Source: Tumebacillus sp. BK434 (GTDB lineage: Bacteria; Bacillota; Bacilli; Tumebacillales; Tumebacillaceae). Taken from it: a stretch of DNA of 64,000 nucleotides. This document shows positions 1 to 64,000 of this stretch, piece after piece (within the stretch, counting starts at the first letter, position 1; every line of letters begins with the position of its first letter). The stretch is from assembly GCF_004340785.1 (NCBI RefSeq), contig NZ_SLXS01000001.1, positions 992,001-1,056,000 of the forward strand. The letters are read 5' to 3'. Under the pieces are notes generated by a model. The model had not been told where the DNA came from. It saw only the letters and a program-made list of their open reading frames with translations, and ran no database searches. Both the position numbers and the translations under genes were made by a program.

Positions 1-361
1 AGATCAGCGGCGTGCCGGCTTCCGTCCCCCGGTGCGCGATGTCTTTTCGAAAAATCGGCTGTGACGCGTCCGCTCGCAGCAGGTAGTAGAAGCCGACTTC
101 ATGGTACTGCCCGCCGTCCTCTTCCGAATGGATCTCCGCGATGAACAGCAGGCGCTCCACCGTCGCCTCGAGGCCGATCTCCTCCTGCATCTCGCGAAGC
201 ACCGCCTGCTTGGTCGTTTCCATAAACTCCACCCGTCCGCCCGGCAGCGCCCAGAAATCGTCCTGCTCAAAGCGGTGCAGGAGCACGTGCCCGTCATCGA
301 GGAACACGCCTGCCGTCCGATGGTTGAAACGCTTCGCTCCGTCGCGGATCGTGATCATCAT
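1..361 (-). CDS. Nudix hydrolase, 3' part beyond the window
   Basis: The gene starts with ATG at 361 and reads without a stop to the window edge, giving about 120 residues. It begins MMITIRDGAKRFNHRT and carries a Nudix box (GGRVEF..., then REMQEEIGLE) at about residues 38-60, the Mg-binding motif for hydrolysing nucleoside diphosphates linked to another group. It is a close relative of the gene at 358-843, whose TGA stop overlaps its ATG (ATGA), so the two are translationally coupled and look like a tandem duplication. The substrate cannot be told from sequence. The C-terminus is missing, so any domain beyond the Nudix fold is unknown. Confidence 0.85.
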   Translation of the reverse strand, partial: MMITIRDGAKRFNHRTAGVFLDDGHVLLHRFEQDDFWALPGGRVEFMETTKQAVLREMQEEIGLEATVERLLFIAEIHSEEDGGQYHEVGFYYLLRADASQPIFRKDIAHRGTEAGTPLI

Positions 362-843
362 GTGGATGCATCCTCCCGAAAGACCACATGCTCCGGATAG
401 GCGGCGATGTTTTGCAGTTTTGTTTTCAGGAACGCCGGCACGAGCTGTACATCGTCCAGATCCTCAAGGCGGAACCACTTGTAGTGCAGCGTCTCGCCGA
501 GTTCATCACCGTGGTGCTCGATGTCCTTTTGGCAGATCGGGTGCGCTTTGTCGAACGTCAGCTCATAATAGAAGCCGACTTCGTGAAACGGCTGCCCGTC
601 CAGTTGAAAATAGTTCTCCACGACCCACAGGAGCCGTCCCGCCTCCACGTCGAGGCCGACTTCTTCCTGCATCTCGCGAACCAGCGCCGTCTTCGAGTCC
701 TCGCCGAGCTCGACCCGCCCGCCAGGCAGGAACCAGTACTTGCCGTTTGCCAAGCGGTGCAAGAGCACGTACCCTTCGTCGATCAGCACCCCGGCCGTCC
801 GGTGATTGAAGCGGTAGCCTCCGACATCAAACGAAATCATCAT
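358..843 (-). CDS. Nudix hydrolase
   Basis: A 161-residue protein with a complete Nudix box: GGRVELGE at about residues 37-44, followed by REMQEEVGL, matching GX5EX7REUXEEXGU. The family hydrolyses pyrophosphate bonds in nucleotide derivatives with Mg2+. I chose the ATG at 843 because a GAGGAGG sequence lies 8 bases upstream and because the product then begins MMISFDVGGYRFNHRT, parallel to its downstream paralogue. The open frame extends to 903, but that extension has no ribosome site. Its stop overlaps the next Nudix start by ATGA. Specificity is unknown. Confidence 0.88.
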   Translation of the reverse strand: MMISFDVGGYRFNHRTAGVLIDEGYVLLHRLANGKYWFLPGGRVELGEDSKTALVREMQEEVGLDVEAGRLLWVVENYFQLDGQPFHEVGFYYELTFDKAHPICQKDIEHHGDELGETLHYKWFRLEDLDDVQLVPAFLKTKLQNIAAYPEHVVFREDAST

Positions 844-907
844 CTTCGCGTCCTCCTCGCCCATCAGTATTCCTACTCTATCCAAAAGACTTTCGAAGAT
901 CAAGACA

Positions 908-936
908 AAAAAGAAGAAGCGTTACGCCTCTTCTTT
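908..936 (-). terminator. Intrinsic terminator after the chemotaxis receptor gene
   Basis: On the minus strand a GAAGAGGCG / CGCTTCTTC hairpin with a TAAC loop is followed by a T run. It separates the chemotaxis receptor gene from the Nudix pair. Confidence 0.7.
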
Positions 937-944
937 TTCTTCCG

Positions 945-2639
945 CTAGATTTTAAATTGACCGATCGTATCATGCAAATCTTGCGAAACATCGGTCAGCA
1001 CTGCCATCGACGTGGTGATCTCCTGAATCAGCGCCAACTGCTCCTGCGAAGAAGCGGCGACATTGTTCGAGGAAGCGGCCGACTGGCGCGCGATGCGCGT
1101 CAGCTCTTCCACCGAGGTGGTCACCTGCACCGAACCGGCCGACATTTCTTCCGACAGGGAGGAGATGTCGGCCACCTGATCGGCAACGTGCTGGGCAGCG
1201 GTGAGGATTTTTTGGAACGCCTCCCCTGCCTCATCGACGATCCCGATCCCGGCCTGCACTTCCGATGAGCCTTTTTCCATCGCCAGCACCGCGCGGGCGG
1301 TGTCGGTGCGGATATGCTCGATCAGTTTGGCGATCTGCCCGGCAGACTGCTGCGATTGTTCCGCCAGCTTTCGAACCTCTTTCGCGACGACGGCAAACCC
1401 TTTGCCATGCTCGCCCGCTCTTGCCGCTTCGATCGCCGCGTTGAGCGAGAGCAGGTTGGTCTGCGAAGCGATGTCGGTGATCACTTCGACGATTTTGCCG
1501 ATCTGCTGCGAATGCTCGTTGAGCTGCTGAATCACGATGGCGACGTTGCTGGTCTCGTTGTGAATCGTGCCCATCTGGCGGACCACTTTTTGAATCGTTT
1601 CATTGCCGTGCAACGCTTCCTGCTCGGTGATCTGCGATGCTTCCGCAACCACACCGGTCGTTTCGGCGATGCGTTTGATGCCTTCTGCCATCTCTTCCAT
1701 CGATGCGAGGCTGTCTTCCGCGCCGCGCATCTGGGTTTCCGCGCCGCTCGCCACCTCTTGGATCGCGGCGGCGATCTGTTCCGTGCTTTGGGAAGTACGT
1801 TCTGCATGGACCAGCAGCTGCTGCGAAGATGCGGCGACCTGAAGGGTCGTCTCGTTCGCCTGCCTGATGATTTGGCGCAGGCTGGCAGCCATCGAGTTGA
1901 CCGCCTTGGCCGTCACGCCGACCTCATCGTCGTGCAGGACGTGGATCTCTTCGATGCACAAGTCGCCCGCGGCGATTTTCTCGGCCGTTTCCATCACTTC
2001 CTGCAGCGGCTTGGTGATGCGCCGGTGCAGCATGATGCCGGTGACGATCGCGGCGACCAGCGTCAGGCCGACCACCACGTTGACCCAGTTCAAAATGTTG
2101 GCCGTCTTGCGGGACGCCACGTACGCTTCCTCGGCCGAGCGCTCGTTCATCTTGGTCTCAAACGTCAGCAGCCTGTCGGAAATCTGTTGCTTCTCGCGCT
2201 CGTACTCTTCCCCAAAGAGCACGGCGCGCGCTTGGTCAAACTTCTGCTCATCGGCAAGCCGGAGCGCCGCTTCTTCCCGTGACCCAAGCGTGTCTTGCGC
2301 TTGCAAAACCTGTTTGATCAAGTCCAGTTCGCCTTGCGGAGCTCCCAGTTCTATAAGGCGCCCCATGACTTTTTCCCCCGTTTTCACGGTGTTGGCTTCC
2401 TCCAGGTACGCGTCTTTATGCGCCGTTTCCCCAAACTGCACATACGCGCGCGCCTCGTTCGTCAGCCGGTCGGACGCCTCCAGCAGATCAACGCCCAACT
2501 GCTTGAACTCGAACTTGCGGTCAACCATCTTCAGTTCCGCCTGGTACGATACGTACAGCCAGAACAAACTGGCTGCGTTGACCAGGGACAGGATCAGGAC
2601 GATCGCGCACATTCCCTTGATCAGTTTTGACAACTTCAT
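945..2639 (-). CDS. Methyl-accepting chemotaxis protein
   Basis: A 564-residue transmembrane chemoreceptor. One membrane segment lies at about residues 9-30, followed by a helical extracellular sensor domain of about 150 residues, a second membrane segment near 184-206, a HAMP linker, and a long coiled-coil signalling domain. The conserved hairpin tip ([20 protein letters not shown]) lies near residue 400, where CheA and CheW dock. The ligand cannot be predicted: the sensor domain looks like a four-helix bundle with no recognisable ligand motif. No other chemotaxis gene is nearby, so it is a stand-alone receptor gene, which implies a flagellar chemotaxis system elsewhere in the genome. Confidence 0.95.
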
Positions 2640-2773
2640 AGTCCCCTTTTTCCCCCTTGTGTAGTGTTAAACTACTCTTTCCCCCAGCATAAATCACACA
2701 AAAATATACTCCCCACTATATGATAATAGATTGATATTAGTTAATCAACATCTATAGAAATTTACTATAACTT

Positions 2774-2804
2774 AAAACCCCTTCCGCAGTTAGCGAAAAG
2801 GGGT
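2774..2804 (-). terminator. Terminator overlapping the rhomboid stop codon
   Basis: An ACCCCTTTT / AAGGGGTTTT hairpin whose left arm encodes the last residues of the rhomboid protein and whose loop contains its TAA stop. It is followed by a T-rich tail on the minus strand. Confidence 0.7.
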
Positions 2805-4070
2805 CTCTTGTCCGATCCAGAAAGCAAGCGCGGCATAGGCCGTATAGAGCAGCGCAAACAGCCAGCGTTTAGTATTCGGGGTGTTTGGAACGCCAAGCGC
2901 CATCGCGGTCAAAAAGCCGCCGATCAAACCACCGATGTGGGCGAAGTTGTTGACGTTAGGCATGATGAAGCCGAAGATCAGGTTGATCGCCAACAGGGCG
3001 TACACCGACGTGCCGATCGTCATCGCAAACGCCTTGCGGTTGAACTGACCAAAGGCGAGCAGCGCGCCAAACAGGCCAAACACCGCGCCCGAAGCGCCAA
3101 GCGAATTGTGCGGGCTGAACGCCACCGACAGCAGGCTGCCCGCGATGCCGGCCAGCACGTAGATGACGAAAAAGCGCGGCATGCCGAAGATGCGCTCGGC
3201 GATGCGGCCAAAAAAGTACAAAGTGACCATGTTAAACATGATGTGGGTCAGCTCATAGTGCAGGAACACCGACGACAACAGCCGCCACCATTCCCCCATC
3301 CGCACCGCTTCCGGGATCAACAGAAACAGCCCGAGCACGGTATCCGGATACTGCATGCCCACCAGCCAGACGAGGATGGTGAAGGCGATGATCGCAGTGA
3401 CAGCCGGCGTCTTTTGGTTCGGCTTGAGCGTCTCCGCCACTTCCTCCCGTTTGGCCTGCGATAGCACCAGCAGCTCTTCCAACAGCTCGTCCTGCGATCG
3501 CCAGGTTTGTTCCGGCTCGTCTGCAGCTGTGCCCTCTTCCTCGGCCGCATAGCTTTTGACCAGTTCGGCAAGCCCAGTGAGCCCGATGTCTTCCCCGGCC
3601 GGCCCCCAAGGCGCCGGGCCGGTCACGCCGCGCGCCAGATCGACACCGACGGCGACCGCGCCGGTCGTCTTGCCCATACCGGCATAGGCGCCGGTGCGGG
3701 CGATGGCGTTCAGATTGTCATCGGAGCGCCAGTGGGTAAAGATAAAAAACGTCAGCGAGTACATCTTGCGCACACCGTTTTGCCGTTTGGCCTCGCGCAG
3801 GTACAACGCTTCCTGCACCAGCATCTGCTCGATCTGTCCGGTGCCGATCCGGTCGGCCGGCAAGAGGCGCACGACTTGCGCCGTGTTCCATTTGCGGCGC
3901 ACCAGCACCAGCGGACGAATCCCGCCGTCTGTGAATGTTTCTTGCTCCGCTTGGGGCACTTGTGGCAGAATAGAAAAATCATCATGTTCGATCAGCTTCC
4001 GTGCCATCTGGTACAACAAGGAAGTCTGACGAGCCAATGCTCGATCCGGAGTCTCCACGCTCCCGTTCAC
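2790..4070 (-). CDS. Rhomboid family intramembrane serine protease
   Basis: A 426-residue protein with an N-terminal soluble domain of about 210 residues and a C-terminal six- or seven-helix rhomboid domain. The catalytic serine lies in GASGAVFG (near residue 325) and the histidine in FAHIGG (near 377), which form the Ser-His dyad of rhomboids that cleave membrane proteins within the bilayer. The soluble N-terminal part resembles the arrangement of Bacillus GluP (YqgP), but the C-terminal TPR region of that protein is absent. The GTG at 4070 is the longest start. A second GTG at codon 5 has better spacing to the AGGGGG sequence upstream. The gene is divergent from the phosphoesterase at 4093. 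Confidence 0.88.
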   Translation of the reverse strand: MNGSVETPDRALARQTSLLYQMARKLIEHDDFSILPQVPQAEQETFTDGGIRPLVLVRRKWNTAQVVRLLPADRIGTGQIEQMLVQEALYLREAKRQNGVRKMYSLTFFIFTHWRSDDNLNAIARTGAYAGMGKTTGAVAVGVDLARGVTGPAPWGPAGEDIGLTGLAELVKSYAAEEEGTAADEPEQTWRSQDELLEELLVLSQAKREEVAETLKPNQKTPAVTAIIAFTILVWLVGMQYPDTVLGLFLLIPEAVRMGEWWRLLSSVFLHYELTHIMFNMVTLYFFGRIAERIFGMPRFFVIYVLAGIAGSLLSVAFSPHNSLGASGAVFGLFGALLAFGQFNRKAFAMTIGTSVYALLAINLIFGFIMPNVNNFAHIGGLIGGFLTAMALGVPNTPNTKRWLFALLYTAYAALAFWIGQETPFR

Positions 4071-4092
4071 CCCCTGAAAGGATGTGTCCTAC

Positions 4093-4785
4093 ATGAACAT
4101 ATTCGCCATCGGCGATTTACATCTCTCTTTTGCCAACCCGAAGCCGATGGATGTCTTCGGCGACAACTGGTCGGACCACCCGGAGAAGATCCGCGCCGCT
4201 TGGGAAAGCGCGGTCGCTCCCGAAGATCTGGTGTTGATTCCCGGCGATATCTCGTGGGCGATGTATTTAGAGGAAGCGAAGCAAGATCTCGACTATGTCG
4301 CTTCCCTGCCCGGCACGAAAGTGATGATCCGCGGCAACCACGACTACTGGTGGGCATCCGTCTCCAAAGTGCGCAAAGCGCTGCACCCGTCGATTCACGT
4401 CTTGCAAAATGACGCGATCACGATCGGCGACGTGACGATCGCCGGTGCGCGCGGCTGGGACTGCCCGGGCGGCTACATGTTCGATGAACATGACCGCAAA
4501 GTATACGAACGCGAAGTGCTGCGCCTGCAGATGTCGCTCGACGCGGCGATGAAGCAGAAGGCCAAACACCTGTATGTCATGCTGCACTACCCGCCGACCA
4601 ACGAGAAGCACCAGTCCTCCGGCTTTCTGGAAGTGTTGGCACAGTATCCGGTCGACAAGGTCATCTACGGTCATCTGCATGGCAAAGAAGGACACCGCCA
4701 CGCTTTGGAAGGCGTCCATCATGGCATCGAGTTCCATCTGACCGCCTGCGATTATCTCGAATTTGCCCCGCTCAAGCTCACGTAA
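4093..4785 (+). CDS. Metallophosphoesterase (calcineurin-like)
   Basis: A 230-residue cytoplasmic protein with the dimetal phosphoesterase motifs in order: GDLH (about residue 7), GDIS (near 52), GNHDYWW (near 79), and GHLHGKE (near 198). These bind two metal ions for phosphoester hydrolysis. The ATG at 4093 is preferred over the in-frame GTG at 4084, because AAAGGA ends 10 bases upstream of the former and only one base from the latter. It is a single-gene unit with its own terminator. The substrate is unknown. Confidence 0.88.
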   Translation: MNIFAIGDLHLSFANPKPMDVFGDNWSDHPEKIRAAWESAVAPEDLVLIPGDISWAMYLEEAKQDLDYVASLPGTKVMIRGNHDYWWASVSKVRKALHPSIHVLQNDAITIGDVTIAGARGWDCPGGYMFDEHDRKVYEREVLRLQMSLDAAMKQKAKHLYVMLHYPPTNEKHQSSGFLEVLAQYPVDKVIYGHLHGKEGHRHALEGVHHGIEFHLTACDYLEFAPLKLT

Positions 4786-4816
4786 GCCTGTCTCGTGAGC
4801 AACGGGGCTTTTTTTT
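4784..4816 (+). terminator. Terminator of the phosphoesterase gene
   Basis: An AAGCCTG / CGGGGCTT stem followed by eight T residues, starting at the stop codon of the gene. Confidence 0.65.
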
Positions 4817-4822
4817 GCCCGT

Positions 4823-5776
4823 TTACAGGGACGGCAATGCTGCGATCGTCGCCCGCGCCTCGGCGATCAGCTTGCGGATCACTTGCTCGACCGGCAGGAT
4901 CTCCTCGATCAGGCCGACGCCTTGGCCGCTGTAGGCATAACCCTGTTCGAGTTTGCCTTCGAGCACGGCGAGTCGGTTCTTCTCCCCTTTGATGTACGGG
5001 TAGAGCGTTTCGCGCGTCGGGCACGTTTTCTCAAAAGCGAGCACTTCGTCGATGTACGAGCCTTTCAGGACGCGGGTCGCGCCGCCGACGCTGCGCTCCA
5101 TCATCGTCGTGTCTTCGCCGCGCGCGGCGAGCAGCGCCTGTTTGTAGTTGTCATGAGCGGGCGACTCTTCGGTCGCGATCAAGAGCGTGCCTAACTGCAC
5201 GCCGGCCGCGCCAAGCGCCAAAGCTGCTGCCAGGCCGCGACCGTCTGCCACGCCGCCCGCTGCGATCACCGGCACGGTCACGGCGCTCACCGCCTGCGGG
5301 ATCAACGCGAACGTGGTCAGCTCTGCCGGACCGTTGTGCCCGCCTGCTTCGGTGCCTTCTGCGATCAGGATGTCGGCCCCGGCCTGCTCCGCTTTGGCCG
5401 CATGCATCGCCGTCGAGACGACGACCATCACCGGCAGACCTGCTTCTTTGAAGACCGGGATAAACGGCCGCGGGTTGCCCGCCGAGATCGAGACGGCGCG
5501 AATCTGGTCTTTGTATTTTAAAATGGTTTCCACTCGTTCACGCGGGTCGCTGTGCTCGCCGATCGGCAGGTTGACGCCAAACGGCTTCGAGGTCAGCTCA
5601 GCCGCCAGCCGGATCTCCGCTTCAAAATCGGTAAGCGAACGCCCGGCCGAACCGACTTGGCCAAACGCTCCGGCGTTGGAGACGGCAGCTGCCAGTTTCC
5701 CGTCGCCGATGTAGGCCATACCGCCTTCGACGATCGGATACTCAATGCCCAAAGTGTCAAGCAAACGCTGTTTCAT
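4823..5776 (-). CDS. FMN-dependent nitronate monooxygenase / FabK-like enoyl reductase
   Basis: A 317-residue TIM-barrel flavoprotein. The N-terminus (LGIEYPIVEGGMAYIGDGKLA), the EGTEAGGHNG motif in the middle and AAGGVADGRG followed by GAAGVQLGT are those of the 2-nitropropane dioxygenase/FabK family. Members either oxidise nitronates or reduce the enoyl-ACP of fatty acid synthesis with NAD(P)H and FMN, and the sequence alone does not decide between them. No fatty acid genes are adjacent. The ATG at 5776 has AGGAGG nine bases upstream; a longer frame to 5839 lacks a ribosome site. Confidence 0.82.
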   Translation of the reverse strand: MKQRLLDTLGIEYPIVEGGMAYIGDGKLAAAVSNAGAFGQVGSAGRSLTDFEAEIRLAAELTSKPFGVNLPIGEHSDPRERVETILKYKDQIRAVSISAGNPRPFIPVFKEAGLPVMVVVSTAMHAAKAEQAGADILIAEGTEAGGHNGPAELTTFALIPQAVSAVTVPVIAAGGVADGRGLAAALALGAAGVQLGTLLIATEESPAHDNYKQALLAARGEDTTMMERSVGGATRVLKGSYIDEVLAFEKTCPTRETLYPYIKGEKNRLAVLEGKLEQGYAYSGQGVGLIEEILPVEQVIRKLIAEARATIAALPSL

Positions 5777-5815
5777 CAACATTCCCCTCCTGATGTTCAT
5801 CATACCAGAACTTGC

Positions 5816-5845
5816 AAAAAAGGATGCCGCATCCGGCATCCTTTT
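5816..5845 (-). terminator. Terminator of folE
   Basis: A hairpin of AGGATGCCG and CGGCATCCT with a four-base loop, followed by a run of seven T on the minus strand. Confidence 0.8.
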
Positions 5846-5863
5846 CCTTCGATCTCGAACGTA

Positions 5864-6427
5864 TTAGCCGCGCATCAGCGAAAACACTTCCGCACGCGCT
5901 TCGGAAGACTCTTGATAGATGCCGCGCACCGAGGTGGTGATCGTCGAAGCGCCCGGTTTCTTAACGCCGCGCATCGTCATGCACATATGTTCTGCTTCTA
6001 CGATGACCGCAACACCGTGCGGGTTGAGCTTGTTGACCAATGTGTCGGCCACTGTCGAGGTGATGCGCTCTTGCAGCTGCGGCTGGCGGGCGACCGTCTC
6101 GACAACTCGCGCGAGCTTGGACAGGCCGGTCACTTGGCCGTTGCGGGGGATGTACGCCACGTGAGCCTTGCCGTAGAACGGCACGAGGTGGTGTTCGCAC
6201 ATCGAGAAGAACGGGATGTCCTTGACGATGACGACTTCTTCGTGCATTTCATTGAAGATCGCCGAAAGCTCATCTTCCGGATTCTTGCCAAGACCTTCAA
6301 ACACTTCCGCATACATCTTCGCCACGCGCTTCGGCGTGTCGAGCAGACCTTCGCGATTCGGGTCTTCCCCGACCGCTTCCAACAACATGCGAACTGCCAC
6401 TTGTGCTTTATCGAAATCAAATGCCAT
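5864..6427 (-). CDS. folE: GTP cyclohydrolase I
   Basis: A 187-residue enzyme converting GTP to dihydroneopterin triphosphate, the first step of folate synthesis. The zinc site is visible in [20 protein letters not shown], and the conserved QLQERIT and the CMTMRGV cysteine segment are present. Length is normal for the bacterial enzyme. The start at 6427 has GGAGG nine bases upstream. A longer frame to 6538 runs through AT-rich leader sequence and is rejected. The leader at about 6462-6485 contains a direct repeat of GTTGATAG that could be an operator. No other folate gene is adjacent. Confidence 0.95.
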
Positions 6428-6566
6428 TGCAGGAACCTCCCAGCGATATCGGACAATAGCTTCATCTATTGTTGATAGAGTTGATAGTGTCGTAGAAATG
6501 CAATCCCTACTATATACAAAAGCAGCCGCTTTTGTCAAATTGCCTCGCCATAGTTTTTACAAGAAG

Positions 6567-6596
6567 GGACTTCTCCATCCTGAGATGAAGAAGTCC
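6567..6596 (-). terminator. Hairpin downstream of the penicillin-binding protein gene
   Basis: A strong 13-bp stem (GGACTTCTTCATC / GATGGAGAAGTCC) 13 bases past the stop codon. The following T run is poor, so termination is likely but not certain. Confidence 0.6.
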
Positions 6597-6608
6597 ACGA
6601 GGTCAGAA

Positions 6609-9074
6609 TCAGGTACCGCTGCCCGGTGTGTTCGGCTGCGTGGTGTCGCCACCGCCGGTGCCGCCTCCGGACTCACCGCTCCCCGTGCCTGGCTGGGCCG
6701 GCGGAGTCGTGCCGCCCGGCTGGGTCGGCGTATCATTGTTGCCCGGCGGTACGGTCGGGGTGGTCCCCGGTGTGCCAGGCTGCGTCGGCGTGGTCGTGCC
6801 GCCGCCGCTTGGACCACCCGGAGTACCCGGCCCGGTCGGATTCGTCGGCTCCTGCGGATTCGTCGGCTCCTGTCCCGGCACGGTCAGCTGAGCAAAGTTG
6901 GAGTCGGACAGCTTCTCACTGCCTTTCATCACGACGACCGAATAGAGGTACGTCTTGCCTGGCTGGATGGTGGCGTCCGTATAGCCCGGCTTGGTCAGCT
7001 CGCCGATTCCGCCGGAGTTGGACACCGTGCCGTTCGGATTCTTTTCGGCTCGGAACAGGAAGTATTTCGCATCTTTCACATCGACCGGCGACCAAGTCAG
7101 CACCGCCTTGTTGCCTTGCAGCTTGGCAGTCAGGTCGCTGATGATCGCCTTCGCTTTGTCATCTTTCTCTTCTTCGACCGGCTTGTTGGAGACGTTCAGG
7201 TCAAAGCGCGGTGCCGGACGGCCCTGCAGGCCTTGCGACATGACTTTCGAGAACAGCGCGGACGGAATCTCCGAGCCTTGGCTGGCGAGATAATGCTGTT
7301 CGTCCGACTGGTCGAAGCCCATCCACGTCACCATCACATAACCCGGCGTGTACCCGGTGAACCAAGCGTCGCGGTTGCCGCCCGTCTGGCCCATCTCGGT
7401 CGTGCCGGTCTTGCCGGCGACGTCGCGGCCGGAGATGCGGGCGCTGGTGCCGGTGCCCTGCTCGACCGCGTCTTTCAGCATGCGGGTGATCGTCTTTGCC
7501 GTATCCGGCTTGATCGCCTGATGCGTTTTCACGTCGATCGAAGCGAGCGTTTCGCCCTCCGCGTTCTGAATCTCGCGGATCGCAAACGGCTCGGTGCGCA
7601 CGCCGTTGTTGGCAAACGCAGTGTAAGCGCCGGCCAGGTCAAGCGGCGTGACATCGACGTCGCCAAGCGCCACGCCGAGGCGCTGAGAATCCTCTTGCTT
7701 GAGCGGAATCCCAAATTTCTTCGTTGCGTAGTCATACCCCACATCTACGCCCATGTCATTGAGCAGAGAGACGGCCGGGATGTTCAGCGACCAGATCACC
7801 GCTTCGTTCATCGACACTTTGTCCTTCGGCCACAACTTCCAGTTGTTCGGCTTGTAGCCGCCCGGGAACTCGGTGCCCGCCTTGTTGTTCAGGATGGTCG
7901 ACGGCGAATATTTGCCGGTGTCGATCGCCGGACCGTAGACCATGATCGGCTTGAACGACGAGCCCGGACGGACTTTCGCCATCGAAGCGCGGTTGAGCAC
8001 CGCCTGCGGAGTGTGCTCCAAATCCGGCTTGTCGCGTCCGCCGACCAGCGCCAGCACGCCGCCCGTCTCCGGATCGACGATGACAGACGCCGACTGCGCC
8101 CACGTGCCGTCAGCCGCGTTGTTCGGGAAGTTGTTCGGGTCTTTGTACGCGTTTTGCAAGGTGTCCTGCAGTTTCGGATCGAGGTTGGTGTACACCTTCA
8201 CCCCGCCGCGCAGCACCTGCTCCGCGTCGATGCCCAGCTTCTTCGATGCCTCTTCCAGCACGTAGTCGAGGTAGTACGGATATTTGACTTCCTGGTCCAT
8301 GCCTTTGATGTCATCGCCCGGTTTTTCGGACAGCTGCAGCGGTTCGGTGATCGCTGCGTCATACTTGTCTTGGTTGATGTATCCGTACTTGAGCATCTGG
8401 TCGAGCACGATGTTGCGGCGCTCGATCGACAGCTCCGGGTTGGCCCGCGGGTTGTACGCGCTCGGCGCGTTCGGAAGCCCGGCCAGGAGGGCGCTTTCGG
8501 CCAGGGTCAGCTCTTCCATGCGGTCGCCTTTGTCAAAATACACTTCTGCTGCGTATTTCACACCGGTCACATTGCCTGCGAACGTGATGCGGTTAAAGTA
8601 CATTTCCAAGATGTCGTCTTTGGAATAATTGCGTTCGATCTGCGCCGCCATCGAGATCTCTTTGACTTTGCGGGTAAATGTCTTCTCATGCGAAAGATAG
8701 ACGTTTTTGGCAAGCTGCTGCGTGATCGTCGAGCCGCCTTCCGCTTTCGATCCGGTGATGATGTCGCGGTAGACCGCGCGTCCGATCGCCCGGAAGTCGA
8801 CGCCGTTGTGATTTTTAAAGCGATTGTCCTCGACAGCGACGATCGCATTCTGCAGATCTTTCGGTATCTCGCTTAGCTTTGCCGCTTCACCGGCCACCGA
8901 TTGGAACTGCATGATCTCATTTCCGTCCCGGTCATAGATGTACGAGGTCTTGTACTCGATCTCCAGCTTCGATTTATCAAATGTCGGGAGCGCAATGCTG
9001 CATCCGATCAGAATCACAGCAATGCCGGTTACCAAAAAGGCAATCAAGATGCTCCGTAAGATTTTTTTCCCCAC
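6609..9074 (-). CDS. Class A penicillin-binding protein (PBP1a type)
   Basis: An 821-residue bifunctional murein synthase. It has a short cytoplasmic N-terminus, one membrane anchor at about residues 8-30, a GT51 glycosyltransferase domain (VEDNRFKNHNGVDF near 85-98) and a transpeptidase domain with SSFK (near 373), SLN and GKTGTT (near 555). After this come a fibronectin type III-like module at about 670-750 and a tail of some 65 residues rich in Pro, Thr and Gly. It polymerises lipid II and crosslinks peptidoglycan outside the membrane. The start is a GTG with GAGGTG seven bases upstream. It is monocistronic, with a terminator on either side. Confidence 0.95.
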   Translation of the reverse strand: MGKKILRSILIAFLVTGIAVILIGCSIALPTFDKSKLEIEYKTSYIYDRDGNEIMQFQSVAGEAAKLSEIPKDLQNAIVAVEDNRFKNHNGVDFRAIGRAVYRDIITGSKAEGGSTITQQLAKNVYLSHEKTFTRKVKEISMAAQIERNYSKDDILEMYFNRITFAGNVTGVKYAAEVYFDKGDRMEELTLAESALLAGLPNAPSAYNPRANPELSIERRNIVLDQMLKYGYINQDKYDAAITEPLQLSEKPGDDIKGMDQEVKYPYYLDYVLEEASKKLGIDAEQVLRGGVKVYTNLDPKLQDTLQNAYKDPNNFPNNAADGTWAQSASVIVDPETGGVLALVGGRDKPDLEHTPQAVLNRASMAKVRPGSSFKPIMVYGPAIDTGKYSPSTILNNKAGTEFPGGYKPNNWKLWPKDKVSMNEAVIWSLNIPAVSLLNDMGVDVGYDYATKKFGIPLKQEDSQRLGVALGDVDVTPLDLAGAYTAFANNGVRTEPFAIREIQNAEGETLASIDVKTHQAIKPDTAKTITRMLKDAVEQGTGTSARISGRDVAGKTGTTEMGQTGGNRDAWFTGYTPGYVMVTWMGFDQSDEQHYLASQGSEIPSALFSKVMSQGLQGRPAPRFDLNVSNKPVEEEKDDKAKAIISDLTAKLQGNKAVLTWSPVDVKDAKYFLFRAEKNPNGTVSNSGGIGELTKPGYTDATIQPGKTYLYSVVVMKGSEKLSDSNFAQLTVPGQEPTNPQEPTNPTGPGTPGGPSGGGTTTPTQPGTPGTTPTVPPGNNDTPTQPGGTTPPAQPGTGSGESGGGTGGGDTTQPNTPGSGT

Positions 9075-9202
9075 AACCTATCACCTCTTTTGCACATTCT
9101 ACTGCACGACCCGTCAACAGACAAACGGTAGATTCGTACGAGAATCGCGGTTTGCGCCTTCTTACTCCTATTCGCATGAGCAATCGTTTTTCTGTCCATA
9201 CA

Positions 9203-9247
9203 AAACCCCTTACCCTGATATAGACGGCTCACGCAGGGAAGGGGTTT
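9203..9247 (-). terminator. Terminator of the EamA-like gene
   Basis: An AAACCCCTTCCCTG / CAGGGTAAGGGGTTTT stem-loop on the minus strand. It lies between the transporter gene and the penicillin-binding protein gene. Confidence 0.75.
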
Positions 9248-9290
9248 CACTTTTCATCATAAATGTAATTTTCAGACATAAACCATGCGC

Positions 9291-9746
9291 TCAGGCGCTC
9301 AAGATATAGCCGCCAACCATGATCAGACTGCCGCCGATGACGATCTTGCCGAGGTCGGCGCCATGTTGCAGCTCGTTGAAGAAGATCAGGCCGAGCACGA
9401 CGGCGACCAGCGTATTGGCGTTGACCAACGGGATCAGTTGCGCCACGTTGGTCGCCGGATCGCGAAACGCGGAAGTCACGGTCAGCGTCCCGATCAGCCA
9501 GACCGCGCCGGCCGCCGCCCCGATGCTCAGGTAGGACCAGACGTGAGGTGCGCTCAGCAGTGTCGCACCTCCGCTACGCAGCCAAGCGAAGCCGGCAGCC
9601 GTGACGACCACGCCGAGCGCCAGGCCAAGCGCGATCACTTCCAGCGGGGCTTTGAGATATTTGTCCGAACTCAGGTATTTCAGCGGGATGCTGTACACCC
9701 CGTACGCAAACGCGGCGATGATGCCGGCGATGACCCATGATTTCAA
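9291..9746 (-). CDS. Small EamA/DMT-type membrane transporter
   Basis: A membrane protein of 151 residues made almost only of hydrophobic helices (about five), ending IIGGSLIMVGGYILSA. Its length and the helix pair with PLVNANTLVAVVLG fit a half-size drug/metabolite transporter of the EamA group, which usually works as a dimer. The substrate is unknown. The start is not certain: TTG at 9746 lies six bases after GAGGTGG, and a GTG at 9755 is also possible. The longer frame to 9965 overlaps the neighbouring gene and is not believed. Confidence 0.7.
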   Translation of the reverse strand: MKSWVIAGIIAAFAYGVYSIPLKYLSSDKYLKAPLEVIALGLALGVVVTAAGFAWLRSGGATLLSAPHVWSYLSIGAAAGAVWLIGTLTVTSAFRDPATNVAQLIPLVNANTLVAVVLGLIFFNELQHGADLGKIVIGGSLIMVGGYILSA

Positions 9747-9778
9747 GCGCTCCACCTCTGCTGTCCGATAGATTGGGG

Positions 9779-10375
9779 CTAGCCCTTGTCTATGTCTATG
9801 ACAGCCGGGGACGGGACTTTCCCATACCTGCGAATCAAATCTTCCACCGGAATCAAGACGCGCTTCAGCGGCAGGCTTTTGCCCTGATAGGTCATGCGCC
9901 GCCTGCCTTCCGGGTGGCAAAACAGCATCATCAGCCGCATGTACCAGGCCTTGAAGCGATACCATCGCGTGGGCGGCACATCCTGCACCGTGAAGCCGAG
10001 CGGTTCCACGCCGCGGTTGAGCAGGGTGACACCGATCAGCGCCTTGATCCGCTCACCGCGCGGATGTTTGCGCAGGAACTCGACCAGCTCCGGCAAGGAG
10101 CGCTGGGTTTCGCGCAGCACGATCAGCCCGCGCCGGTTGTCCGACTTGACGCCGTGCAGCATCTGTTGAAGACGAAGATTATAAAAGTGCAAGAATCCTA
10201 CCCAGTCGCCGCTGTGTATCTCTTTGCCGTCCGGAAGCCGGATATCAGGACCTGTATAATGCCGCACGCGAATGCGGAATATATTTTTGCCCTGACGGTC
10301 CTCATAATCGAACCGTCGGACCATCCTGTACAGGATGTCTCCCCATTTCCACAGGGTTAACTCGATTCGGTTCAT
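9779..10375 (-). CDS. YkoP-like domain protein
   Basis: A 198-residue soluble, basic protein with no signal peptide. It opens with LWKWGDILYRMVRRFDYED and continues IFRIRVRHYTGPDIRLPDG, then LHFYNLRLQQ. This pattern I associate with the YkoP-like domain that occurs alone in Bacillus and at the C-terminus of some polysaccharide deacetylases; I rely on memory of the family, not an alignment. Its biochemical role is not known. GGGGAGG lies five bases before the ATG. The gene is followed by the EamA-like gene, probably in one unit. Confidence 0.6.
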   Translation of the reverse strand: MNRIELTLWKWGDILYRMVRRFDYEDRQGKNIFRIRVRHYTGPDIRLPDGKEIHSGDWVGFLHFYNLRLQQMLHGVKSDNRRGLIVLRETQRSLPELVEFLRKHPRGERIKALIGVTLLNRGVEPLGFTVQDVPPTRWYRFKAWYMRLMMLFCHPEGRRRMTYQGKSLPLKRVLIPVEDLIRRYGKVPSPAVIDIDKG

Positions 10376-10466
10376 TTTGGCCTCCCCTTACAGAGCTTCT
10401 AAAGACTGCCTACCTAGTATGAGCGTCACATAACAAGTGTATGCCGGGAGGGTCACCACCGTGTAA

Positions 10467-10500
10467 AAACAAAAATCCTCCGGGAAAGGAGTCCCGGAGG
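10467..10500 (-). terminator. Terminator of the cold-shock gene
   Basis: A perfect CCTCCGGGA / TCCCGGAGG stem with a seven-base loop, followed by ATTTTTGTTTTT on the minus strand. Confidence 0.9.
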
Positions 10501-10517
10501 CTTTGTTCGCAGTTAGA

Positions 10518-10724
10518 TTACAGCTTGACTACGTTTGCTGCTTGCGGACCGCGAGCGCCATCGACGATGTCGAAGGAAACGGATTGACCTTCTTCGAGGG
10601 TTTTGAAGCCTTCGGTTTGGATCGCGGAGAAATGAACGAATACGTCTCCGCCGTCTTCGTGCTCGATGAAACCGTAACCTTTTTCAGCGTTGAACCATTT
10701 CACTTTACCTACTTTACCTTGCAT
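10518..10724 (-). CDS. Cold-shock protein, CspA family
   Basis: A 68-residue single cold-shock domain. RNP1 ([21 protein letters not shown]) and RNP2 motifs bind single-stranded RNA and DNA to keep mRNA unstructured. It has the normal length and acidic composition of the Bacillus CspB/CspD group. It is transcribed alone from the promoter at 10794-10822 through a leader of about 60 bases, and ends at a strong terminator. GGAGG lies six bases before the ATG. Which Csp paralogue it is cannot be said. Confidence 0.95.
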
Positions 10725-10793
10725 GGGAATCCTCCTAACGGTACATTAAAGATAAAGGCAAAACTAGTATTCCCAATCTTACCTTTGTGTAAT

Positions 10794-10822
10794 ATTTTAC
10801 CTTGTCTGAAAATCGAAGTCAA
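10794..10822 (-). promoter_or_regulatory. Sigma-A type promoter of the cold-shock gene
   Basis: TTGACT and TAAAAT separated by 17 bases on the minus strand, about 70 bases upstream of the cold-shock start codon. Confidence 0.75.
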
Positions 10823-10876
10823 TGATCCACGCGAGTATAAACGAAGATTAATGATACAAACAGGAGCGATTCCCCG

Positions 10877-11257
10877 ATGAGAAAAAAGCCGACGCGCATC
10901 ACGAAGATTTACATTTTAAACGTTGAAGATCCGGGCGATTACTACTTCAAGCCGGAAGGGGTGGTCTTCCTTGATGACTTGGGCAATTACACGCTGTTTG
11001 CCGCCGATTCCAGACATAATTTTCTGCGCACGGCCGTGCACAAATTCCCCTATCAGGATCTCGAGGAAGGCGTGGAACACCGCGACCATCATTTACAGTT
11101 AAATGACGTGACCTTACAGCACGCATCCCGCTTCGACCTGGTCGTCGACGAGATGCTTGACATCCTCCACGCCATCTTCAACGGGTCACCGCGGCAGTTC
11201 TTTTTTCTGGAGCGGTTTTTTCAACCGGGCAAAGCGCACAACCATATTGCGCCATAA
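10877..11257 (+). CDS. Hypothetical protein, 126 residues
   Basis: I do not recognise this protein. It begins MRKKPTRITKIYIL and contains a segment rich in aromatic and acidic residues (DYYFKPEGVVFLDD). It has a His-rich middle (EHRDHHLQLNDV) and ends QPGKAHNHIAP. There is no signal peptide or membrane segment. It is divergent from the cold-shock gene, with AGGAG 12 bases before the ATG, and is followed by a hairpin terminator. The codon use matches its neighbours, so I consider it a real gene. Confidence 0.65.
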   Translation: MRKKPTRITKIYILNVEDPGDYYFKPEGVVFLDDLGNYTLFAADSRHNFLRTAVHKFPYQDLEEGVEHRDHHLQLNDVTLQHASRFDLVVDEMLDILHAIFNGSPRQFFFLERFFQPGKAHNHIAP

Positions 11258-11260
11258 CAA

Positions 11261-11288
11261 AGAGCTCCTCTCTGTCGAGAGGAGCTCT
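11261..11288. terminator. Terminator between convergent genes
   Basis: A perfect 12-bp stem AGAGCTCCTCTC / GAGAGGAGCTCT with a four-base loop, placed between the 126-residue gene and the end of the SDR gene. It could serve either strand. Confidence 0.75.
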
Positions 11289-11290
11289 GA

Positions 11291-12064
11291 TTATTTAGCG
11301 CTGCTCATCGCCCAGTCGTACAGGCGCGGGAACAGATGGCGCAGTTTGACCGGGATGTAGCCCGATTTCGGGAGCACGTAAAGCGGCTTTTTCTGCACGG
11401 CCGCCTTCAGCACCGTCGCCGCCACCTCATCCGGCTTCAAAAAACGGACGATCTGCGGCACGCTGCTGCGATCCGCCTTGTCAAAGAACGGAGTCTCCAC
11501 CGGTCCCGGGTTGATCGTGGACAAGGTCACCCCGGTGCCGCGCAGCTCGTAGCGCAGCGCATCGGAGAAGCCCATCACCGCATGTTTGGTCGCCGCATAC
11601 GCTCCGTGCTTCTGGCCGGCCATGAAGGAGGCCAGCGAGGCGATGTTGATGATGTGCCCGCTGCCCCGCTGTTTCATCGACGGCAGCACCGCTTTGGTCA
11701 TCCGCACGAGGCCGAAATAATTGACGTTCATCATGCCTTCGACCTCTTCCATCGCGATGTCTTCCGTCGATTTGAAAAAGCCGTAGCCGGAGTTGTTCAT
11801 GAGAACATCGATCCGGGTGAAGCGCTTCAGCACATCTTCGACCACCCGGTTCACGTTTTCCTCCTCGGTGACATCGAGCGCGTAAAACGGCGCGTCGATG
11901 TTGTAGCGCTGCTTGATCTCCTCCGAGAGCGCCTGCAGCTTGTCGATCGAGCGGGCAGCCAGCACAGGGGTGGCGCCATGCTTGGCGAACTGCAGCGCAG
12001 CGTCCCGGCCGATGCCGCTGGATGCGCCGGTGATCAGGACGATTTGGTTTTGCAGCATCAGCAT
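11291..12064 (-). CDS. Short-chain dehydrogenase/reductase
   Basis: A 257-residue SDR with the NAD(P)-binding TGASSGIG at about residues 13-20, NNSG near 90, a catalytic serine in NIASLAS and the YAATK motif near 157. Arg after the glycine motif and RS in AARS suggest NADP(H), which is inference. The C-terminal end resembles SDRs that act on lipids or sterols, but the substrate is unknown. It is the last gene of the cysK operon: its ATG overlaps the TAA of the rhodanese gene (TAATG), so translation is coupled. Confidence 0.88.
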   Translation of the reverse strand: MLMLQNQIVLITGASSGIGRDAALQFAKHGATPVLAARSIDKLQALSEEIKQRYNIDAPFYALDVTEEENVNRVVEDVLKRFTRIDVLMNNSGYGFFKSTEDIAMEEVEGMMNVNYFGLVRMTKAVLPSMKQRGSGHIINIASLASFMAGQKHGAYAATKHAVMGFSDALRYELRGTGVTLSTINPGPVETPFFDKADRSSVPQIVRFLKPDEVAATVLKAAVQKKPLYVLPKSGYIPVKLRHLFPRLYDWAMSSAK

Positions 12065-12405
12065 TATTCGTCCATGCCCGGCTTCGTCGGACCGCTCCAG
12101 GACAGCATGCCGCCGTAGAAGTTGGTCACCTTGTCGAACCCGTTCATCTTCAGATAGCGGGAGACCTGGTGGCTGCGGTTGCCGCTGCGGCAGATGAAGA
12201 TATACTCTTCCTCTTTGCTCAGTTCGGACATCTTGCCCGGAATGTCGTTCATCGGGATCAGCGGCACGCCCGGAATATGGCCCGCGTTGTACTCATACGG
12301 CTCCCGCACGTCGATCAGCTTGACCTTGCCTTCCTTCGCTGCCTCTAACAAGCCCTGCAATTCTGCAGCATCCACCTGACGGATGCCGTCGATTTCCTTA
12401 GCCAT
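12064..12405 (-). CDS. Rhodanese-domain sulfurtransferase
   Basis: A 113-residue single rhodanese domain. The active-site loop is CRSGNRS, with the cysteine near residue 71 that carries the persulfide. LIDVREPYEYNAGHIPGV is the other family signature. It sits directly after cysteine synthase, with its ribosome site inside the end of cysK, and before the SDR. A role in moving sulfur produced from cysteine metabolism is a reasonable inference. It is cytoplasmic, with no signal sequence. Confidence 0.9.
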   Translation of the reverse strand: MAKEIDGIRQVDAAELQGLLEAAKEGKVKLIDVREPYEYNAGHIPGVPLIPMNDIPGKMSELSKEEEYIFICRSGNRSHQVSRYLKMNGFDKVTNFYGGMLSWSGPTKPGMDE

Positions 12406-12410
12406 CCTGC

Positions 12411-13343
12411 TTACTCCTCCTCATCAACTGCGAACAGATCGCTCGTCAAATAACGCTCCCCCGTATCGGGCGCGATGCACAGCACCCGCTTGCCGGGGCC
12501 GAGCCGTTGCGCGACTTTCAGCGCCGTATGGACAGCAGCTCCCGCCGAGGTGCCGACGAGGATGCCTTCCTTGCGGGCGAGGGCTCGCGTTGTCTCCTGC
12601 GCGTCCTGGCAGGAGATCTTGAAGATTTCATCATAGACGTTCCGGTTTAAGATCGGCGGCACAAAGCCCGGGGACGTGCCGACGATCTTGTGCGGGCCGG
12701 GCGGTTCGCCCGACAAGACGGCCGAGGACTCCGGTTCCACGACATATACTTTGATGCCCGGGATCAGCTCCTTGAGCGTCTCGCCCGTCCCGGTGATCGT
12801 CCCACCCGTTCCGGCGGTGGCGACAAACGCGTCAAGCCGCCCCTCCATCTGCTGATAGATCTCGCGGGCGGTCGTTGTGCGATGCACGTTCGGATTGGAG
12901 AAATTCTCAAACTGCATCGGGATGAAGCTGTTCGGAATCTGCGCCGCCAAATGCTCCGCTTTGGCCACCGCGCCGTTCATTCGCTGCTTGCCCGGCGTCA
13001 GCACCACCTCGGCGCCGTACGCCTTGAGGATCGCGATGCGCTCCTTGGTCGCGGTGTCGGGCATGACCATGATCGCCCGGTAGCCCTTTGCTGCCGCCAC
13101 CATCGCGAGGCCGATCCCCGTATTGCCGCTGGTCGGCTCGATGATCGTCGCGCCCGGCTTGAGCCGTCCGTACGCTTCCGCCTCCGCGATCATATTGGAC
13201 GCAGCGCGGTCTTTGACGCTGCGGCTGGGATTGAACATCTCCAATTTTACATAGATGTCGGCCATCTCGCCCTGCAGCAGGCGGGACAGCTTGACGACCG
13301 GCGTTTCGCCGATCAATTCTGCCATGTTATGTACGATTTTCAT
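12411..13343 (-). CDS. cysK: Cysteine synthase (O-acetylserine sulfhydrylase)
   Basis: A 310-residue PLP enzyme making cysteine from O-acetylserine and sulfide. The PLP lysine is in PSRSVKDRAA near residue 43, the substrate loop is EPTSGNTGIGLA near 70, and the phosphate loop is GTGGTITGTG near 177. The C-terminus carries GTSAGAAVH. AGGAG lies eight bases before the ATG. It is the first gene of a three-gene operon with a rhodanese and an SDR. CysK and CysM types are not separable with certainty here, but the motif set favours CysK. I see no riboswitch in the short leader. Confidence 0.9.
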   Translation of the reverse strand: MKIVHNMAELIGETPVVKLSRLLQGEMADIYVKLEMFNPSRSVKDRAASNMIAEAEAYGRLKPGATIIEPTSGNTGIGLAMVAAAKGYRAIMVMPDTATKERIAILKAYGAEVVLTPGKQRMNGAVAKAEHLAAQIPNSFIPMQFENFSNPNVHRTTTAREIYQQMEGRLDAFVATAGTGGTITGTGETLKELIPGIKVYVVEPESSAVLSGEPPGPHKIVGTSPGFVPPILNRNVYDEIFKISCQDAQETTRALARKEGILVGTSAGAAVHTALKVAQRLGPGKRVLCIAPDTGERYLTSDLFAVDEEE

Positions 13344-13407
13344 TTTGCCAACTCCTGATCGGTGATACAGGCATATGCTTTCATCGTGGCATGTTTTTCT
13401 GTGCCTG

Positions 13408-14118
13408 TCAAATCACGCGTTTGGCTCCGAGAAAACGGTTCTTATAGTAATCGTTGTCGAGCGTCGAGGTGATGACGCCTGTGTTGTTGTTGAGCGCATG
13501 GACGAATTTTCCTTCTCCGACGTAGATGCCGAGGTGCGAGGGGCCCGGCGCATAGGTGGTGAAGAAGACGAGATCACCCGGCTGCAGTTCCTGCTCCGCC
13601 ACCGGCCTGCCCGCGTCAAATTGATCATAGGAATTGCGCGGCACCGCCACGCCGTGCTGCGCGAACACATACTGCGTGAAGCCGGAGCAGTCAAAGCCCT
13701 GCGGCGTGGTGCCGCCCCAGACATAAGGCGCGCCGACGAAGCTTTCCGCGTCGCGGGCGACGCTCAGTCCTTGCTGCGCTTTCACCCATTTCGCATATTG
13801 GGCGAGGTGAATCGAGCGCGAGGCGAGCAGATTTTTCATGCGAAGCTTCTCTTCGCGGGCGAGGCGCTTTTCCTCTGCCAGCTGCCGGTCTTGTGCCTGC
13901 AGCTCTTTATGCCCCGCTCCTTGTCGATCTTGATATGTAACGCCGAACTGTCCTTGTTCGGTGCGCAAAACCAGCGAATGTTCTGCCTGGCCCGCTGTCG
14001 GCTGCGACAGGCCATGGGCCAGTGCGGGAATGCTCACTTGCGGCCCGGAGAGGACGAGCGCGCAGATGAGGAGGGTGCAAAGCCAAACGGAATTGAAATG
14101 CTGACGCTTGTTCATCAT
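13408..14118 (-). CDS. NlpC/P60 cell-wall peptidase
   Basis: A secreted protein of about 236 residues. It has a signal peptide of some 30 residues (hydrophobic SVWLCTLLICALVLSG), a Lys/Arg/Glu-rich helical linker, and a C-terminal C40 domain. The catalytic cysteine is in FDCSGF (near residue 143) and the histidine in PSHLGIYVG (near 197). Such enzymes cut the D-Glu to diamino acid bond of peptidoglycan stems. No LysM or SH3 binding module is seen. Two adjacent ATG codons (14118, 14115) follow AAGGAG, and either may be used. Confidence 0.9.
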   Translation of the reverse strand: MMNKRQHFNSVWLCTLLICALVLSGPQVSIPALAHGLSQPTAGQAEHSLVLRTEQGQFGVTYQDRQGAGHKELQAQDRQLAEEKRLAREEKLRMKNLLASRSIHLAQYAKWVKAQQGLSVARDAESFVGAPYVWGGTTPQGFDCSGFTQYVFAQHGVAVPRNSYDQFDAGRPVAEQELQPGDLVFFTTYAPGPSHLGIYVGEGKFVHALNNNTGVITSTLDNDYYKNRFLGAKRVI

Positions 14119-14137
14119 TCGACTCCTTCCGTAATTA

Positions 14138-14170
14138 GAAAAAAGGAAAATCACTCCGTAACAGAGTGAT
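14138..14170 (-). terminator. Terminator of the Lin0512-family gene
   Basis: An ATCACTC / GAGTGAT hairpin followed by TTTTCCTTTTTTC on the minus strand, just before the NlpC gene. Confidence 0.75.
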
Positions 14171-14219
14171 CTTCTATGTTCATTCTATGTAGGCTTATCC
14201 ACCTTTTAGACATCTTGGC

Positions 14220-14576
14220 TTAGTAGCCGACTTCCACCGCCGCGTTGACGACGATCACTTCATCGTTGACATCCCCTTTGTCGGGCAGCACGACGCCGCT
14301 CGAGCAGATCAGACCGCCCGGCACGATTTCCACCGAGACCTGTCCATAGGGAAAAGTCGCTTTTACCTTGTCAATGTCCACTTGCTCTGCCGGAACGGGA
14401 ACGCCGAGCTTGACCCGCACTTTCATATTGTTGATGTCGCCCTCCGGCAGGATGCTGCGGATGCCCGGCATCGAGTTGGTGCCGATCGCATTTTTGCAGG
14501 CGCGCACAGCAGCAGACGTCGCATCCTGCCCGTGCAGGTCGACACCCATTCCGATTTCGATAAAGACCACGTTCAT
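14220..14576 (-). CDS. Lin0512 family protein
   Basis: A 118-residue protein matching the small conserved Lin0512 family: FIEIGMGVDLHGQDATSAAVRA at the start, and later MKVRVKLGVP and a C-terminal DEVIVVNAAVEVGY. Members occur in Firmicutes and elsewhere as small soluble proteins of unknown function. It lacks a signal peptide and membrane segment. GAGGGG lies upstream of the ATG, and the gene has its own terminator. Assignment is from recognition of the conserved blocks. Confidence 0.8.
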   Translation of the reverse strand: MNVVFIEIGMGVDLHGQDATSAAVRACKNAIGTNSMPGIRSILPEGDINNMKVRVKLGVPVPAEQVDIDKVKATFPYGQVSVEIVPGGLICSSGVVLPDKGDVNDEVIVVNAAVEVGY

Positions 14577-14658
14577 AACAATTCCCCTCTCTTGGTGTTG
14601 TTATCCATGTATGATCATATAAAAAATGCGGGCTACAAACAAAACAGAACATACGTTC

Positions 14659-14687
14659 TTGTCAAACTCTACCGTTCGTAGTACAAT
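14659..14687 (+). promoter_or_regulatory. Sigma-A type promoter of the DNA methyltransferase gene
   Basis: TTGTCA and TACAAT with a 17-base spacer, 36 bases upstream of the methyltransferase ATG. Confidence 0.7.
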
Positions 14688-14722
14688 CTCCTTACAGAGA
14701 CTTTGAAAGGAGTGAAGGTTTC

Positions 14723-15481
14723 ATGGCAACTCCCGCAATTATGAACCAATCCCCCATTCGTTCACATGAGGCAGTCCGCAGTGCGCAGCTCGATCTGCTG
14801 CATCCGGACTGGAATTTCCCCCAATCCGCGCGGGAGGAGGCCGGTGCCTTCGCTCTCTCCTTTTCCCCCGCTCTGGTACGATATCTGATCGATTCGCACT
14901 CTCGTCCCGGCGACACGGTGCTCGATGCGTTTGCCGGGTCTGGCAGCACAGTTTTCGAGTCGCTCCTGATGGGACGCGAGGCGATTGGCGTCGACTGCAA
15001 CCGACACATGCTCGACGCGGCATTGCGGCGCATGGAAGTCTTCGCAGAGAACAATTCCCCCACCCTGCTCTGCGGAGACGCCCGCAAGCTCAGCCATCTC
15101 ATCGGCGAAGAGTCGGTCGACCTCGTCGTCACACAGCCGCCGTACGGCAGCACCTACCGTTTTTCCTCCAACAATCCGGACGATCTGTCCTTGCTCTCTT
15201 CCCGCGATTTTCTGCTCGCGATCGAACAGGTTGCTTCTGAGCTGCACACCGTTATGAAGCCCGGCGGCATCTGCGCCTTGCTGATCGGTGACATCAAAGA
15301 ACATGGCCGCATGTTGCCGCTCGGCTTCCAGTTTATCCATCGCTTCCTCTCCCGCGGCTTTTCTGTCAAAGACATCTACGATTCCCGCACCCCTGTCTAC
15401 AAGTTACCCGTCCCGCTCCACAATCATGAATATCTCTTCATCTTCCAGAAAAAACAAAAAGCGCCGAAGCACTCCCGCTAA
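14723..15481 (+). CDS. Solitary DNA methyltransferase (amino-methylating type)
   Basis: A 252-residue protein with the AdoMet-binding motif DAFAGSGST near residue 72 followed by the acidic IGVDCN. A catalytic motif TQPPYGS lies near residue 136, and a strand GGICALLIGD near 185. This is the layout of N4-cytosine/N6-adenine methyltransferases of the short type in which motif I precedes the PPY motif. The usual Asp or Ser before PPY is Gln here. No restriction endonuclease or specificity gene is next to it, so it would be an orphan modifier. An RNA substrate is not excluded. AAAGGAG precedes the ATG. Confidence 0.78.
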   Translation: MATPAIMNQSPIRSHEAVRSAQLDLLHPDWNFPQSAREEAGAFALSFSPALVRYLIDSHSRPGDTVLDAFAGSGSTVFESLLMGREAIGVDCNRHMLDAALRRMEVFAENNSPTLLCGDARKLSHLIGEESVDLVVTQPPYGSTYRFSSNNPDDLSLLSSRDFLLAIEQVASELHTVMKPGGICALLIGDIKEHGRMLPLGFQFIHRFLSRGFSVKDIYDSRTPVYKLPVPLHNHEYLFIFQKKQKAPKHSR

Positions 15482-15484
15482 GGC

Positions 15485-16159
15485 TCATACTTCTGCCTTT
15501 TTACGGGTTTGCTTCGCCGCTTTCTTGGTTTCTTTTTTATAGTGATCACAGATCGACTGCAGAGGACAGATCTCACATTTTGGGCTTCTGGCTGCACAAA
15601 CGCGTCTGCCATGCAGAATCAGCGCATGATGGGTAAAAGTCCATTCTTCCTTCGGCAGTTTCTTCATCAGGTCGTGTTCTGTCTGCAACACATTTTCCGC
15701 CTTGGTCAGGCCTAAGCGATGGGACAGGCGATCCACGTGCGTATCGACCGCAATCGCCGGCACGCCAAACGCCGTGCTGAGCACCACATTGGCCGTTTTG
15801 CGCCCCACTCCCGGCAAACTGACGAGATACTCATAATCGTTAGGTACTTGTCCACCCTGCTCTTCGAACAGTCTCCGGCAAGTCTCGAGGATATTCTTCG
15901 CCTTGTTTCGAAACAGTCCAATACGCCGGATCGCATCTTCCATCTCCGCTTGGGTGACGTTCAGATAGTCTTCCGGCTTGGGATACTTGGCAAACAAGCC
16001 GGGCGTCACTTCATTCACCAGCTTATCTGTGCACTGCGCAGACAGCACCACCGCGATCAGCAGTTCAAACGGGTTGTTGTGCACCAGCTCACAGTGAGCA
16101 TCCGGGTACATCTCTTTTAAATGTTGAATCAAAACGGGCACTTCTGCTTTTTTCATCAC
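15485..16159 (-). CDS. nth: Endonuclease III
   Basis: A 224-residue base-excision repair glycosylase/AP lyase for oxidised pyrimidines. The helix-hairpin-helix LPGVGRKTA near residue 114 includes the catalytic lysine, and VDTHVDR near 138 has the catalytic Asp. The iron-sulfur cluster ligands are all present as C-X6-C-X2-C-X5-C near 188-204. The C-terminus has a Lys/Arg-rich extension (KKETKKAAKQTRKKAEV) beyond the cluster. It converges with the methyltransferase gene, with only three bases between the two stops. Start is GTG or the next ATG, eight or eleven bases from GGGAGG. Confidence 0.95.
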   Translation of the reverse strand: MMKKAEVPVLIQHLKEMYPDAHCELVHNNPFELLIAVVLSAQCTDKLVNEVTPGLFAKYPKPEDYLNVTQAEMEDAIRRIGLFRNKAKNILETCRRLFEEQGGQVPNDYEYLVSLPGVGRKTANVVLSTAFGVPAIAVDTHVDRLSHRLGLTKAENVLQTEHDLMKKLPKEEWTFTHHALILHGRRVCAARSPKCEICPLQSICDHYKKETKKAAKQTRKKAEV

Positions 16160-16208
16160 GAGTCGTTCCTCCCACGATACGCATTCGACAACGACTCATG
16201 TATTCCTT

Positions 16209-16316
16209 TTAAAAATAGTGTGTGAAGAAGAGGATGCTCATGCCAATCGACCATGCGGCGCGCAACCCGAGCTCCATCCGCTCCCGGTGTTTGCGTATCC
16301 ATTCGGGTACATCCAT
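16209..16316 (-). CDS. Small membrane protein, 35 residues
   Basis: I read this from the sequence: ATG at 16316, TAA at 16209-16211, product beginning MDVPEWIRKHRERMELG and ending MSILFFTHYF. A GAGGTG ribosome site lies six bases before the ATG. The N-terminal half is amphipathic and strongly charged (WIRKHRERME). The C-terminal half is hydrophobic with a short membrane segment of about 14 residues. It lies upstream of nth and could be cotranscribed with it. Function is unknown. Confidence 0.6.
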   Translation of the reverse strand: MDVPEWIRKHRERMELGLRAAWSIGMSILFFTHYF

Positions 16317-16501
16317 GTGTGACACCTCTTTTTCTGACTGCTTTTCTTTTAGTTTATGATATTTCGCAACGCTCGGAACGGCAGTTGCACACCGCCTGAC
16401 AAAAACAGGCGTCCCCCCTATTTCCTTTAAATACTTTATAATCTATAATAAAAGACAAACAAGATATAAAATTCAAACAGCAGAGAGAGGGAGGTTTCAT
16501 C

Positions 16502-16963
16502 GTGGCTACTTTGACTCAGGAACAGATCGATACGATGCGCAAACTGTGGGAGGAACATCTGCCTGTACTCGGCACAGCAGGTGAACCTTTTTATACGCTG
16601 ATGAAATTTGACGGCGAGCAGAATCTTGGTGAGATCTACGCTTATCCGGGCATCCAGTTGTCGTTTGGCCGCCAAGCGATGGTCGTGCCGCTGTTCCCGT
16701 CGGCAGCGATCGCTGAGGAATGCGAGTCGGCGATTCGCATCAGCAACCCGGAATGGCGTGCTGTCGGCGTCAGCGAAACGTTCTTGGAGGCTGTGTTGAA
16801 CCTTGTGACCTACCAAGAGATCAAGCTGGTCATCGGCGTCTCGCCGACCAAAAGCATCGTCTGCGATACGGAGAAAGTGCCGGATCTGGTGGAAAAGATC
16901 CGCGAGCACGGCTTCAGCGAAGAGCTGCTGGCCGTGGCTGCAGCAGACCAAGAGCAGCAATAA
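16502..16963 (+). CDS. Hypothetical protein, DUF2750-like
   Basis: A 153-residue soluble acidic protein. The order of elements (a helical N-terminus, VVPLFPSAAIAEECESA in the middle, then a helix and a strand with KLVIGVSPTKSIVCDTEKV) recalls the DUF2750 family of small proteins of unknown function. This is a tentative resemblance. It starts at GTG 16502 with GGGAGG eight bases before. A TATAAT hexamer lies at 16437-16442 without a clear -35. It is monocistronic, with a strong terminator. Confidence 0.6.
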   Translation: MATLTQEQIDTMRKLWEEHLPVLGTAGEPFYTLMKFDGEQNLGEIYAYPGIQLSFGRQAMVVPLFPSAAIAEECESAIRISNPEWRAVGVSETFLEAVLNLVTYQEIKLVIGVSPTKSIVCDTEKVPDLVEKIREHGFSEELLAVAAADQEQQ

Positions 16964-16969
16964 TCGAAA

Positions 16970-17000
16970 GAGCAGGCTTCCCATGGAAGCCTGCTCTCTT
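16970..17000 (+). terminator. Terminator of the DUF2750-like gene
   Basis: A perfect 12-bp stem GAGCAGGCTTCC / GGAAGCCTGCTC with loop CATG, then TCTTCATT. Confidence 0.85.
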
Positions 17001-17073
17001 CATTCAGCGTCTTATGCGGTGGCTAACTCCTGATCCACATGCACAGCACCCGGTCTGCATAAACATTCGAGAC

Positions 17074-17106
17074 GCAAAAAGAGGCCGGGATTTCCCCTGG
17101 CCTCTT
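17074..17106 (-). terminator. Terminator of the gene at 17105
   Basis: An AAGAGGCC / GGCCTCTT stem followed by TTT on the minus strand, overlapping the last codon of the upstream gene. Confidence 0.75.
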
Positions 17107-17899
17107 ATCTTCTGAAGAATAACGGCACACAACAAATGTCTTCCATCCCCATCACCGCATCGATGTAATATTCGATATGCGGCGCCGGGATTTTGTCTGC
17201 CGCCTGTGCACGGAACTCCGCGATGATCTCGTCAGCATTGAGATCGAGCGCTCTTATAAACGTATTCAGCCCCGGTTCCCCTGTCTGCACCAGCATCGCC
17301 TGCAGCCACTCGGCCGGCACCTCGCCACGCTCCGTCATGCCCTCGCCCCACTCATCGCGGGCCAGCGACCCAGCCAGCAGCAGATCGTGGGCGAGCAGCG
17401 CGCGGCTCATCCCGCTGACAGCCGTCAAGTGGCGGCCGTGCAGCACCGTGCCGACCAGCACGCTCCAGCCGTCCTCATCCAATTCGAATGCGTTGGCGAC
17501 GCCGATCAGCGCGCCGAGCAGTTCCGCCTGCGGATGATCCCCCATGCGATACGTCACTTCCAGTCCGGCGCCAAGCGCTGCGGTCAGCTCTTTGCCGCCT
17601 TTGTTTTGCAGCTCAATCGCGGCGAGCACCGCCGGATACAACAGCGGAGCGTCACAGAGCGCCGCATTGCCAAGCGCCGCCTGCGCAGCTGTCACCATGT
17701 TGCCGGTCGCAAACAGCATCGCCTGCTCTTCCCCGCCAAACGCCTCCAGATGCTCCGCCAGCCGCACCGCTTCTTCCGCCTCTTTTTGCGCAAATCCCGT
17801 TCCCAAGTACTGAAGGAAACAGAGCTTGATGTTGATCATCTCCTCGTAACTCCACTCCGGCCACACCGCTTGGCGGGCCCTTTCCAGCCACTCCTGCAT
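17105..17899 (-). CDS. Hypothetical helical protein with a weak MmgE/PrpD resemblance
   Basis: A 264-residue, mostly alpha-helical, acidic soluble protein. The segment at about residues 55-125 (AMLFATGNMVTAAQAALGNA, then LYPAVLAAIELQ, KELTAALGAGLEVTYRMG) is reminiscent of the helical domain of MmgE/PrpD dehydratases, which run to about 450 residues. Here the C-terminal domain of those enzymes is missing, so catalysis is doubtful. It may be an unrelated helical protein. It is divergent from the MFS transporter gene and ends with its own terminator. Confidence 0.5.
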   Translation of the reverse strand: MQEWLERARQAVWPEWSYEEMINIKLCFLQYLGTGFAQKEAEEAVRLAEHLEAFGGEEQAMLFATGNMVTAAQAALGNAALCDAPLLYPAVLAAIELQNKGGKELTAALGAGLEVTYRMGDHPQAELLGALIGVANAFELDEDGWSVLVGTVLHGRHLTAVSGMSRALLAHDLLLAGSLARDEWGEGMTERGEVPAEWLQAMLVQTGEPGLNTFIRALDLNADEIIAEFRAQAADKIPAPHIEYYIDAVMGMEDICCVPLFFRR

Positions 17900-17971
17900 G
17901 CTTTTTCTCCTCCTGCCGACATATGGTTTCTTGTATCCACTATAAAGAAAAGTCGATGACAGGGCAAACCG

Positions 17972-18000
17972 TTGTCCCTCTTCCGCTAGTTTGATAGAAT
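17972..18000 (+). promoter_or_regulatory. Promoter of the MFS transporter gene
   Basis: TTGTCC and TAGAAT with a 17-base spacer, 40 bases before the GTG start. Confidence 0.6.
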
Positions 18001-18040
18001 AGGCAGATCAACAGACGAACGATTTGGAGATGATCTAAGC

Positions 18041-19276
18041 GTGGGCATCATGACTCGACTTCGCGATGCGGTGAATACTTATCCGAAAATCTTATGGTTT
18101 TTGGCATTCGGTGGATTTTTGAACGTAGCCGGATTGTCTTTTATCTGGCCCCTGAACTCGATCTACATCTCCGGTGAGTTGGGCCGCCCGCTCACCGTCG
18201 CCGGGGTCGTACTGCTGCTGCACTCGGCCGGCGCGTCGATCGGGCAATTGACCGGTGGCACACTGTTCGATAAGATCGGCGGCCGCCCCGTGCTCCTGCT
18301 CGGGCTGTTCTCCTCCGCCACACTGATGTGCTTGATCGGCTTGTTCGACTCTTGGCCGCTGTATGTCACGGTGATGTTCCTGTACGGGTTTACGGCCTCC
18401 CTCACCTTCCCGGCGCTGAACGCATTGGCCGCCAAGTCGTGGCCGGAAGGGGGACGCCGCGCGTTCAACTTCATCTATGTGGCAAACAACCTCGGCGTGG
18501 CCGTCGGTACGGCAGCAGGCGGGCTGGTCGCCTCCTATTCCTTCAAGCTGGCCTTCTTCTCGGCCGGGGTGACGTTCTTGCTGTTCGCCGTGTTTGTGCT
18601 GTTTAAGATCCACGACCGGCCGACTACTCAAGAGGCGCAGGCAGCCCAAGCGGCGCAGGCAGCTTCGGTCAATGAAACGGCGGCGGCTGGCGTGCGCATC
18701 GAGCCCAAGATTCCGTGGGTGCCGGTGATGTCGCTATTTGTCGGCTTCCTGACGATCTGGATCGTCTACGTGCAGTGGCAGACCTCGATCTCCGTTCACA
18801 TGCAGGAAAACGGCATCGCACTGTCGATGTACAGCCTATTGTGGACGATCAACGGGGTGCTGATCTTTGCCGGTCAGCCCCTGCTCGCCTATATCGTCAA
18901 GTTTTTCAAGAGCTTATCCTCACAGATGTACCTCGGCACCGCGCTGTTCCTGCTCTGTTACGCAATTTTGCTGACGGCCGATTCCTACTGGGTCTTTCTG
19001 CTTGGGATGATCATCCTGACCTTTGGTGAGATGCTGCTGTGGCCGGGCATCCCGGCTGCTGTCGCCCAGCTCTCTCCGCCTTCCCGTGCGGGCTTCCTGC
19101 AAGGACTGATCGGCAGCGCGTCCACCGCCGGACGCATGCTCGGGCCGATGCTCGGCGGACTGCTCTACGACAACACCTCGTTCTCCACCCTGCTGCTGGT
19201 GATGCTGCTCCTGCATGCTCTGCCGACCGCCGCGTTCATCCTGTATGCGCGGACACACCAAAAAGAACGGACCTGA
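18041..19276 (+). CDS. Major facilitator superfamily transporter
   Basis: A 411-residue protein with 12 predicted membrane helices. The MFS loop 2-3 motif is clear (LTGGTLFDKIGGRPVLLLG, near residues 66-84). The central cytoplasmic loop near 190-215 is Ala/Gln-rich (TTQEAQAAQAAQAAS). It is probably a drug or metabolite exporter driven by the proton gradient, but the substrate is unknown. The GTG start has GGAGATGATC upstream, one mismatch from the anti-Shine-Dalgarno complement. It is single-gene, flanked by a promoter and a terminator. Confidence 0.88.
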   Translation: MGIMTRLRDAVNTYPKILWFLAFGGFLNVAGLSFIWPLNSIYISGELGRPLTVAGVVLLLHSAGASIGQLTGGTLFDKIGGRPVLLLGLFSSATLMCLIGLFDSWPLYVTVMFLYGFTASLTFPALNALAAKSWPEGGRRAFNFIYVANNLGVAVGTAAGGLVASYSFKLAFFSAGVTFLLFAVFVLFKIHDRPTTQEAQAAQAAQAASVNETAAAGVRIEPKIPWVPVMSLFVGFLTIWIVYVQWQTSISVHMQENGIALSMYSLLWTINGVLIFAGQPLLAYIVKFFKSLSSQMYLGTALFLLCYAILLTADSYWVFLLGMIILTFGEMLLWPGIPAAVAQLSPPSRAGFLQGLIGSASTAGRMLGPMLGGLLYDNTSFSTLLLVMLLLHALPTAAFILYARTHQKERT

Positions 19277-19293
19277 TGGTCCGTTCTTTTTGT
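19258..19293. terminator. Bidirectional terminator
   Basis: A 13-bp stem AAAAGAACGGACC / GGTCCGTTCTTTT with A and T runs on either side. It serves the MFS gene and the convergent pmbA gene. Confidence 0.85.
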
Positions 19294-19298
19294 TCTTG

Positions 19299-20660
19299 CT
19301 ATTTTCCGGAGATCGTGAGCGACTTGATCTTCAGCGACGGGGCGCCGCATGCGCCGCGACCTGTGCCTTGGAAACGCAGGTCGCGGCCAATCGCTTCCAC
19401 GTTCTGCAGCATCTTCATGAAGTTGCCGGCGACGGTGATCTGGTTGACCGGACGCACGATCTTGCCGTCCTCGATATAGTGGCCGAGCGCCGCCAACGAG
19501 AAGTCGCCGGAGATCGCGTCGGTGCCCGAATGCAGTCCATGCAACTCGATGATCATGATCCCGCGCTTGGTGCTGGCGATCAGTTCGTCGAGCGATTGGC
19601 TGCCCGGCATGATGAACAAGTTGTTCGGGAGCGTCGTCAAATCGCCGCGGTATCCGGCTTTGTAAGCGTTGCCAGTCGAGGCCACCCCCGCTTTTTTCGC
19701 GCTTTTCAAGTTGTGCAGGAAGGAGACGAGCTGGCCGTCTTTGATCACTTCCGTGCGGCCGGTCGCCACGCCTTCCGAGTCGAACGGCGTGTTGCCCGGC
19801 GCCCCCGGCAGATGCGCGTCGTCGATCATCGTGATGTTGCTGCCCGCCACCGCTTCCCCGAGACGGCCTTGGAGCACCGACAGCCCTTTGTCGGCATTGG
19901 AGCCGGAGAAGATCGAAGAGTAGGTGTGCAACAGCGTCGCGATCGCGTTGTTGCGGAAGATGATCTCGTAGTTATCCGATTCGATCTCCTGCGCGCCAAG
20001 CTTGGCTGCTGCGTCACGACCGACGCGGTCGCCAAACGCCTGCACATCCAGATCGGCGAGGCTCGCGGCGCTAAACGCATTGTCATACGCCGTCGCCACC
20101 GCATCAGCTTCTTTCGCCAGCGCCGACACTTGGCAGACTGCCATCGTGCTGGCGGTGCGGCAGTCGAGACCTTTCGTGTTCACGATCATCACTTCGCTGT
20201 TCGAGTTGACCACCGAGCAGGAGTTCAGCAGCTCGATGCGGGGATCGGCCGCCAGCCCGGCCGCTTCCATATCCAGCGCCGCTTGAATCAGCGTCGCAGC
20301 ATCGGTGTTGTGCAGTTCATCAGAAAAACTGCGCGCCTCCCGATAGCTTTCCGATCCGGCGAACAGCTCCGCCTTCTCTTCGCTTTGCGTCACTTCGGCG
20401 TTTTCCCTTGCGGCCTGCAGCATCTGATCGATCGATGCTTCATCGAGCTTCTCCGTATAGGCCACACCCATCGTGCCCTGGTATTCGCCGCGGAAAGACA
20501 AACCGGCCCGCTCGACAATGTTGAACGTGTCGATATCGCCTTTAAATATGCGGACGCTGGTCGCGCGGTCCGCCTGGTAGTAGATCTCCATCTCGGAGAA
20601 CCCGTAAGCGCGCCCTTTTTCGAACACAGCCTGCTTCAGTTGGTTGAGATCCATCGTCAT
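19299..20660 (-). CDS. pmbA: TldE/PmbA, metalloprotease partner subunit
   Basis: A 453-residue protein of the TldD/PmbA family. It has the family N-terminus (FSEMEIYYQADRATSVRIFKGDID), the central RTEVIKDGQLVSFLHNLKSA region and the C-terminal GDFSLAALGHYIEDGKIVRPV. It lacks the HEXXXH zinc motif of TldD, as expected for the non-catalytic partner of the TldD/TldE heterodimer that degrades unfolded peptides and matures some peptide antibiotics. It lies seven bases downstream of tldD in the same operon. Confidence 0.93.
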   Translation of the reverse strand: MTMDLNQLKQAVFEKGRAYGFSEMEIYYQADRATSVRIFKGDIDTFNIVERAGLSFRGEYQGTMGVAYTEKLDEASIDQMLQAARENAEVTQSEEKAELFAGSESYREARSFSDELHNTDAATLIQAALDMEAAGLAADPRIELLNSCSVVNSNSEVMIVNTKGLDCRTASTMAVCQVSALAKEADAVATAYDNAFSAASLADLDVQAFGDRVGRDAAAKLGAQEIESDNYEIIFRNNAIATLLHTYSSIFSGSNADKGLSVLQGRLGEAVAGSNITMIDDAHLPGAPGNTPFDSEGVATGRTEVIKDGQLVSFLHNLKSAKKAGVASTGNAYKAGYRGDLTTLPNNLFIMPGSQSLDELIASTKRGIMIIELHGLHSGTDAISGDFSLAALGHYIEDGKIVRPVNQITVAGNFMKMLQNVEAIGRDLRFQGTGRGACGAPSLKIKSLTISGK

Positions 20661-20667
20661 CGTCCCG

Positions 20668-22056
20668 TCACTCCCCTTTCCGTCCGCCGACCGTAAGCTC
20701 CGCCACGCGGATCATCGGCTGCCCGACATCGGCCGGGATGCTGCCCGAGATCGATCCGCACATCCCTTGGCCAAACCCGAGGTTGCTGCCGACCATGTCG
20801 ATCTTCTGCAGTACGTCGATGCCTTTGCCGATCAGGGTCGCACCGCGCACCGGCTTTTCGATCTTGCCGTTTTTGACGATATATCCTTCGCGCACGACAA
20901 AGTTAAAGTCGCCCGTCGCCGTGTTTACCGAACCACCGCCGAGATATTTCGCATACAGCGCGTACTCGGTGTTAGCGATGATCTCTTCCGGCGCCGTGCT
21001 GCCGGCTGCGATATAGGTGTTGTTCATGCGCGACGCCGGCGCGAATTTGTACGATTCGCGGCGCGCCGAGCCGGTCGACTGCATGCCCATGCGCTTGGCG
21101 CCGAGCTTGTCGATCAGATAGCCTTTCAAGATGCCGTTTTCGATCAGCACGTTGCGCTGCGTCGGTGTGCCTTCGTCGTCGATCGTCGAAGAGCCCCAGG
21201 CGTTCGGAATCGTGCCATCGTCGATCGCCGTGACGAGCGGAGAGGCGACCAGTTCGCCGACCTTATCGGAGAACACCGAGACTTTTTTCGCCACAGACGT
21301 CGATTCCAAGCCGTGTCCGCAAGCTTCGTGGAAAATGACGCCGCCAAATTCATTGTCGATGATGACCGGCATTTTCCCGCTCGGAGCAAATTCGGCGCGG
21401 ACCATCGTCTTGGCCGTATGAGCGGCGAGGCGGGCATGCTCCTCGACGTTCAGGTTCTCCATAAATTCAAACCCTTGGTGCGCACCCGGCGAGGAACTGC
21501 CGACCGACTTTTCATTGCCGAACGTCGCTACCGCTTCGATGTACAGACGGTTGCGCGTGCGGCGGTCTTCCACAAACAGGCCGTCCGAATTGGCGATCAG
21601 GACTTTCTGATCTTCATCTTTATGGGTGATGCTGGTCTGAGAGATCGACGGATCGTACGCCTTGGCCACCTCGTGCGCGCGGCGCATGTGCTCGATCTTC
21701 CGGGCCTTGCTCACCGTTTCCGGCAAAATTAAGATCGGGTGCTCCGACTTCAGCACGGTGCGTCGCAGGTCGAGCGTGAGGTCGCGCTTCGTGCCGCGGA
21801 TCGCCTGCGCCGCCTGACGGGCGACGTGCAGCAGGTTGTCGCGGCGGAAGTCGTTCGTATACGCATATACGGCAAACAGCCCGGAAATTACGCGGATGCC
21901 AACGCCAAAATCTCGGCCGGTCAGCGCCGATTCGACGCTGCCTCCGATCATGCTGATCGTGTTGATCGTCTTATCTTCCACGAAAACGTCCGCAAAGTCG
22001 CCTCCGGTCTCCAGAGCCGCTGCTAAAACGTCTTCGATCAATGCTTGAGACAGCAT
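20668..22056 (-). CDS. tldD: TldD metalloprotease subunit
   Basis: A 462-residue catalytic subunit of the TldD/TldE protease. The zinc motif HEACGH (HEXXXH) occurs in VIFHEACGHGLEST near residue 245, and the third ligand region near the C-terminus (MCGSISGSIPADVGQP) is present. The start at 22056 follows AAGGGGG. A longer frame to 22161 enters AT-rich leader sequence. It precedes pmbA in a two-gene operon. The peptide substrate in this organism is not known. Confidence 0.93.
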   Translation of the reverse strand: MLSQALIEDVLAAALETGGDFADVFVEDKTINTISMIGGSVESALTGRDFGVGIRVISGLFAVYAYTNDFRRDNLLHVARQAAQAIRGTKRDLTLDLRRTVLKSEHPILILPETVSKARKIEHMRRAHEVAKAYDPSISQTSITHKDEDQKVLIANSDGLFVEDRRTRNRLYIEAVATFGNEKSVGSSSPGAHQGFEFMENLNVEEHARLAAHTAKTMVRAEFAPSGKMPVIIDNEFGGVIFHEACGHGLESTSVAKKVSVFSDKVGELVASPLVTAIDDGTIPNAWGSSTIDDEGTPTQRNVLIENGILKGYLIDKLGAKRMGMQSTGSARRESYKFAPASRMNNTYIAAGSTAPEEIIANTEYALYAKYLGGGSVNTATGDFNFVVREGYIVKNGKIEKPVRGATLIGKGIDVLQKIDMVGSNLGFGQGMCGSISGSIPADVGQPMIRVAELTVGGRKGE

Positions 22057-22142
22057 ATGCTTACCCCCTTGATTACAAAAGATACGTGATGTAATCGTAT
22101 CATAAAAATCAGAATTATTGCCTGAAAATTTTCGTGTAACGA

Positions 22143-22172
22143 AGAAAAACCACCCGGTCAAAGGTGGTTTTT
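22143..22172 (-). terminator. Terminator of the HtrA-like gene
   Basis: An AAAACCACC / GGTGGTTTTT stem with an eight-base loop, overlapping the stop codon of the protease gene. Confidence 0.75.
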
Positions 22173-22917
22173 ACGATTTCTTGCGTTTCGCTTTGCGTTT
22201 GGGCACCCCATCCATCAGATCGTCGATGGCGTTTTTGATCACGTCGATGGAGATGGCAAAGCCGATGCCTTGGGAAGAAGCACTGACGGCGGTGTTCATG
22301 CCGATCACTTCGCCGCGCATGTTGATCAGAGGGCCGCCGCTGTTGCCGCGGTTGATCGCAGCGTCCGTCTGGATCAGTTGGGTGTAGTGGCGGTCGCCGA
22401 TGGTGATCGGACGCTCTTTGGCGGAGATGATGCCGACGGTGACGCTGTGGTCGAGGCCTAAGGGACAGCCGATCGCAACGACCCATTCGCCGACTTGGAT
22501 GTTTTTCGACGCGCCAAGCGGCAGAGTGCGGGCGTTTTTGGGCGGTTTGACTTTCAGGACGGCCAGGTCGAGCTCATAGGAAGCCCCGACGACTTCCGCC
22601 CGAACATCTTCGTCCTGATCAAAAAAGCGGACATACACTTCTTCTGCTTCGTGAATCACGTGTTGGTTCGTCAGGATGTATCCTCGCGGGTCAAAAAAGA
22701 AACCCGTCCCGATGTTCGCTACCTTTCGCGAATCTTCTTCGAGGTCGCGTCGGCGGCTGGAGCCGGCGCGGCGATCGCGTTTGACGACCTCGATGTTGAC
22801 GACCGCATCTTTGTAACGGTTCGCGATGCTGACAAAATTCGGGATGGCGAACTTAGATGATGTGCGGCGACGACTTGACGCCGAAGGGATGCCAATCTTC
22901 GATACGCGCTTTTTCAC
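22171..22917 (-). CDS. HtrA-like trypsin-fold serine protease without PDZ domain
   Basis: A 248-residue S1C-type protease. The triad is visible as LTNQHVIH (His, near residue 87), YELDLAVLKV (Asp, near 118) and NRGNSGGPL (Ser, near 194). Unlike HtrA/DegP proteins it has no signal peptide or membrane anchor and no PDZ domain. Both ends are strongly basic (SSRRRTSSK; PKRKAKRKKS). It is therefore likely cytoplasmic or exported by another route. GTG at 22917 is preferred, with GAGGTG six bases before it; the longest frame starts at 22926. It lies upstream of tldD/pmbA on the same strand, separated by a terminator. Confidence 0.87.
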   Translation of the reverse strand: MKKRVSKIGIPSASSRRRTSSKFAIPNFVSIANRYKDAVVNIEVVKRDRRAGSSRRRDLEEDSRKVANIGTGFFFDPRGYILTNQHVIHEAEEVYVRFFDQDEDVRAEVVGASYELDLAVLKVKPPKNARTLPLGASKNIQVGEWVVAIGCPLGLDHSVTVGIISAKERPITIGDRHYTQLIQTDAAINRGNSGGPLINMRGEVIGMNTAVSASSQGIGFAISIDVIKNAIDDLMDGVPKRKAKRKKS

Positions 22918-23055
22918 TCCACTCACCTCGTATCATCATCCTATGTGCTTGCCCGTCTGCGCGGTGAGCCTAAGTCTGTCCCCGATGGCAAAAAGGGCAC
23001 TTGTCGCGCATAGACATGAGATGACAAGCCTTGCTTGAAACTGGAGGTGACCGTT

Positions 23056-23883
23056 TTGGATCTATTTGTTGCCATCCCGATGGCGCTGGGCCTTGGCGCG
23101 CTGCATTCGCTGGAGCCCGGGCATGGCAAAGGGGTGATGACCGCTTATCTCATCTCGTCGCGGGCGCGGCTGCGCGACGCGGTGTTTCTTGGCTTTACGT
23201 CGGCCGTCTCGCATACGTTGTCGATCTTGTTTCTGGCTTTTGTGGCGACGACAGCGCTGCAGTTCTGGATGCCGGAGCAGATCGAAGCATGGCTTGGCCT
23301 CGTCTCCGGGGCTGTGATCACCGGCATCGGCCTGCGCATGGTCTATCTGCGCATGAACCCGCCTGTCGTGTCGCTGGGCCGGATCGGGACGGCGGCTGAC
23401 GAGACGTATGTGTGCGGCCATGGGCATGTGCACCACATCTCGGAACTGGCGACAGAAGGCGGGCATGCACACAGACATTCACACACGCACTCTCACGGGC
23501 ACTCTCATGGGACTGCCCACGCTCACGGCCACTCCGGAGCTTTGGCGGCGGTGGCGACGCAGGAGCGCTCTGCGAGACGCCTGTTGACGATCGGCGTGCT
23601 GACCGGACTGATCCCCTGCCCGAGCGCGCTGGTCATGCTGCTGGCGGCGATCTCCGCCGACCAGATCACGATGGGCGTAGGGCTGGTCGTCGCCTTCTCC
23701 ATCGGCGGGGCGCTGGCGTTGTCGCTGCTCGGCATCCTGCTCCTGAAAGCGGAACACAAAGTGCGCTTCCTCGAACGCCGCCGCTTCGGTGAAGCGATGG
23801 CGACGGTCAGCGCCGGGATCATCGTGCTGATCGGCTTCCTCGTCACCTACGAATCGATCTCCTCCCTCGGCCTGCTTACGTAA
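23056..23883 (+). CDS. Nickel/cobalt efflux transporter, NiCoT/RcnA-like
   Basis: A 275-residue membrane protein with about six helices. The metal motif HSLEPGHGK lies near residue 16. A cytoplasmic loop at about residues 116-168 is very rich in histidine (HAHRHSHTHSHGHSH and more), as in RcnA-type nickel/cobalt exporters. The second half has GLIPCPSALVMLL, the family's second motif. It likely exports Ni2+ or Co2+. The start TTG at 23056 lies six bases after GGAGGTG. An earlier in-frame TTG at 23035 has no ribosome site. Confidence 0.85.
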   Translation: MDLFVAIPMALGLGALHSLEPGHGKGVMTAYLISSRARLRDAVFLGFTSAVSHTLSILFLAFVATTALQFWMPEQIEAWLGLVSGAVITGIGLRMVYLRMNPPVVSLGRIGTAADETYVCGHGHVHHISELATEGGHAHRHSHTHSHGHSHGTAHAHGHSGALAAVATQERSARRLLTIGVLTGLIPCPSALVMLLAAISADQITMGVGLVVAFSIGGALALSLLGILLLKAEHKVRFLERRRFGEAMATVSAGIIVLIGFLVTYESISSLGLLT

Positions 23884-23916
23884 AAAAAGCCTCCGACATC
23901 ATCGTCGGAGGCTTTT
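23884..23916. terminator. Bidirectional terminator
   Basis: AAAAGCCTCCGAC / GTCGGAGGCTTTT, a perfect 13-bp stem immediately after the exporter stop codon. It faces the convergent aminopeptidase gene. Confidence 0.85.
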
Positions 23917-23936
23917 GCTATCTTGAGTGATCCGAA

Positions 23937-25436
23937 TTACTGCTGGCCCAGCGCCAGCTCAACCAGCGTGCGCACGCCGAAGCCGGTCGCGCCTTTCGGG
24001 TTGAGATCGCCGTGGCCGTCCTGGTCGCGGGCAACACCGGCCACATCGAGGTGCACCCACGGCGTGTTATCGACAAACTCGCGCAGGATCAGTGCGGCGG
24101 TGATCGAACCGCCGTCACGTCCACCCGTGTTCTTCATATCGGCCACGTTCGAGGAGAACGATGCCTTGTAGTCTTCCACCAGCGGCATCTCCCACACGCG
24201 CTCGCCGGAGCGGTGGAACGCATCTTTGACTTCCGAAGCGAACTCGGAGTCGTTGGAGAACATCCCCGCCAGTTTGCGGCCGAGCGCAATGGAGATCGCG
24301 CCGGTCAGCGTCGCTGCGTTGACGACTTTGGTCACGCCGCATTTTTCGATCGCATAGTGCAGCGCATCCGCAAGCACCACGCGGCCTTCCGCGTCGGTGT
24401 TGACGATCTCGATCGACTTGCCGTTCATCGCCACGACAACATCGCCCGGCTTGATCGCGCTACCGGACACCATGTTTTCCGCTGCGCCGATTACCGCGAC
24501 AATGTTTGCTTTCGGCTTCAGACGGCCAATCGCCTGCATCGCGCCGATCACTGCCCCGGCGCCGCCCATGTCGGTCTTCATGTTTTCCATGCCGGCCATC
24601 GGCTTCAAAGAATAGCCGCCGGTGTCGAACGTCACGCCTTTGCCGACCAGACCGAGGATCTCTTCCGAATCCGGGTTGCCGTGGTAGGACATGACGATCA
24701 GCTTTGATTCCTCGACACTGCCCTGGCCGATCGAGAGCAGTGCGTTCATGCCCAGCTCGCTCATTTCCGCTTCGCCGAGCACAGTGATACCCATGCCGGT
24801 CTCGACCGCCACATCGGTCGCCAGCGCTGCGAGTCGGGTCGGGGTCAGGATGTTTGCCGGCTCGTTGATCAGGTCGCGGGCATAGTTGGTGCCTTCCGCG
24901 TAGATGCGGCCGATCTCGAGACCTGTTGCGATCGCTGCCTGTTTCGATTCGTCCGCTTCCACGACGATCAGATCGGTCAGCTTGGAGACCGATTGGTGTT
25001 TTTTCAGGTTCTTCACGGTGTACAGGCCGAGCAGCGTGCCTTCTGCCAGCGCTTGTGCCGCCTGCTGAACTTCCATGCCGCCATGGCCTGCGCCATGCAC
25101 GAGGGTCGCCAGCGTCGAGGCGCCATGTTCGCGGGCAAATTTCGCCGCGACAGCAGCTGCCGAGCGCGCGCGGTTCGCGGAGAATTCTTCCGCTTCGCCA
25201 AGACCTACGATCAGGACGCGCTTCGCTGCCAGTTTGCCAAAGGTGTAGAGAAGACGGGTTTCTTTAAACTTGCCCGTCAGGTCGCCCGATTCGATCAGTG
25301 CGGAGATCTGGCCTCCCAGCGCTTCGTTGACCGCCCCGGTCGCACCGGCCGGCTCCGTTACCCCTTCAAACAAATTGACGACAAGGACATCCGCTGCCAC
25401 GGTTGTGACAGATTGCAGTTGGAGATTGATGTTCAA
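23937..25436 (-). CDS. pepA: Leucyl aminopeptidase, M17 family (first copy)
   Basis: A 499-residue cytosolic dizinc aminopeptidase. Metal and catalytic residues are in VGKGVTFDTGGYSLKP and in NTDAEGRVVLADAL. The N-terminal non-catalytic domain is complete. It releases N-terminal amino acids from peptides. It starts with TTG at 25436, GGGAG nine bases before. A second M17 gene of 471 residues lies at 38698-40113. The two differ in length and sequence enough to be old paralogues. Confidence 0.93.
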   Translation of the reverse strand: MNINLQLQSVTTVAADVLVVNLFEGVTEPAGATGAVNEALGGQISALIESGDLTGKFKETRLLYTFGKLAAKRVLIVGLGEAEEFSANRARSAAAVAAKFAREHGASTLATLVHGAGHGGMEVQQAAQALAEGTLLGLYTVKNLKKHQSVSKLTDLIVVEADESKQAAIATGLEIGRIYAEGTNYARDLINEPANILTPTRLAALATDVAVETGMGITVLGEAEMSELGMNALLSIGQGSVEESKLIVMSYHGNPDSEEILGLVGKGVTFDTGGYSLKPMAGMENMKTDMGGAGAVIGAMQAIGRLKPKANIVAVIGAAENMVSGSAIKPGDVVVAMNGKSIEIVNTDAEGRVVLADALHYAIEKCGVTKVVNAATLTGAISIALGRKLAGMFSNDSEFASEVKDAFHRSGERVWEMPLVEDYKASFSSNVADMKNTGGRDGGSITAALILREFVDNTPWVHLDVAGVARDQDGHGDLNPKGATGFGVRTLVELALGQQ

Positions 25437-25501
25437 TTTTCTTCTCTCCCTTCAAATGATTAACGAGATGGTAACTAACAGCTTATGTAGGGTGTCCTAA
25501 G

Positions 25502-25528
25502 AAAAAGAACCGACCAAATGCGGTCGGT
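25502..25528 (-). terminator. Terminator of the longer DUF1450 gene
   Basis: ACCGACC / GGTCGGT stem, then TTCTTTTTC on the minus strand. Confidence 0.75.
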
Positions 25529-25533
25529 GACTC

Positions 25534-25935
25534 TTAGTCCAACTTCGGTGTATCGTCTGCTTTCGTTTCCGCCTTCGGTGCAGCTTCCGCTTTCGGCGCT
25601 GCGGCCGGTTTTGCTGCGGCAGCCGGTTTGTCAGCTGCTGCGTCTTTCTCTGCAGCCGGCGGAGCCGGCGGGAGCGGAACGAGGCGCTCGCGGCTCAAGA
25701 ACTGCATCGAGCTGTCGATTTTGAAGTACAGGTCGCGCTCATCTTTGGCATGCACAATCGAGCCGTTGCGAAGCACGAACGGCACATCCATGCACAGCGA
25801 GCACAAGTCTGCGCCGGCGCAATCCTTAATGTCCACTTTTTCTTCCGGATATTTAGAGAGCAACGCATCGTAAACTCGCTGGGAATGCTTCTCAAGGTTT
25901 TGCTTACAGAACACCCATTTCACAGATGAAGCCAC
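25534..25935 (-). CDS. DUF1450 (YuzB-like) protein with an Ala/Pro/Lys tail
   Basis: A 133-residue protein. The first 75 residues form a small thioredoxin-like domain of the DUF1450 family: a cysteine near the start (FCKQNL), a CAGADLCSLC cluster and FVLRNGSIVHA. The remaining 55 residues are a low-complexity tail rich in Ala, Pro, Lys and Glu (AAAKPAAAPKAEAAPKAE). The cysteines suggest metal or redox binding, but the family's role is unknown. The GTG at 25935 is chosen because GGAG lies nine bases upstream; the ATG at 25944 is too close to it. A related short gene lies at 33477. Confidence 0.8.
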   Translation of the reverse strand: MASSVKWVFCKQNLEKHSQRVYDALLSKYPEEKVDIKDCAGADLCSLCMDVPFVLRNGSIVHAKDERDLYFKIDSSMQFLSRERLVPLPPAPPAAEKDAAADKPAAAAKPAAAPKAEAAPKAETKADDTPKLD

Positions 25936-26049
25936 GACAGACATCTCCTTTAGAAAAAAACTTGACGCAACACTTCTTTTATTCTACATCAAATTGTAGA
26001 TGAAATTCCATAAAAAGTACGCGTATCCCACTCTATTCTATCATTCTGA

Positions 26050-26283
26050 TCAGATGAAGTCACTCTGAATGATCGCATACGCCTCGTTCCCGCACTGCGG
26101 ACAATGCAAAAGATGCGTGCACTGCCCCCCGTTTTCCTGCTTGACATGCGCGGTCAGCTCATACGGTGCATACGGTCCGGCATAGTCGCTCCACATCCCG
26201 CCGTCCTCCATCGTCATCCCGCACGCCCTGCATTTGACGCCTGCATCGGCCAAGCCGTTGCACAGCGGACATACCTGCTCCAT
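26050..26283 (-). CDS. Zinc-ribbon hypothetical protein, 77 residues
   Basis: A small soluble protein with CPLC and CRAC at the N-terminus and CTHLLHCPQC toward the C-terminus, consistent with one or two zinc knuckles. The middle (GMWSDYAGPYAPYELT) is Tyr/Pro-rich. It starts with ATG at 26283, preceded by GGAGG. It is one of two small zinc-ribbon genes flanking the iscX homologue, on the same strand but separated from it by a terminator. I do not recognise the family. Confidence 0.65.
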   Translation of the reverse strand: MEQVCPLCNGLADAGVKCRACGMTMEDGGMWSDYAGPYAPYELTAHVKQENGGQCTHLLHCPQCGNEAYAIIQSDFI

Positions 26284-26340
26284 CCAAAAGCCCTCCTGCC
26301 TTTACAAAAGATTGTAAAGTTAGGATGCCCTGTCAAAACG

Positions 26341-26375
26341 AAAAAACGCCCCCGCACAAAACGGGCGGCGTTTTT
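26341..26375 (-). terminator. Terminator after iscX
   Basis: AACGCCGCCCG / CGGGGGCGTT with a short loop and a T run on the minus strand. Confidence 0.7.
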
Positions 26376-26377
26376 GC

Positions 26378-26572
26378 TTAGGAGACCAGGTCGTACCAGG
26401 CCATCTGGATCTCTTCGAGGATCTTCTCGTTGCTGTCCTCAGGCGCGCCTTCAAACCCATCCAGCTCCAGCACCCAGCGGCGCAGCGTCGCAAAGCGCAG
26501 CGACAGCACATCTTCGTCCGGGTGCAGCTCATGCAAGGCTTCCGCGATATCTTGTGCATCTTCCCAATTCAT
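26378..26572 (-). CDS. iscX: IscX-like iron-sulfur assembly protein
   Basis: A 64-residue protein matching the length and pattern of IscX/YfhJ: WEDAQDIAEALHELHPDEDV at the start, FATLRRWVLELDGF in the middle, and the hallmark SNEKILEEIQMAWYD at the end. In Proteobacteria IscX binds IscS and iron as a regulator of cluster assembly. Here it is not in an isc operon. It follows a zinc-ribbon gene by 13 bases, and no iscS or iscU is near. GAGGAGG lies eight bases before the ATG. Identification rests on conserved motifs recalled from the E. coli protein. Confidence 0.85.
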   Translation of the reverse strand: MNWEDAQDIAEALHELHPDEDVLSLRFATLRRWVLELDGFEGAPEDSNEKILEEIQMAWYDLVS

Positions 26573-26585
26573 CGTCGATACCTCC

Positions 26586-26828
26586 TCATTCACAATCGTT
26601 CGCATCGGTGCCAAATGCGGTCTTGTAGTAAGAACAGGCGACACGTCCCGTCTCCTTGTTCCGCCACAGGCCAAACACCCACTCGTCTTCGTAGCGGCCA
26701 AACGTACGTGAGTACCCGGCACCGCACCGCAGACAGACCGCGTCCTGATGGCCCCGCTCTCCCGTCAGCGCGTCAGGTTTGACCTCATGACCGCACGACG
26801 GGCATTCAAACGTCGCTCTCGTATCCAT
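26586..26828 (-). CDS. Zinc-ribbon hypothetical protein, 80 residues
   Basis: A small soluble protein with a CPSCGHEV...CLRCGAGY zinc ribbon in the first 40 residues, then an aromatic region (YEDEWVFGLWRNKETGRVACSYYKTAFG). It is directly upstream of iscX in what looks like a two-gene operon. The family is not recognised. The pairing suggests a link with metal or iron-sulfur handling, which is inference from position only. Confidence 0.65.
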   Translation of the reverse strand: MDTRATFECPSCGHEVKPDALTGERGHQDAVCLRCGAGYSRTFGRYEDEWVFGLWRNKETGRVACSYYKTAFGTDANDCE

Positions 26829-26864
26829 TGACGTTCGCCTTCTTTCAAGCAGGATCTGCTATTA

Positions 26865-27239
26865 CTATATCATACCCGCTTCCCGAATTCTGCGCAGCAC
26901 CGCCTGCCCCATCCGCTCCGAGAAGCGCAAATAGTCGCCCAAAATGAACTGCGTCCCTGGGTACAGCGCTTTTGCTTCCGCCAGGAAGCGCGGCAGATCT
27001 TCCGAGACATGGCGGCCGGGCAGCAAAAAATAGGGGATGACGACAACTTTGTCCGCCCCTTGTGCCACACACCGGGCCAGCCCTTCCGGAATGTCGGGCG
27101 ACGCCCCTTCCAGAAAAGCCGGTTCCACCACGCCGTAATGACCGCGCGCCCGGACGCCGTCGACCAGATCGAGCAACTCCTGATTGGCCGCGCGCACCGG
27201 ACTGCCGTGTGCGACAAAAAGAACGCCTGTTGTCATCAT
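26865..27239 (-). CDS. CbiX/SirB-type sirohydrochlorin chelatase
   Basis: A 124-residue single-domain chelatase. The active-site histidine is in FVAHGSP near residue 9, and a second conserved region IPYFLLPGRHVSEDLP lies near 80. Proteins of this length insert Co2+ or Fe2+ into sirohydrochlorin for cobalamin or siroheme synthesis. No other tetrapyrrole gene is adjacent, so the metal cannot be assigned. Two ATG codons (27239, 27236) follow GGAGGGG. It lies nine bases after the FMN reductase stop and probably shares its transcript. Confidence 0.85.
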   Translation of the reverse strand: MMTTGVLFVAHGSPVRAANQELLDLVDGVRARGHYGVVEPAFLEGASPDIPEGLARCVAQGADKVVVIPYFLLPGRHVSEDLPRFLAEAKALYPGTQFILGDYLRFSERMGQAVLRRIREAGMI

Positions 27240-27259
27240 GCCCCTCCGCAATGCCCCAA

Positions 27260-27811
27260 CTATTTTACGTCAGCAGACTGTTTCATCGCTTTCACGAGGT
27301 TGACCACCGACTGGCCGATTTGCTCAAAGCGCTGCTGCGACTTCTCGTTGGTGAATTTGCCTTCTTCCGTAAACGTATCGTTATAGCCGACCGAACCGAA
27401 CTGCGGCACGACATAAGCGTGCAGGGAGCGCAGAATGGTCAGCATCTGGTTCAAGGTGTTCATCGCCACCGCGCCGCCGGCCGATGCGACAAGGCCGACC
27501 GGCTTGCCCGCGAATTGGTTGTAGCCGACATAGTCCAGTGCGTTTTTGAACACGCCGGAGATGCCGTTGTGGTATTCCGGGGAACCGAGGATGAAGCCGT
27601 CTGCGCTGTTCATCAGCTCGACGAAATATTTCACGTTCTCCTCTTCGTATCTGTTCTCATCGTCCGGATCATACATCGGGAGCGGACGCTCGCGCAGGTC
27701 AAAAATCTCAACTTCTGCGCCGGCAGCCACCGCTGCGTCGATCGCTACTTTTGCTGCTTTCATCGTGGTCGAACCGGTGCGCAAGCTGCCAATCAGAGCT
27801 ACAAGTTTCAT
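27260..27811 (-). CDS. NAD(P)H-dependent FMN reductase
   Basis: A 183-residue flavodoxin-fold reductase. The N-terminal phosphate loop is LIGSLRTGST (residues 6-15), and the family signature GSPEYHNGISGVFKNALDY lies near residue 77. It likely reduces FMN, quinones or azo compounds with NAD(P)H. The ATG at 27811 has AGGAGG nine bases upstream. It probably forms a unit with the chelatase gene downstream. The physiological substrate is unknown. Confidence 0.9.
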   Translation of the reverse strand: MKLVALIGSLRTGSTTMKAAKVAIDAAVAAGAEVEIFDLRERPLPMYDPDDENRYEEENVKYFVELMNSADGFILGSPEYHNGISGVFKNALDYVGYNQFAGKPVGLVASAGGAVAMNTLNQMLTILRSLHAYVVPQFGSVGYNDTFTEEGKFTNEKSQQRFEQIGQSVVNLVKAMKQSADVK

Positions 27812-27941
27812 TTCATGTTTCCTCCTATGTAAAAAGTGCGTCTATTAATACTTACTATACTCCAATGTCTGGAAACTGGCAATACTTTTCCCCAAAAAAA
27901 TCTTTGTTTTGGGCATGCTATAGGGCAGGAGGTGACGAACC

Positions 27942-28103
27942 ATGCGCAAAGGATTTTTCACAGCGCTGAGCATCCTGCTGGCCGGGTCGCTGGTAGCCGG
28001 ATGCGGCGGCGACGCGCAGCGCAATCCGGGCGACACCGGTTCCGGCGGCGGGGCGCGGGGCGGTGGCGGCACGTCGAGCGGAACTTCGGGCAGTTCGCAC
28101 TAA
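27942..28103 (+). CDS. Small Gly/Ser-rich lipoprotein, 53 residues
   Basis: I read this gene from the sequence: ATG at 27942, TAA at 28101-28103. It begins MRKGFFTALSILLAGS and has a clear lipobox LVAGC with the cysteine at residue 21. The mature part of 33 residues is almost all Gly, Ser, Thr and Ala (TGSGGGARGGGGTSSGTSGS). GGAGGT lies eight bases before the ATG. It would be a very short lipid-anchored peptide. It is divergent from the FMN reductase and upstream of the signal peptidase gene. Function is unknown. Confidence 0.72.
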   Translation: MRKGFFTALSILLAGSLVAGCGGDAQRNPGDTGSGGGARGGGGTSSGTSGSSH

Positions 28104-28226
28104 ACCCCGTGCTAAGATGTTAAAAATTTAGACAATATTTGGTACCGTTTCTGTAGGAATCCTCCTTCCAAATCGCGAATAGTACGATAGTACAGAATTG
28201 AGCGAATGATCAGAAGGAGGTTCTCG

Positions 28227-28769
28227 TTGAAAATGTTCAAAAAAATCAAAAACAAATGGCTGCGCGAAGGGCTCAGCTGGGCGGCCATTCTCGCCACCGC
28301 GTTTCTTATCAACATCCTCATTCGCGAGCATGTCTTTGCCATCACCAAGATCGAGGGACAATCGATGCAGCCGACGCTGGAAAATCAAGAGCGCGTCTAT
28401 CTCAACCGGCTCGCGTATGATCTGGAAGACCCGCAGCGTGGCGACATCGTCGTCTTTCCGGCCCCGCACGACACCCGTGACTATATCAAGCGCATCATCG
28501 GTCTGCCAGGCGACGTGGTGGAGATCCGTCAAGGCGTGCTGTATCTGAACGGCCAGGAGCAAAAGGAAGAGTACATCGATGCTGTCACCAACGACTTCGC
28601 GCCGACCACCGTGCCGGACGGACATGTCTTCGTGATGGGCGACAACCGCCATCCCGGCGCCTCGCTCGATTCACGCGACCCCCGCGTCGGATTCCTGCCG
28701 TCCGATATTTTAAAAGGTCGCGTCGATTTCGTGCTCTATCCGTCCCCGCACTGGCTGGACGTCAAATAA
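28227..28769 (+). CDS. lepB: Type I signal peptidase
   Basis: A 180-residue membrane-anchored peptidase: one N-terminal membrane helix (LSWAAILATAFLINILI), the catalytic serine in GQSMQPT near residue 40, and the lysine in DYIKRIIGLPGD near 86. GDNR with SLDSRDPR forms the C-terminal conserved box. It removes signal peptides from secreted proteins. TTG at 28227 is the likely start, six bases after AAGGAGG; the longer ATG frame at 28206 would include the ribosome site itself. Firmicutes often have several paralogues (Sip proteins), and which one this is cannot be said. Confidence 0.92.
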   Translation: MKMFKKIKNKWLREGLSWAAILATAFLINILIREHVFAITKIEGQSMQPTLENQERVYLNRLAYDLEDPQRGDIVVFPAPHDTRDYIKRIIGLPGDVVEIRQGVLYLNGQEQKEEYIDAVTNDFAPTTVPDGHVFVMGDNRHPGASLDSRDPRVGFLPSDILKGRVDFVLYPSPHWLDVK

Positions 28770-28783
28770 TCTATGAATTGCGC

Positions 28784-28813
28784 AAAGAGCACCTGCTCCA
28801 GGTGCTCTTTTTT
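28784..28813 (+). terminator. Terminator of the signal peptidase gene
   Basis: AGAGCACCTG / CAGGTGCTCT with a three-base loop, then a T run. Confidence 0.85.
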
Positions 28814-28882
28814 ATGATATGATGGGGTTTGATAAAGCAAAATTAATTCGACCGTTTAACGATACAGGATGGTGAAAATAAC

Positions 28883-30691
28883 TTGCAACACCCAGCTGAA
28901 AACTACCGCTTCAAAGTCAACCTGCAGGGCATGATCGAGCTGTTGTCGGGACACCTGTACAGCTCGCCCCGCGTCTACATTCGCGAACTGCTGCAAAACG
29001 GCACCGATGCGATCCGGGCGCGCGCCAAGCTGCAGCCTGATTTTGCAGGCGAACTTACCTTAGAAGTGTTCGCTTCCGGGGACGGCTCCCGCACGCTGAT
29101 CTTTGAAGACAACGGCGTGGGGCTGACCGAAGCGGAAGTGCATCAATTTTTGGCGATCATCGGCGAGTCCTCCAAGCGCGCCGAAGAGATGCGCAACACC
29201 GATTTTATCGGGCGCTTCGGCATCGGCCTGCTCTCCTGCTTTGTCGTCAGCGACGAGATCGTCCTGATCACCCGCTCCGTGCAAAGCGACAAGGCGGTCG
29301 AGTGGCGCGGCAAGCCGGACGGCACCTATACGATCCGCCTGTTGGAAGGCGATTTCACGCCTGGTACGCGCATCTACCTGCGCAGCAAGCTCGGCTATGA
29401 AGAATATTTTGAGCTGGCTACCGTCCAAGACCTCTGCCGGCACTACGGCGCCCTGCTCCCCTACCCGGTCAACGTCTCGGACGGCAGCCGCAATAAGACG
29501 ATCAATGAAGGCAAGCCGCCGTGGCTGTTGCCGAACTGGGAGCAGACCGTCTCCCGCGATGCGATGCTCGACTACGGACGCCGCTTTTTCGGCGAGAACT
29601 TTATCGACTTCATCCCGCTTTCTTCCGAAGTCGGCGACGTGCAGGGCATCGCCTTTGTTCTGCCGCACCGCGCGTCAATCGCAGCGAAGACGAACCATCA
29701 GGTCTACCTGAAACAGATGCTTCTGTCGGAAAATGTGGAGAACATTCTGCCGGAATGGGCCTTTTTTGTCAAATGCATCATCAACAGCAATGACCTGTTG
29801 CCGACGGCATCGCGCGAAGAATTTTATGAAGACGGCAAGCTGGCCACCGTGCGCGAAGCGCTCGGCAATTGCCTGCGCGACTATCTGATCTACCTCGCCG
29901 AACACGACCTGCCTCGCCTGCACAAGCTGATCGCGATCCACTTCCTGTCGATCAAAGCGCTGGCCGTGCAGGATGACCAGCTCTATCGCCTGTTCATCAA
30001 GTGGCTGCCGTTCGAAACGTCGCAGGGCCGCCTGACGATGGAGCAGATCTTAGAGCACAACGCGGTGATTCGCTTTACCCCTTCGCTCGATGAGTTTCGT
30101 CAGATCTCCCGCGTGTCGGCCGCGCAGTCGATGTGCGTGATCAACGGCGGCTATGTTTTCGATGCGGAGCTGATCGAGCGCCTGACCGACTTTTTCCCGG
30201 AATATACGGTGGAGCGCATCGATCCGATCGACATCACCGAGTCATTCGAAGACCTGACTCTGGCCGAGCAGCAGCTCGTCTTCCAGTTCCTGCGCACGGC
30301 GGACGCCGCCCTGCAGTCGTTCGGCTGCAAAGCGGAGATCAAAAAATTCTTGCCGCTCGAGCTTCCCGCGCTCTATTCGACCAGCGAAGAAGCGACGTTC
30401 CTGCGCTCGGTGGAGCGGACGCAGGAGGAAGCCAACCCGCTGTTCGCTTCCGTGCTCGGGTCGCTCGGCGCCGCGTTTGGCGTGCCGGCCGCGCACGGGC
30501 AGCTCTGCTTTAACTTCCGCAACCCGGTCATCGCCAAGCTGGTGCAGTCGGCCGATCCGGAGCTGCAGCGCATGGCGGTGGAGATGATCTACGTGCAGGC
30601 GCTTTTGATGGGACACCATCCGCTCAACCACCGCGAGATGAAGCTGCTCAACAACGGCCTGTTCAACCTGATCGAACTGGGCATGAGATAG
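28883..30691 (+). CDS. Divergent Hsp90 (HtpG-like) chaperone
   Basis: A 602-residue protein of the GHKL ATPase superfamily with Hsp90 layout. The nucleotide motifs are YIRELLQNGTDAI (near residue 32; HtpG has ELISNASDA), FEDNGVGLT (near 75) and IGRFGIGLLSCFVV (near 111). A middle domain follows with the family's TASREEFYED (near 310), then a C-terminal domain of about 170 residues. The substitutions place it in a side branch of Hsp90 rather than canonical HtpG. It starts with TTG at 28883. The partner gene follows after 10 bases. Its client proteins are unknown. Confidence 0.88.
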   Translation: MQHPAENYRFKVNLQGMIELLSGHLYSSPRVYIRELLQNGTDAIRARAKLQPDFAGELTLEVFASGDGSRTLIFEDNGVGLTEAEVHQFLAIIGESSKRAEEMRNTDFIGRFGIGLLSCFVVSDEIVLITRSVQSDKAVEWRGKPDGTYTIRLLEGDFTPGTRIYLRSKLGYEEYFELATVQDLCRHYGALLPYPVNVSDGSRNKTINEGKPPWLLPNWEQTVSRDAMLDYGRRFFGENFIDFIPLSSEVGDVQGIAFVLPHRASIAAKTNHQVYLKQMLLSENVENILPEWAFFVKCIINSNDLLPTASREEFYEDGKLATVREALGNCLRDYLIYLAEHDLPRLHKLIAIHFLSIKALAVQDDQLYRLFIKWLPFETSQGRLTMEQILEHNAVIRFTPSLDEFRQISRVSAAQSMCVINGGYVFDAELIERLTDFFPEYTVERIDPIDITESFEDLTLAEQQLVFQFLRTADAALQSFGCKAEIKKFLPLELPALYSTSEEATFLRSVERTQEEANPLFASVLGSLGAAFGVPAAHGQLCFNFRNPVIAKLVQSADPELQRMAVEMIYVQALLMGHHPLNHREMKLLNNGLFNLIELGMR

Positions 30692-30701
30692 GAGGGGGAC
30701 G

Positions 30702-31715
30702 ATGAACTATCAGGAACAGCTGTACATGCTGGAACATCAGGCCGATCTGCTGCCCGACGGCGAGGCCAAGACCGCGCTGCTCGAACAGGCGATCCATCTG
30801 GCCGACCGCCACAACGAGCTGATCGACTCCTTCGAACTGCGTGAAAAGCTGCTCAGCGCCGCGCTTGGCGCAGGCGATCCGCGGCGCATGCTCGTCGCCT
30901 TCTCCTGGTGCCTGACCCAAATGGACAAACACCCCGAGACGTTCGATCCGACTCGCATGCTCTGGCAATACAAATGGGTCGTCGGCCACATCGGCACGTT
31001 CCCGCAGATCTCCCGCGCGCAGATCGACGCGATGATGGATGACATGAAGTCGCGCTACGAGGCGCAAGGGCTCTCGCTGCGGCCGTACTACCGCCAGCTG
31101 CACGCCCACGCGATGTTCGCCGGTGAGCAGGAGCAGGCCGAGGTCCACTACCGCCAGTGGCTGTCCGCAGCGGTCGATGAGTTCTGTGACTGCCTCGCCT
31201 GCGAGCGGGCACATCAGGTCGAGTATATGGTCTGGCTCGGTGAAGACGACAAGGCGCTGGCGCTGGCCGAGCCGATTTTAAACGGACAGCTCGCCTGCTC
31301 GACCGTGCCGCACAACACGTTGCATGACCTGCTCGACACGATGGTCCGCCTCGGCCGGATCGACGAGGCGGAGGAACTGCACAAACGCGGCTATCCGAAG
31401 ATCGAGCACGAGCCGTCGTTTGTGCACGGCTTTGCCAACCACATCCGCTTCCTCACCCTGACCGACCCGGACCGCGCGTTGACATTGTTCCACAAGCACT
31501 TGCGCCAAGCAGAGACCACGACCGACCAGCGCAACCAGTTCCGCTTTTTCCTCGCCGGCTGGTTCCTGTTCGAACGCCTGCACCGCTCCGGGCACGAGCA
31601 TGAAGAACTGGGCTGGCTGTCAGCAAAAACGCGCGAGCTCGCCGCCGCGTTTGACGCGCGCAACGGCAATGCGCACTACGCCGCGTGGATTGAAAAGACG
31701 CTGGCTCAGCTATAA
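30702..31715 (+). CDS. Helical-repeat (TPR-like) partner of the Hsp90-like protein
   Basis: A 337-residue all-helical protein with degenerate tetratricopeptide-type repeats, for example DKALALAEPILNG and RIDEAEELHKRGYPK. It has no signal peptide, membrane segment or other domain. AGGAGGGGG lies just before the ATG, 10 bases after the Hsp90 stop, so the two are cotranscribed and probably work together. Eukaryotic Hsp90 co-chaperones are often TPR proteins, but this Hsp90 lacks the MEEVD tail they bind, so any contact must be different. Function is inferred from position only. Confidence 0.7.
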   Translation: MNYQEQLYMLEHQADLLPDGEAKTALLEQAIHLADRHNELIDSFELREKLLSAALGAGDPRRMLVAFSWCLTQMDKHPETFDPTRMLWQYKWVVGHIGTFPQISRAQIDAMMDDMKSRYEAQGLSLRPYYRQLHAHAMFAGEQEQAEVHYRQWLSAAVDEFCDCLACERAHQVEYMVWLGEDDKALALAEPILNGQLACSTVPHNTLHDLLDTMVRLGRIDEAEELHKRGYPKIEHEPSFVHGFANHIRFLTLTDPDRALTLFHKHLRQAETTTDQRNQFRFFLAGWFLFERLHRSGHEHEELGWLSAKTRELAAAFDARNGNAHYAAWIEKTLAQL

Positions 31716-31723
31716 ATAGCTGC

Positions 31724-31760
31724 AAAAAGACCCTCGACATTTACCTGTCGAGGGTCTTTT
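31724..31760. terminator. Bidirectional terminator
   Basis: AAAGACCCTCGACA / TGTCGAGGGTCTTT with a six-base loop. The right arm encodes the last codons of the convergent XRE-TPR gene. Confidence 0.85.
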
Positions 31761-33021
31761 CGGCGATCAATTCGTCCGCCCGCTCCGCCCAGAGGCTGGC
31801 CAGGCGGAAGTCATCCTGGCGCTTGTACAGATCGGTCAGCAGCTGGTAGACGGCCAGCAGCTCTTCCTTGGTCCCCTGCAACAATCCTTGCGCCTGCTCC
31901 GCCGCAGCCAACGCTTCGCCCAGGCGCTCCTGTTCGCGATACAGCCCGGCCAGAGCCAGCGCGATCCGCCCCCGCTCGATCCGGCAGGCACAGGTCACAG
32001 CAAGCCCCGCCTGCAGCAGTTGCACAGCCTGCTCACGCTCGCCCATCTGCCGGCGCACCTGTCCGAGCTCGCCATACGCCTGCACCAGCAGTTCGCCGCC
32101 AGGCATGCTTTCCGCCTCTTGCACGCATTCAGACAGCAGGGACAATGCTTCTCCGTAGCACCCCGTCTTGGCCAGCAAACGCCCGCGGGCGAGCCGCGCC
32201 TGCAAGGCGGGGCGACGGTCTTTCAGATTGTGCAGCAGCTCTTCCGCGGCCGCGTAACAGTCTTCCGCTTCTCTATGCTGCTCCAGCCGCTCCAGCACCA
32301 GCCCGCTCCCGTACATCACGTCGGCGCGCCGCCTCGTCTGCTCCGGCGCGCTCCGCAGCAACTGCTCGGCGCGCCGATACACCTGCAGCGCCTCCTGCGC
32401 CAGGCCCAGCGACTGCATACCGCCTGCGAGGGACAGGCAGATATCGAGCGGCAGCAGCAGATCGTCCCCCGCTGCCAGATGCCGCTCCCATTCCCGCAGC
32501 GCCCGCTTCCACTCGACCACCGCCAGCTCCAGCTTGCCCAGACTGTGCGCCACTTCGCCAAGCCGCACATAGATCCGGGTTGCCAGCAGGGCGTCTTCGT
32601 CGCAGATCGCCAGGCGCAGCGCCTTCTCGTACAGCTTGCGCGCCTCTTCATACGCCTCCAGCTGCTGGCGGCAATAGGCGGTCTGATAGGTCAATTGCAG
32701 CTCCGGCCAGGCCGGATGCGGTTCCTGCAGGCACTCCTGTAACAGCGGCAGCGCTTCAGCATAATGGCCCAGCGACAAAAACGCCTGCGCCTGCTTGTAG
32801 CAGGCCAGACGTTCCTGATCTTCATGTTTCGCCGGCATCAGCTGCTGCGGCGTCACGCGCAGCTTAGCGGCGATGCGCTTGAGCAGATCGGAGGACGGCT
32901 GAATGCGGTCCGTCTCGATCTGCGAGATCATGCTTTTCGTGACCAGCCCGTCCGCCAATTCGCGCTGCGACAGGCCGGCCGTCTTGCGCAGTGCGCGGAT
33001 CTTCCCGCCGAGCGTGGACAC
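31741..33021 (-). CDS. XRE-type regulator with TPR repeats
   Basis: A 426-residue protein with an N-terminal helix-turn-helix at about residues 6-62 (GLSQRELADGLVTKSMISQIETDRI) and then about ten tetratricopeptide repeats to the end. This is the build of RRNPP-type or Rgg-like regulators that read small peptides, but I find no secreted-peptide gene beside it. GTG at 33021 begins two bases after the TAA of the upstream gene. No ribosome site is visible, so translation may depend on reinitiation. It differs clearly from the XRE-TPR gene at 46135. Confidence 0.85.
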   Translation of the reverse strand: MSTLGGKIRALRKTAGLSQRELADGLVTKSMISQIETDRIQPSSDLLKRIAAKLRVTPQQLMPAKHEDQERLACYKQAQAFLSLGHYAEALPLLQECLQEPHPAWPELQLTYQTAYCRQQLEAYEEARKLYEKALRLAICDEDALLATRIYVRLGEVAHSLGKLELAVVEWKRALREWERHLAAGDDLLLPLDICLSLAGGMQSLGLAQEALQVYRRAEQLLRSAPEQTRRRADVMYGSGLVLERLEQHREAEDCYAAAEELLHNLKDRRPALQARLARGRLLAKTGCYGEALSLLSECVQEAESMPGGELLVQAYGELGQVRRQMGEREQAVQLLQAGLAVTCACRIERGRIALALAGLYREQERLGEALAAAEQAQGLLQGTKEELLAVYQLLTDLYKRQDDFRLASLWAERADELIAEKTLDR

Positions 33022-33023
33022 GG

Positions 33024-33341
33024 TTAGAAGATGATGTGCGGGGTGTGTCCAGCGCCCGGCATTTCCATAAAGGCGGTGGTCAGCATCACCGACAGTCGCA
33101 CGCCTTCCTCGCGGCTCGGCAGTTGAAAGCGCGCCTGCACCTCATCGGCCGTCACACCGGCCTGAAACAGCGCGGTGCCTTCATACGGCGCCGACAGTAT
33201 GACCAGCTTCGAGCCCATCGCCATGCCGAGCAAATATTGCGGCGGCAGCGGGATCACAGCGAATTCCACCGTGCCTTTGTCATCCTTCATCGCAAAATGC
33301 GAGATCTCAGCAAAACCCAGCGAACTTTTTTGCACGTCCAT
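33024..33341 (-). CDS. Hypothetical protein, 105 residues
   Basis: I do not recognise the family. It is a soluble protein, neutral to slightly acidic, with a beta-rich look (KGTVEFAVIPLPPQYLLG, then SKLVILSAPYEG). There is no signal peptide. It is immediately upstream of the XRE-TPR regulator gene with a two-base gap, so the two form an operon and it might be a partner or target of the regulator. GAGGAG lies 11 bases before the ATG. Confidence 0.65.
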   Translation of the reverse strand: MDVQKSSLGFAEISHFAMKDDKGTVEFAVIPLPPQYLLGMAMGSKLVILSAPYEGTALFQAGVTADEVQARFQLPSREEGVRLSVMLTTAFMEMPGAGHTPHIIF

Positions 33342-33476
33342 CTTGTAAACAGCTCCTCGTCTTCTTTCCTTGATTCTATGTAGGGGATAGTGTCTGCAAG
33401 CGTCCTTCTAGTAAACCCTGCCCTTTCTTGGTACACTAAAAAACAAAACAACGCAAGGGGAGAAGGAGCCAGAAAC

Positions 33477-33719
33477 ATGGGAATCGTGATCGTTGAAGTC
33501 TGCGATGTCAATCCGGCTTCCGGACTCGATCTGGAAAGCTTGGAATCCGCATATCCCGGCACGAGCGTCATCCGCACGTCTTGCCTCAGCAATTGTTCCG
33601 AATGCGCCCTGCATCCGTATGCTTACGTCAACGGGGAAATCCATTGGGCGGAAACGACAGACGAATTGTGGAACACGATCAAAACGGCGATCGCAGCAGA
33701 ACTCGCCGCCTTGGGATAA
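33477..33719 (+). CDS. DUF1450 (YuzB-like) protein
   Basis: An 80-residue protein of the DUF1450 family. It has an N-terminal strand with one cysteine (IVEVCDVNPAS), a CLSNCSEC cluster near residues 37-44 and AYVNGEIHWAETTDELW. The small thioredoxin-like fold with clustered cysteines suggests redox or metal binding, but no function is established. ATG at 33477 follows AAGGAG; a longer frame to 33390 has no support. It is shorter than its paralogue at 25534 and lacks that gene's low-complexity tail. Confidence 0.85.
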   Translation: MGIVIVEVCDVNPASGLDLESLESAYPGTSVIRTSCLSNCSECALHPYAYVNGEIHWAETTDELWNTIKTAIAAELAALG

Positions 33720-33720
33720 G

Positions 33721-33757
33721 AAAACGGGCCTGGCCGAAAGCGGTCAGGCCCGTTTTT
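33721..33757 (+). terminator. Terminator of the short DUF1450 gene
   Basis: AACGGGCCTG / CAGGCCCGTT, followed by a T run. Confidence 0.85.
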
Positions 33758-33761
33758 CGCA

Positions 33762-34580
33762 TTATGCGGTCAGCTCATCAACTTTGGTAAATTCGATCTG
33801 TACCTTGTAGCCGGCATGCTTCTTGATGTTCAGCACGCCGCAGTCGAGAATCAGGTACTGCCCTTTGATCCCGAGCAGCTTGCCGGTGATCAGCGGAGCT
33901 TTGTCAAAACCGATCGACTTGACCTTCTCCAGCGTCTCCAAGATCGGGTAGGTGAACTCGTACAGCTCCTCCACGTCGAACAGATACTGCTGGAACTCCT
34001 CCGGCACGAGCTCCTTGATCTTGGTGCGCATCTCGAACAGATCGACATCGTCGACGATGCCTTTCAGCATCTTGCGCCAGTCGGTCTTGTCGGCGATGTG
34101 CTCGGCGATCGCCATCTCCAGCTCCCCGGCCATCTTGCGGGTCGGCAGCTCGGCGATCGGAATCGCCTTGATCGCGCCTTGATCGACCCAGCGCGTCAGC
34201 TCGCGGTTCTTGCGGGTCAAGCCGACCTTGATGCCGGAGGAGAGCGCCAGGTAGACGTAGTGCGGGATCATGCAGTGCGTCTTGGCGAACTCTTCATCGC
34301 GGCAAGTGCCTTTGTCAAAATGGCACTCGTGCGGCTTGACGATGCACAGGTCTGTCTCGGCCAGCGTCGTCACGCAGGGGTAGCAGTAGCCGCCGCCGTA
34401 CAGCTTTTTCACTTTGCGCCCGCAGGTGCAGCAGGCCATTTCATTGAGGAACGAGAAGCGGATTTCCCACCCGATCAACTCGTTCAGCGGAACTTTATGT
34501 TCACCGAGCTCCAGCGTATAGCTCACCGGAGCGTCCGGCCGATGCGTCAATGAGTTCAAAAAACCTTCGTACGTCGTCAT
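33762..34580 (-). CDS. DUF2797 protein
   Basis: A 272-residue protein of the DUF2797 family. The N-terminal half has a dense cysteine/histidine pattern (CCTCGRKVKKLYGGGYCYPC, then CHFDKGTCRDE and HCMIPHYVYLALSS), probably a zinc site. The segment YLALSSGIKVGLTRK resembles the start of a GIY-YIG nuclease fold. The C-terminal half has LITGKLLGIKGQYLILDCGVLNI, also typical of the family. Function is not established in the literature I know. It is a single-gene unit on the minus strand. Confidence 0.85.
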   Translation of the reverse strand: MTTYEGFLNSLTHRPDAPVSYTLELGEHKVPLNELIGWEIRFSFLNEMACCTCGRKVKKLYGGGYCYPCVTTLAETDLCIVKPHECHFDKGTCRDEEFAKTHCMIPHYVYLALSSGIKVGLTRKNRELTRWVDQGAIKAIPIAELPTRKMAGELEMAIAEHIADKTDWRKMLKGIVDDVDLFEMRTKIKELVPEEFQQYLFDVEELYEFTYPILETLEKVKSIGFDKAPLITGKLLGIKGQYLILDCGVLNIKKHAGYKVQIEFTKVDELTA

Positions 34581-34633
34581 AACCCACTTCCTCTCCAGCC
34601 CACTCTTGATCTCTACAAGTGTATCAAAAACAG

Positions 34634-35587
34634 CTACGAGTTTCGACCCTCAACCTTGTCCAATTTATACACGGTAAACGCTTCGGTCGGGCGGAAACCA
34701 AGCTTGCGGTAGTTGTCTTCGGCCGGCTTGTTCGCACGCGTCACGCTGAGCGACACCGCATGCTGCGGTCCGCGTTTGGCCCGCACCCGCCGCAAGCCTT
34801 CACGCACGATTTCGCTGCCGTAACCTTTGCCCCGCGCTTGCGGCGATACCCCGGTATACAGCAGCACCGTGTCGCCCGCGTAGCGTCCGCCGTCAAACTG
34901 ATGGAAGATCGCAAACCCGACATCCTGCCCTTCCGCGTCGGTCGCCAGCACCCAGATCTCCGGATCAAACGGGCCGAACCGCTCCTGAAACATCAGAAAA
35001 CTCTGCTCCGGGTAGTCGGCGCTCCACTGCATCATCGGATCGAGCGTACTGCCAAACGAGGCCCGGTAAACGTTGTAAAAACGCTCCCTGACCTCCTCCG
35101 AGTAGGCTTTGAAGGTCAGCGCGCGCTGCCCCGGCCCCACCTCTTCGGTCAACTTCAGGCGCATGTCGAGCCGGTCGACCCAGCGGTAAAAACCCGCTTC
35201 CTCAAACACATCGCCGAGCGTGCCCGCGTGCGTGGCGTGATCCACGTATGTCACTTTGGTGATCGCAGGTCCTGCAAACGACCAGATCTCGCGCAGCAGC
35301 GCCCGGGTCACGTCCCGCTCATCATAGGCAGGGTCGACATCCGGCCGCTGCAGTTGCAGCTCATGCTCGAATTGTCCATAGCGCAACAAGCCGGCGAACA
35401 CATCGCCGTCCAGTGCGACAAGCGTATTCGACTCCACTTGCTGTATGACGCCCTGCTCCTGAAAGCGAGCCACATCCTGCTCCACCTGCCGCTCCAAGAG
35501 CGGTCCGTCCAGCCCGCGCGAGCGGTGCACCACGTGGGCGATGTTCCACACGTCACCTTGCTCTACCGAACGAATCTGATATTTCAT
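34634..35587 (-). CDS. GNAT-family acetyltransferase, two-domain
   Basis: A 317-residue protein. The C-terminal GNAT domain has the acetyl-CoA pyrophosphate loop in GVSPQARGKGYGSEIV near residue 245 and a C-terminal RKLGFRPTEAFTVYKL. The N-terminal half looks like a second, degenerate GNAT domain without the loop. The substrate is unknown. ATG at 35587 is eight bases from GGAGG, better than the ATG at 35593. It is divergent from the AlkA-like gene, with about 75 bases between them. Confidence 0.85.
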   Translation of the reverse strand: MKYQIRSVEQGDVWNIAHVVHRSRGLDGPLLERQVEQDVARFQEQGVIQQVESNTLVALDGDVFAGLLRYGQFEHELQLQRPDVDPAYDERDVTRALLREIWSFAGPAITKVTYVDHATHAGTLGDVFEEAGFYRWVDRLDMRLKLTEEVGPGQRALTFKAYSEEVRERFYNVYRASFGSTLDPMMQWSADYPEQSFLMFQERFGPFDPEIWVLATDAEGQDVGFAIFHQFDGGRYAGDTVLLYTGVSPQARGKGYGSEIVREGLRRVRAKRGPQHAVSLSVTRANKPAEDNYRKLGFRPTEAFTVYKLDKVEGRNS

Positions 35588-35663
35588 CCTCATTACCTCC
35601 GATCATTTGACTCTGACCTTAAATCTACTATACAGTAAAATTACCAAAAGGGGGAAACTCAAC

Positions 35664-36665
35664 ATGTCGTTTCAGAAAACATACATTTTGACGCCGCCAG
35701 CGCCCTATCGATTCGAGTATTTTCGCAAACGGGTGGAGAGCTCCTCGAACACCTACCTGTATTCGATCGGCGACAACCGCTTGTCCCGCGCCCACATCAT
35801 CGGCGGCCGCCCGGTGCTGGTGCACGTTTCGGCAGTTGAAACAACTGCTGCCCAAGAAGCGCCCCGCATCACGCTCGACGTGCACGGCGCGCAGGATGAA
35901 GCACAGGCGGACGCAGCAGCCGACATTTGGCGGCATATGCTGTCTGTGGACCGTCCCCTGCTCCCGTTTTATGAAAAGGTGGCGGACGATCCGGTGATGC
36001 AAAACCTCACCGCCGAGCTGTCCGGCCTGCACCTGCTGCTCGACTCCGGACCGTTCGAATCGATGATCCTCTCCATCATCGGCCAGCAGGTCAACCTGAC
36101 CTTTGCCGAAAACCTCAAGCGCGGCCTGGTCGAACTGTGCGCTTCTTCGATCGATGTCGCAGACTCGACCCATTTTGCCTTCCCGTCACCTGAGCAGATC
36201 GCCCGGCTTGAATATGATCAGCTGCGTCCCTTGAAATTTTCCCAGCGCAAGGCGGAGTATGTGATCGACTTTTCGCGCGGCGTGGCGGATGGCCGCATCG
36301 ATCTCGCTGCACTGGAAACGATGAGCAACGAAGAAGCGATCGACTCACTGGTCAAGTTGCGCGGCATCGGCCGCTGGACGGCCGAATGCGTGCTGCTGTT
36401 CGGACTGGGCCGCCCGGACTTGCTTCCTGCCGCCGACATCGGTCTGCGCAACGCGATTCAGCATTTCTGGGGCTGGGACCACCAGCCGACCGAACTGGAA
36501 GTGCGCGCGTTTGCCCAAGGCTGGCAAGGCTATGAATCGTACGCCACCTATTATCTGTGGACAGCGCTCGGACTCGCCCGCGCCGCCCAGAAACAACAAA
36601 AGGAAACCACCCCCACAGGACGGCGCAAAAATTCGAAAATTATGGCAGAACAAGACAAGGAGTGA
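35664..36665 (+). CDS. alkA: DNA-3-methyladenine glycosylase II
   Basis: A 333-residue HhH-GPD glycosylase of the AlkA type. The helix-hairpin-helix is LRGIGRWTAECVLLFGLGR near residue 235 and the catalytic aspartate lies in LPAADIGLRN just after it. An N-terminal AlkA-like domain precedes it. It removes alkylated bases such as 3-methyladenine. AAAGGGGG precedes the ATG at 35664; the frame reaching back to 35607 has no ribosome site. It ends in a basic tail (KKQKETT-like, then RRKNSK) and is followed closely by the SLH gene. Confidence 0.9.
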   Translation: MSFQKTYILTPPAPYRFEYFRKRVESSSNTYLYSIGDNRLSRAHIIGGRPVLVHVSAVETTAAQEAPRITLDVHGAQDEAQADAAADIWRHMLSVDRPLLPFYEKVADDPVMQNLTAELSGLHLLLDSGPFESMILSIIGQQVNLTFAENLKRGLVELCASSIDVADSTHFAFPSPEQIARLEYDQLRPLKFSQRKAEYVIDFSRGVADGRIDLAALETMSNEEAIDSLVKLRGIGRWTAECVLLFGLGRPDLLPAADIGLRNAIQHFWGWDHQPTELEVRAFAQGWQGYESYATYYLWTALGLARAAQKQQKETTPTGRRKNSKIMAEQDKE

Positions 36666-36670
36666 TTGGA

Positions 36671-37903
36671 ATGAAGAAACGGTTATCTCTTCTGCTTGCT
36701 GCAACCTTGATCACCACGCTCGGAACGACCTCGGCACTGGCGACGATGCCGGCGAAAAACGATTCGCCGACGCCGTTTAAACTGTCCGGCTCTTACAAAT
36801 CCAGTTTGCGCTTCTCCGATGTGCTGTCGACCGACTGGTCGCTGCGCTTTGTCACCGAAGCTTCGACGAAAGGCATCATCAGCGGCGACGGCTACGGCAA
36901 GTTCCGCCCGAGCGCCAACGTCTCCCACGAAGAAGCGATCATCATGACCATCCGCGCAATGGGCTTGACCGACGAAGCCCTGCAGCTAAAAGACACGAAA
37001 CTGCAGCTGCCCGACGCAGTCAAAGTGTCCGCCTGGGCCCGCCCGTTCGTCGCGCTGGCGATCGCGAACGGCTTCCTCGACCAAGACGCCGCTTTGCACC
37101 CGCAAGCGTACGCCGATCGCGAATGGGTGACCGAACTGGTCGTGCGCGCGATGGGCCTCGACGCAGAAGCCAAAGCGCACATGAGCGACAAGCTGACCTT
37201 CAAGGACGCGTCGCAAATCGAGGCGGACGCGGTGGGATACATAGCGGTGGCGGTCGATCAAGGCGTCATCACCGGCTACCCGAACCAAACGTTCCAGCCG
37301 AACAAGCCGGTCAAGCGCAATGAGATGGCGGTCATCCTCTGCAACGCCGAGAACTCCTTCGAATATGATGACAACCGCCAAGCGCAGACCCAAGGCCTGC
37401 TGAACGGCACGATCGGCCAGGTCACGTCTGATGGACTGACCTTCAAGAGCCGCACGCATCAGGATCTGACCCTGAAATTCGCCGCCACCTCTTTTGTGTT
37501 CGTCGGCGACAAACTCTCCGCCAAGAGTGCGCTGCAAGCCGGCATGAGCGTCCGCCTGTTCCTGAACGCGCAAGGCGAGATCGTCTTGGTCCACGCCAAG
37601 AAAGAAGCCCCGCAGCGCGAACTGATCGAAACGTTTGCCCATGGCCAGGTGCTCGCCTACACCGCGCCGCAAGCGGGCAAAAAAGGGTCGATCACCTTGC
37701 TCCTGCAGTCGAAGACTGCGCTGAAGCAAGCGAACAAAAAGCTGACCCTCGACATCGCGGCCGACGCTGCCGTGATGATGAACGCGCAGAGCAAAACGTT
37801 CTCCGACGTGAAGATCGGCGACCGCGTCGGCCTGACCATTCTCAACAACACGGTCGTCAGCATCGACGTGATCCCGGGCACCTTGCAGAAGTTTCCGGAA
37901 TAA
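36671..37903 (+). CDS. Secreted S-layer homology (SLH) domain protein
   Basis: A 410-residue exported protein with a signal peptide (MKKRLSLLLAATLITTLG, cleavage near ALA). Three SLH motifs follow at about residues 45-220, each ending in the YGKFRPSANVSHEEA / QTFQPNKPVKRNEMA type pattern. They anchor proteins to pyruvylated cell-wall polymers. The C-terminal 190 residues form beta-rich repeats of unknown function. AAGGAG precedes the ATG, eight bases away. It lies five bases after alkA, so cotranscription is possible. Confidence 0.9.
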   Translation: MKKRLSLLLAATLITTLGTTSALATMPAKNDSPTPFKLSGSYKSSLRFSDVLSTDWSLRFVTEASTKGIISGDGYGKFRPSANVSHEEAIIMTIRAMGLTDEALQLKDTKLQLPDAVKVSAWARPFVALAIANGFLDQDAALHPQAYADREWVTELVVRAMGLDAEAKAHMSDKLTFKDASQIEADAVGYIAVAVDQGVITGYPNQTFQPNKPVKRNEMAVILCNAENSFEYDDNRQAQTQGLLNGTIGQVTSDGLTFKSRTHQDLTLKFAATSFVFVGDKLSAKSALQAGMSVRLFLNAQGEIVLVHAKKEAPQRELIETFAHGQVLAYTAPQAGKKGSITLLLQSKTALKQANKKLTLDIAADAAVMMNAQSKTFSDVKIGDRVGLTILNNTVVSIDVIPGTLQKFPE

Positions 37904-37913
37904 CCGTGCATTG

Positions 37914-37947
37914 AAAAACACCATCCCGCGCAGGGATGGTGTTTTTT
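37914..37947 (+). terminator. Terminator of the SLH gene
   Basis: AACACCATCCC / GGGATGGTGTT with a five-base loop and a T run. Confidence 0.85.
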
Positions 37948-37961
37948 CATCGGGATCGTCG

Positions 37962-38321
37962 CTACCGCAGATCGAAGCCGTTTTGTCCGAACGGCTTCGG
38001 CTGGGCCTGAATGCCTTCAAAGACGAGCATCCAGCCGTTTTCTGCACGATAGATCTTCGTTTCGGTCTTGTCGTCGATCATCAGCAGATGGAACAAGGAA
38101 GCGTTCGATTTCAAATAAGGGCTGAGATGCTCATCGTGCAGGCGCAGGTTGAGCACGCGGTGCTTATCCTGCTGCGGCACCGCCACACCGTCTGTCAGCG
38201 GGAAATCGGCGATGGTGACCGGCGGCAAAAGCGGCGATTTCGTATGCGACTTGCAATGCTCGTAGGCGCTGCGCGTCGCTTTTGCTTTTCGGCTCTGTTC
38301 GAGAACATATGCGTAATACAT
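37962..38321 (-). CDS. Hypothetical protein, 119 residues
   Basis: I do not recognise the family. It begins MYYAYVLEQSRKAKATRSAY and shows a mix of basic and aromatic residues, with a conserved-looking end (AENGWMLVFEGIQAQPKPFG). There is no signal peptide. GAGGAG lies seven bases before the ATG at 38321; a frame to 38393 would overlap the next gene and lacks a ribosome site. It follows the membrane protein gene at 38347 by 25 bases and is probably in the same operon. Confidence 0.65.
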   Translation of the reverse strand: MYYAYVLEQSRKAKATRSAYEHCKSHTKSPLLPPVTIADFPLTDGVAVPQQDKHRVLNLRLHDEHLSPYLKSNASLFHLLMIDDKTETKIYRAENGWMLVFEGIQAQPKPFGQNGFDLR

Positions 38322-38346
38322 TTCCAGGCTCCTCGCTTCCAAAAGG

Positions 38347-38667
38347 TTAACGTCCGCGCACTTCTTCCTCCGGCCTCTCTTCCGTCTCCTCATCGTCGTC
38401 CTCGTCTTCGCGATCGCCGCGCTCCCACTCCCGCAGTTTCTGCTGATAGCGGAGTTTGCGCTTGATCTCTTCTTCCGGCGACCACATCGAGCGGTCGACG
38501 CGGGAGAAGACGAAGATGAAGGGCAGGATCAGCAGCAGTCCGATCACTGCGACGCCCAGCGCCGACAGGAGCGAATAGAGCAGCGAGACCCCACTGAGCC
38601 AAAGGATCAAAAAGATGGCCGGGCAGAAGATGATGCACGTGCGCCACCAAAAACGATAATAAGACAT
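38347..38667 (-). CDS. Small membrane protein with an acidic tail
   Basis: A 106-residue protein with two adjacent hydrophobic helices (about residues 9-29 and 31-55) and a cytoplasmic tail of about 50 residues. The tail is first mixed-charged (EEEIKRKLRYQQKLREWERG) and then very acidic (DREDEDDDEETEERPEEE). I do not know the family. It precedes a 119-residue gene in one operon, downstream of the second aminopeptidase gene on the same strand. Confidence 0.65.
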   Translation of the reverse strand: MSYYRFWWRTCIIFCPAIFLILWLSGVSLLYSLLSALGVAVIGLLLILPFIFVFSRVDRSMWSPEEEIKRKLRYQQKLREWERGDREDEDDDEETEERPEEEVRGR

Positions 38668-38697
38668 GCGGGCTCTCCTTACGCTTGTGCGCGCTGC

Positions 38698-40113
38698 TTA
38701 GCGCTGCGCGAACTCGGCCAGCAGGCGTGCACCGTAACCGGTAGCGCCTTCATTGCTGAAGGAATGCGAACGGTTGACCGCCATCGGGCCGGCCATGTCA
38801 ACGTGCGCCCACTTTTGGTTCTCGCCAACGAAGTTGCGCAGGAACAGCGCAGCGGTGATCGCGCCGCCGAGGTCGCCGGAGGAGATGTTCGCGATGTCTG
38901 CGATCGGGGAGTACAGCAGATCTTCGTACTCGTCGAACAGCGGGAGTTCCCACACTTTTTCGCCGGTGTAGTTCGCCGCTTGTTTCACAGCGTCAGATAC
39001 GCTTTCGTCGTTCGCCCACAGACCGGACATCTTGGAGCCCAGCGCGCGCATGCAAGCGCCGGTCAAGGTCGCAATGTCGATCACGCGCTCGGCACCGATC
39101 TCTTGGGACAGGATCAGCGCGTCGGCCAGCACGAGGCGGCCTTCTGCGTCGGTGTTGCCGACAGAGACCGTCTTGCCGTTGCGGTATTCGATGATCTCGC
39201 CCGGCAGCATCGCGTTGTTGTCGATCAGGTTTTCACAGGTGCCGATGATGCCGACCACATTGACCGGAGCGTTCAGACGGGTCAGGATGTACATCGCGCC
39301 GACGGTCGCTGCAGCGCCGCCCATGTCCATGCGCATGTCGGACAGGTCGCGGGACAGTTTCAGCGAGTAGCCGCCTACGTCAAAGGTCAGACCTTTACCA
39401 ACGAGCGCGGTCAGCTGTTTGGACTTGTCATTTTGGAAGTTGATCTTGATCATTGCCGGCTTGTGCGCAGAACCGCGGCCGACAGCGATCAGGCCGTTGT
39501 ACTGGCGCTTTTCCAGCTCTTCGCCTTTGAAGATCTCAACGGTCGCGCCGGAGTCTTTGAACAGGTTCTCAACGAAGTCTGCCAGGTCGTACGGGCGCAT
39601 TTTGTTGGTCGGCTCGTTGTTCAGCTCGCGCGCGATCACCGTGCCTTCGCCGTAGATCTTGCCGCGGTTCAGCGCGTCTTCGAATCCTGCGAGGTCGCCG
39701 TCGAGGGAAGCGATGGTGATGTGATTCACCGTGCTCTCTTCCTTCTTCGCCTTGTATTTGTTAAATTGGTACTCGCCCATCACGTAGCCTTCTGCTGCGG
39801 TGTGCACGAGATCTTCTTTGCTGTAGGAAGTGCCTTCCGGAAGCAGTACGGTCACGTCGCTCACGCCTTCTTTGCGGGCTGCGCGCGCACCAAAAGCGAC
39901 CGCGTCACGGAATTTGTTCAGTTCGAATTTCTTGACATCGCCGAGACCGACAACAACAAAACGGGTGCCGTTGTGGTCGAACCATACAACATGGTCCTTC
40001 TTCTTGCCATGATAATCGCTGAGCGTCAGGCCCAGCTGCTCCACGTTTTGACCGATAAACACGGGCAGAACGGTGGTTTTGCCCGCTTGATATGTACCGA
40101 GTGTAAAGTTCAT
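38698..40113 (-). CDS. Leucyl aminopeptidase, M17 family (second copy)
   Basis: A 471-residue M17 aminopeptidase with the same dizinc motifs as the gene at 23937: VGKGLTFDVGGYSLKL and NTDAEGRLVLADALILS. The N-terminal domain is shorter. GGGGG lies eight bases before the ATG. A promoter with TATAAT lies 62 bases upstream. The product probably trims N-terminal residues in the cytoplasm, but two copies suggest different substrates or use in growth versus sporulation. That division of labour is a guess. Confidence 0.92.
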   Translation of the reverse strand: MNFTLGTYQAGKTTVLPVFIGQNVEQLGLTLSDYHGKKKDHVVWFDHNGTRFVVVGLGDVKKFELNKFRDAVAFGARAARKEGVSDVTVLLPEGTSYSKEDLVHTAAEGYVMGEYQFNKYKAKKEESTVNHITIASLDGDLAGFEDALNRGKIYGEGTVIARELNNEPTNKMRPYDLADFVENLFKDSGATVEIFKGEELEKRQYNGLIAVGRGSAHKPAMIKINFQNDKSKQLTALVGKGLTFDVGGYSLKLSRDLSDMRMDMGGAAATVGAMYILTRLNAPVNVVGIIGTCENLIDNNAMLPGEIIEYRNGKTVSVGNTDAEGRLVLADALILSQEIGAERVIDIATLTGACMRALGSKMSGLWANDESVSDAVKQAANYTGEKVWELPLFDEYEDLLYSPIADIANISSGDLGGAITAALFLRNFVGENQKWAHVDMAGPMAVNRSHSFSNEGATGYGARLLAEFAQR

Positions 40114-40174
40114 CTCAAGGTCCCCCTTTTGTCGCTTTCAAAAATTTCGCGTATGGAAATATTTCTTCCCTGTC

Positions 40175-40203
40175 ATTATACCTTGTCCGCCACAAAACAC
40201 CAA
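40175..40203 (-). promoter_or_regulatory. Promoter of the second aminopeptidase gene
   Basis: TTGGTG and TATAAT with a 17-base spacer on the minus strand. Confidence 0.7.
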
Positions 40204-40217
40204 GGAAAGTTTTCCCG

Positions 40218-41726
40218 CTAAGGCGAAATCCATCCCTGAGAGCGCTCAGCCGCCCGCTTCCATCCGGCGTACAGCTTCTCGCGCTCCGCTTGCTCCATCT
40301 GCGGCGCAAACGCCGTCTGATCGGTCAGCGCAGCCAACAGCTCGTCACGGCTGGCCCAGAACCCGACAGCAAGCCCGGCCAGGAAAGCAGCCCCTCTCGC
40401 TGTCGACTCGTGATGCGCCGGACTCACCACAACCGTCCCCAGCAGATCGGCTTGAAACTGCATCAAAAAGCCGTTTTGCGTCGCTCCGCCGTCGACGAGC
40501 AGCCGCTTGATCGTCAGACCCGAGTCGGCCTGCATCGCGTCCAGCACATCGCGGGTCTGGTAAGCGATCGCCTCCAGCATCGCCCGCGCGATGTGGGCGC
40601 GCGACGTGTCGCGGGTCAGGCCGAAGATCGAGCCCCGCGCATAAGCGTCCCAATACGGTGCGCCAAGCCCGGTGAACGCGGGCACGATGTACACGCCGCC
40701 CGCGTCCGGCACAGAACCGGCCAGCCGTTCCGACTCGGCAGCATCCTCTAAGATGCGGAGCTCGTCGCGCAGCCACTGCACCCCGGCCCCGGCGATGAAA
40801 ACGCTTCCTTCCAAGGCGTACTGCACCTCGTCGCCGACTTTCCACGCCACGGTGGTCAGCAGCCCGTGCTCCGACTTCGTCGGCCGGTCCCCGGTGTTCA
40901 TCAGCAGGAAACAGCCGGTGCCGTACGTGTTTTTCGCCATGCCTTTCTCGAAACAGCCCTGCCCGAACAACGCGGCCTGCTGGTCGCCGGCGATCCCTGC
41001 GATCGGCACCTCCGCGCCGAAGATCGCAGCGTCGGTCATGCCGTACACTTCGCTCGACCCGCGCACTTCCGGAAGCATCGCGCGCGGAATGCCGAACAGC
41101 GCTAGCAGTTCGTCATCCCAGTCCAGCGTGTGAATATTAAAGAGCATCGTGCGCGAGGCGTTGGTCACATCGGTGATGTGCAGCTTCCCGCCGGTCAGCT
41201 TCCAGACCAGCCACGTGTCGATCGTGCCGAACAGCAGCTCGCCCCGCTTTGCCCGTGCCGCTACGTCGGGCGACTTCTGCAAGATCCACTCCGCCTTGGT
41301 CGCAGAAAAATAGGCGTCGACGACGAGCCCCGTCTTCTCGCGAATCAATCCGCCATGGCCCGCCAGGCGCAGTTCGTCACAGCGACCTGCCGTGCGGCGG
41401 CACTGCCAGACGATCGCGTGGTGCACCGGCTCTCCCGTCGCTTTGTCCCAGATCACCGTCGTCTCACGCTGGTTGGTGATGCCGACCGCGCGCACCTCGG
41501 CCGGCGACACGCCCGCTTTTTGCAACGCGCCATGCAGCGCTTGCAGCTGCGTCTGCCAGATCTCCTGCGCATCATGCTCGACGTGGCCCGGCTCCGGGTA
41601 GTGCTGGGCAAACGGAAGATGATCGGCTGCCACCGCCCGGGCGCTGCTGTCATACACAATCGCCCGCGAAGAGGTCGTGCCTTGATCGAGCGCCACGACG
41701 AAGCTCCGCTGCCTGTTGTCTGTCAC
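40218..41726 (-). CDS. glpK: Glycerol kinase
   Basis: A 502-residue FGGY-family kinase. The N-terminal ATPase loop is [15 protein letters not shown], and glycerol residues lie in [11 protein letters not shown] and DAYFSATK. The C-terminal signature [18 protein letters not shown] is complete. It makes sn-glycerol 3-phosphate. The HPr phosphorylation histidine region of Firmicute GlpK (near residue 232) is not obvious to me, since the equivalent reads [13 protein letters not shown], so PTS control may be absent. It starts with GTG after AAGGGGG. No glpF, glpD or glpP is adjacent. Confidence 0.93.
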
Positions 41727-41852
41727 TGAGAGCGCCCCCTTTCTCTTCCACTACTATTTTAAATGAATTTAGAAAATTACACCAGAACTCGCCTGGGGAT
41801 TCTGCCAAATCTTACGACTTTGTGACGCATAAGTTCCGCTATGTGAAATCTG

Positions 41853-41882
41853 TTGCATAGCTTTGAAAAATAGTGGTATCAT
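41853..41882 (+). promoter_or_regulatory. Promoter of the 54-residue membrane protein gene
   Basis: TTGCAT and TATCAT with an 18-base spacer, 36 bases before the GTG start. Confidence 0.55.
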
Positions 41883-41918
41883 GACTAATAGAAATTCAGA
41901 GCGTAGGGAGGGACTCCT

Positions 41919-42083
41919 GTGTACCGTTATTATATGGGTATTGCACTTATGTGTTTGGTTATGGCAGTATTCGGTCTGTTGCTGTCGGTGAATGCAGCAG
42001 CATTCGCAACCATCCTCGTCGGTTTTGCCGGTGCATTCTTGGCGATCGCATTCATCACCGCAGGTCCGGAATCACGCTGGTAA
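41919..42083 (+). CDS. Small membrane protein, 54 residues
   Basis: I read this from the sequence: GTG at 41919, TAA at 42081. The product starts MYRYYMGIALMCLVMAVFG and ends ITAGPESRW. It has two hydrophobic segments, about residues 6-24 and 28-48, joined by NAA, and almost no charged residues. GGGAGG lies six bases before the GTG. A promoter and a perfect terminator (42123-42152) bracket it, so it is an independent small gene. Function is unknown. Confidence 0.7.
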   Translation: MYRYYMGIALMCLVMAVFGLLLSVNAAAFATILVGFAGAFLAIAFITAGPESRW

Positions 42084-42122
42084 CCCTGCACCCGATAAGC
42101 TTTGGCATGTACACATACCATG

Positions 42123-42152
42123 GCCCCTGTGGAGTTCCCACAGGGGTTTTTT
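42123..42152 (+). terminator. Terminator of the 54-residue membrane protein gene
   Basis: CCCCTGTGG / CCACAGGGG with a four-base loop and a T run. Confidence 0.88.
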
Positions 42153-42810
42153 ATGCTTCTTCGGCCCGAAGATAGACGCACAATGCCGGCAGCAGCTCTT
42201 CCGCTTTTTTGTTGCAGTGCAGGATCGGGATGCCGCTCGCAGCGGCGATCTGCGGCAGCGTGCAGACCGGCTTCATCGCAAGCTTCGTCCCGATCACCAA
42301 GAGCAGGTCGGCCTGCCCCACGCGGTCGGCGGCGACGGCGATGTGGCGGACATCTTCCCCTTCCAGCACGATGTTTGGCTTGAGCAGCACGCCGCAGGTC
42401 GGGCACAAGGGCTGCGGGTTCGCTTCGGCGGCATGGGCGGGATACAGCGCCCCGCACCGCTCGCAGAGCAGTTCGCGCAGGTTGCCATGCAGCTCCAGCA
42501 CGTCGCGGCTCCCCGCCTTTTGGTGCAGCCCGTCCAGATTTTGCGTGATCACCGGCACCCCCGCCTCCGCCAGCGCCAAGTGCGCCGGATTGGGCCGGGC
42601 CACCCGCCAGTCGAGCAGCATGTCCCGGTAGCAATCGTAAAACGTCAGCGGGTCGCGCCGGTAAAAATCGACCGTAAAAATCTCTTTCAGCGTAAAGCCC
42701 CGCCATGTCTTGCTCACCGTCGGCAATCCGCTCGGCACGGAGATCCCCGCCCCGGTGATCGCAACGGGACGCCGCGCCTGTTGTGCCCACGAGATCCATT
42801 GCCTGTCCAT
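42151..42810 (-). CDS. Sir2-family NAD-dependent deacylase
   Basis: A 219-residue sirtuin. NAD motifs are GAGIS (residue 20), TQNLDGLHQKAG (near 89) and VIGTKL. The catalytic histidine lies in LELHGNL, and four zinc cysteines are in CERC and CPTC. The usual DFR after the GAGIS segment is replaced by TVSKTWRG, so substrate or activity may differ from protein deacetylases. AAGGAGG precedes the ATG. The target is unknown. Confidence 0.87.
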   Translation of the reverse strand: MDRQWISWAQQARRPVAITGAGISVPSGLPTVSKTWRGFTLKEIFTVDFYRRDPLTFYDCYRDMLLDWRVARPNPAHLALAEAGVPVITQNLDGLHQKAGSRDVLELHGNLRELLCERCGALYPAHAAEANPQPLCPTCGVLLKPNIVLEGEDVRHIAVAADRVGQADLLLVIGTKLAMKPVCTLPQIAAASGIPILHCNKKAEELLPALCVYLRAEEA

Positions 42811-42889
42811 CTTCCCGCCTCCTTTTGATTACAGTATGACCCAGTTTCGCATACTAGTCTCAAAACAGCCTGCAGATGGAGGTGGAACG

Positions 42890-43810
42890 TTGGCACAAGA
42901 ACTGCTGTCACCGGAACATTTGACGATGATCACGACCGGTTTTGTGGTCGGAACGTTCGCCCGCATCGTCACGCTGAAAGAAGATTACCGCCAGTATCCC
43001 AGCTATCCGAACGGATTTGTGATCCACATCGTGACCGGAGCGGTCGCCGCCGCGATCGGCGCAGTGGCAATTCCGGCCCTGCTCACGAAGAACTTTGTCG
43101 GGGTCTCCTTCCTCGCCCTCGCCATCCAGCAGTTTCGCGATGTGCGCCGGATGGAGAAAGTATCCTTGCAGGAGCTGGAAAAGTCGGAGTTCTCCCCGCG
43201 CGGCACCGCCTACATCGACGGGATCGCCAAGACGTTCGAGGCGCGCAACTACGTGGCGCTGCTCAGCGCTTTCCTCTGCGTGCTTGTGATGGCGCTGCTT
43301 CCCGGATACCGTCCGCTCTCCGATGTGATCGGCGGCGTGCTGGCCGGGCTGCTCGCGATCTGGCTGTTGCGCCGCTATACGAAAGGCAAGAAAGTCGGCG
43401 ACATCTCCGATATTAAGCTTGCCAAGATCCGCTTTGACGAGCGGGGCAAGCTGTTCGTCGACGACATCGCCGTGCAGAATGTCGGACTGCCCGCCGCCCG
43501 GGAGCGATTCGAACGGGAAGGCGTCGCCGTGATGATCACGCCGCGCTACGCGGACGGCGGGATCGTGCTTGCCAACTACGGCCAGCGCCAGGCGATCGTC
43601 CACGAAGCGGCCCGCACCTTCGGTCTGAAGCGCTATCACTACATGCGGCGCGATTTCGAGACGGGGCGCATCTGTTTTGCGATGATTCCGATTCGCCGCG
43701 ATGAAGGGGCGCTCTTGCAACTGGTCGCCGAAGTGCCATTGCTCGAATCGACGAAAAAAAGCGCCCGGATGCGCAGCCCCGAGCTCTTACCGGGCAAAAA
43801 AGGAGAATGA
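42890..43810 (+). CDS. YIEGIA-family membrane protein
   Basis: A 306-residue protein with about five membrane helices in its N-terminal half. The motif that names the family appears as YIDGIA near residue 107. The C-terminal half is soluble (RFDERGKLFVDDIAVQNVG and on). The family is restricted largely to spore-forming Firmicutes and its role is not established. TTG at 42890 is the start, four bases after GGAGGTGG. The small partner gene follows after three bases. Confidence 0.82.
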   Translation: MAQELLSPEHLTMITTGFVVGTFARIVTLKEDYRQYPSYPNGFVIHIVTGAVAAAIGAVAIPALLTKNFVGVSFLALAIQQFRDVRRMEKVSLQELEKSEFSPRGTAYIDGIAKTFEARNYVALLSAFLCVLVMALLPGYRPLSDVIGGVLAGLLAIWLLRRYTKGKKVGDISDIKLAKIRFDERGKLFVDDIAVQNVGLPAARERFEREGVAVMITPRYADGGIVLANYGQRQAIVHEAARTFGLKRYHYMRRDFETGRICFAMIPIRRDEGALLQLVAEVPLLESTKKSARMRSPELLPGKKGE

Positions 43811-43813
43811 CCG

Positions 43814-44005
43814 ATGGAAAAGCGTTCCCGAGACATTCTCGCCGTGATCGCCCAGGACAAAAAACATCTCGCCGGCGGCAAAGCGCAGGCCTTCCTCGCC
43901 GATTCGGAAGAAGCCTGCCAAAGCATGGCCGAAGAGATCGCCCAAGCGCTGCACGGCGAGATCATCTCCCTCTCGAACGGCGTGTTCCTGATTCTCGACA
44001 TTTGA
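43814..44005 (+). CDS. Small partner (capping complex subunit) of the YIEGIA protein
   Basis: A 63-residue soluble protein beginning MEKRSRDILAVIAQDKKHLAGG and ending EIISLSNGVFLILDI. It matches, from memory, the small family named capping complex subunit for YIEGIA. Its position three bases after the YIEGIA gene supports this. GGAG overlaps the end of that gene and serves as ribosome site. The two almost certainly act together; the process is unknown. Confidence 0.78.
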   Translation: MEKRSRDILAVIAQDKKHLAGGKAQAFLADSEEACQSMAEEIAQALHGEIISLSNGVFLILDI

Positions 44006-44018
44006 CCTGCATCGCAGC

Positions 44019-44051
44019 AAAAAGCGCCTCTGCATACACAGAGGCGCTTTG
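44019..44051. terminator. Bidirectional terminator
   Basis: AAAGCGCCTCTG / CAGAGGCGCTTT, between the YIEGIA pair and the convergent TPR gene. Confidence 0.85.
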
Positions 44052-44060
44052 CGATCCATT

Positions 44061-44351
44061 TTATGCGGGTTCGATCGCCTGCAAAGCCGATTCGAAAAAC
44101 TGCACCGCATCCTCATACAGCTTGTTGCGAGTGGCGATCAGTCCCAGGTGCTCCAGCACCGACACGCGGAGTTCCCCGCACGACATCAGTTCGGGATGCC
44201 AGAGCGCCTGCAAAAACAACTCCTCCGCCTGCTGCAATCGCCCTTCCCGATACAACCGCTCAGCCAAGCTGTGCAACCGGTCGAGGTCTGGATGCGCACA
44301 GACCAGCCCAAGCTCGACATCAAACAAGAATGGGTACGTGGTGGAAGGCAT
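44061..44351 (-). CDS. Small TPR protein, 96 residues
   Basis: A short protein with about two tetratricopeptide repeats: LHSLAERLYREGRLQQAEEL and VLEHLGLIATRNKLYEDAVQ. There is no other domain and no signal peptide. ATG at 44351 has GAGAGGAG eight bases upstream; the longer frame to 44441 is AT-rich and lacks a ribosome site. It is single and follows no obvious operon. The binding partner is unknown. Confidence 0.7.
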   Translation of the reverse strand: MPSTTYPFLFDVELGLVCAHPDLDRLHSLAERLYREGRLQQAEELFLQALWHPELMSCGELRVSVLEHLGLIATRNKLYEDAVQFFESALQAIEPA

Positions 44352-44482
44352 CACCGACACTCCTCTCTGTCCGTTCGTAATATGAGTATCATAACAGAAT
44401 TCGAGGAATTTCGACTTTTTCTTACACAACTTTTGTGACACTTTCCGAATCTCGATAAAATGTCACAGGCATGATGCGCGCT

Positions 44483-44807
44483 TCAGAACGGAGAGAACCA
44501 GCGCTCCCGCTTGAAGTCGCCACATTCACCCGGCAGCGACTCCTTGACGATGCGGTAGTAGGGCAGCGCCTGCTGTCCGTCGCCTTTTTGCAACATCGGT
44601 GCGCTTCAGCCGCTCCACGGTGATGCCAAGGCCGCCGGAGATCTTCTCCAGTTCTTCTGCGGTCGCATAGCGGCCGTCGAGATTCCGCTCCAACGTCATC
44701 CGCCCGAGATCGATCGCTTTGGCAAAGCCACGCGCTTTGACTTTTTTCTCCGCCATGATCTCGCGGATGCGCCGTCCGAGCCAGACGTTATAATCCCGCT
44801 CCGCCAC
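44483..44807 (-). pseudogene. XRE-like regulator gene with an apparent frameshift
   Basis: A helix-turn-helix protein starts at GTG 44807 (AAGGGG seven bases before). It begins VAERDYNVWLGRRIREIM, then has ARGFAKAIDLGRMTLERNLD and LEKISGGLGITVERLKRTD. In this frame the protein ends at 44526 with an unnatural Arg/Ala-rich tail. Shifted by one base at about 44596, the reading continues MLQKGDGQQALPYYRIVKES to a stop at 44483, which looks like normal protein. I therefore think a single frameshift at about 44595 breaks the gene, either in nature or as a sequencing error. The undisturbed frame is 44526-44807. Confidence 0.6.
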
Positions 44808-44874
44808 ACGACCACCCCTTTCCGTTGCGAAAGCCAGCGGGCAAGCCTCGCTGGCTTTGATTCTCAGCTTGCTG

Positions 44875-45552
44875 TTACGTCCACTGCACGTTCGAACCGC
44901 CGGAGAGCAGGTCGCCCTGATCATTGACCGCCCAATTCGATTTGCGCTCGCGGCCGATCGTCGTCGCCGGTCCGTGTCCGGAGTAGACGACAGTATCCTC
45001 AGGCAGCGTGTAGAGCTGCTCGCGGATGCTTTTGATCAATCGTTCCATATCGCCGCCCGGCAGGTCGGTGCGTCCGATGCCGTTATTGAACAGCGTGTCA
45101 CCGGCGAGCACGAATCCGTCGCCGACAAAGACGACGTGGCCAGGCGAATGGCCAGGCGCAAAGCGTACTTCCAGCTGGTGTTCGCCGATCATCAGCGTGT
45201 CGCCGTGCTGCAGCACGGCATCTGCCCCCGGCCCGTCGATCGGGTCGATGTACTCCGGGTAGCGCGCCGAGCCGTTCAGCGCCGGATCGGTCAGCCAGTC
45301 TTTCTCCACTTCATGAATCAGCACTTTCGCATGCGGTGCTGCCGCTTTCACTTCCTGCAGACCTGCAATGTGATCGAGATGTGCATGGGTGATCCAGATG
45401 CCGACCACATCAAGCCCTGCCAGCGCCGCAATCACCTCGTCCGGGTCCTGGCCCGGATCGATGACCACCGCCTGCTTCGTCGCGTCATCGACGAGCAGGT
45501 AGCAGTTCTCTTGAAACATGCCCAGCACAAACGTATGTATGTTCAGACTCAT
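44875..45552 (-). CDS. Metallo-beta-lactamase-fold hydrolase (glyoxalase II-like)
   Basis: A 225-residue MBL-fold hydrolase with THAHLDH near residue 58, a histidine in APGHSPGHVVF near 135, an aspartate in LAGDTLF near 155 and a final histidine in YSGHGPAT near 200. These ligands hold two metal ions. The length and motif set match the YqgX group of glyoxalase II-like enzymes; the substrate is not proven. GGAGGGG lies upstream of ATG 45552. The longer frame to 45627 is rejected. Confidence 0.88.
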   Translation of the reverse strand: MSLNIHTFVLGMFQENCYLLVDDATKQAVVIDPGQDPDEVIAALAGLDVVGIWITHAHLDHIAGLQEVKAAAPHAKVLIHEVEKDWLTDPALNGSARYPEYIDPIDGPGADAVLQHGDTLMIGEHQLEVRFAPGHSPGHVVFVGDGFVLAGDTLFNNGIGRTDLPGGDMERLIKSIREQLYTLPEDTVVYSGHGPATTIGRERKSNWAVNDQGDLLSGGSNVQWT

Positions 45553-45614
45553 CACTTGTCCCCTCCTGATGGAAGTTGTATCTGCTTTCCTCTTTTCTTT
45601 ATACCATATCAACA

Positions 45615-45650
45615 TGCAAAAGGACATCAGCCGCTGGCTGGTGCCCTTTA
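45615..45650 (-). terminator. Terminator of the small XRE gene
   Basis: AAAGGGCACCAGCC / GGCTGATGTCCTTT with one mismatch, then TTTG on the minus strand. Confidence 0.65.
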
Positions 45651-45681
45651 TCGTTTGTTAGATTAGAATGATTTATTAAAG

Positions 45682-45921
45682 TTAGAGACTCCAAACATCG
45701 TACAGATCGGCGACCGGAATGCCCAGCGCCGAAGCGATGCTCGACAGCTTGGTCGCGTTCGCGCCGCGGTTGCCCGACTCGATCGCGTAGATGTAAGATT
45801 GCGAAACGCCGGCGCGATCCGCCAGCTCTTTTACCGACAAACCCGTTTGTTTTCTGATCTTTTTCAGTTGCATACCAATCGTCAAATCGCTCATCTTATC
45901 TGACTCCCCATCTGTTTTCAT
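45682..45921 (-). CDS. Small XRE-family regulator
   Basis: A 79-residue protein that is almost entirely a helix-turn-helix domain (LKKIRKQTGLSVKELADRAG, then VSQSYIYAIESGNRGANATK). It ends IPVADLYDVWSL. It is probably a dimeric DNA-binding repressor. Two starts are possible: ATG at 45921 with AGGGGG nine bases before, and ATG at 45894 with GGGGAG nine bases before. It is divergent from the XRE-TPR regulator at 46135, and the shared region holds a duplicated motif (45986-46046) that one or both may bind. Confidence 0.85.
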   Translation of the reverse strand: MKTDGESDKMSDLTIGMQLKKIRKQTGLSVKELADRAGVSQSYIYAIESGNRGANATKLSSIASALGIPVADLYDVWSL

Positions 45922-45985
45922 TATTGTTTTCCCCCTACCAAAGCTAAACAATAACGATTTGATATTTACTTACTTTATAACATAA

Positions 45986-46046
45986 TTTTTCGAACAAAAA
46001 CCGCATTCGCTTTAATTAAAGCTCCATCGACATTTTTCGACAAAAT
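45986..46046. repeat. Two copies of TTTTTCGA(A)CAAAA in the divergent regulatory region
   Basis: TTTTTCGAACAAAAA at 45986-46000 and TTTTTCGACAAAAT at 46033-46046, starts 47 bases apart, between two divergent XRE genes. Each is partly palindromic (TTTTT-CGA). A role as operator is inference. Confidence 0.5.
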
Positions 46047-46134
46047 ATTACTTGAAAATTTCGTCCTCTATGGTCTTTCTGCCTCAATTTTGCTAAAATA
46101 CAAATACAACCATTTGAATCATTGGAGGTTGGAG

Positions 46135-47451
46135 ATGAATCAGGCTTGGAAGAAGCAGCAGTTTATTCAGATTGGTCAGAATATTCGTGATCGTCGTAAG
46201 GCGATCGGTTTGACCCAGAGCCACTTAGCCGAGGGTCTCTTTTCTGTGCAGGCGATCTCCCTGATCGAACGGGGCAAGCTGAAAGTGACGCCCGAGACCT
46301 TGGAGGTGTTTGCAGAGCGGTTGAACTGCAGCGTTCAAGACCTGCTTCAAATGAAAGATCTCCTGGAAGAATGGTTGGAAGAACTCCTCCAAACGGCACT
46401 CCGCTTTCAAGAAGCTAACCAATCGGCCGAGGCGATGGCAGTCCTCCATACGCTGTATACGGAAGCACTTTCGAAGAACAACATGCGATACTTACAGGAA
46501 AGTTCCTACCTGCTTTGCCTCTTATACCACTCAATTGCCAAATACAACACATCGACGGACTGGGGTCAGCAGGCGCTGCGCGTGCTCGACCCCGAGCCGC
46601 ACTTAGACCGTGTGCTCAACACCTACATCACCCTCAGCCGCAACTACTACATGGTCGGCAAGATGTGGGAAGCTTTCGACTTGCTGCGGGAAGCGGAACA
46701 TCTCGTCGAGGACCCTGCGGCGACCGCCGAAGCGGGCAATCTTTATTTCAGCATGGCGATCATCAAGCAAATGCTGCAGAACTGGGAAGGCTGCATCTGG
46801 TATTCGGAACAGGCGCTCACGCAATACGAACTGCGGGATGATATCATCCGCATGGGGCGCACCCTGATGATGATGGGCACCGCCTACAAGAATCAGGGCC
46901 GGGTCAACATCGCCAGACTGCACATCGAACGCTCGATTCGGATCTTGAGCCAAACCAACGATGCCCGTTCGCTGGCCCGCTGCTACCACAATCTCGGCGA
47001 AGTCGAGCTGAAAATCGGTGCTGATGAGAAAGCGCGCAAACACTTCTTGCGTTCGCTCAAGCTGAAACGGCAGTCGGGCGACACCGCCAGCATTCAAAAC
47101 ACGCTGCACGCCCTCGCGAAAGTCGAAATGAAAAATGGCAATCTGGAGGAAGCGCGCTCCATCCTCCAAGATTGCCTCACACGCGCCGAACAGATGAACA
47201 ATCCCCTGCAATTGGCGATCACCAAACGACACTTTGGCGATCTTTCCCTCATGCAAAATCAGGAAGAAGAATTTGTCCTCTTTTACAAACAAGCGATCGA
47301 AGCTTTTGAAAAATTGGAGTTCTCCACCGAATTGGCCGAAGCTGCGGAGAAACTGGGCGAGTACTATATCGAGAAAGGGAGGGAACGTCTCGCGATCCCC
47401 TATGTGCGTTTAGCGAACAAACATTATCGAAAGCTGCTTAAAAAATCGTAG
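46135..47451 (+). CDS. XRE-TPR regulator, candidate RRNPP peptide receptor
   Basis: A 438-residue protein with a helix-turn-helix at about residues 10-70 (IGQNIRDRRKAIGLTQSHLA) and then tetratricopeptide repeats to the end, including RNYYMVGKMWEAFDLLREAE and RCYHNLGEVELKIGADEKAR. This is the architecture of RRNPP receptors such as PlcR and NprR. ATG at 46135 follows GGAGG closely; the longer frame to 46090 has no ribosome site. A gene for a secreted 51-residue peptide follows 14 bases downstream. I infer a peptide-responsive regulator. Confidence 0.85.
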   Translation: MNQAWKKQQFIQIGQNIRDRRKAIGLTQSHLAEGLFSVQAISLIERGKLKVTPETLEVFAERLNCSVQDLLQMKDLLEEWLEELLQTALRFQEANQSAEAMAVLHTLYTEALSKNNMRYLQESSYLLCLLYHSIAKYNTSTDWGQQALRVLDPEPHLDRVLNTYITLSRNYYMVGKMWEAFDLLREAEHLVEDPAATAEAGNLYFSMAIIKQMLQNWEGCIWYSEQALTQYELRDDIIRMGRTLMMMGTAYKNQGRVNIARLHIERSIRILSQTNDARSLARCYHNLGEVELKIGADEKARKHFLRSLKLKRQSGDTASIQNTLHALAKVEMKNGNLEEARSILQDCLTRAEQMNNPLQLAITKRHFGDLSLMQNQEEEFVLFYKQAIEAFEKLEFSTELAEAAEKLGEYYIEKGRERLAIPYVRLANKHYRKLLKKS

Positions 47452-47465
47452 AGGAGCCAAGTAGC

Positions 47466-47621
47466 ATGAAAAAATTCGCTTTGGTATTGTCGATTGCATC
47501 CGCGCTTTTTCTCGCTCTGTCCCTGCTGCACACCGCCCCGGCGATGGCCGATGATCCGCCAATTTGGGAGGGCTGCACGAAATCGGGCGTGCTCCCGAGC
47601 GCTTGCGTGCAAGCGCCCTAA
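47466..47621 (+). CDS. Secreted peptide precursor, 51 residues, next to the XRE-TPR regulator
   Basis: I read this gene from the sequence: ATG at 47466, TAA at 47619. It has a textbook signal peptide (MKKFALVLSI, then a hydrophobic core and TAPAMA, cleavage after residue 28). The predicted mature peptide has 23 residues, starts DDPPIWEG and contains two cysteines (37 and 47) before ending ACVQAP. GAGGAG lies nine bases before the ATG, overlapping the intergenic space after the regulator. It is cotranscribed with the regulator and ends at a terminator. It is the candidate signal of an RRNPP pair. Confidence 0.78.
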   Translation: MKKFALVLSIASALFLALSLLHTAPAMADDPPIWEGCTKSGVLPSACVQAP

Positions 47622-47635
47622 CCGATCCTGGATAC

Positions 47636-47673
47636 AAAAAGGAGACCCCGCTCCGGGAGTCTCCTTTTGTTTG
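47636..47673 (+). terminator. Terminator of the regulator-peptide operon
   Basis: AAAAGGAGAC / GTCTCCTTTT hairpin, followed by GTTTG, 14 bases past the peptide stop. Confidence 0.8.
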
Positions 47674-47681
47674 CTGTGCGA

Positions 47682-48494
47682 TTATTTGAGCGGCACCAAG
47701 GTGCGCTCCCGGTTCCGGAACGTACAGATCTGCTCATAGCCCGCCGCGCGGATATAGGCGATCGCCGCCTCGTAATCGGCGCCGACGTCTTCCGGGCGAT
47801 GCGCGTCGGAGGAGAGCGCGATCGGCACGCCTTTTTCGAAGCAGGCCTTCAAAAAGTCGGGCGCCGGATACATCTTCTGCACCGGCTTGCGCAGACCGGC
47901 CGTCGAGACTTCGATGCACTGGTCATGCAGCTTGAAATGGTCGGCCAGCCGGTTGTACCAGTCTTGCAGGAATGCTGCATCGTCCGGCTCATGTCCGAAC
48001 ACTTTGATCACGTCCGGATGGCCGATGATTTGGAACAGCTTCGATTCGGCAAGCTGCATCAGGATCGAGAAGTATTCCTCATACACTTCTTTGATGTCCC
48101 GCGCGTCCCAGATTGGGCGGTATTCCAGCAGGTCAAAGCCAAAGTCGCCGAGCCAGTGCACCGAGCCGATCACATAATCGAACGGGTAGGAGGCGAGAAA
48201 TGCCCGCATCTGTTCATTGCGACCCGGAATGTAATCGAGCTCGATGCCGAATTTGACATCATGCCCCGCTTCTCGCGCCCCCATCACCATCTTCATGTAT
48301 TCATCGAGATCTTCTGTGCGTTTCTTAGCCGTCCATTCGTTGTCGAACAAAGCTTGCGTCTGCAAAAAGCGATAGCCGTGCTCAGAAATGCCGAGCTCGG
48401 TGACACCGCGCTCCCGGGCGGTCGCAAGAAACTGCTCCAGCCATTCGACGGTGTAGGGCCCGCGTTCGGTATGGACATGATAATCGGTTCTCAT
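47682..48494 (-). CDS. Histidinol-phosphatase, PHP family
   Basis: A 270-residue PHP-domain phosphatase. Metal-binding residues are seen in DYHVHTE (near residue 6), SEHGY, FGIELDY, GSVHW, GHPD and SSDAH, the full set for a trinuclear metal site. The family includes HisJ/HisK enzymes that dephosphorylate histidinol phosphate. Assignment to histidine synthesis is from family resemblance; no his genes are near. ATG at 48494 has GAGG eight bases upstream; the longest frame begins with GTG at 48503. Confidence 0.85.
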   Translation of the reverse strand: MRTDYHVHTERGPYTVEWLEQFLATARERGVTELGISEHGYRFLQTQALFDNEWTAKKRTEDLDEYMKMVMGAREAGHDVKFGIELDYIPGRNEQMRAFLASYPFDYVIGSVHWLGDFGFDLLEYRPIWDARDIKEVYEEYFSILMQLAESKLFQIIGHPDVIKVFGHEPDDAAFLQDWYNRLADHFKLHDQCIEVSTAGLRKPVQKMYPAPDFLKACFEKGVPIALSSDAHRPEDVGADYEAAIAYIRAAGYEQICTFRNRERTLVPLK

Positions 48495-48541
48495 TCTCGT
48501 CACCTCATTCTGCCAGATAACTCGATTCTAGCAGAAAATTG

Positions 48542-49321
48542 CTATTCGATCATCATTTCCATCGGCGAAGAAGCGTTGGCATAGCGCTTCTTCGGGATGC
48601 GGCCGGCCATGAAGCCTTTGCGCCCTGCCTGCACGGCCAGCTTCATCGCTTCGGCCATTAGCACCGGGTCGGATGCGCCGGCGACCGCCGTGTTCAAGAG
48701 CACCGCATCGGCGCCGAGCTCCATCGATTGCGCCACGTCGGCCGGAGAGCCGATACCCGCGTCGATGATCACCGGCACTTTGCCGGCGCACTCTTCGATG
48801 ATGAACGACAGGTAGTGCGGGTTGAGCAGGCCGAGGCCGGAGCCGATCGGCGATGCGCCCGGCATGACCGCATGTGCGCCCGCTTCGACGAGGTGGCGTG
48901 CGAGGAGGGGATCATCCGAAGTGTAGGTCAGCACGGTGAAGCCTTCCTTGACCAACTGCTCGGTCGCTTTCAGCGTGCCGATCGGATCGGGCAGCAAGGT
49001 GCGCATGTCGCCGATCACTTCGACTTTGATCATGTCGCAGAGACCGGACGCTTTGGCGAGGCGGGCGATGCGCACCGCTTCTTCTGCCGTCTGCGCGCCG
49101 GCCGTGTTCGGCAGCAAGGTGTATTTTTTCAGGTCGAGCCGCTCCAGGAAGTTCGGATTGTTCGGGTTGTCGATGTTCAGACGGCGGATCGCAAAGGTCA
49201 GGATCTCCGTTTCCGAAGCGTCGACCGCCTGTTGCTGAATGTCGAGATCCGGGAATTTGCCTGTGCCGAGCAGCAGGCGGGAGTTGAACTCATACGTGCC
49301 GATTTTTAACGTGTTTGCCAT
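48542..49321 (-). CDS. thiG: Thiazole synthase
   Basis: A 259-residue TIM-barrel enzyme forming the thiazole phosphate of thiamine from DXP, dehydroglycine and ThiS thiocarboxylate. Typical segments are [38 protein letters not shown] (with the Schiff-base lysine) and [15 protein letters not shown]. The C-terminus is [28 protein letters not shown] precedes ATG 49321. It is the last gene of the riboswitch-controlled thiE-thiS-thiG operon; thiO, thiF and thiH are not present in the window. Confidence 0.95.
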
Positions 49322-49341
49322 GTTCTTGCACCTCTCTTTGT

Positions 49342-49545
49342 TTAATAGCCGCCGCCGACAAAATGGACGATCTCGATCTTGTCGCCGTCGCGTACCGCTG
49401 TCCCCGCGTATTGGTCGCGGGGCACGATGTTCAGGTTGTGCTCGATGACGATGATCCGCTCGTTCAAGCCGAAATGGCTGACCACATCGGCGAGCGTCTG
49501 CACGCTGTCCAGCACCCGTTCTTGTCCGTTGATAAGCAGGGTCAT
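49342..49545 (-). CDS. thiS: ThiS sulfur carrier with a C-terminal tyrosine
   Basis: A 67-residue ubiquitin-like sulfur carrier. It has the expected fold pattern and the end [11 protein letters not shown]. In ordinary ThiS the protein ends with the glycine pair that is adenylated and thiocarboxylated. Here a tyrosine follows the third glycine, confirmed from the codons GGC GGC GGC TAT TAA. It may have to be trimmed. Its ATG overlaps the TGA of thiE (ATGA), so the two are coupled, and thiG follows after 20 bases. Confidence 0.92.
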
Positions 49546-50177
49546 ACGCGTGCCCCCCTTTCCTGATCCACAATGCTGCGAATCTGTCTGGCAGCCGCTT
49601 CCACATCGTCTGCCGCGATCACCGCCGAGACGACGGCGACGCTGTTCGCGCCGTTGCGGATGATCTCCGCCACATCGTCCGCCTTGATCCCGCCGATCGC
49701 CACAATCGGCAGGCGAACGTGTTGGCGCACCTCTTTCACCCCGGCGGGACCTACGACCGGCTCGGTGTCGAGCTTGGTCGACGTCGGTTTCATCGGGCCG
49801 AGTCCGATGTAATCGGCGCCCATGCGCTCCGCCGCTCTCGCTTCCTGCACGTTGTGCGTAGAGATGCCGACGATCTTGCCGGGTGCGAGCATTTCCCGTG
49901 CGGCCTGCAAAGGCAGGTCGCTTTGCCCGAGGTGGACGCCGTCGGCATCGACCGCGCGGGCCACGTCGATGCGGTCGTTGACGATCAGCCGCACGCCCGC
50001 TTCCGCCGTGATCCGGCGCAGCAACAGGCCCGCTTCGAGCAGTTGGCGGCCGGTATACTCTTTTTCACGCAGCTGAATGCAATCGGCGCCGCCCTGGATG
50101 GCCGCGCGGATCACGCTCTCCAGCGTCCGGCCTTGCAAAAAAGCATGACCGGTGACGACATACAATCTCGAATCCAT
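49542..50177 (-). CDS. thiE: Thiamine-phosphate synthase
   Basis: A 211-residue TIM-barrel enzyme that joins HMP diphosphate and thiazole phosphate. Family motifs seen are [60 protein letters not shown] and [14 protein letters not shown] at 50177 follows GGAGGTGGG. It is the first gene after the TPP riboswitch and its terminator. A frame running on to 50357 would enter the riboswitch and is rejected. Confidence 0.95.
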
Positions 50178-50187
50178 GACCCACCTC

Positions 50188-50231
50188 CAAAAGAAAAAAG
50201 AAAAGCCGTCTCTGGCAGGCAGAGACGGCTT
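50188..50231 (-). terminator. Leader terminator of the thi operon
   Basis: AAGCCGTCTCTG / CAGAGACGGCTT with a five-base loop and a T-rich tail, placed between the TPP riboswitch and thiE. It is the likely regulatory terminator. Confidence 0.85.
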
Positions 50232-50267
50232 CATCACACGATCGATATGTGCGTATTCGCCATCCCG

Positions 50268-50365
50268 CTTCCCTACGCTGGCATTACCCAGTCGAATCAG
50301 GTTCCAAGGGTTAAAGGCAGACCCGCCTTCTCTCAGCCTCCTCGACTCAGGAAGCACCCCTAGGG
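50268..50365 (-). promoter_or_regulatory. TPP riboswitch (THI element)
   Basis: The minus strand shows the conserved TPP aptamer blocks in order: AGGGGTGCTTC, GGCTGAGAGAAGG, AACCCTTGGAACCTGATTC and CTGGGTAATGCCAGCG, then TAGGGAA. It lies between the promoter at 50381-50409 and the terminator at 50188-50231, upstream of thiE-thiS-thiG. TPP binding should favour termination. Confidence 0.95.
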
Positions 50366-50380
50366 GATTACACGCTTTTC

Positions 50381-50409
50381 ATGATACCATCCGTTCCCTG
50401 AACTGACAA
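50381..50409 (-). promoter_or_regulatory. Sigma-A promoter of the thi operon
   Basis: TTGTCA and TATCAT with a 17-base spacer on the minus strand, ending 15 bases before the aptamer. Confidence 0.75.
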
Positions 50410-50420
50410 GAAGTTTCGCG

Positions 50421-50903
50421 CTAGTGCAGCTTCGGGATGGAGGTCAGGCTAAAGCCGATCACCTGATCGGCAAACAAGGTCAGTTGCGGGAGCGTCTGCT
50501 CCTGCCCGCCGCCTTGCAAGGTCACATCGCGCAGGGATAGAATCGGCGCGGTATCGAGCAGTTGGAGGTCCTGCTCCTCCTGTTCGAGCAGGGTCAGCAA
50601 GTCGCTGCGCAGATGCGTCACCATCGAAGCCACGTCCGGGCGCAAGGCGCCGTTCGCTTCCTTCGAGTAGCTCTGTGCATAAGAAGGCTGGATCTCGCTT
50701 AGCGTCCCTTCGAGCTTGCCAAATGCGGTGAGCAGCACCACGCGCGGCTTCGCGCCTTGAATCTCGAATCTTTTGATCAGCTTGGACAGCGCCTCCAGCG
50801 TCAGCCACTTCATCGAAAGGCGGTGCTGCATCGCTTTAGGAACGGTCGGAAACGCAGCGGCCGCCCCTTTTTTCTGGTCTTGCTCATTTTGTTCGTTCGC
50901 CAT
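50421..50903 (-). CDS. Hypothetical protein, 160 residues
   Basis: I do not recognise the family. It begins MANEQNEQDQKKGAAAAFP and contains two strand-like stretches (KPRVVLLTAFGKLEGTLSEI; LTLFADQVIGFSLTS) separated by a helical region. The N-terminus is polar and disordered-looking. ATG at 50903 has GGAGG six bases upstream. It lies upstream of the thi riboswitch region on the same strand. Confidence 0.65.
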   Translation of the reverse strand: MANEQNEQDQKKGAAAAFPTVPKAMQHRLSMKWLTLEALSKLIKRFEIQGAKPRVVLLTAFGKLEGTLSEIQPSYAQSYSKEANGALRPDVASMVTHLRSDLLTLLEQEEQDLQLLDTAPILSLRDVTLQGGGQEQTLPQLTLFADQVIGFSLTSIPKLH

Positions 50904-50961
50904 AACGCGCCTCCATCTTGTCCGCATTTCTACAAGATAGTATGTCCGATTGAATTCCGAA

Positions 50962-51078
50962 CTAGTGCGTAATGGCTGCCACCGTTGAAATATCGATTTT
51001 CTCAGGCTTTTGGTAGGCCCCGAGAAACATGATCCCAATCACGCCGATACAACATAAAATAAGTGCTGCACGCTTCAC
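50962..51078 (-). CDS. Small membrane protein, 38 residues
   Basis: I read this from the sequence: GTG at 51078, TAG at 50962. The product starts MKRAALILCCIGVIGIMFLG, a single membrane segment of about 18 residues, followed by a polar tail ending TVAAITH. GGAGGTG lies six bases before the GTG. It is upstream of the 160-residue gene. Its function is unknown. Confidence 0.65.
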   Translation of the reverse strand: MKRAALILCCIGVIGIMFLGAYQKPEKIDISTVAAITH

Positions 51079-51128
51079 AGGCCACACCTCCACCATTCAA
51101 TTTTACTGATGGCTTCGGTTTTGTAAAG

Positions 51129-51554
51129 CTAGATTTTTGCTTGGCCGAGCAGACGGAAGTGCTCCACTTTCAAACATTTGTCCATCACGACGAGCAGCCC
51201 TGCTTCCTGCGCTTTTTTCGCCGCCGCTTCGTCGATGATCTCCAGTTGCGTCCAGACCGCTTTCGCCCCGATCTGAATCGCCTGGTCGACGATGCCCGCC
51301 ACCTCGTGACTTCTGCGGAAGATGTTGACGATGTCGATCGGCCCATCAGCTTCCAGCAGCGACGGGTGCGATTTGCGCCCGAGCACCGAGTCGACCGTCG
51401 GGTTGACCGGGACGATCTCATAGCCTTGAGACTGCTCATAGGACGCCACTTGATAGCTTGCTTTCTCCGGATCGCCCGACAGGCCGACGACGGCGATTCT
51501 TTTGCTGTTTTTCAACAGGTCGATCAACTGCTCATCAGATGGATTTTGGAACAT
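51129..51554 (-). CDS. CoA-binding domain protein (YccU type)
   Basis: A 141-residue protein of the CoA-binding family related to the ligase domain of succinyl-CoA synthetase. The Rossmann loop is IAVVGLSGDPEKASYQVA near residue 20, then EIVPVNPTVDSVLG and IDIVNIFRRSHEV. CoA binding is expected; no catalytic partner domain is present. GAGGAGG lies seven bases before ATG 51554. The longer frame to 51659 is rejected. Confidence 0.85.
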   Translation of the reverse strand: MFQNPSDEQLIDLLKNSKRIAVVGLSGDPEKASYQVASYEQSQGYEIVPVNPTVDSVLGRKSHPSLLEADGPIDIVNIFRRSHEVAGIVDQAIQIGAKAVWTQLEIIDEAAAKKAQEAGLLVVMDKCLKVEHFRLLGQAKI

Positions 51555-51655
51555 GGAATTGCCTCCTCGCATCACGTCGATTTTTGTGTTCGATGTTCCG
51601 ACATGGTTCAACAATATTCTATAATATTTTGAATTGTTCCACGTGAAAACACAAT

Positions 51656-51820
51656 TCACTCGATGTATTTCACACCGTACCGCCCCTTGCTGGTCCTATA
51701 AATGCCGACGTGCGAAGGGCTCTTGTAGCCGTTGGACCACCAGTCTTCCCGAAATCTTGCCGCCAGACACCCTGCTTGGAACTTGCTGTCGAATAATTTG
51801 CCGTAATACACCCAGCTCAT
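51656..51820 (-). CDS. Hypothetical small protein, 54 residues
   Basis: I read this from the sequence: ATG at 51820, TGA at 51656. The product is MSWVYYGKLFDSKFQAGC..., rich in aromatic and basic residues (REDWWSNGYKSPSHVGIYRT) and ends RYGVKYIE. AAGGAG lies 14 bases upstream of the ATG, a long spacing. There is no membrane segment. It resembles a real compact protein but its family is unknown. Confidence 0.6.
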   Translation of the reverse strand: MSWVYYGKLFDSKFQAGCLAARFREDWWSNGYKSPSHVGIYRTSKGRYGVKYIE

Positions 51821-51943
51821 GATCGTTGGCCGCTCTCCTTTGCTCCGGTTTTGCCTTAACAGTATTCCCCACGCGCCCTATAAATTTCAAGGCAAGGGGA
51901 GTTTCTTGAACGGGCAGACTATCTCAAAAGGAGGGAGTAGACG

Positions 51944-52501
51944 ATGAACTTCATGAAAACCAGATCTTTGCTGGCCATCCTCACCGCTGTCGCGCTCGTC
52001 GGGTGCGGGAACCAGGGAGCCGCTCCCAAGCAGCAGGCGGGCGATCACGTGAACATCAAAACCACACCGGCGGAACAAAACCCCAACCGCCAGCAAGTCT
52101 CGGAGATCCACAAGCCGAACTACAAAGTGCGTGCACCGCAAATCGATGTGGCGAACAACGCGCCACCCAAAAGCACCGATCAGCAGGCGGACGATATCGC
52201 GAACATGCTGACCCGGCTGCCCGGCGTCGAGCGCGCCGCCGTGGTGATCACCGGCAAGACGGCGCTGGTCGGACTTGACCTGAACGCCAACATCACCGGC
52301 TCGCAGATCGACTCGATCAAATTCTCGGCCAAAGAAGCGGTCGAGCGCAGCGGCAAAGGCTACAACGCCCTCGTCTCCGCCGACCTCGACACGGTGACCC
52401 GTTCCCGCGCCTTGATCCGCGACATTCGAAATGGCAAGCCGATCGAAGGAATCTCCAACGAAATTGCAGACATCGTCTCCCGTCTGATCCCGGAGATGTA
52501 A
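51944..52501 (+). CDS. YhcN/YlaJ-type sporulation lipoprotein
   Basis: A 185-residue lipoprotein. The N-terminus MNFMKTRSLLAILTAVALVGC is a lipid signal with the cysteine at about residue 21. A Gln/Asn-rich linker follows, then the YhcN/YlaJ core with the GVERAAVVITGKTALVGLDL pattern near 95-115 and DLDTVTRSRALIRDIRNG near 150. The family is expressed in forming spores in Bacillus. AAAAGGAGG precedes the ATG. A second member lies at 58506. Confidence 0.85.
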   Translation: MNFMKTRSLLAILTAVALVGCGNQGAAPKQQAGDHVNIKTTPAEQNPNRQQVSEIHKPNYKVRAPQIDVANNAPPKSTDQQADDIANMLTRLPGVERAAVVITGKTALVGLDLNANITGSQIDSIKFSAKEAVERSGKGYNALVSADLDTVTRSRALIRDIRNGKPIEGISNEIADIVSRLIPEM

Positions 52502-52535
52502 AAAAAGTGGTGTTCCTGAGGAACACCACTTTTTC
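52502..52535. terminator. Terminator between the YhcN gene and resE
   Basis: AAAAGTGGTGTTCC / GGAACACCACTTTT with a three-base loop and T/A runs on both sides. Confidence 0.88.
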
Positions 52536-52539
52536 TGCG

Positions 52540-54288
52540 CTAGGCAGGCGCGATCGGCAGCAGCACATCAAACGAAGTGCCCCGGCCTACTTCCGAATCG
52601 ACGACAATGTCGCCGTGATGGTTTTTAACGATGTTGTAGGTGATGGCCAGCCCCAGACCGGTGCCGCCTTTGCTGCGGGTGCGGGCTTTGTCCACCTTGT
52701 AGAAGCGGTCCCAGACATGCGGCAGGTCATCAGGCGGAATCCCTTCCCCGGTGTCTTTGACACAGACGCGCAGCACCATGTCTTCGCGGGCCATCGCCAA
52801 GGTGATCCGGCCGCCCTGCGGGGTATGGCGGAACGCGTTGTCGAGCAGGTTGGTAAACACCTGCTCCAAGCGGTCGCTGTCGCCGAGGACGGTCGCCGGG
52901 CGCTCGTCCGGTGTGATCTCCACCTGCAAGGCGACGTTGCGCTCATGCGCAACGGTGGTAAACTTGCGCCCGATGCGGCGGATCAAATGCTCCATGTCGA
53001 TCTGCTCTTCATGCATTTGGAACTGGCCCGCTTCGAGCTGGGCCAGATCGAGCAGGTCATTGACGAGGCGGCGCATGCGGTGCGTTTCATCGAGGATGAT
53101 GTTGGTCAGCTCTTCGCGCTGTTCCGGGTCGTCGCCGAACTCGTCGAGCAGCGCTTCGGAGTAGCCTTGCATCATCGCCAGCGGCGTGCGCAGTTCATGC
53201 GAGACGTTGGCGATAAAATCGCGGCGCATCTTGTCGAGCATCCGCTCATCGGTGATGTCGCGCAACACGGCCACGACCCCGCGCAGGGAGTCGCCGTCTT
53301 TTTCATAGAGCGGCGCCATCGTGACGACCAGCACGCGGCCTTGCCAGTTTAGCTCGTCGACCAGCGTCTGCCCGGTGTGCATCACCTGCTGTTCGCAGGC
53401 GAACAGGTCGCGGGGCAGCTGCTTGTCGGACGGGTTGCCGATCTCGGCGAGCTGCTGGGCGCGGATGAAGCGGCGCGCCGGCGGGTTGGCCAGCGTGATC
53501 GCCCCGTTCAGGTCGGCGGAGATCACGCCGTCTGTCATCGAAGTGATGATCGAGGCCAATTGCTCTTTCTCCCGCTCCAGATCGTCGATGTTTTCTTCCA
53601 GCTTGTAGGCAAGCGTGTTGAGCGTCACGCCCAGCCGCCCGACCTCGTCGCCGGTGACGACTTGGACTTTGCCGCTGAAGTCGCCTTGCATCATCCGCTC
53701 TGCGACTTTGTTCATCTGCACGATCGGGATCGACAGGTTGCGCGAGACGACAAAGGCCAGCCCCGTAGCCAGCACGATACCAAGGCCCGCCGAGAAGAAG
53801 AGCAGGTCCTGCACCTTTTCCATCGCCGTCGACGCTTCCACCGGCTGGATGACATACAAGAGTCCGGAGATCTCGCCATGGGTGATCAGTGGCTGCAGCA
53901 CCCAGAAGCTCAACTCCTTCTGCGATGATTTCGGATCCCACGTCGGGGAGTAGCCCCGCTCGATCACCGTCTTCCCAGTGCGGAGCTCTTCCAGCTGCTC
54001 GGAGCTGACATTGGCGATCACGTATTCGCTTTGCGGCGGCTGGACCAGTGTGACGGAGGCGTTCTCTTCCAACGCCAGCTCCTGCAGGACGACGAGCGCC
54101 ACATCTTGCGGATAGTTGACGATGACTTCCGCCATGTGATTCGTGCGTGTTAGCAAGCGGTCTTGTTCCGCCTGATAGAAATACGAGTCGAACAGCTGCT
54201 CTAAAAAGATCGAGAGAAGAAGCAAAACGACGGTGATGAGTCCGATGATGGTCAGCCAAAGTTTCCAGGTGATGTTGTTGCGAATCAC
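52540..54288 (-). CDS. resE: ResE sensor histidine kinase
   Basis: A 582-residue membrane kinase. It has a membrane segment at about residues 12-34, an extracytoplasmic sensor region to about 165, a second segment (to about 192), a HAMP linker, a PAS-like domain (about 250-350), and a HisKA domain with the phosphorylated histidine in NVSHELRTPL near residue 360. The C-terminal ATPase domain has N, G1 and G2 boxes (FTNLLDNAFRHTP, DTGEGI, GGTGLGL). It signals oxygen limitation to ResD in Bacillus. GTG start, overlapping the resD stop. Confidence 0.93.
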   Translation of the reverse strand: MIRNNITWKLWLTIIGLITVVLLLLSIFLEQLFDSYFYQAEQDRLLTRTNHMAEVIVNYPQDVALVVLQELALEENASVTLVQPPQSEYVIANVSSEQLEELRTGKTVIERGYSPTWDPKSSQKELSFWVLQPLITHGEISGLLYVIQPVEASTAMEKVQDLLFFSAGLGIVLATGLAFVVSRNLSIPIVQMNKVAERMMQGDFSGKVQVVTGDEVGRLGVTLNTLAYKLEENIDDLEREKEQLASIITSMTDGVISADLNGAITLANPPARRFIRAQQLAEIGNPSDKQLPRDLFACEQQVMHTGQTLVDELNWQGRVLVVTMAPLYEKDGDSLRGVVAVLRDITDERMLDKMRRDFIANVSHELRTPLAMMQGYSEALLDEFGDDPEQREELTNIILDETHRMRRLVNDLLDLAQLEAGQFQMHEEQIDMEHLIRRIGRKFTTVAHERNVALQVEITPDERPATVLGDSDRLEQVFTNLLDNAFRHTPQGGRITLAMAREDMVLRVCVKDTGEGIPPDDLPHVWDRFYKVDKARTRSKGGTGLGLAITYNIVKNHHGDIVVDSEVGRGTSFDVLLPIAPA

Positions 54289-55007
54289 TCGCCCACCTCG
54301 AACTTATACCCGACGCCCCAGACGGTGACGATCATCGTCGCCGCCTGCTCCGACGCCTTGCCGAGCTTTTCACGCAGGCGCTTGATGTGCGTGTCGACGG
54401 TGCGCTGGTCGCCGTAGAACTGGTAGTTCCAGACGTCGCGCAGCAGCTCTTCGCGCGAGAACACCTTCTCCGGACGCTGCGCCAGGTAGCAGAGCAGTTC
54501 ATACTCTTTCGGCGTCAGGGATACTTCTTCCCCGTCGCAGAGCACGCGGCGCGAATCCATGTTGATCGTCAGCGTCTGGAAGGTCAGCACGGAAGAGACG
54601 GAGGCCGGCGCTTCTTTGTCGGTCGTCTGAATCGCGCGCTTGAGCAGCGCTTTGACGCGCATGACCAGTTCGCGCGGCGAAAACGGCTTGACCACATAGT
54701 CGTCCGCCCCCAGCTCAAAGCCGTGAATGCGGCTCATCTCATCGCCGGCCGCCGTAAGCATGATGATCGGCACTTCGTTGTTCTGCTGGCGGAGCGCGGC
54801 GCAGACGTCACGACCGTCCATCCCCGGCAGCATCAGGTCGAGCACGATCAGGTCGTATTGATTCTCCAGCGCTTTGTCGAGCGCTTCCTGCCCGTCTTCC
54901 GCCTCTTCGACGTCAAATGCGTTGCGCTCCAGGTACATCCGCACCAGGCGGCGGATGCGTTCCTCGTCGTCGACCACCAAAATCTTCGGATTCTTCATTT
55001 GCTCCAT
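54285..55007 (-). CDS. resD: ResD response regulator
   Basis: A 240-residue OmpR-type regulator. The receiver has VVDDEER, the phospho-acceptor Asp in LIVLDLMLPG near residue 55 and the Lys in YVVKPFSP near 105. The winged-helix DNA-binding domain ends VDTHIKRLREKLG, then WGVGYKF. It activates genes for anaerobic and respiratory metabolism in Bacillus. It sits between resC and resE in the standard order, and its stop overlaps the resE GTG. Confidence 0.94.
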   Translation of the reverse strand: MEQMKNPKILVVDDEERIRRLVRMYLERNAFDVEEAEDGQEALDKALENQYDLIVLDLMLPGMDGRDVCAALRQQNNEVPIIMLTAAGDEMSRIHGFELGADDYVVKPFSPRELVMRVKALLKRAIQTTDKEAPASVSSVLTFQTLTINMDSRRVLCDGEEVSLTPKEYELLCYLAQRPEKVFSREELLRDVWNYQFYGDQRTVDTHIKRLREKLGKASEQAATMIVTVWGVGYKFEVGE

Positions 55008-55077
55008 TCTCTTTCACTCTCCCCTTATAGAACGACAAGCCACCAAAAAGCTCGGTGACTTGTCCAGGTTGTTTGTA

Positions 55078-56271
55078 TTAAGCGTACGAGTGCATGCCTG
55101 AGATCAGCAGGTTGACCCCGACGAGCAGGAACAGGATGACCACGAAGCCCGCGACCGCCATCCATGCGGTGCGCGCGCCTTCCCAGCCCTGGCGCAGGCG
55201 CAAGTGCAGGTAGGCGGTGTAGTACAGCCAAGTGATCAAAGCCCATGTCTCTTTCGGGTCCCAGCTCCAATAAGAGCCCCAGGCTTCTTGTGCCCAGATC
55301 ATCGCGAAGACCAGCGCCCCGAGCGTGAAGACCGGGTAGCCGATCGCCACCGCGCGGTAGGACAGCTCATCGAGCATGTCGGCATCGAGGCCGCGCACCC
55401 AGCGCGAGATAGTCACGACGAGCGGCTTTCTGTTGATCAGGCGCAGGATGCCGTACAGCACGAGCGAGCCGGCGATCGTCCAGAGAATCGTGTTGAACTG
55501 CACAGCTGCGTCGGCGCCTTCCATCCAGGATGGCGCGTTGAACAGCGGCAAGGCAACGCCGAGGAGCGTGGCGAGCGATCCGGTTTCGATGCCCGGAGGC
55601 CCGGCAATCGGCGGCATCTTGTACAGGAATGCCTGATTTGCCGTCTGCGCGATCACTTCGTAGCCGCCGATGCGGAACGAAAGCGAAATCGCGATGAACG
55701 CCACCAGCGCGAAGAACAGATAGACGACGAACTCAAGAAACTTCGCGGCGCGCGACTTGACGGAGACGTCGGTCACGACGAGTAGGTACATCAGGCCTGC
55801 CGCAAAGGAGATCGTCAAGATCCCTTCGCCCAGCGCCGCCGTGGTGACGTGAATGCTGAGCCAGTACGACTGCAGCGCCGGAATCAGCGGCTTGACTTCG
55901 CGCGGGAACACCGACGCGTAGGCGAGGACGGTCAGTCCGACCGGCACGACAAACGCGCCAAGGCCAGGGACTTTATAAAAGAAGTTGATAACGACAAAGG
56001 CCAGCATGATCGTCAAGGCCCAGAAGCTCATGTACTCAAACATATTGGATACAGGTGTAAATCCGGCCGAAACGCCGCGGGTGACCGTCGCAGTGATCTG
56101 CAGAAGCACCCCGGCCACCGCCAGAATGTACCCCCATTTGGTCCATGCGTTCGCTTTTCCGGCAGTCGAGCCCCGCATCTTACGTCCGGTTACGCCGACG
56201 ACGTAGAGGATCGCGGAGATGAAGTAAGCTGCCAGAGCCGAGCCAAAGAAAATGCTCGAAGCTGTCATCAT
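55078..56271 (-). CDS. resC: ResC, cytochrome c biogenesis (CcsA)
   Basis: A 397-residue multispanning protein with about eight helices. The heme-handling tryptophan-rich motif WGSYWSWDPKETWALITWL is near residue 335. With ResB it forms the System II complex that delivers heme to apocytochrome c. Its first codons overlap the resB stop by four bases. A hairpin of weak strength lies at about 55030-55060, before resD. Confidence 0.93.
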   Translation of the reverse strand: MMTASSIFFGSALAAYFISAILYVVGVTGRKMRGSTAGKANAWTKWGYILAVAGVLLQITATVTRGVSAGFTPVSNMFEYMSFWALTIMLAFVVINFFYKVPGLGAFVVPVGLTVLAYASVFPREVKPLIPALQSYWLSIHVTTAALGEGILTISFAAGLMYLLVVTDVSVKSRAAKFLEFVVYLFFALVAFIAISLSFRIGGYEVIAQTANQAFLYKMPPIAGPPGIETGSLATLLGVALPLFNAPSWMEGADAAVQFNTILWTIAGSLVLYGILRLINRKPLVVTISRWVRGLDADMLDELSYRAVAIGYPVFTLGALVFAMIWAQEAWGSYWSWDPKETWALITWLYYTAYLHLRLRQGWEGARTAWMAVAGFVVILFLLVGVNLLISGMHSYA

Positions 56272-57806
56272 TGCTCAGTTCCCTCCTTCCCTTGGGAAGC
56301 ATCAGATTGTGTTGTTTCTTCTTGTTGCGGTGATTCTTGTTGCGGAGCTGCCTGCTGTGGCGCTTTTGCTTTCGACTTCAGCTTCGGCTTCGCGGCGACC
56401 GGTTCGATGCCGAGCGGTGCGGTCGCTTTGTTGAACTCTTTGCCCATGCCGATCCAGTTTTTGCTGGTGTTGGCACCGATGTGCAGCACTCCGTCTTCAA
56501 GTCTAGCCCAAATGCGGCGATGTTGGAAGTAGAAACAGAGCACGAGGCCCCACAAGACGACAGCACAGCCGGCGTAGACGACCGGAATCCCGAGATCTTT
56601 TTGCAGGCGCAGGCCGGTCATGTTGAACAGCTCCACTTCCACGAGCTGCAGCTTGAACTGGTAGTCCTGGCCGAGCATCTCTTCCACAAACGGCGCCAGC
56701 GGCATCATCCACTGCGTCTGCGGTGCCATGCCGGGCTTGGAGATCGACAGCTGCAGGCCCGGATTGTACGGGTCGCGCGAGTTGGTGAACACGCCGCCTT
56801 TGTCCGGGTCGACCTTGATATCCGGATAGTAGTTGATCATGGTCAGCGTGTATTCGCCGGCCTGATAGGTCTGATGCGGATCATTGAAGTCGATCTCAAA
56901 CGTGCCGTACGATTTGCCGGTCTTCTTGTCGGTCAGCTCAACCTTGCCCCGTTTGAACATCGGGTTGGGGTCGTAGGAGTTCTGGAAGATCAGCGTGTGG
57001 TTGAACTTCAGCGGCTCGTTGACGATCAGGTGCTCCTTCGCCTTCACTTCATCCCCGACGTAGACCGCCACGTCCGTTTCGTATTTCTTGACGCGCGTTT
57101 GCGCCTTGTCGTAAAACTCCAGCTCGAAGCCGTTGTTTTGCAGTCCGAATCCGACCTCGTCGACGTATTTGCGCTCGCCGGCTTTCAGCCAGACCATGTC
57201 CGAGTAGTACGCGCCCGGAATCAGGCGGACGAAGACGCCTGCGATGATGATCAAAAGTCCGATGTGAATGATATAGGCGCCGAAGCGCGGGAGCCGGCCT
57301 TTTTCGGCGAGCAGCGCGCCTTCCTCGCGGCGCAGCTTGTAGCGCTTCTTTTTCAGCTGCTCTGCCAGCAGGTCGAGGTCCGCTTCCGCAGCAACCGCTT
57401 TCGAGGCGTACAGGCGATCGGAGCGGATCGCGATCACCTTGCGCGCGACCGGCTGATTTTTTAAGGACTTGTACAACGGCACGATGCGCTCGATCGAGCA
57501 GATGATCAGCGAGATCGCCAGCATCAGCACGAGCGTGAGGAACCACCAGGAGTTGTACATGTCGGACAAACCGAGGCGGTAGTAGAGATCACCCGTCTTG
57601 CCGTAAGTATCAAAATAGTAGAACTGCGGATTGGGACTTGGGATCGCATTTTCCTGCGGGTAGATCGTCCCGAGGATCGCCGTCAAAGCGAGCGCGATGA
57701 TGATAACGATCGCCACTTTGACGGAAGCGAAGAAGTCCCAGACGTGATCGAAGATGCTCTTTTGCTTCTTCTGCTTCTGTGTCTCAGCTTGTTGCACCTG
57801 CTTCAT
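56268..57806 (-). CDS. resB: ResB, cytochrome c biogenesis (Ccs1)
   Basis: A 512-residue protein with three N-terminal membrane helices, a large extracytoplasmic domain and a fourth helix near residue 395 (VYAGCAVVLWGLVLCFYF). It is the partner of ResC in System II heme delivery. The last 50 residues form a polar Lys/Ala/Gln-rich tail (KAPQQAAPQQESPQQEE). ATG at 57806 overlaps the resA stop (ATGA); GGGAG sits right at it, so a GTG at codon 4 is also possible. Confidence 0.93.
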   Translation of the reverse strand: MKQVQQAETQKQKKQKSIFDHVWDFFASVKVAIVIIIALALTAILGTIYPQENAIPSPNPQFYYFDTYGKTGDLYYRLGLSDMYNSWWFLTLVLMLAISLIICSIERIVPLYKSLKNQPVARKVIAIRSDRLYASKAVAAEADLDLLAEQLKKKRYKLRREEGALLAEKGRLPRFGAYIIHIGLLIIIAGVFVRLIPGAYYSDMVWLKAGERKYVDEVGFGLQNNGFELEFYDKAQTRVKKYETDVAVYVGDEVKAKEHLIVNEPLKFNHTLIFQNSYDPNPMFKRGKVELTDKKTGKSYGTFEIDFNDPHQTYQAGEYTLTMINYYPDIKVDPDKGGVFTNSRDPYNPGLQLSISKPGMAPQTQWMMPLAPFVEEMLGQDYQFKLQLVEVELFNMTGLRLQKDLGIPVVYAGCAVVLWGLVLCFYFQHRRIWARLEDGVLHIGANTSKNWIGMGKEFNKATAPLGIEPVAAKPKLKSKAKAPQQAAPQQESPQQEETTQSDASQGKEGTEQ

Positions 57807-58348
57807 CTCCCAGCTTCAAGGAGCGGCTTCACGATGTTATCGATGTAGGCAAACGGCATCGGCATCTCCGCTTTGTGACGCAGAACGCCGTCGCGGTCGA
57901 TGAAAAATGTGGTGGGAATCGGCTTGACCTGATACAGGTCGCGTCCCACATTGCCCGTTTCATCTAACAAAATCGGGAAGGTCAAGCCGTAGGTATCGGC
58001 AAAACCTTGAATCGGTACCCGCTTTTCCTCCAGATTGACACCGAGAACGACCAGTCCTTGGTCTTGATAGGTCTCATATGCTTGTTGAATCGAAGGCATC
58101 TCTTCGCGACACGGCTGGCACCACGAAGCCCAAACGTTGACCATGACGACTTTCCCCTTATAGTCGGAAAGCGAAACCTGCTTGCCGTCCAGCGTCGTCA
58201 GCGTAAAGTCGGGCGCCGGCTGGCCCGTCTCTAATGAAACCGCGTTGTCCTTCTGATTGAAGTTGAATACCGCCGCCAGGATGCCGAGCGCCGCGATGAA
58301 CAGGACCACGATGGTGATGACCTTGGTTCGGTTCGATTGATTGGACAT
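57803..58348 (-). CDS. resA: ResA, thiol-disulfide oxidoreductase
   Basis: A 181-residue membrane-anchored thioredoxin-like protein that reduces the heme-binding cysteines of apocytochrome c. The active site is WASWCQPCREEMPS (Cys at about 74 and 77), and an N-terminal helix (VITIVVLFIAALGILAAVF) anchors it outside the membrane. ATG at 58348 has GAGGTG upstream. The gene heads the resABCDE operon. Confidence 0.94.
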   Translation of the reverse strand: MSNQSNRTKVITIVVLFIAALGILAAVFNFNQKDNAVSLETGQPAPDFTLTTLDGKQVSLSDYKGKVVMVNVWASWCQPCREEMPSIQQAYETYQDQGLVVLGVNLEEKRVPIQGFADTYGLTFPILLDETGNVGRDLYQVKPIPTTFFIDRDGVLRHKAEMPMPFAYIDNIVKPLLEAGR

Positions 58349-58457
58349 TTGCTTACACCTCAATACCGGAAAAAGACTAGATTCGACAATACACCCACCG
58401 CTTATTATACAGGAGAGTCTCGAAATGCTGGTGGTCCAGATGGTGACAACTTTATGA

Positions 58458-58492
58458 ATAAAGAAGCCTGTCCAGAGCGGAAAGGCTTCTTT
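58458..58492 (-). terminator. Terminator after the second YhcN/YlaJ-type gene
   Basis: AAGAAGCCT / AGGCTTCTTT hairpin on the minus strand, 14 bases past the stop of the lipoprotein gene at 58506. Confidence 0.7.
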
Positions 58493-58505
58493 CTCCGTTT
58501 CCCTT

Positions 58506-59078
58506 TTAAGTGGCGGTCATCCACGGGTGCGTCTCGACCAATTGACGGAAGCGGTCTTGAAAGCGCTGCAAAGGCTGCCCCTGTTCCAGCGCTTCCGCAT
58601 AGCTGCTGAGAAAGTCCACCGCTTCCGGCTCTGCGGTGACATACACCTGGCTGATCGACCGGTCCATCTTGCGAATTTTATCGACGATCACAGCCGGCAC
58701 CTCGGCCGGCAGGTTGCCTTCAAACGCATTGCGAATGCCGGCATACGCATCACGGCCGACGATCACCACCGCAGCGCCTTTGACCGCTTCCAGCGACTCC
58801 AGCTCATAGGCCATGCCGTGCGCCGAATACGGTTTGCGCGCTTGGGAGCGCAACGCCGAGTTGCGTTCGTCGGTGACGATCTGGCGGTCTTCCGCCGGGG
58901 GACGGGATCCGCCGTACGATTCCATGCCCTGTTCAGCTCGGGTGTCCTGCGTCGAGCGCACTTGCGCTTGCTGCGGCCGCTCGGGTCGCGGGGCTGCCGA
59001 CTGGTTGCAGCCGGCGAGCGTCCCGAAAAGTGTCGTGATCAGCAGCGAAAGCGTCACATTGCGTGCCAGTTTGTCCAT
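58506..59078 (-). CDS. YhcN/YlaJ-type sporulation lipoprotein (second)
   Basis: A 190-residue lipoprotein with the lipobox GTLAGC (Cys at 24), an Arg/Gln-rich linker and a YhcN-like core (EAVKGAAVVIVGRDAYAGIRN, near 98-118, then DRSISQVYVTAEPEAVDFLS). It shares the family fold with the gene at 51944 but is clearly different in sequence. It lies between rluB and resA and is probably a spore envelope protein. Confidence 0.83.
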   Translation of the reverse strand: MDKLARNVTLSLLITTLFGTLAGCNQSAAPRPERPQQAQVRSTQDTRAEQGMESYGGSRPPAEDRQIVTDERNSALRSQARKPYSAHGMAYELESLEAVKGAAVVIVGRDAYAGIRNAFEGNLPAEVPAVIVDKIRKMDRSISQVYVTAEPEAVDFLSSYAEALEQGQPLQRFQDRFRQLVETHPWMTAT

Positions 59079-59129
59079 GATATCGGGTCTCCTTTGGAGC
59101 AGATTCTCTGCCCATAGAGTGCCCTGTTT

Positions 59130-59858
59130 TTACCGTTTGATGCCAGCGACCGCGTAGAGCCGCTCCACTTCCTGCGCGGTCAGTTCGCGCAGCTCGCCGT
59201 AGCGCAGCCGCCCCAGTTTCAAAAAGGCGATCTGGGTGCGGTGCAGCGACTTGACCGGATGCCCGATCGCTTCGCACATCCGGCGCACTTGCCGGTTGCG
59301 CCCTTCATGGATCGTGATCTCGAGCAGAGACTCTCCGCTGCCCGACTCGACGACCTTCACTTTCGCCGGCGCCGTCGGGCCGTCTTCGAGCTCCACGCCC
59401 GCCGCGAGCCGTTTCGCCGTCTCCGCGTTGACATTGCCTTTGACCCAGGCGCGGTACGTTTTGTCGATCTCATGGCGCGGATGCATCATGCCGTTGGCCA
59501 GTTCACCGTCGTTGGTCATCAATAACAATCCCGAAGTGTCGAGATCGAGGCGTCCGACCGGATAGACCCTTTGCTCGGCGCCGACGACATCAACGACCGT
59601 CTTGCGTCCTTGCGGGTCGGAAGCGGTGGAGACGACACCGACCGGCTTGTTCAGCATGATGTAGACTTTCTGTTCTGAGCGGATCTCATTCCCGTTCACT
59701 TCGATGCGGTCGCGCTCCGGGTCGACCTTGGTGCCGAGCTCGGTGACGACCACCCCGTTGACGGTGACCTGTCCTGCCGTGATGATCTCTTCGCATTTGC
59801 GCCGGGATGCCACGCCCGCCTGGGCCAGCACCTTTTGCAACCGTTCCGTTCTTTCCAT
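59130..59858 (-). CDS. rluB: rRNA pseudouridine synthase, RluB/RsuA type
   Basis: A 242-residue enzyme isomerising a uridine in 23S or 16S rRNA. An S4 RNA-binding domain occupies residues 1-60 (RLQKVLAQAGVASRRKCEEI), and the catalytic Asp is in GRLDLDTSGLLLMTNDGE near 102. The motif ITIHEGRNRQVRRMCEAIGH is also present. ATG at 59858; the longer frame to 59897 has no ribosome site. Its position before resA is as in Bacillus. Confidence 0.92.
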   Translation of the reverse strand: MERTERLQKVLAQAGVASRRKCEEIITAGQVTVNGVVVTELGTKVDPERDRIEVNGNEIRSEQKVYIMLNKPVGVVSTASDPQGRKTVVDVVGAEQRVYPVGRLDLDTSGLLLMTNDGELANGMMHPRHEIDKTYRAWVKGNVNAETAKRLAAGVELEDGPTAPAKVKVVESGSGESLLEITIHEGRNRQVRRMCEAIGHPVKSLHRTQIAFLKLGRLRYGELRELTAQEVERLYAVAGIKR

Positions 59859-59920
59859 GATCTTGTCACTCTCCCACGCTTTGCTACTTCTGCTCACTCA
59901 TTCTAATCAACCTCCCGCGC

Positions 59921-59955
59921 AAAATCAAATCCCCCGCATCGGGTCAATGCGGGGG
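59921..59955 (-). terminator. Terminator of the minimal amidase gene
   Basis: CCCCCGCAT / ATGCGGGGG followed by ATTTGATTTT on the minus strand. Confidence 0.8.
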
Positions 59956-60294
59956 ACGGTCAATCCGTATTTTCAGTTCATGCCAAGGGAATTCGACGCC
60001 GGGGCAAAGGTCGCCGTGCGCCATCAGCTTTTCCGGGTCGAATTTGAATGCGGAGGACAAGCGGAGCACCAGTTTGACCAGCACGAACATCTGCTCGCGC
60101 ACCAGCCCCATATTCGCGATCGGTTCGGAGAAATCCCCTTCCACACACACATGAACGTGATCATCATCTAGAAAGTCCTGGGACGTCACGACCGTCCCGT
60201 CTTTGCAGACATAAAAATCAAACCCGGCCCGAGTCCGCGCGGGACAGGCAGAATCGTGCAACACAATCCCTGCAAATTCTCCCATTCCTGACAT
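59944..60294 (-). CDS. Minimal amidase_2-like protein
   Basis: A 116-residue protein with the outline of a type-2 N-acetylmuramoyl-L-alanine amidase: GIVLHDSACP near residue 9, and AHGDLCPGVEFPWHEL at the end in place of the usual GHRDV..CPG..FPW. This gives two histidines and a cysteine as plausible zinc ligands. The usual domain is about 140 residues, and no signal peptide is present, so it may be a cytoplasmic or mother-cell enzyme or inactive. It lies between spmB and rluB in the sporulation cluster. Confidence 0.65.
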   Translation of the reverse strand: MSGMGEFAGIVLHDSACPARTRAGFDFYVCKDGTVVTSQDFLDDDHVHVCVEGDFSEPIANMGLVREQMFVLVKLVLRLSSAFKFDPEKLMAHGDLCPGVEFPWHELKIRIDRPPH

Positions 60295-60392
60295 CCCGCC
60301 TTTCTGGAATCGTCATCAACCGTAAGCGAAGTAGTATCAGCATCATATGCAGGCGAGGCTTGCCAAAGTGAACACGATTTTGCTGAAACGGT

Positions 60393-60929
60393 TTAGTGAA
60401 ATATGAGATGCACAACGGCCAGCGAAGCGATCACCGAGGCGAGGTCGGCGAGCAGGCCGACTTTCACCGCATAGCGGGCGTTGCGGATGCCAACCGAACC
60501 GAAATAGACGGTCAGCACGTACAAAGTGGTGTCGGACGCGCCTTGCATCGTCGAGGCCAGTTTGCCGAGAAACGAGTCCGGCCCGTGCGCCTGAAAGATG
60601 TCGGTCATGATCGCCATCGAACCGGAGCCGGAGATCGAGCGCAGCAGCGCCATCGGCAGGAACTCGGGCGGCACGCCAAGCGGAATCAGCAGCGGGTTCA
60701 GCGCGGAGATCAGCAGATCGAGCGCCCCCGATTCGCGAAACACGCTGACCGCGACCAGCATCCCGACCAGATGCGGCATCAGCTTGATCACCGTCGGCAA
60801 GCCGCCTTTTGCGCCTTCAATAAACGTTTCATAAACGGGAATCTTGCGAAACATATAAGCATAGGCCGGGATGAAGGCGATGATGACCGGTAAGGTCCAC
60901 GCCGCGATGATCTGCACGAGCTCCATCAT
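60393..60929 (-). CDS. spmB: Spore maturation protein B
   Basis: A 178-residue membrane protein with about four helices. Characteristic segments are MPHLVGMLVAVSVFRESGAL, PLLIPLGVPPEFLPMALLRS and SGSGSMAIMTDIFQAHGPDS. SpmA and SpmB together are needed for spore core dehydration in Bacillus. Its ATG overlaps the spmA stop (ATGA). Confidence 0.95.
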   Translation of the reverse strand: MMELVQIIAAWTLPVIIAFIPAYAYMFRKIPVYETFIEGAKGGLPTVIKLMPHLVGMLVAVSVFRESGALDLLISALNPLLIPLGVPPEFLPMALLRSISGSGSMAIMTDIFQAHGPDSFLGKLASTMQGASDTTLYVLTVYFGSVGIRNARYAVKVGLLADLASVIASLAVVHLIFH

Positions 60930-61525
60930 TTGCTCTCACCCCATTTCTTGCGCTCCCGGCTGCGGTACCAGCGGTCGAGCAGCACGGCGGTCGTCGTCGC
61001 GAGCAGCGTGGCGAGCAGGGTGCTGACCACGATCTCCGTCGGATTGGCCGACCCGTATTGCAGGCGCAGGCCGATGACGGTCGCCGGAATGATCGTCAAG
61101 CCAGACGTGTTGATCGCAAGCAACGTGCACATCGCGTCAGATGCCGTCTGTTTGTCCGGGTTGAGGTCTTGCAGCTCGCGCATCGCCTTCAGTCCGAGCG
61201 GGGTGGCCGCATTGCCGAGCCCCAGCATGTTGGCGCTCATGTTGGCGACGATCGAGCCCATCGCAGGATGGTCTTTCGGCACCGACGGGTACAAAAAGCG
61301 GGCCAGCGGATACAGCACTTTGGCGAACGACTGCACCAGCCCCGCCGCTTCGGCGATCTTCATCAGCCCGAGCCAGAACACCATGATCGAGAGCAGGCCG
61401 AGACAGACGACAACGCCTTGCTTCGCTCCGTTTAGCACCGCGTTGGTCACCAGATCCATCCGCCCGTTCAGAGCTGCGACGACAACGCCGGCCAGTATCA
61501 TGAACACCCAGATCGCGTTGATCAT
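60926..61525 (-). CDS. spmA: Spore maturation protein A
   Basis: A 199-residue membrane protein with about five helices. It shows GSIVANMSANMLGLGNAATPLGL and the conserved ALNGRMDLVTNAVLNGAKQG and INTSGLTIIPATVIGL blocks. It works with SpmB in spore dehydration. ATG at 61525 has AAGGAGG eight bases upstream; GTG at 61528 is the other option. It follows dacB by about 16 bases in the dacB-spmA-spmB operon. Confidence 0.94.
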   Translation of the reverse strand: MINAIWVFMILAGVVVAALNGRMDLVTNAVLNGAKQGVVVCLGLLSIMVFWLGLMKIAEAAGLVQSFAKVLYPLARFLYPSVPKDHPAMGSIVANMSANMLGLGNAATPLGLKAMRELQDLNPDKQTASDAMCTLLAINTSGLTIIPATVIGLRLQYGSANPTEIVVSTLLATLLATTTAVLLDRWYRSRERKKWGESK

Positions 61526-61544
61526 CACGTCACCCTCCTTTCCG

Positions 61545-62735
61545 TCAGCGGCTGATCATACTGGTGAACAGACCTTTCACTTTTTCCCAAAACGATTTTT
61601 CCTGCACATCGTGCCCGGCGAGGATCGGCACCTCTCCGACCAGGCGCTCCTCGAAGTAGAACTTCATCTCGCCAACCTTTTGCCCGGCGGCGATCGGCGC
61701 ATCGAGGCTGTCTTCAAGCTCGACCTTCCGAGTCAGTTTCTCCTGCTCTTCTTCGCGCAGCGGGAAGTTGAACTCGTGGCCGACCACGACGTCGACTTCC
61801 TGTTTCATGCCGTCCTCGACGGGCACGGTCTGCAGCACATCATGCTCTTTGACGACCGGCATAAACTTGTACTTTTCAAAGCCGTAGTTGAGCAGCCGCG
61901 CATGGTCGTCCCAGTCGCTGGAGGCGTCGAGCGTCAGCACGGCGATCTGCCTTCCGTCTTTCGTCGCCGAAGAAGCCAGGCAGCGCCCGGCCGCTTTGGT
62001 GTAGCCGGTCTTCACGCCGTCCGCGCCGTCGTAGCGGGTGAGCATCTTGTTTTTGTTGTACATCTTGCGGTCCCACGCTTCGCCGGGCATCGGGATCGAT
62101 TTGACTTTCGTTTTGACGATCTCGGCGAACACGGGGTTGCGCAGGGCATAGGCGGTCAGCACCGCCATGTCGTGAGCGCTCGAATAGTGCTCTTGTGCAT
62201 CAAGTCCGTGCGGGTTGGCAAAATGCGTCTGCGTGAGCCCGAGCTCTGCAACTTTTTGGTTCATCAGCTCCACAAATCCCTGCTCCGTTTTGCCGACGTG
62301 CTCGGCGACGGCGGTCGCCGCGTCATTGCCGGAGCGCAACATCACCGCGTAGAGCAGGTCGATCAGCTTTTGCTTCTCGCCGACCTTCAGGTAGATCGAA
62401 GAGCCTTCTTTGCCGGATGCGCGGGAGGAGACGGTGACCGTGCTGTTTAAGTCGACGCCCGATTCGATGGCGACGATCGCCGTGATGATCTTGGTGAGCG
62501 AGGCGATCAGCATTTTCTCATCGCCGTTTTTCTCATAAAGAACGCGCCCGGTCTGCACGTCGATCACGGCTGCCGCATGAGCGCTGACCGATACTTCCTC
62601 GGCATACAAGCTGTGGGAAGCTGGGATCGCTTCCAGAAATGCGCTGTTTTTAGGATCATGGTTAGCGGCTGCCGGCTGTACGGTCAGGCACAGCATGGCG
62701 AGCGCAGCAAGAGCCGCGAGCGATTTCCGTTTCAT
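61545..62735 (-). CDS. dacB: D-alanyl-D-alanine carboxypeptidase (DacB type)
   Basis: A 396-residue low-molecular-weight penicillin-binding protein. It has a signal peptide (SLAALAALAMLCLTVQPAAA), the motifs SLTK (near 66), SGN (near 126) and DGVKTGYT (near 228), and a C-terminal domain that ends KGLFTSMISR, likely a membrane-associating helix. It trims the terminal D-Ala of peptidoglycan stems. Adjacency to spmA/spmB and the length support spore DacB. ATG at 62735 follows GGAGG. Confidence 0.93.
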   Translation of the reverse strand: MKRKSLAALAALAMLCLTVQPAAANHDPKNSAFLEAIPASHSLYAEEVSVSAHAAAVIDVQTGRVLYEKNGDEKMLIASLTKIITAIVAIESGVDLNSTVTVSSRASGKEGSSIYLKVGEKQKLIDLLYAVMLRSGNDAATAVAEHVGKTEQGFVELMNQKVAELGLTQTHFANPHGLDAQEHYSSAHDMAVLTAYALRNPVFAEIVKTKVKSIPMPGEAWDRKMYNKNKMLTRYDGADGVKTGYTKAAGRCLASSATKDGRQIAVLTLDASSDWDDHARLLNYGFEKYKFMPVVKEHDVLQTVPVEDGMKQEVDVVVGHEFNFPLREEEQEKLTRKVELEDSLDAPIAAGQKVGEMKFYFEERLVGEVPILAGHDVQEKSFWEKVKGLFTSMISR

Positions 62736-62809
62736 CTCTGGTCCTCCACTCCTCACACGTAGGTTCTGTCTGTCCTATGTATATGCACAAGCCCTAGGCT
62801 TATCCCACA

Positions 62810-62839
62810 AAGAAAAAGACGCCCCGGATCGGGACGTCT
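62810..62839 (-). terminator. Terminator of ytfJ
   Basis: AGACGTCCC / GGGGCGTCT stem, then TTTTCTTTG on the minus strand. Confidence 0.75.
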
Positions 62840-62856
62840 CTGGTCTCTGCCAAGCC

Positions 62857-63321
62857 CTAGCAGTCGAACTGCGAGCCTTTGCTGTCATCCGCTTTGCGCA
62901 TGCCGCTTTGGCCCTGGCCTTGTCCGTTCTTGTTCTTTTTCATCATCTGATTGACCTTGTCGAACATCTGCGGTGCCAGGTCGATCAGCTTGTCATACAG
63001 CTGGTTGGGCCCTTCGGTCGAAAGCATTTTCACCTGGCCGTTGCCGACAACCAGGAACCCGATCGGCGTAATCGACACCCCGCCGCCTGCACCGCCGCCA
63101 AACGGCAGCTCCACATCGGCGCTGTCGCCTTTGCCCGCTTCCAGTTCCGGGTCGAATTCCGAACCGCCAGCCGCAAAACCGAAGCCTACTTTCGAAATCG
63201 GCAAAATCACACTGCCATCCGGCGTTTCAACCGGGTCACCGACAATCGTGTTCACATCGACCATTTCCTTAATGTTTTCCATGGCCGTTTGCATCAAGCC
63301 TTGGATCGGATGTTCCGCCAT
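62857..63321 (-). CDS. ytfJ: GerW-family sporulation protein YtfJ
   Basis: A 154-residue protein. Family blocks seen are EHPIQGLMQTAMENIKEMVDVNTI, VGDPVETPDGSVILPISKV and ELPFGGGAGGGVSITPIGFLV. A Lys/Asn/Gln-rich tail ends KGSQFDC. It localises to the forespore in Bacillus and is linked to germination in some species. ATG at 63321 follows GGAGGG; the start lies inside the end of the upstream ytfI gene, so the two are coupled. Confidence 0.9.
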   Translation of the reverse strand: MAEHPIQGLMQTAMENIKEMVDVNTIVGDPVETPDGSVILPISKVGFGFAAGGSEFDPELEAGKGDSADVELPFGGGAGGGVSITPIGFLVVGNGQVKMLSTEGPNQLYDKLIDLAPQMFDKVNQMMKKNKNGQGQGQSGMRKADDSKGSQFDC

Positions 63322-64000
63322 TTTGCGCCCTCCCTCAACCATAGAAATACCAATTTAAGTCCTGCAAGTATAGCTTTGCCCGGCCAAAATCGGATTATGC
63401 AAGTCAGTTCGGTGCGAAATCCGCTGGCCTGAAAATGCGGTTTCACGTCATAGAGCAGACGGGTTGATACTGTGAAATATTGATGAAGCATCCCGGCGAA
63501 GATGCCTTTCAAAGCCCAGACGAGACCTGTGGTGTAGCCGGTCTGCGCCGCATCGCCCGTGCCAAAGACGGTGCGCCATTTGAACGACTCGATATGAAAC
63601 GCTTTGGTCGTCTGCCGGATCGCACGCTTATATTTGCCGATGCGCTTGCGGATCTCATTGATCTTTCGCAGTGCCCGCTGAACTTTTTCCACCGTGATCG
63701 TGATCCAGCCGCGCTTTTGCTTCGGCATCCCTTTGCCAGGTTCTGCTTTTACGCCGACTTTGCCGCTCCGCTCCATCAAGGCGATGGTCGGCACTTCAAA
63801 ACCCGCTTTGACCAGCCCGAACAGCGCGCGCACGCCAAGATGCAGCCGATCATCCCGGCCCTCCCGCTTGTAGCGCACTTCCACCGTGACGGGGAGCACC
63901 ATCGTGAGCAGAAAAAAGAACACCAGCGCCAGCAACAGGATCCAATACCAAGCGAACCACTTCGACAACGCGATGAACAGCGCCGCCAGCACGATCGCAA
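63294..64000 (-). CDS. ytfI: DUF2953 protein (YtfI), start possibly beyond the window
   Basis: A protein of at least 232 residues. One N-terminal membrane helix (ILLLALVFFFLLTMVLPVTV) is followed by a basic soluble region of DUF2953 type (KRGWITITVEKVQRALRK, GTGDAAQTGYTTGLVWALKG). A GTG at 63992 is possible, but it has no ribosome site in the visible bases and the frame is open to the window end, so the true start may lie outside. It overlaps ytfJ by 28 bases, the usual ytfI-ytfJ arrangement in spore formers. Confidence 0.85.
   Translation of the reverse strand, partial: AIVLAALFIALSKWFAWYWILLLALVFFFLLTMVLPVTVEVRYKREGRDDRLHLGVRALFGLVKAGFEVPTIALMERSGKVGVKAEPGKGMPKQKRGWITITVEKVQRALRKINEIRKRIGKYKRAIRQTTKAFHIESFKWRTVFGTGDAAQTGYTTGLVWALKGIFAGMLHQYFTVSTRLLYDVKPHFQASGFRTELTCIIRFWPGKAILAGLKLVFLWLREGAKWRNIRSKA

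Follow-up and report, generated by a model that had tools for sequence, protein, structure and literature searches.

Eukaryotic Hsp90 works with TPR co-chaperones such as Hop, FKBP51/52, PP5 and XAP2. For eubacteria, the relevant passage of a 2021 paper reports no apparent orthologs of Hop, Aha1 or p23 (PMC8082187). In the sections of Chen et al. (2006) that deal with the HTPG proteins, three groups are distinguished, two copies are recorded in S. coelicolor and in B. fragilis, and group C is proposed to be basal; these sections on group C do not describe a partner gene, and the word TPR occurs nowhere in the text (PMC1525184). The locus studied here lies in a 64,000-nucleotide stretch of the genome of Tumebacillus sp. 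BK434, termed the window, and carries a group C Hsp90 gene followed by a gene for a predicted TPR superhelix. The likeness to the eukaryotic arrangement is that of an Hsp90 with a presumed TPR-superhelix partner, here predicted; unlike the eukaryotic systems, the Hsp90 has no MEEVD tail, the TPR family is a different, cysteine-bearing one, and the presumed association is operon-linked. The Hsp90 branch is itself already known, group C having been published in 2006. No description of the pair or of the partner was found in searches of open-licence PMC papers, and the pair is not described in the pertinent passages of PMC3534079, PMC6901971, PMC10393277, PMC11687934 and PMC7688965.

The locus and its Hsp90

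The first gene (positions 28883..30691 of the window, forward strand; TTG start) encodes a 602-aa group C Hsp90, as judged by NCBIfam NF010683, tree and fold. The partner gene (30702..31715, forward strand; ATG start), assigned by AlphaFold2 model, fold matches and linkage, encodes 337 aa and begins after 10 bases. Its Shine-Dalgarno sequence, AGGAGG (30690..30695, forward strand), overlaps the Hsp90 stop codon, so translational coupling of the two genes is plausible. Upstream, an intrinsic terminator located by scan and sequence (28784..28810, forward strand) closes the signal peptidase I gene and sets it apart from the pair. Downstream, fold computation gave a stem-loop terminator at 31725..31760 with a 15-bp stem (dG -29.5, z -6.8, 0/200 shuffles). 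This is the terminator that the first-pass annotation had described as shared by the two genes; it is real, and it is also common to a converging gene on the reverse strand (31741-33021), which encodes an XRE-type HTH and multi-TPR regulator of RRNPP-like architecture. Nothing indicates that this regulator is a member of the pair. A scan of the whole window with what we take to be the CIRCE consensus, allowing up to three mismatches, gave no such heat-shock operator, and a scan before the pair gave no sigma-70 promoter. The Tumebacillus genome holds a single copy of the partner and also encodes a canonical HtpG, on another contig.

Pfam, NCBIfam and the fold prediction all identify the first gene product as an Hsp90, as the first-pass annotation had proposed; it is 94% identical to the T. 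avium Hsp90. It scored 757.8 bits against NF010683 (HSP90 family protein, PRK14083; cut-off 455) and 173.4 bits against the canonical HtpG model NF003555, below the cut-off of 371. A phylogeny of the branch, which that annotation had suggested, resolved a separate clade: of the 50 rows in the tree, the 35 from group C lay on one side of a branch with 100/100 support, and 11 canonical HtpG rows and four more distant Hsp90-like rows lay on the other, long branches making the positions of the Listeria locus (L109) and of L104, L134 and L110 unsure. By score and tree the window Hsp90 is a member of the NF010683 family. The branch, whose function was not known to the first-pass annotation, corresponds to the HTPG group C that Chen et al. 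described in 2006 (PMC1525184), an equation which we infer from size, taxa and presence beside a second copy. The predicted model (pLDDT 84.7) contains the N, middle and C-terminal domains and matched TRAP1 (7kcl_B; Z 30.4, rmsd 5.7, 535 aligned) over residues 11-602.

The motif ELLQNGTDA, which is present as RELLQNGTDA, had initially been read as a sign of altered ATPase motifs. However, residues E35, N39, D76, G78/G80, G110/G113/G115 and R311, presumably the catalytic Glu, the Mg-binding Asn, the Asp, the Gly motifs and the R-loop Arg, are identical to those of the canonical HtpG of the same genome. The exceptions among the group C rows are one D76 to E exchange and one gap at R311, in a shortened protein. 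Position 38 is Q in 35/35 group C rows and S in 11/11 canonical rows, and on this alignment ELLQN (Q38; LLQN for LISN) is a signature of the branch and not damage. With these catalytic residues intact, the reading as an inactive or pseudo-Hsp90 was rejected. In fold and ATPase residues the protein is like canonical HtpG (NF003555), whereas its score falls below the cut-off of that family.

The absence of a MEEVD-type tail, another claim of the first-pass annotation, was borne out: the window protein ends in LIELGMR, and the tails in 33 rows are short, variable and unconserved. A group C-specific cysteine, Cys298, is present in 31/35 rows. A Paenibacillaceae Hsp90 that has no adjacent partner (L122, 5428-7224) carries Ser at this position. 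For the HtpG of S. hygroscopicus, which may be a group C protein, normal nucleotide binding and absent geldanamycin binding are described in the relevant part of PMC3603443.

The partner protein and its cysteines

The best library match of the partner was a sub-threshold one to TPR_14 of Pfam, which was matched in 7/33 members of the family with E values up to 0.1, and no curated family for it was found in NCBIfam. In the Pfam comparison of the 33 members, the core matched no enzymatic domain. An AlphaFold2 model made with the 33 aligned relatives as input (pLDDT 96.7, pTM 0.93) comprises 17 helices and matches TPR superhelices: a chain O, which we take to be APC5 (Z 23.6, rmsd 4.8, 320 aligned), MalT domain III (Z 22.6, rmsd 5.1, 318 aligned) and NprR (Z 19.5, rmsd 4.1, 301 aligned). 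Among solved structures no member of this family was met; the matches were confined to short repeats in designed helical proteins, PPR/TPR designs among them. The predicted model clearly describes an uncharacterised TPR superhelix, and the TPR-like nature first ascribed to the gene from its letters was upheld by weak Pfam matches together with a clear predicted fold. The fold is alike in MalT domain III, APC5 and NprR/Rap at ~10% identity; the partner differs in having neither an HTH nor a nucleotide domain, and fold alone shows no function.

Three cysteines are invariant in 33/33 aligned partners. C164 and C167 (codons at 31191..31202, forward strand), which belong to a DCxxCE motif, stand at the start of helix 165-179, and C199 (31296..31298, forward strand) lies in the loop between helices 182-193 and 204-216. 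Judging by the order of the helices in the model, all three are expected at one end of adjacent repeats. We read the site that they would form as, most likely, structural zinc or a thiol switch. No fourth ligand for a metal stands out; H204 is unconserved. The alignment also revealed a conserved C-terminal motif, (F)DxRNG(N), at codons 318-322 (31653..31667, forward strand).

The cysteine triad (CxxC plus C) was found in 83/83 complete linked domains, identical partner sequences being counted once and truncated pieces that lack the cysteine columns being left out (the second frame of L009, L057 at a contig end and the frameshifted L071); it is present too in a tandem copy whose locus is cut short (L114). 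Among seven unlinked partners, the triad was found in three (L124, L127, L131), and all three cysteines were lost in the others (L125, L126, L128, L132). The Fisher value, which ignores kinship, is 1.3e-5.

The partner usually ends after the core, and in some lineages further parts are added. In Laceyella these are repeats with library matches of the ExoR/MotX type, which we read as Sel1-like; a tandem duplicate was considered for this protein and ruled out, the second half being Sel1-like. In Streptomyces a further TPR region is added, and in one Ruminococcus locus (L104) a DUF4026 domain stands behind the core. The Ruminococcus partners (L104, 7737-10046; L105, 6339-8633) are ~765 aa long; the Pfam comparison covered the L104 protein, whose match may give DUF4026, a domain of unknown function, a context. 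Such lineage-specific tails fit best with an adaptor that carries target parts, and they would also suit a client whose functions differ by lineage.

Linkage of the two genes

Species-representative genomes were scanned with Hsp90 peptides alone, which yielded 71 loci from Bacillota, Myxococcota, Planctomycetota, Verrucomicrobiota and Bacteroidota, together with one titled Comamonas. The partner, recognised with an HMM built iteratively from the partners themselves, is the next gene downstream in 69/71 loci, mostly overlapping the Hsp90 gene or tens of bases from it; many of these loci are close kin (Paenibacillus, Myxococcus, Corallococcus), and the 69 are not independent events. The frameshifted L105 was counted from the end of its tblastn match at 6334 and the partner start at 6339, and a script requiring intact ORFs gave 68/71. 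In one of the two exceptions (L044) the contig stops two bases past the Hsp90 gene, and no partner was found in the rest of that draft genome (G352). In the other, a Planctomycetales MAG (L101, G351), no partner adjoins the Hsp90, and three of the seven unlinked partners mentioned above are found elsewhere in the genome. In the Streptomyces plasmid loci (L106-L108) a longer protein with the partner at its N-terminus stands in the same place, and in Listeria (L109) two tandem partners occupy this place, as they do in P. algorifonticola and some other Paenibacillaceae. In the Listeria locus (7815-10625) the tandem partners are followed by an SMI1/KNR4 (SUKH) gene. The pair titled Comamonas sp. 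KCTC 72670 looks myxobacterial by rank among matches, and the title may be a mislabel.

The first-pass annotation had treated the two genes as one unit, a proposal that hung on their linkage in relatives, and this linkage was found in denser samples as well. In 148 genomes, labelled Paenibacillaceae from their match to named loci, the Hsp90 was present in 53, the partner in 53 and both in 52; the two genes were adjacent in 52/52, with the partner downstream on the same strand at 8-50 bases by profile coordinates. The genome with the partner only, by profile (G381), carries an adjacent shortened Hsp90 of 531 aa, and another (G391) has kept the Hsp90 with no partner. Among 299 Bacillota genomes, the same four contain the partner (profile E 1e-8) and a group C Hsp90 (NF010683, E 1e-100). 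The partner was also found in 24/26 genomes or records reached through the loci, the two without it being the genome of L044 and a P. aeruginosa record. Unlike group C, the 24 canonical HtpG genes compared (that of the own genome, G002 and L010-L031) have no TPR gene nearby: the partner was found beside 0/24 in flanks of ~0.8-1.5 kb. A third conserved neighbour does not recur across phyla, other common families being met mainly within genera or one family.

The distances among Hsp90s and among partners were correlated over 33 pairs (Mantel r 0.858, none of 2000 permutations as high), and nearest neighbours agreed in 21/33. The correlation of these sequence distances shows joint inheritance, not contact, and is expected because co-inheritance alone suffices. 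The partner diverges faster, with a median distance of 1.66 compared with 1.03 for Hsp90.

A more distant arrangement of the same order was met in gammaproteobacteria, where a set of loci from Pseudomonas (L111), Xanthomonas (L129) and Salmonella (L133) has a distant Hsp90-like gene followed by a gene for a TPR-type protein of 764-774 aa. These Hsp90s scored 292.9 and 285.8 bits against NF010683 (cut-off 455) and form a separate branch of the tree. In E. coli, 149/5426 genomes matched; in each of the 149 the genes stand together and the match spans at least 80% of the two-gene query. Twenty phage records matched, two of them over at least 80% of the query; ordinary chromosomal genes surround the match in at least one, that of Salmonella. 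A CxxC is present in the three distant TPR partners that have an Hsp90; a Nonomuraea homologue is without it, and no Hsp90 was found in its 14-kb locus. Comparison of the 764-aa protein with the window partner by hhalign gave a probability of 2.65 with one sequence and of 43.9 with four, the CxxC being unaligned in the latter. The P. aeruginosa partner (L111) is, by its position, presumably PA1069. In one data set, given in the relevant part of PMC4957987, PA1069 is down at high temperature (log2 -1.98) and htpG is up, so a plain heat-shock role of the distant pair is not supported. On a Pseudanabaena plasmid (L110, 4228-9807), a TIR-domain gene is divergent from genes for an 877-aa Hsp90-like ATPase, a small protein and a TPR protein, and this locus is possibly a conflict system.

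Roles proposed for the pair

One interpretation of these data, which we regard as rather probable, is that the pair consists of a chaperone and a co-chaperone dedicated to it, which would serve as an adaptor and bear a metal or thiol site. The first gene product would act as an ATP-driven group C Hsp90 dimer, and the TPR superhelix of the partner would dock on a folded surface of it, there being no MEEVD-type tail to clamp. The partner would bring in clients or time them, its three-cysteine site, as structural zinc or thiol switch, would set the shape of the adaptor, and the lineage modules behind it (Sel1-like, DUF4026, more TPRs) would be client- or target-binding parts. The Hsp90 dimer, the binding, control of the ATPase, the metal and the client role are all what we infer. 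The partner may also act alone, because unlinked partners exist.

Alternatively, the partner could be a client with a private chaperone: a TPR scaffold whose folding or metal loading depends on this Hsp90, the cellular work being done by the scaffold itself. A dedicated client would yield most of the same linkage, and the strict linkage, the chaperone-first order, the faster divergence of the partner and its lineage-dependent tail all fit; the cysteine-less unlinked partners could be copies that no longer need Hsp90. Yet the core partner has no enzymatic domain and is helical repeat throughout, as is typical of scaffolds and adaptors, and two tandem partners stand beside one Hsp90 in Listeria, P. 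algorifonticola and some other Paenibacillaceae, so that we consider a client somewhat unlikely.

It seems improbable that the two are stress genes under common regulation and no more, with products that act independently of each other. Unlinked partners and one partnerless Hsp90 would agree with it, but order and adjacency are kept over several phyla with no other neighbour in common, the phyletic distributions of Hsp90 and partner are nearly identical, and the partner occurs without a group C Hsp90 in 0/299 Bacillota genomes. A mobile defence or conflict module would account for the patchy occurrence in Bacillota (4/299), for the TIR gene adjoining the distant Pseudanabaena Hsp90-like gene and for the weak match of the Hsp90 N-domain to PADLOC TmtA ATPase domains (best E 2.5e-10, 36.8 bits, ~95-118 residues). 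Against this, PADLOC gave no match for the partner, the branching of the tree mostly agrees with the phyla, and ordinary genes stand nearby, for instance that of signal peptidase I in the window and fri in Listeria; a defence role is very hard to credit.

For the chaperone with its adaptor, the linkage suggests, at the level of genes, that these bacteria possess a protein dedicated to partnering Hsp90, as has until now been known chiefly in eukaryotes. A bolder form, which is speculative and rather unlikely as a whole, would be a widespread bacterial Hsp90-TPR machine of at least six phyla, docking without MEEVD and controlled through three cysteines, at a metal or thiol site that is possibly completed in trans by Cys298 of Hsp90; with the gammaproteobacterial pairs included, the pairing would be older than the eukaryotic one or would have arisen apart from it. 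A simple two-gene pair with one adaptor, in culturable Paenibacillus, Myxococcus, Streptomyces and Tumebacillus, would be testable with two purified proteins, and point mutants could be made cleanly in the cysteine triad. The variety of partner tails suggests that the choice of client could be deduced from the genome.

Follow-up and report, generated by a model that had tools for sequence, protein, structure and literature searches.

The question raised by this locus is whether a regulator with an XRE-type helix-turn-helix (HTH) and tetratricopeptide repeats (TPRs), encoded in the 64,000-nucleotide stretch of DNA analysed here (the window) from the soil bacterium Tumebacillus, forms together with the short gene behind it a receptor and propeptide for cell-to-cell signalling of the RRNPP(A) type. 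The comparison covered seven genomes of one family (Tumebacillus and a sister genus), the window genome included. Such a signalling pair was found to be very probable, because the small gene directly follows the regulator and its product carries a PP-x-W core in all seven species. An earlier note on this DNA had proposed a peptide quorum-sensing pair; its layout, its linkage and the coding nature of the small gene were upheld, whereas the cysteines are not the conserved feature, a C-terminal signal is improbable and the pair is not an isolated one.

The receptor gene (46135..47451, + strand) encodes a protein of 438 aa with an XRE HTH at residues ~12–72 and nine TPRs at residues 76–437. Pfam returned HTH_3 at residues 17–70 (E 3.8e-8) and TPR_12 (E 4.6e-23), which confirmed the RRNPP layout first read from the letters alone, and both the length and the repeats agree with RRNPP receptors, which have 250–500 aa and TPRs. 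No specific family was returned for the receptor or the peptide when they were searched against NCBIfam and PHROGs. A first AlphaFold model of the receptor, built from 7 sequences (pLDDT 74.5, with a poor middle part), was superseded by a model from 68 family sequences (pLDDT 94.8), in which the HTH is followed by 18 TPR-type helices, that is, nine TPRs. When the model was compared with the PDB by Foldseek, the top match was eukaryotic LGN, a generic TPR superhelix, followed by Rap and NprR as the best bacterial fold matches (target TM up to 0.83 and 0.68, respectively), it being understood that eukaryotic TPR proteins score highly too, as with any TPR fold. A family-profile search matched PlcR over HTH and TPRs (E 9e-28), NprR (E 5e-27) and also Rap, and homology to known members is thus indicated by fold and profile alike. 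Nine non-degenerate TPRs are characteristic of clan B (NprR, QssR and Rap), and nine-TPR receptors have been linked mainly to dormancy control (PMC12700828). The architecture in the model fits this clan, to which the window receptor may belong. One close receptor orthologue was present in each of the seven family genomes, with identities of 92, 87 and 55–60%, and the nearest paralogues share only about 22% identity with the window receptor. A scan of named genomes for the locus returned only four loci, all in Tumebacillus. Beyond the family, where homologues of the receptor reach 27% identity across most of their length, none was accompanied by a PPxW gene. Some of these outside homologues are accompanied by other, repeated propeptides: at three loci (L017, L020 and L022) an XRE-TPR gene is followed by precursors repeating QSEPGGL four times, an ASDEHIYN-like core five times and AVDEHGY four times.

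The propeptide gene (47466..47621, + strand) begins 14 nt past the receptor stop (47451) and has its own ribosome-binding site, GAGGAG, as the earlier note had described; the site (47451..47456, + strand) overlaps that stop. The 51 codons of the gene lie within the 10–100 aa known for adjacent RRNPP propeptides and comprise a predicted signal peptide (residues 1–28, 47466–47549) and an exported part (residues 29–51, 47550–47618). The product reads MKKFALVLSIASALFLALSLLHTAPAMA, then DDPPIWEGCTKSGVLPSACVQAP after cleavage, the cut being predicted by the A-x-A rule; the signal peptide ending in TAPAMA and the 23-residue remainder with two cysteines, both pointed out previously, are present in the sequence. 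In the window gene the predicted signal peptide consists of KK, a hydrophobic core and an A-x-A site, and those of the other genomes are similar in layout; all were called by a rule-based test. The hairpin AAAAAGGAGACCCCGCTCCGGGAGTCTCCTTTTG (47636..47672) lies with a T-run 3' of the small gene. Since the 14-nt gap has no room for a terminator, this one is common to both genes, as already proposed, and it is probably bidirectional, serving the facing PHP-phosphatase gene too. A hairpin was found at this position in all seven genomes, folding at −24 to −36 kcal/mol. Scans for consensus promoters and terminators performed at chance level, and the elements reported here rest on conservation.

The shortness of the small ORF, together with a propeptide family search that gave nothing above the cut-off (a Phr N-terminal model stayed sub-threshold, E 0.11), would be compatible with an ORF that exists merely by chance in the 3' UTR of the receptor mRNA. 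That explanation is already contradicted by the conservation, selection and enrichment data and is considered extremely improbable. The small gene adjoins the regulator in every one of the seven orthologous loci, 14 nt after its stop in six cases and 20 nt in the remaining one, each time preceded by an A/G-rich Shine-Dalgarno sequence and encoding a predicted signal peptide, and 7/7 genomes share the gene order MBL hydrolase, xre70, receptor, peptide, PHP phosphatase, thiG. Nei-Gojobori counts, with significance by binomial test, gave dN/dS values of 0.171/0.743 (0.23, p 8e-4) for the pair G000–G001 and 0.297/1.67 (0.18, p 3e-6) for G003–G006, so that these best pairs show more synonymous change, set against non-synonymous change, than would be expected. 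The non-synonymous deficit was not significant for G000–G002 (binomial p 0.13), dN/dS was about 0.85 for G003–G004, and most of the distant pairs were saturated. Within-genus pairs showed the slowest change in the propeptide core and the fastest in the tail. These counts show coding selection acting on the small gene, with a dN/dS of about 0.2 for each of the two best pairs, and both tests on which the earlier note had made its claim depend, conservation beside the regulator and selection at synonymous sites, came out in its favour. The position in 7/7 loci, the purifying selection and the enrichment of such ORFs after paralogous receptors, described below, place the gene beyond chance.

The alignment of the seven orthologous propeptides left M1, K2, P31, P32 and W34 as the only invariant columns, with PP[ITY]W directly after the predicted signal-peptidase site in every one of them. 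The predicted signal core, DDPPIW (47550..47567, + strand), contains the invariant PP and W, and the variable tail with the Cys pair, EGCTKSGVLPSACVQAP (47568..47618, + strand), is the fastest-changing part. With the cuts placed by rule, the exported peptides would start DDPPIWEGC, DDPPIWDSC and DDPPIWTKC in three orthologues and ENEPPTWDPC, DNEPPYWMTC and DNEPPYWTPC in the other three that bear cysteines, and in the seventh the whole exported peptide would be DQPPIWGKH, with both cysteines absent. The tail past the tryptophan has 3 residues in this one species and 16–49 in the other six, where the Cys pair brackets the hypervariable stretch; the first Cys lies at W+3 in 6/6, and one orthologue has a third Cys. 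No cysteine was found in the exported part of 37 MK/MR-type propeptides belonging to other receptor groups, and the Cys pair is therefore special to the orthologue group of the window. The loop that the earlier note had singled out as distinctive was nevertheless ruled out as a conserved feature, being missing in one of the seven orthologues, and the conserved ring cysteines of a looped (thiolactone or disulfide) pheromone are likewise lacking there. It is very unlikely that the exported peptide serves as the active signal in its full-length, disulfide-closed form, whether extracellularly or bound to the receptor as a loop: the presence of the pair in 6/7, the constant W+3 position and the joint loss of both cysteines in the seventh would suit such a signal, but the species without them retains receptor, synteny and core, the loop varies widely in length and sequence, and the conserved neighbours include no sensor kinase or modification gene.

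The likely signal is the linear N-terminal core DDPPIW, because PP[ITY]W is conserved and the cysteines are not; the C-terminal fragment proposed earlier is probably not the signal, since the conserved part lies at the exported N-terminus. The strongest evidence for the signal part is the shortest orthologue, in which the core plus GKH would make up the entire exported peptide. The conservation of PP[ITY]W in 7/7 predicted mature forms agrees with the short conserved signal, of about 5–10 residues, of RRNPP systems. A point against this reading is the position of the core at the exported N-terminus, as most Phr, PapR and AloP signals are C-terminal, that of PapR among them. A parallel for an uncommon position is offered by PhrH and PhrK, from which internal peptides are released (PMC7425212), and another by NprX, which the RRNPP_detector report (PMC10075063) names as deviating from the C-terminal rule.

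In the mechanism proposed for the pair, the propeptide would be exported via Sec, signal peptidase I would cleave after AMA to leave DDPPIW at the N-terminus, and the variable tail would be trimmed by extracellular proteases. An oligopeptide permease would then re-import a peptide of ~6–9 residues centred on DDPPIW, eight OppA-like binding proteins being encoded in the window genome. The re-imported peptide would bind the concave TPR face of the receptor and alter HTH binding to the divergent control region, and the receptor would in this way set the expression of its own receptor-propeptide operon and of the divergent gene xre70.

The latter (45682..45894, − strand) encodes a 70-aa XRE regulator (Pfam HTH_3, E 3.6e-16) that is present in one copy per family genome, is 84–100% identical in 7/7 and shows stronger conservation than the receptor. 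The intergenic region between the two genes has mostly diverged between genera, yet four elements are kept at fixed offsets in 7/7. The candidate operator is the perfect palindrome CTTTAATTAAAG (46010..46021), kept in all seven genomes, two of them with one mismatch. Its exact sequence occurs once per genome, at the locus only, in five genomes and not at all in the other two, which carry a one-base variant at the same place. A wider regulon for this palindrome was considered and rejected, as no second exact copy occurs in any of the seven genomes. At a constant 26-nt offset from it, TTCGACAAA (46036..46044) was found in 7/7; it is the reverse complement of TTTGTCGAA, which resembles the Spo0A-box consensus, and Spo0A is encoded in the window genome. 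The putative receptor promoter has an extended −10-like element, TGCTAAAAT (46091..46099, + strand), of TGnTA type in 7/7 and 54–55 nt from the Spo0A-like box, and that of xre70 has TGTTATAAA (45974..45982, − strand), also in 7/7, at a constant 36-nt offset from the palindrome. Such an arrangement suggests that the operon and xre70 are controlled together and locally. That the receptor controls xre70, its candidate output, has about an even chance of being correct, and a Spo0A input to the circuit is somewhat less probable than that; given that the Spo0A-box-like site is conserved, the circuit may be coupled to the onset of stationary phase or sporulation. The most far-reaching proposal, an RRNPP subfamily with an N-terminal signal, a disulfide-closed, fast-evolving tail that controls signal release or timing, and a receptor jointly controlling xre70 under Spo0A input, is speculative and rather unlikely as a whole.

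The seven genomes show that the window pair is not isolated, as many pairs of this kind occur throughout the family. In the window genome the receptor has about 30 matches of XRE/TPR type, and a downstream propeptide was assigned by rule to 11/27 receptors. Among the loci with enough flank in the seven genomes, an ORF of 25–120 codons with a ribosome-binding site and a signal-peptide-like N-terminus at −25 to +90 nt follows 46/84 XRE/TPR paralogues vs 5/206 other genes (Fisher p about 1e-24, the genes being related and so not independent), and two of the latter five ORFs themselves resemble pheromone precursors (QTVPPTPLSIIKTP and QTVPPEPAGIIAFQ). Pheromone-like small genes (VPPTPLSIIKTP and VPPEPAGIIAFQ) were observed at L074 and L081 after genes missed by the receptor profile, and more such pairs therefore probably exist. 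Tandem cores are found in paralogue precursors, namely FIHDAEPL (four times), FINGGEPLSPKFA-like (five times), NEPPEPM-like (three times), IFDPDPL (twice) and QYEPGIPM (twice), and RRNPPA precursors with repeated mature signals are known (PMC9765709). At L039, L103 and L113, four to five near-identical tandem cores of the first two kinds directly follow XRE-TPR receptors, and the core sequence of this type of propeptide varies between species. Four further loci (L037, L096, L112 and L117) encode TPR receptors that, at ~365 aa, do not reach the length of the HTH-bearing ones and may be Rap-like, with downstream precursors that repeat EPPEPM-like or PP/DP-type cores. In the window itself, another XRE-TPR paralogue (L054, 31744–33021, − strand) has no detected secreted small gene after it, and the remnant of a second XRE-TPR gene (44486–44811, − strand) lies beside the MBL hydrolase; compared with the intact T. 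avium ORF at this position (about 390–411 aa, L061 3513–4748), ~0.84 kb of its middle is gone and its frames are mismatched. The similarity of receptors and propeptides was weakly correlated over 44 pairs, and the correlation was gone without the close orthologues; how similar two receptors are does not predict how similar their peptides are, and no claim of co-evolution is therefore made.

No propeptide could be detected for about half of the XRE/TPR paralogues, and the presence of an XRE-TPR protein therefore does not in itself prove peptide sensing. This lends some weight to the idea that the regulator merely controls, and does not sense, a small secreted peptide with an antimicrobial or cell-surface role, as do the long, often T/P-rich and Cys-bracketed tails, in which these peptides differ from short pheromones. 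Such a role is improbable, given that DQPPIWGKH alone, as exported in one orthologue, is too short for a structured antimicrobial, that the terminator and the facing PHP gene come next in place of any immunity or export gene, and that repeated short cores, typical of pheromones, occur in many paralogue pairs.

Among known systems, NprR–NprX of the Bacillus cereus group (clan B) shares the HTH with nine non-degenerate TPRs, the propeptide directly downstream and the Sec-type export predicted for the window pair; NprR is both a sequence and a fold match, and NprX also departs from the C-terminal rule (PMC10075063). The window pair differs from it in its distinct receptor group, PP[ITY]W core, Cys-bracketed variable tail and divergent xre70. 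AloR–AloP of Paenibacillus polymyxa, linked there to sporulation control, likewise comprises many HTH-TPR paralogues, each with a secreted small gene downstream (PMC7425212), with 16 AloR receptors in that genome vs the 11 with a propeptide by rule here. AloR falls in clan C, whose nine TPRs are degenerate (PMC12700828), whereas the TPRs of the window receptor are canonical, and AloP13 yields a C-terminal 6-residue peptide, in contrast to the N-terminal core found here. PlcR–PapR also combines an XRE HTH and TPR regulator with an exported propeptide downstream, but PlcR has five TPRs (PMC12700828) and the window receptor nine. Rap–Phr shares the nine-TPR fold and the secreted precursor downstream, but Rap has no HTH and acts on response regulators, and the Phr signal is usually C-terminal. 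The layout fits the size, TPR, adjacency and ribosome-binding-site criteria of RRNPP_detector (PMC10075063), the signal peptide being assigned by rule only. That 2023 survey covered complete Firmicutes genomes and reported systems from Alicyclobacillaceae, the NCBI family of Tumebacillus; for these reasons the window pair may already be within its tables. Literature searches found no paper naming both RRNPP and Tumebacillus, and nothing relevant on Tumebacillus quorum sensing. The pair is well supported as an RRNPP system, and its precursor is unusual.

If this reading is true, the RRNPP family would gain Tumebacillus as a lineage in which peptide signalling channels are numerous, and the likely signal could be read from conservation or, among the paralogues, from repeats inside the precursor. 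The window pair combines one locus inherited in 7/7 genomes, a predicted ligand of 6–9 residues, a candidate operator that is unique and a divergently encoded gene as the obvious target, and receptor, ligand, operator and output would therefore be directly testable.
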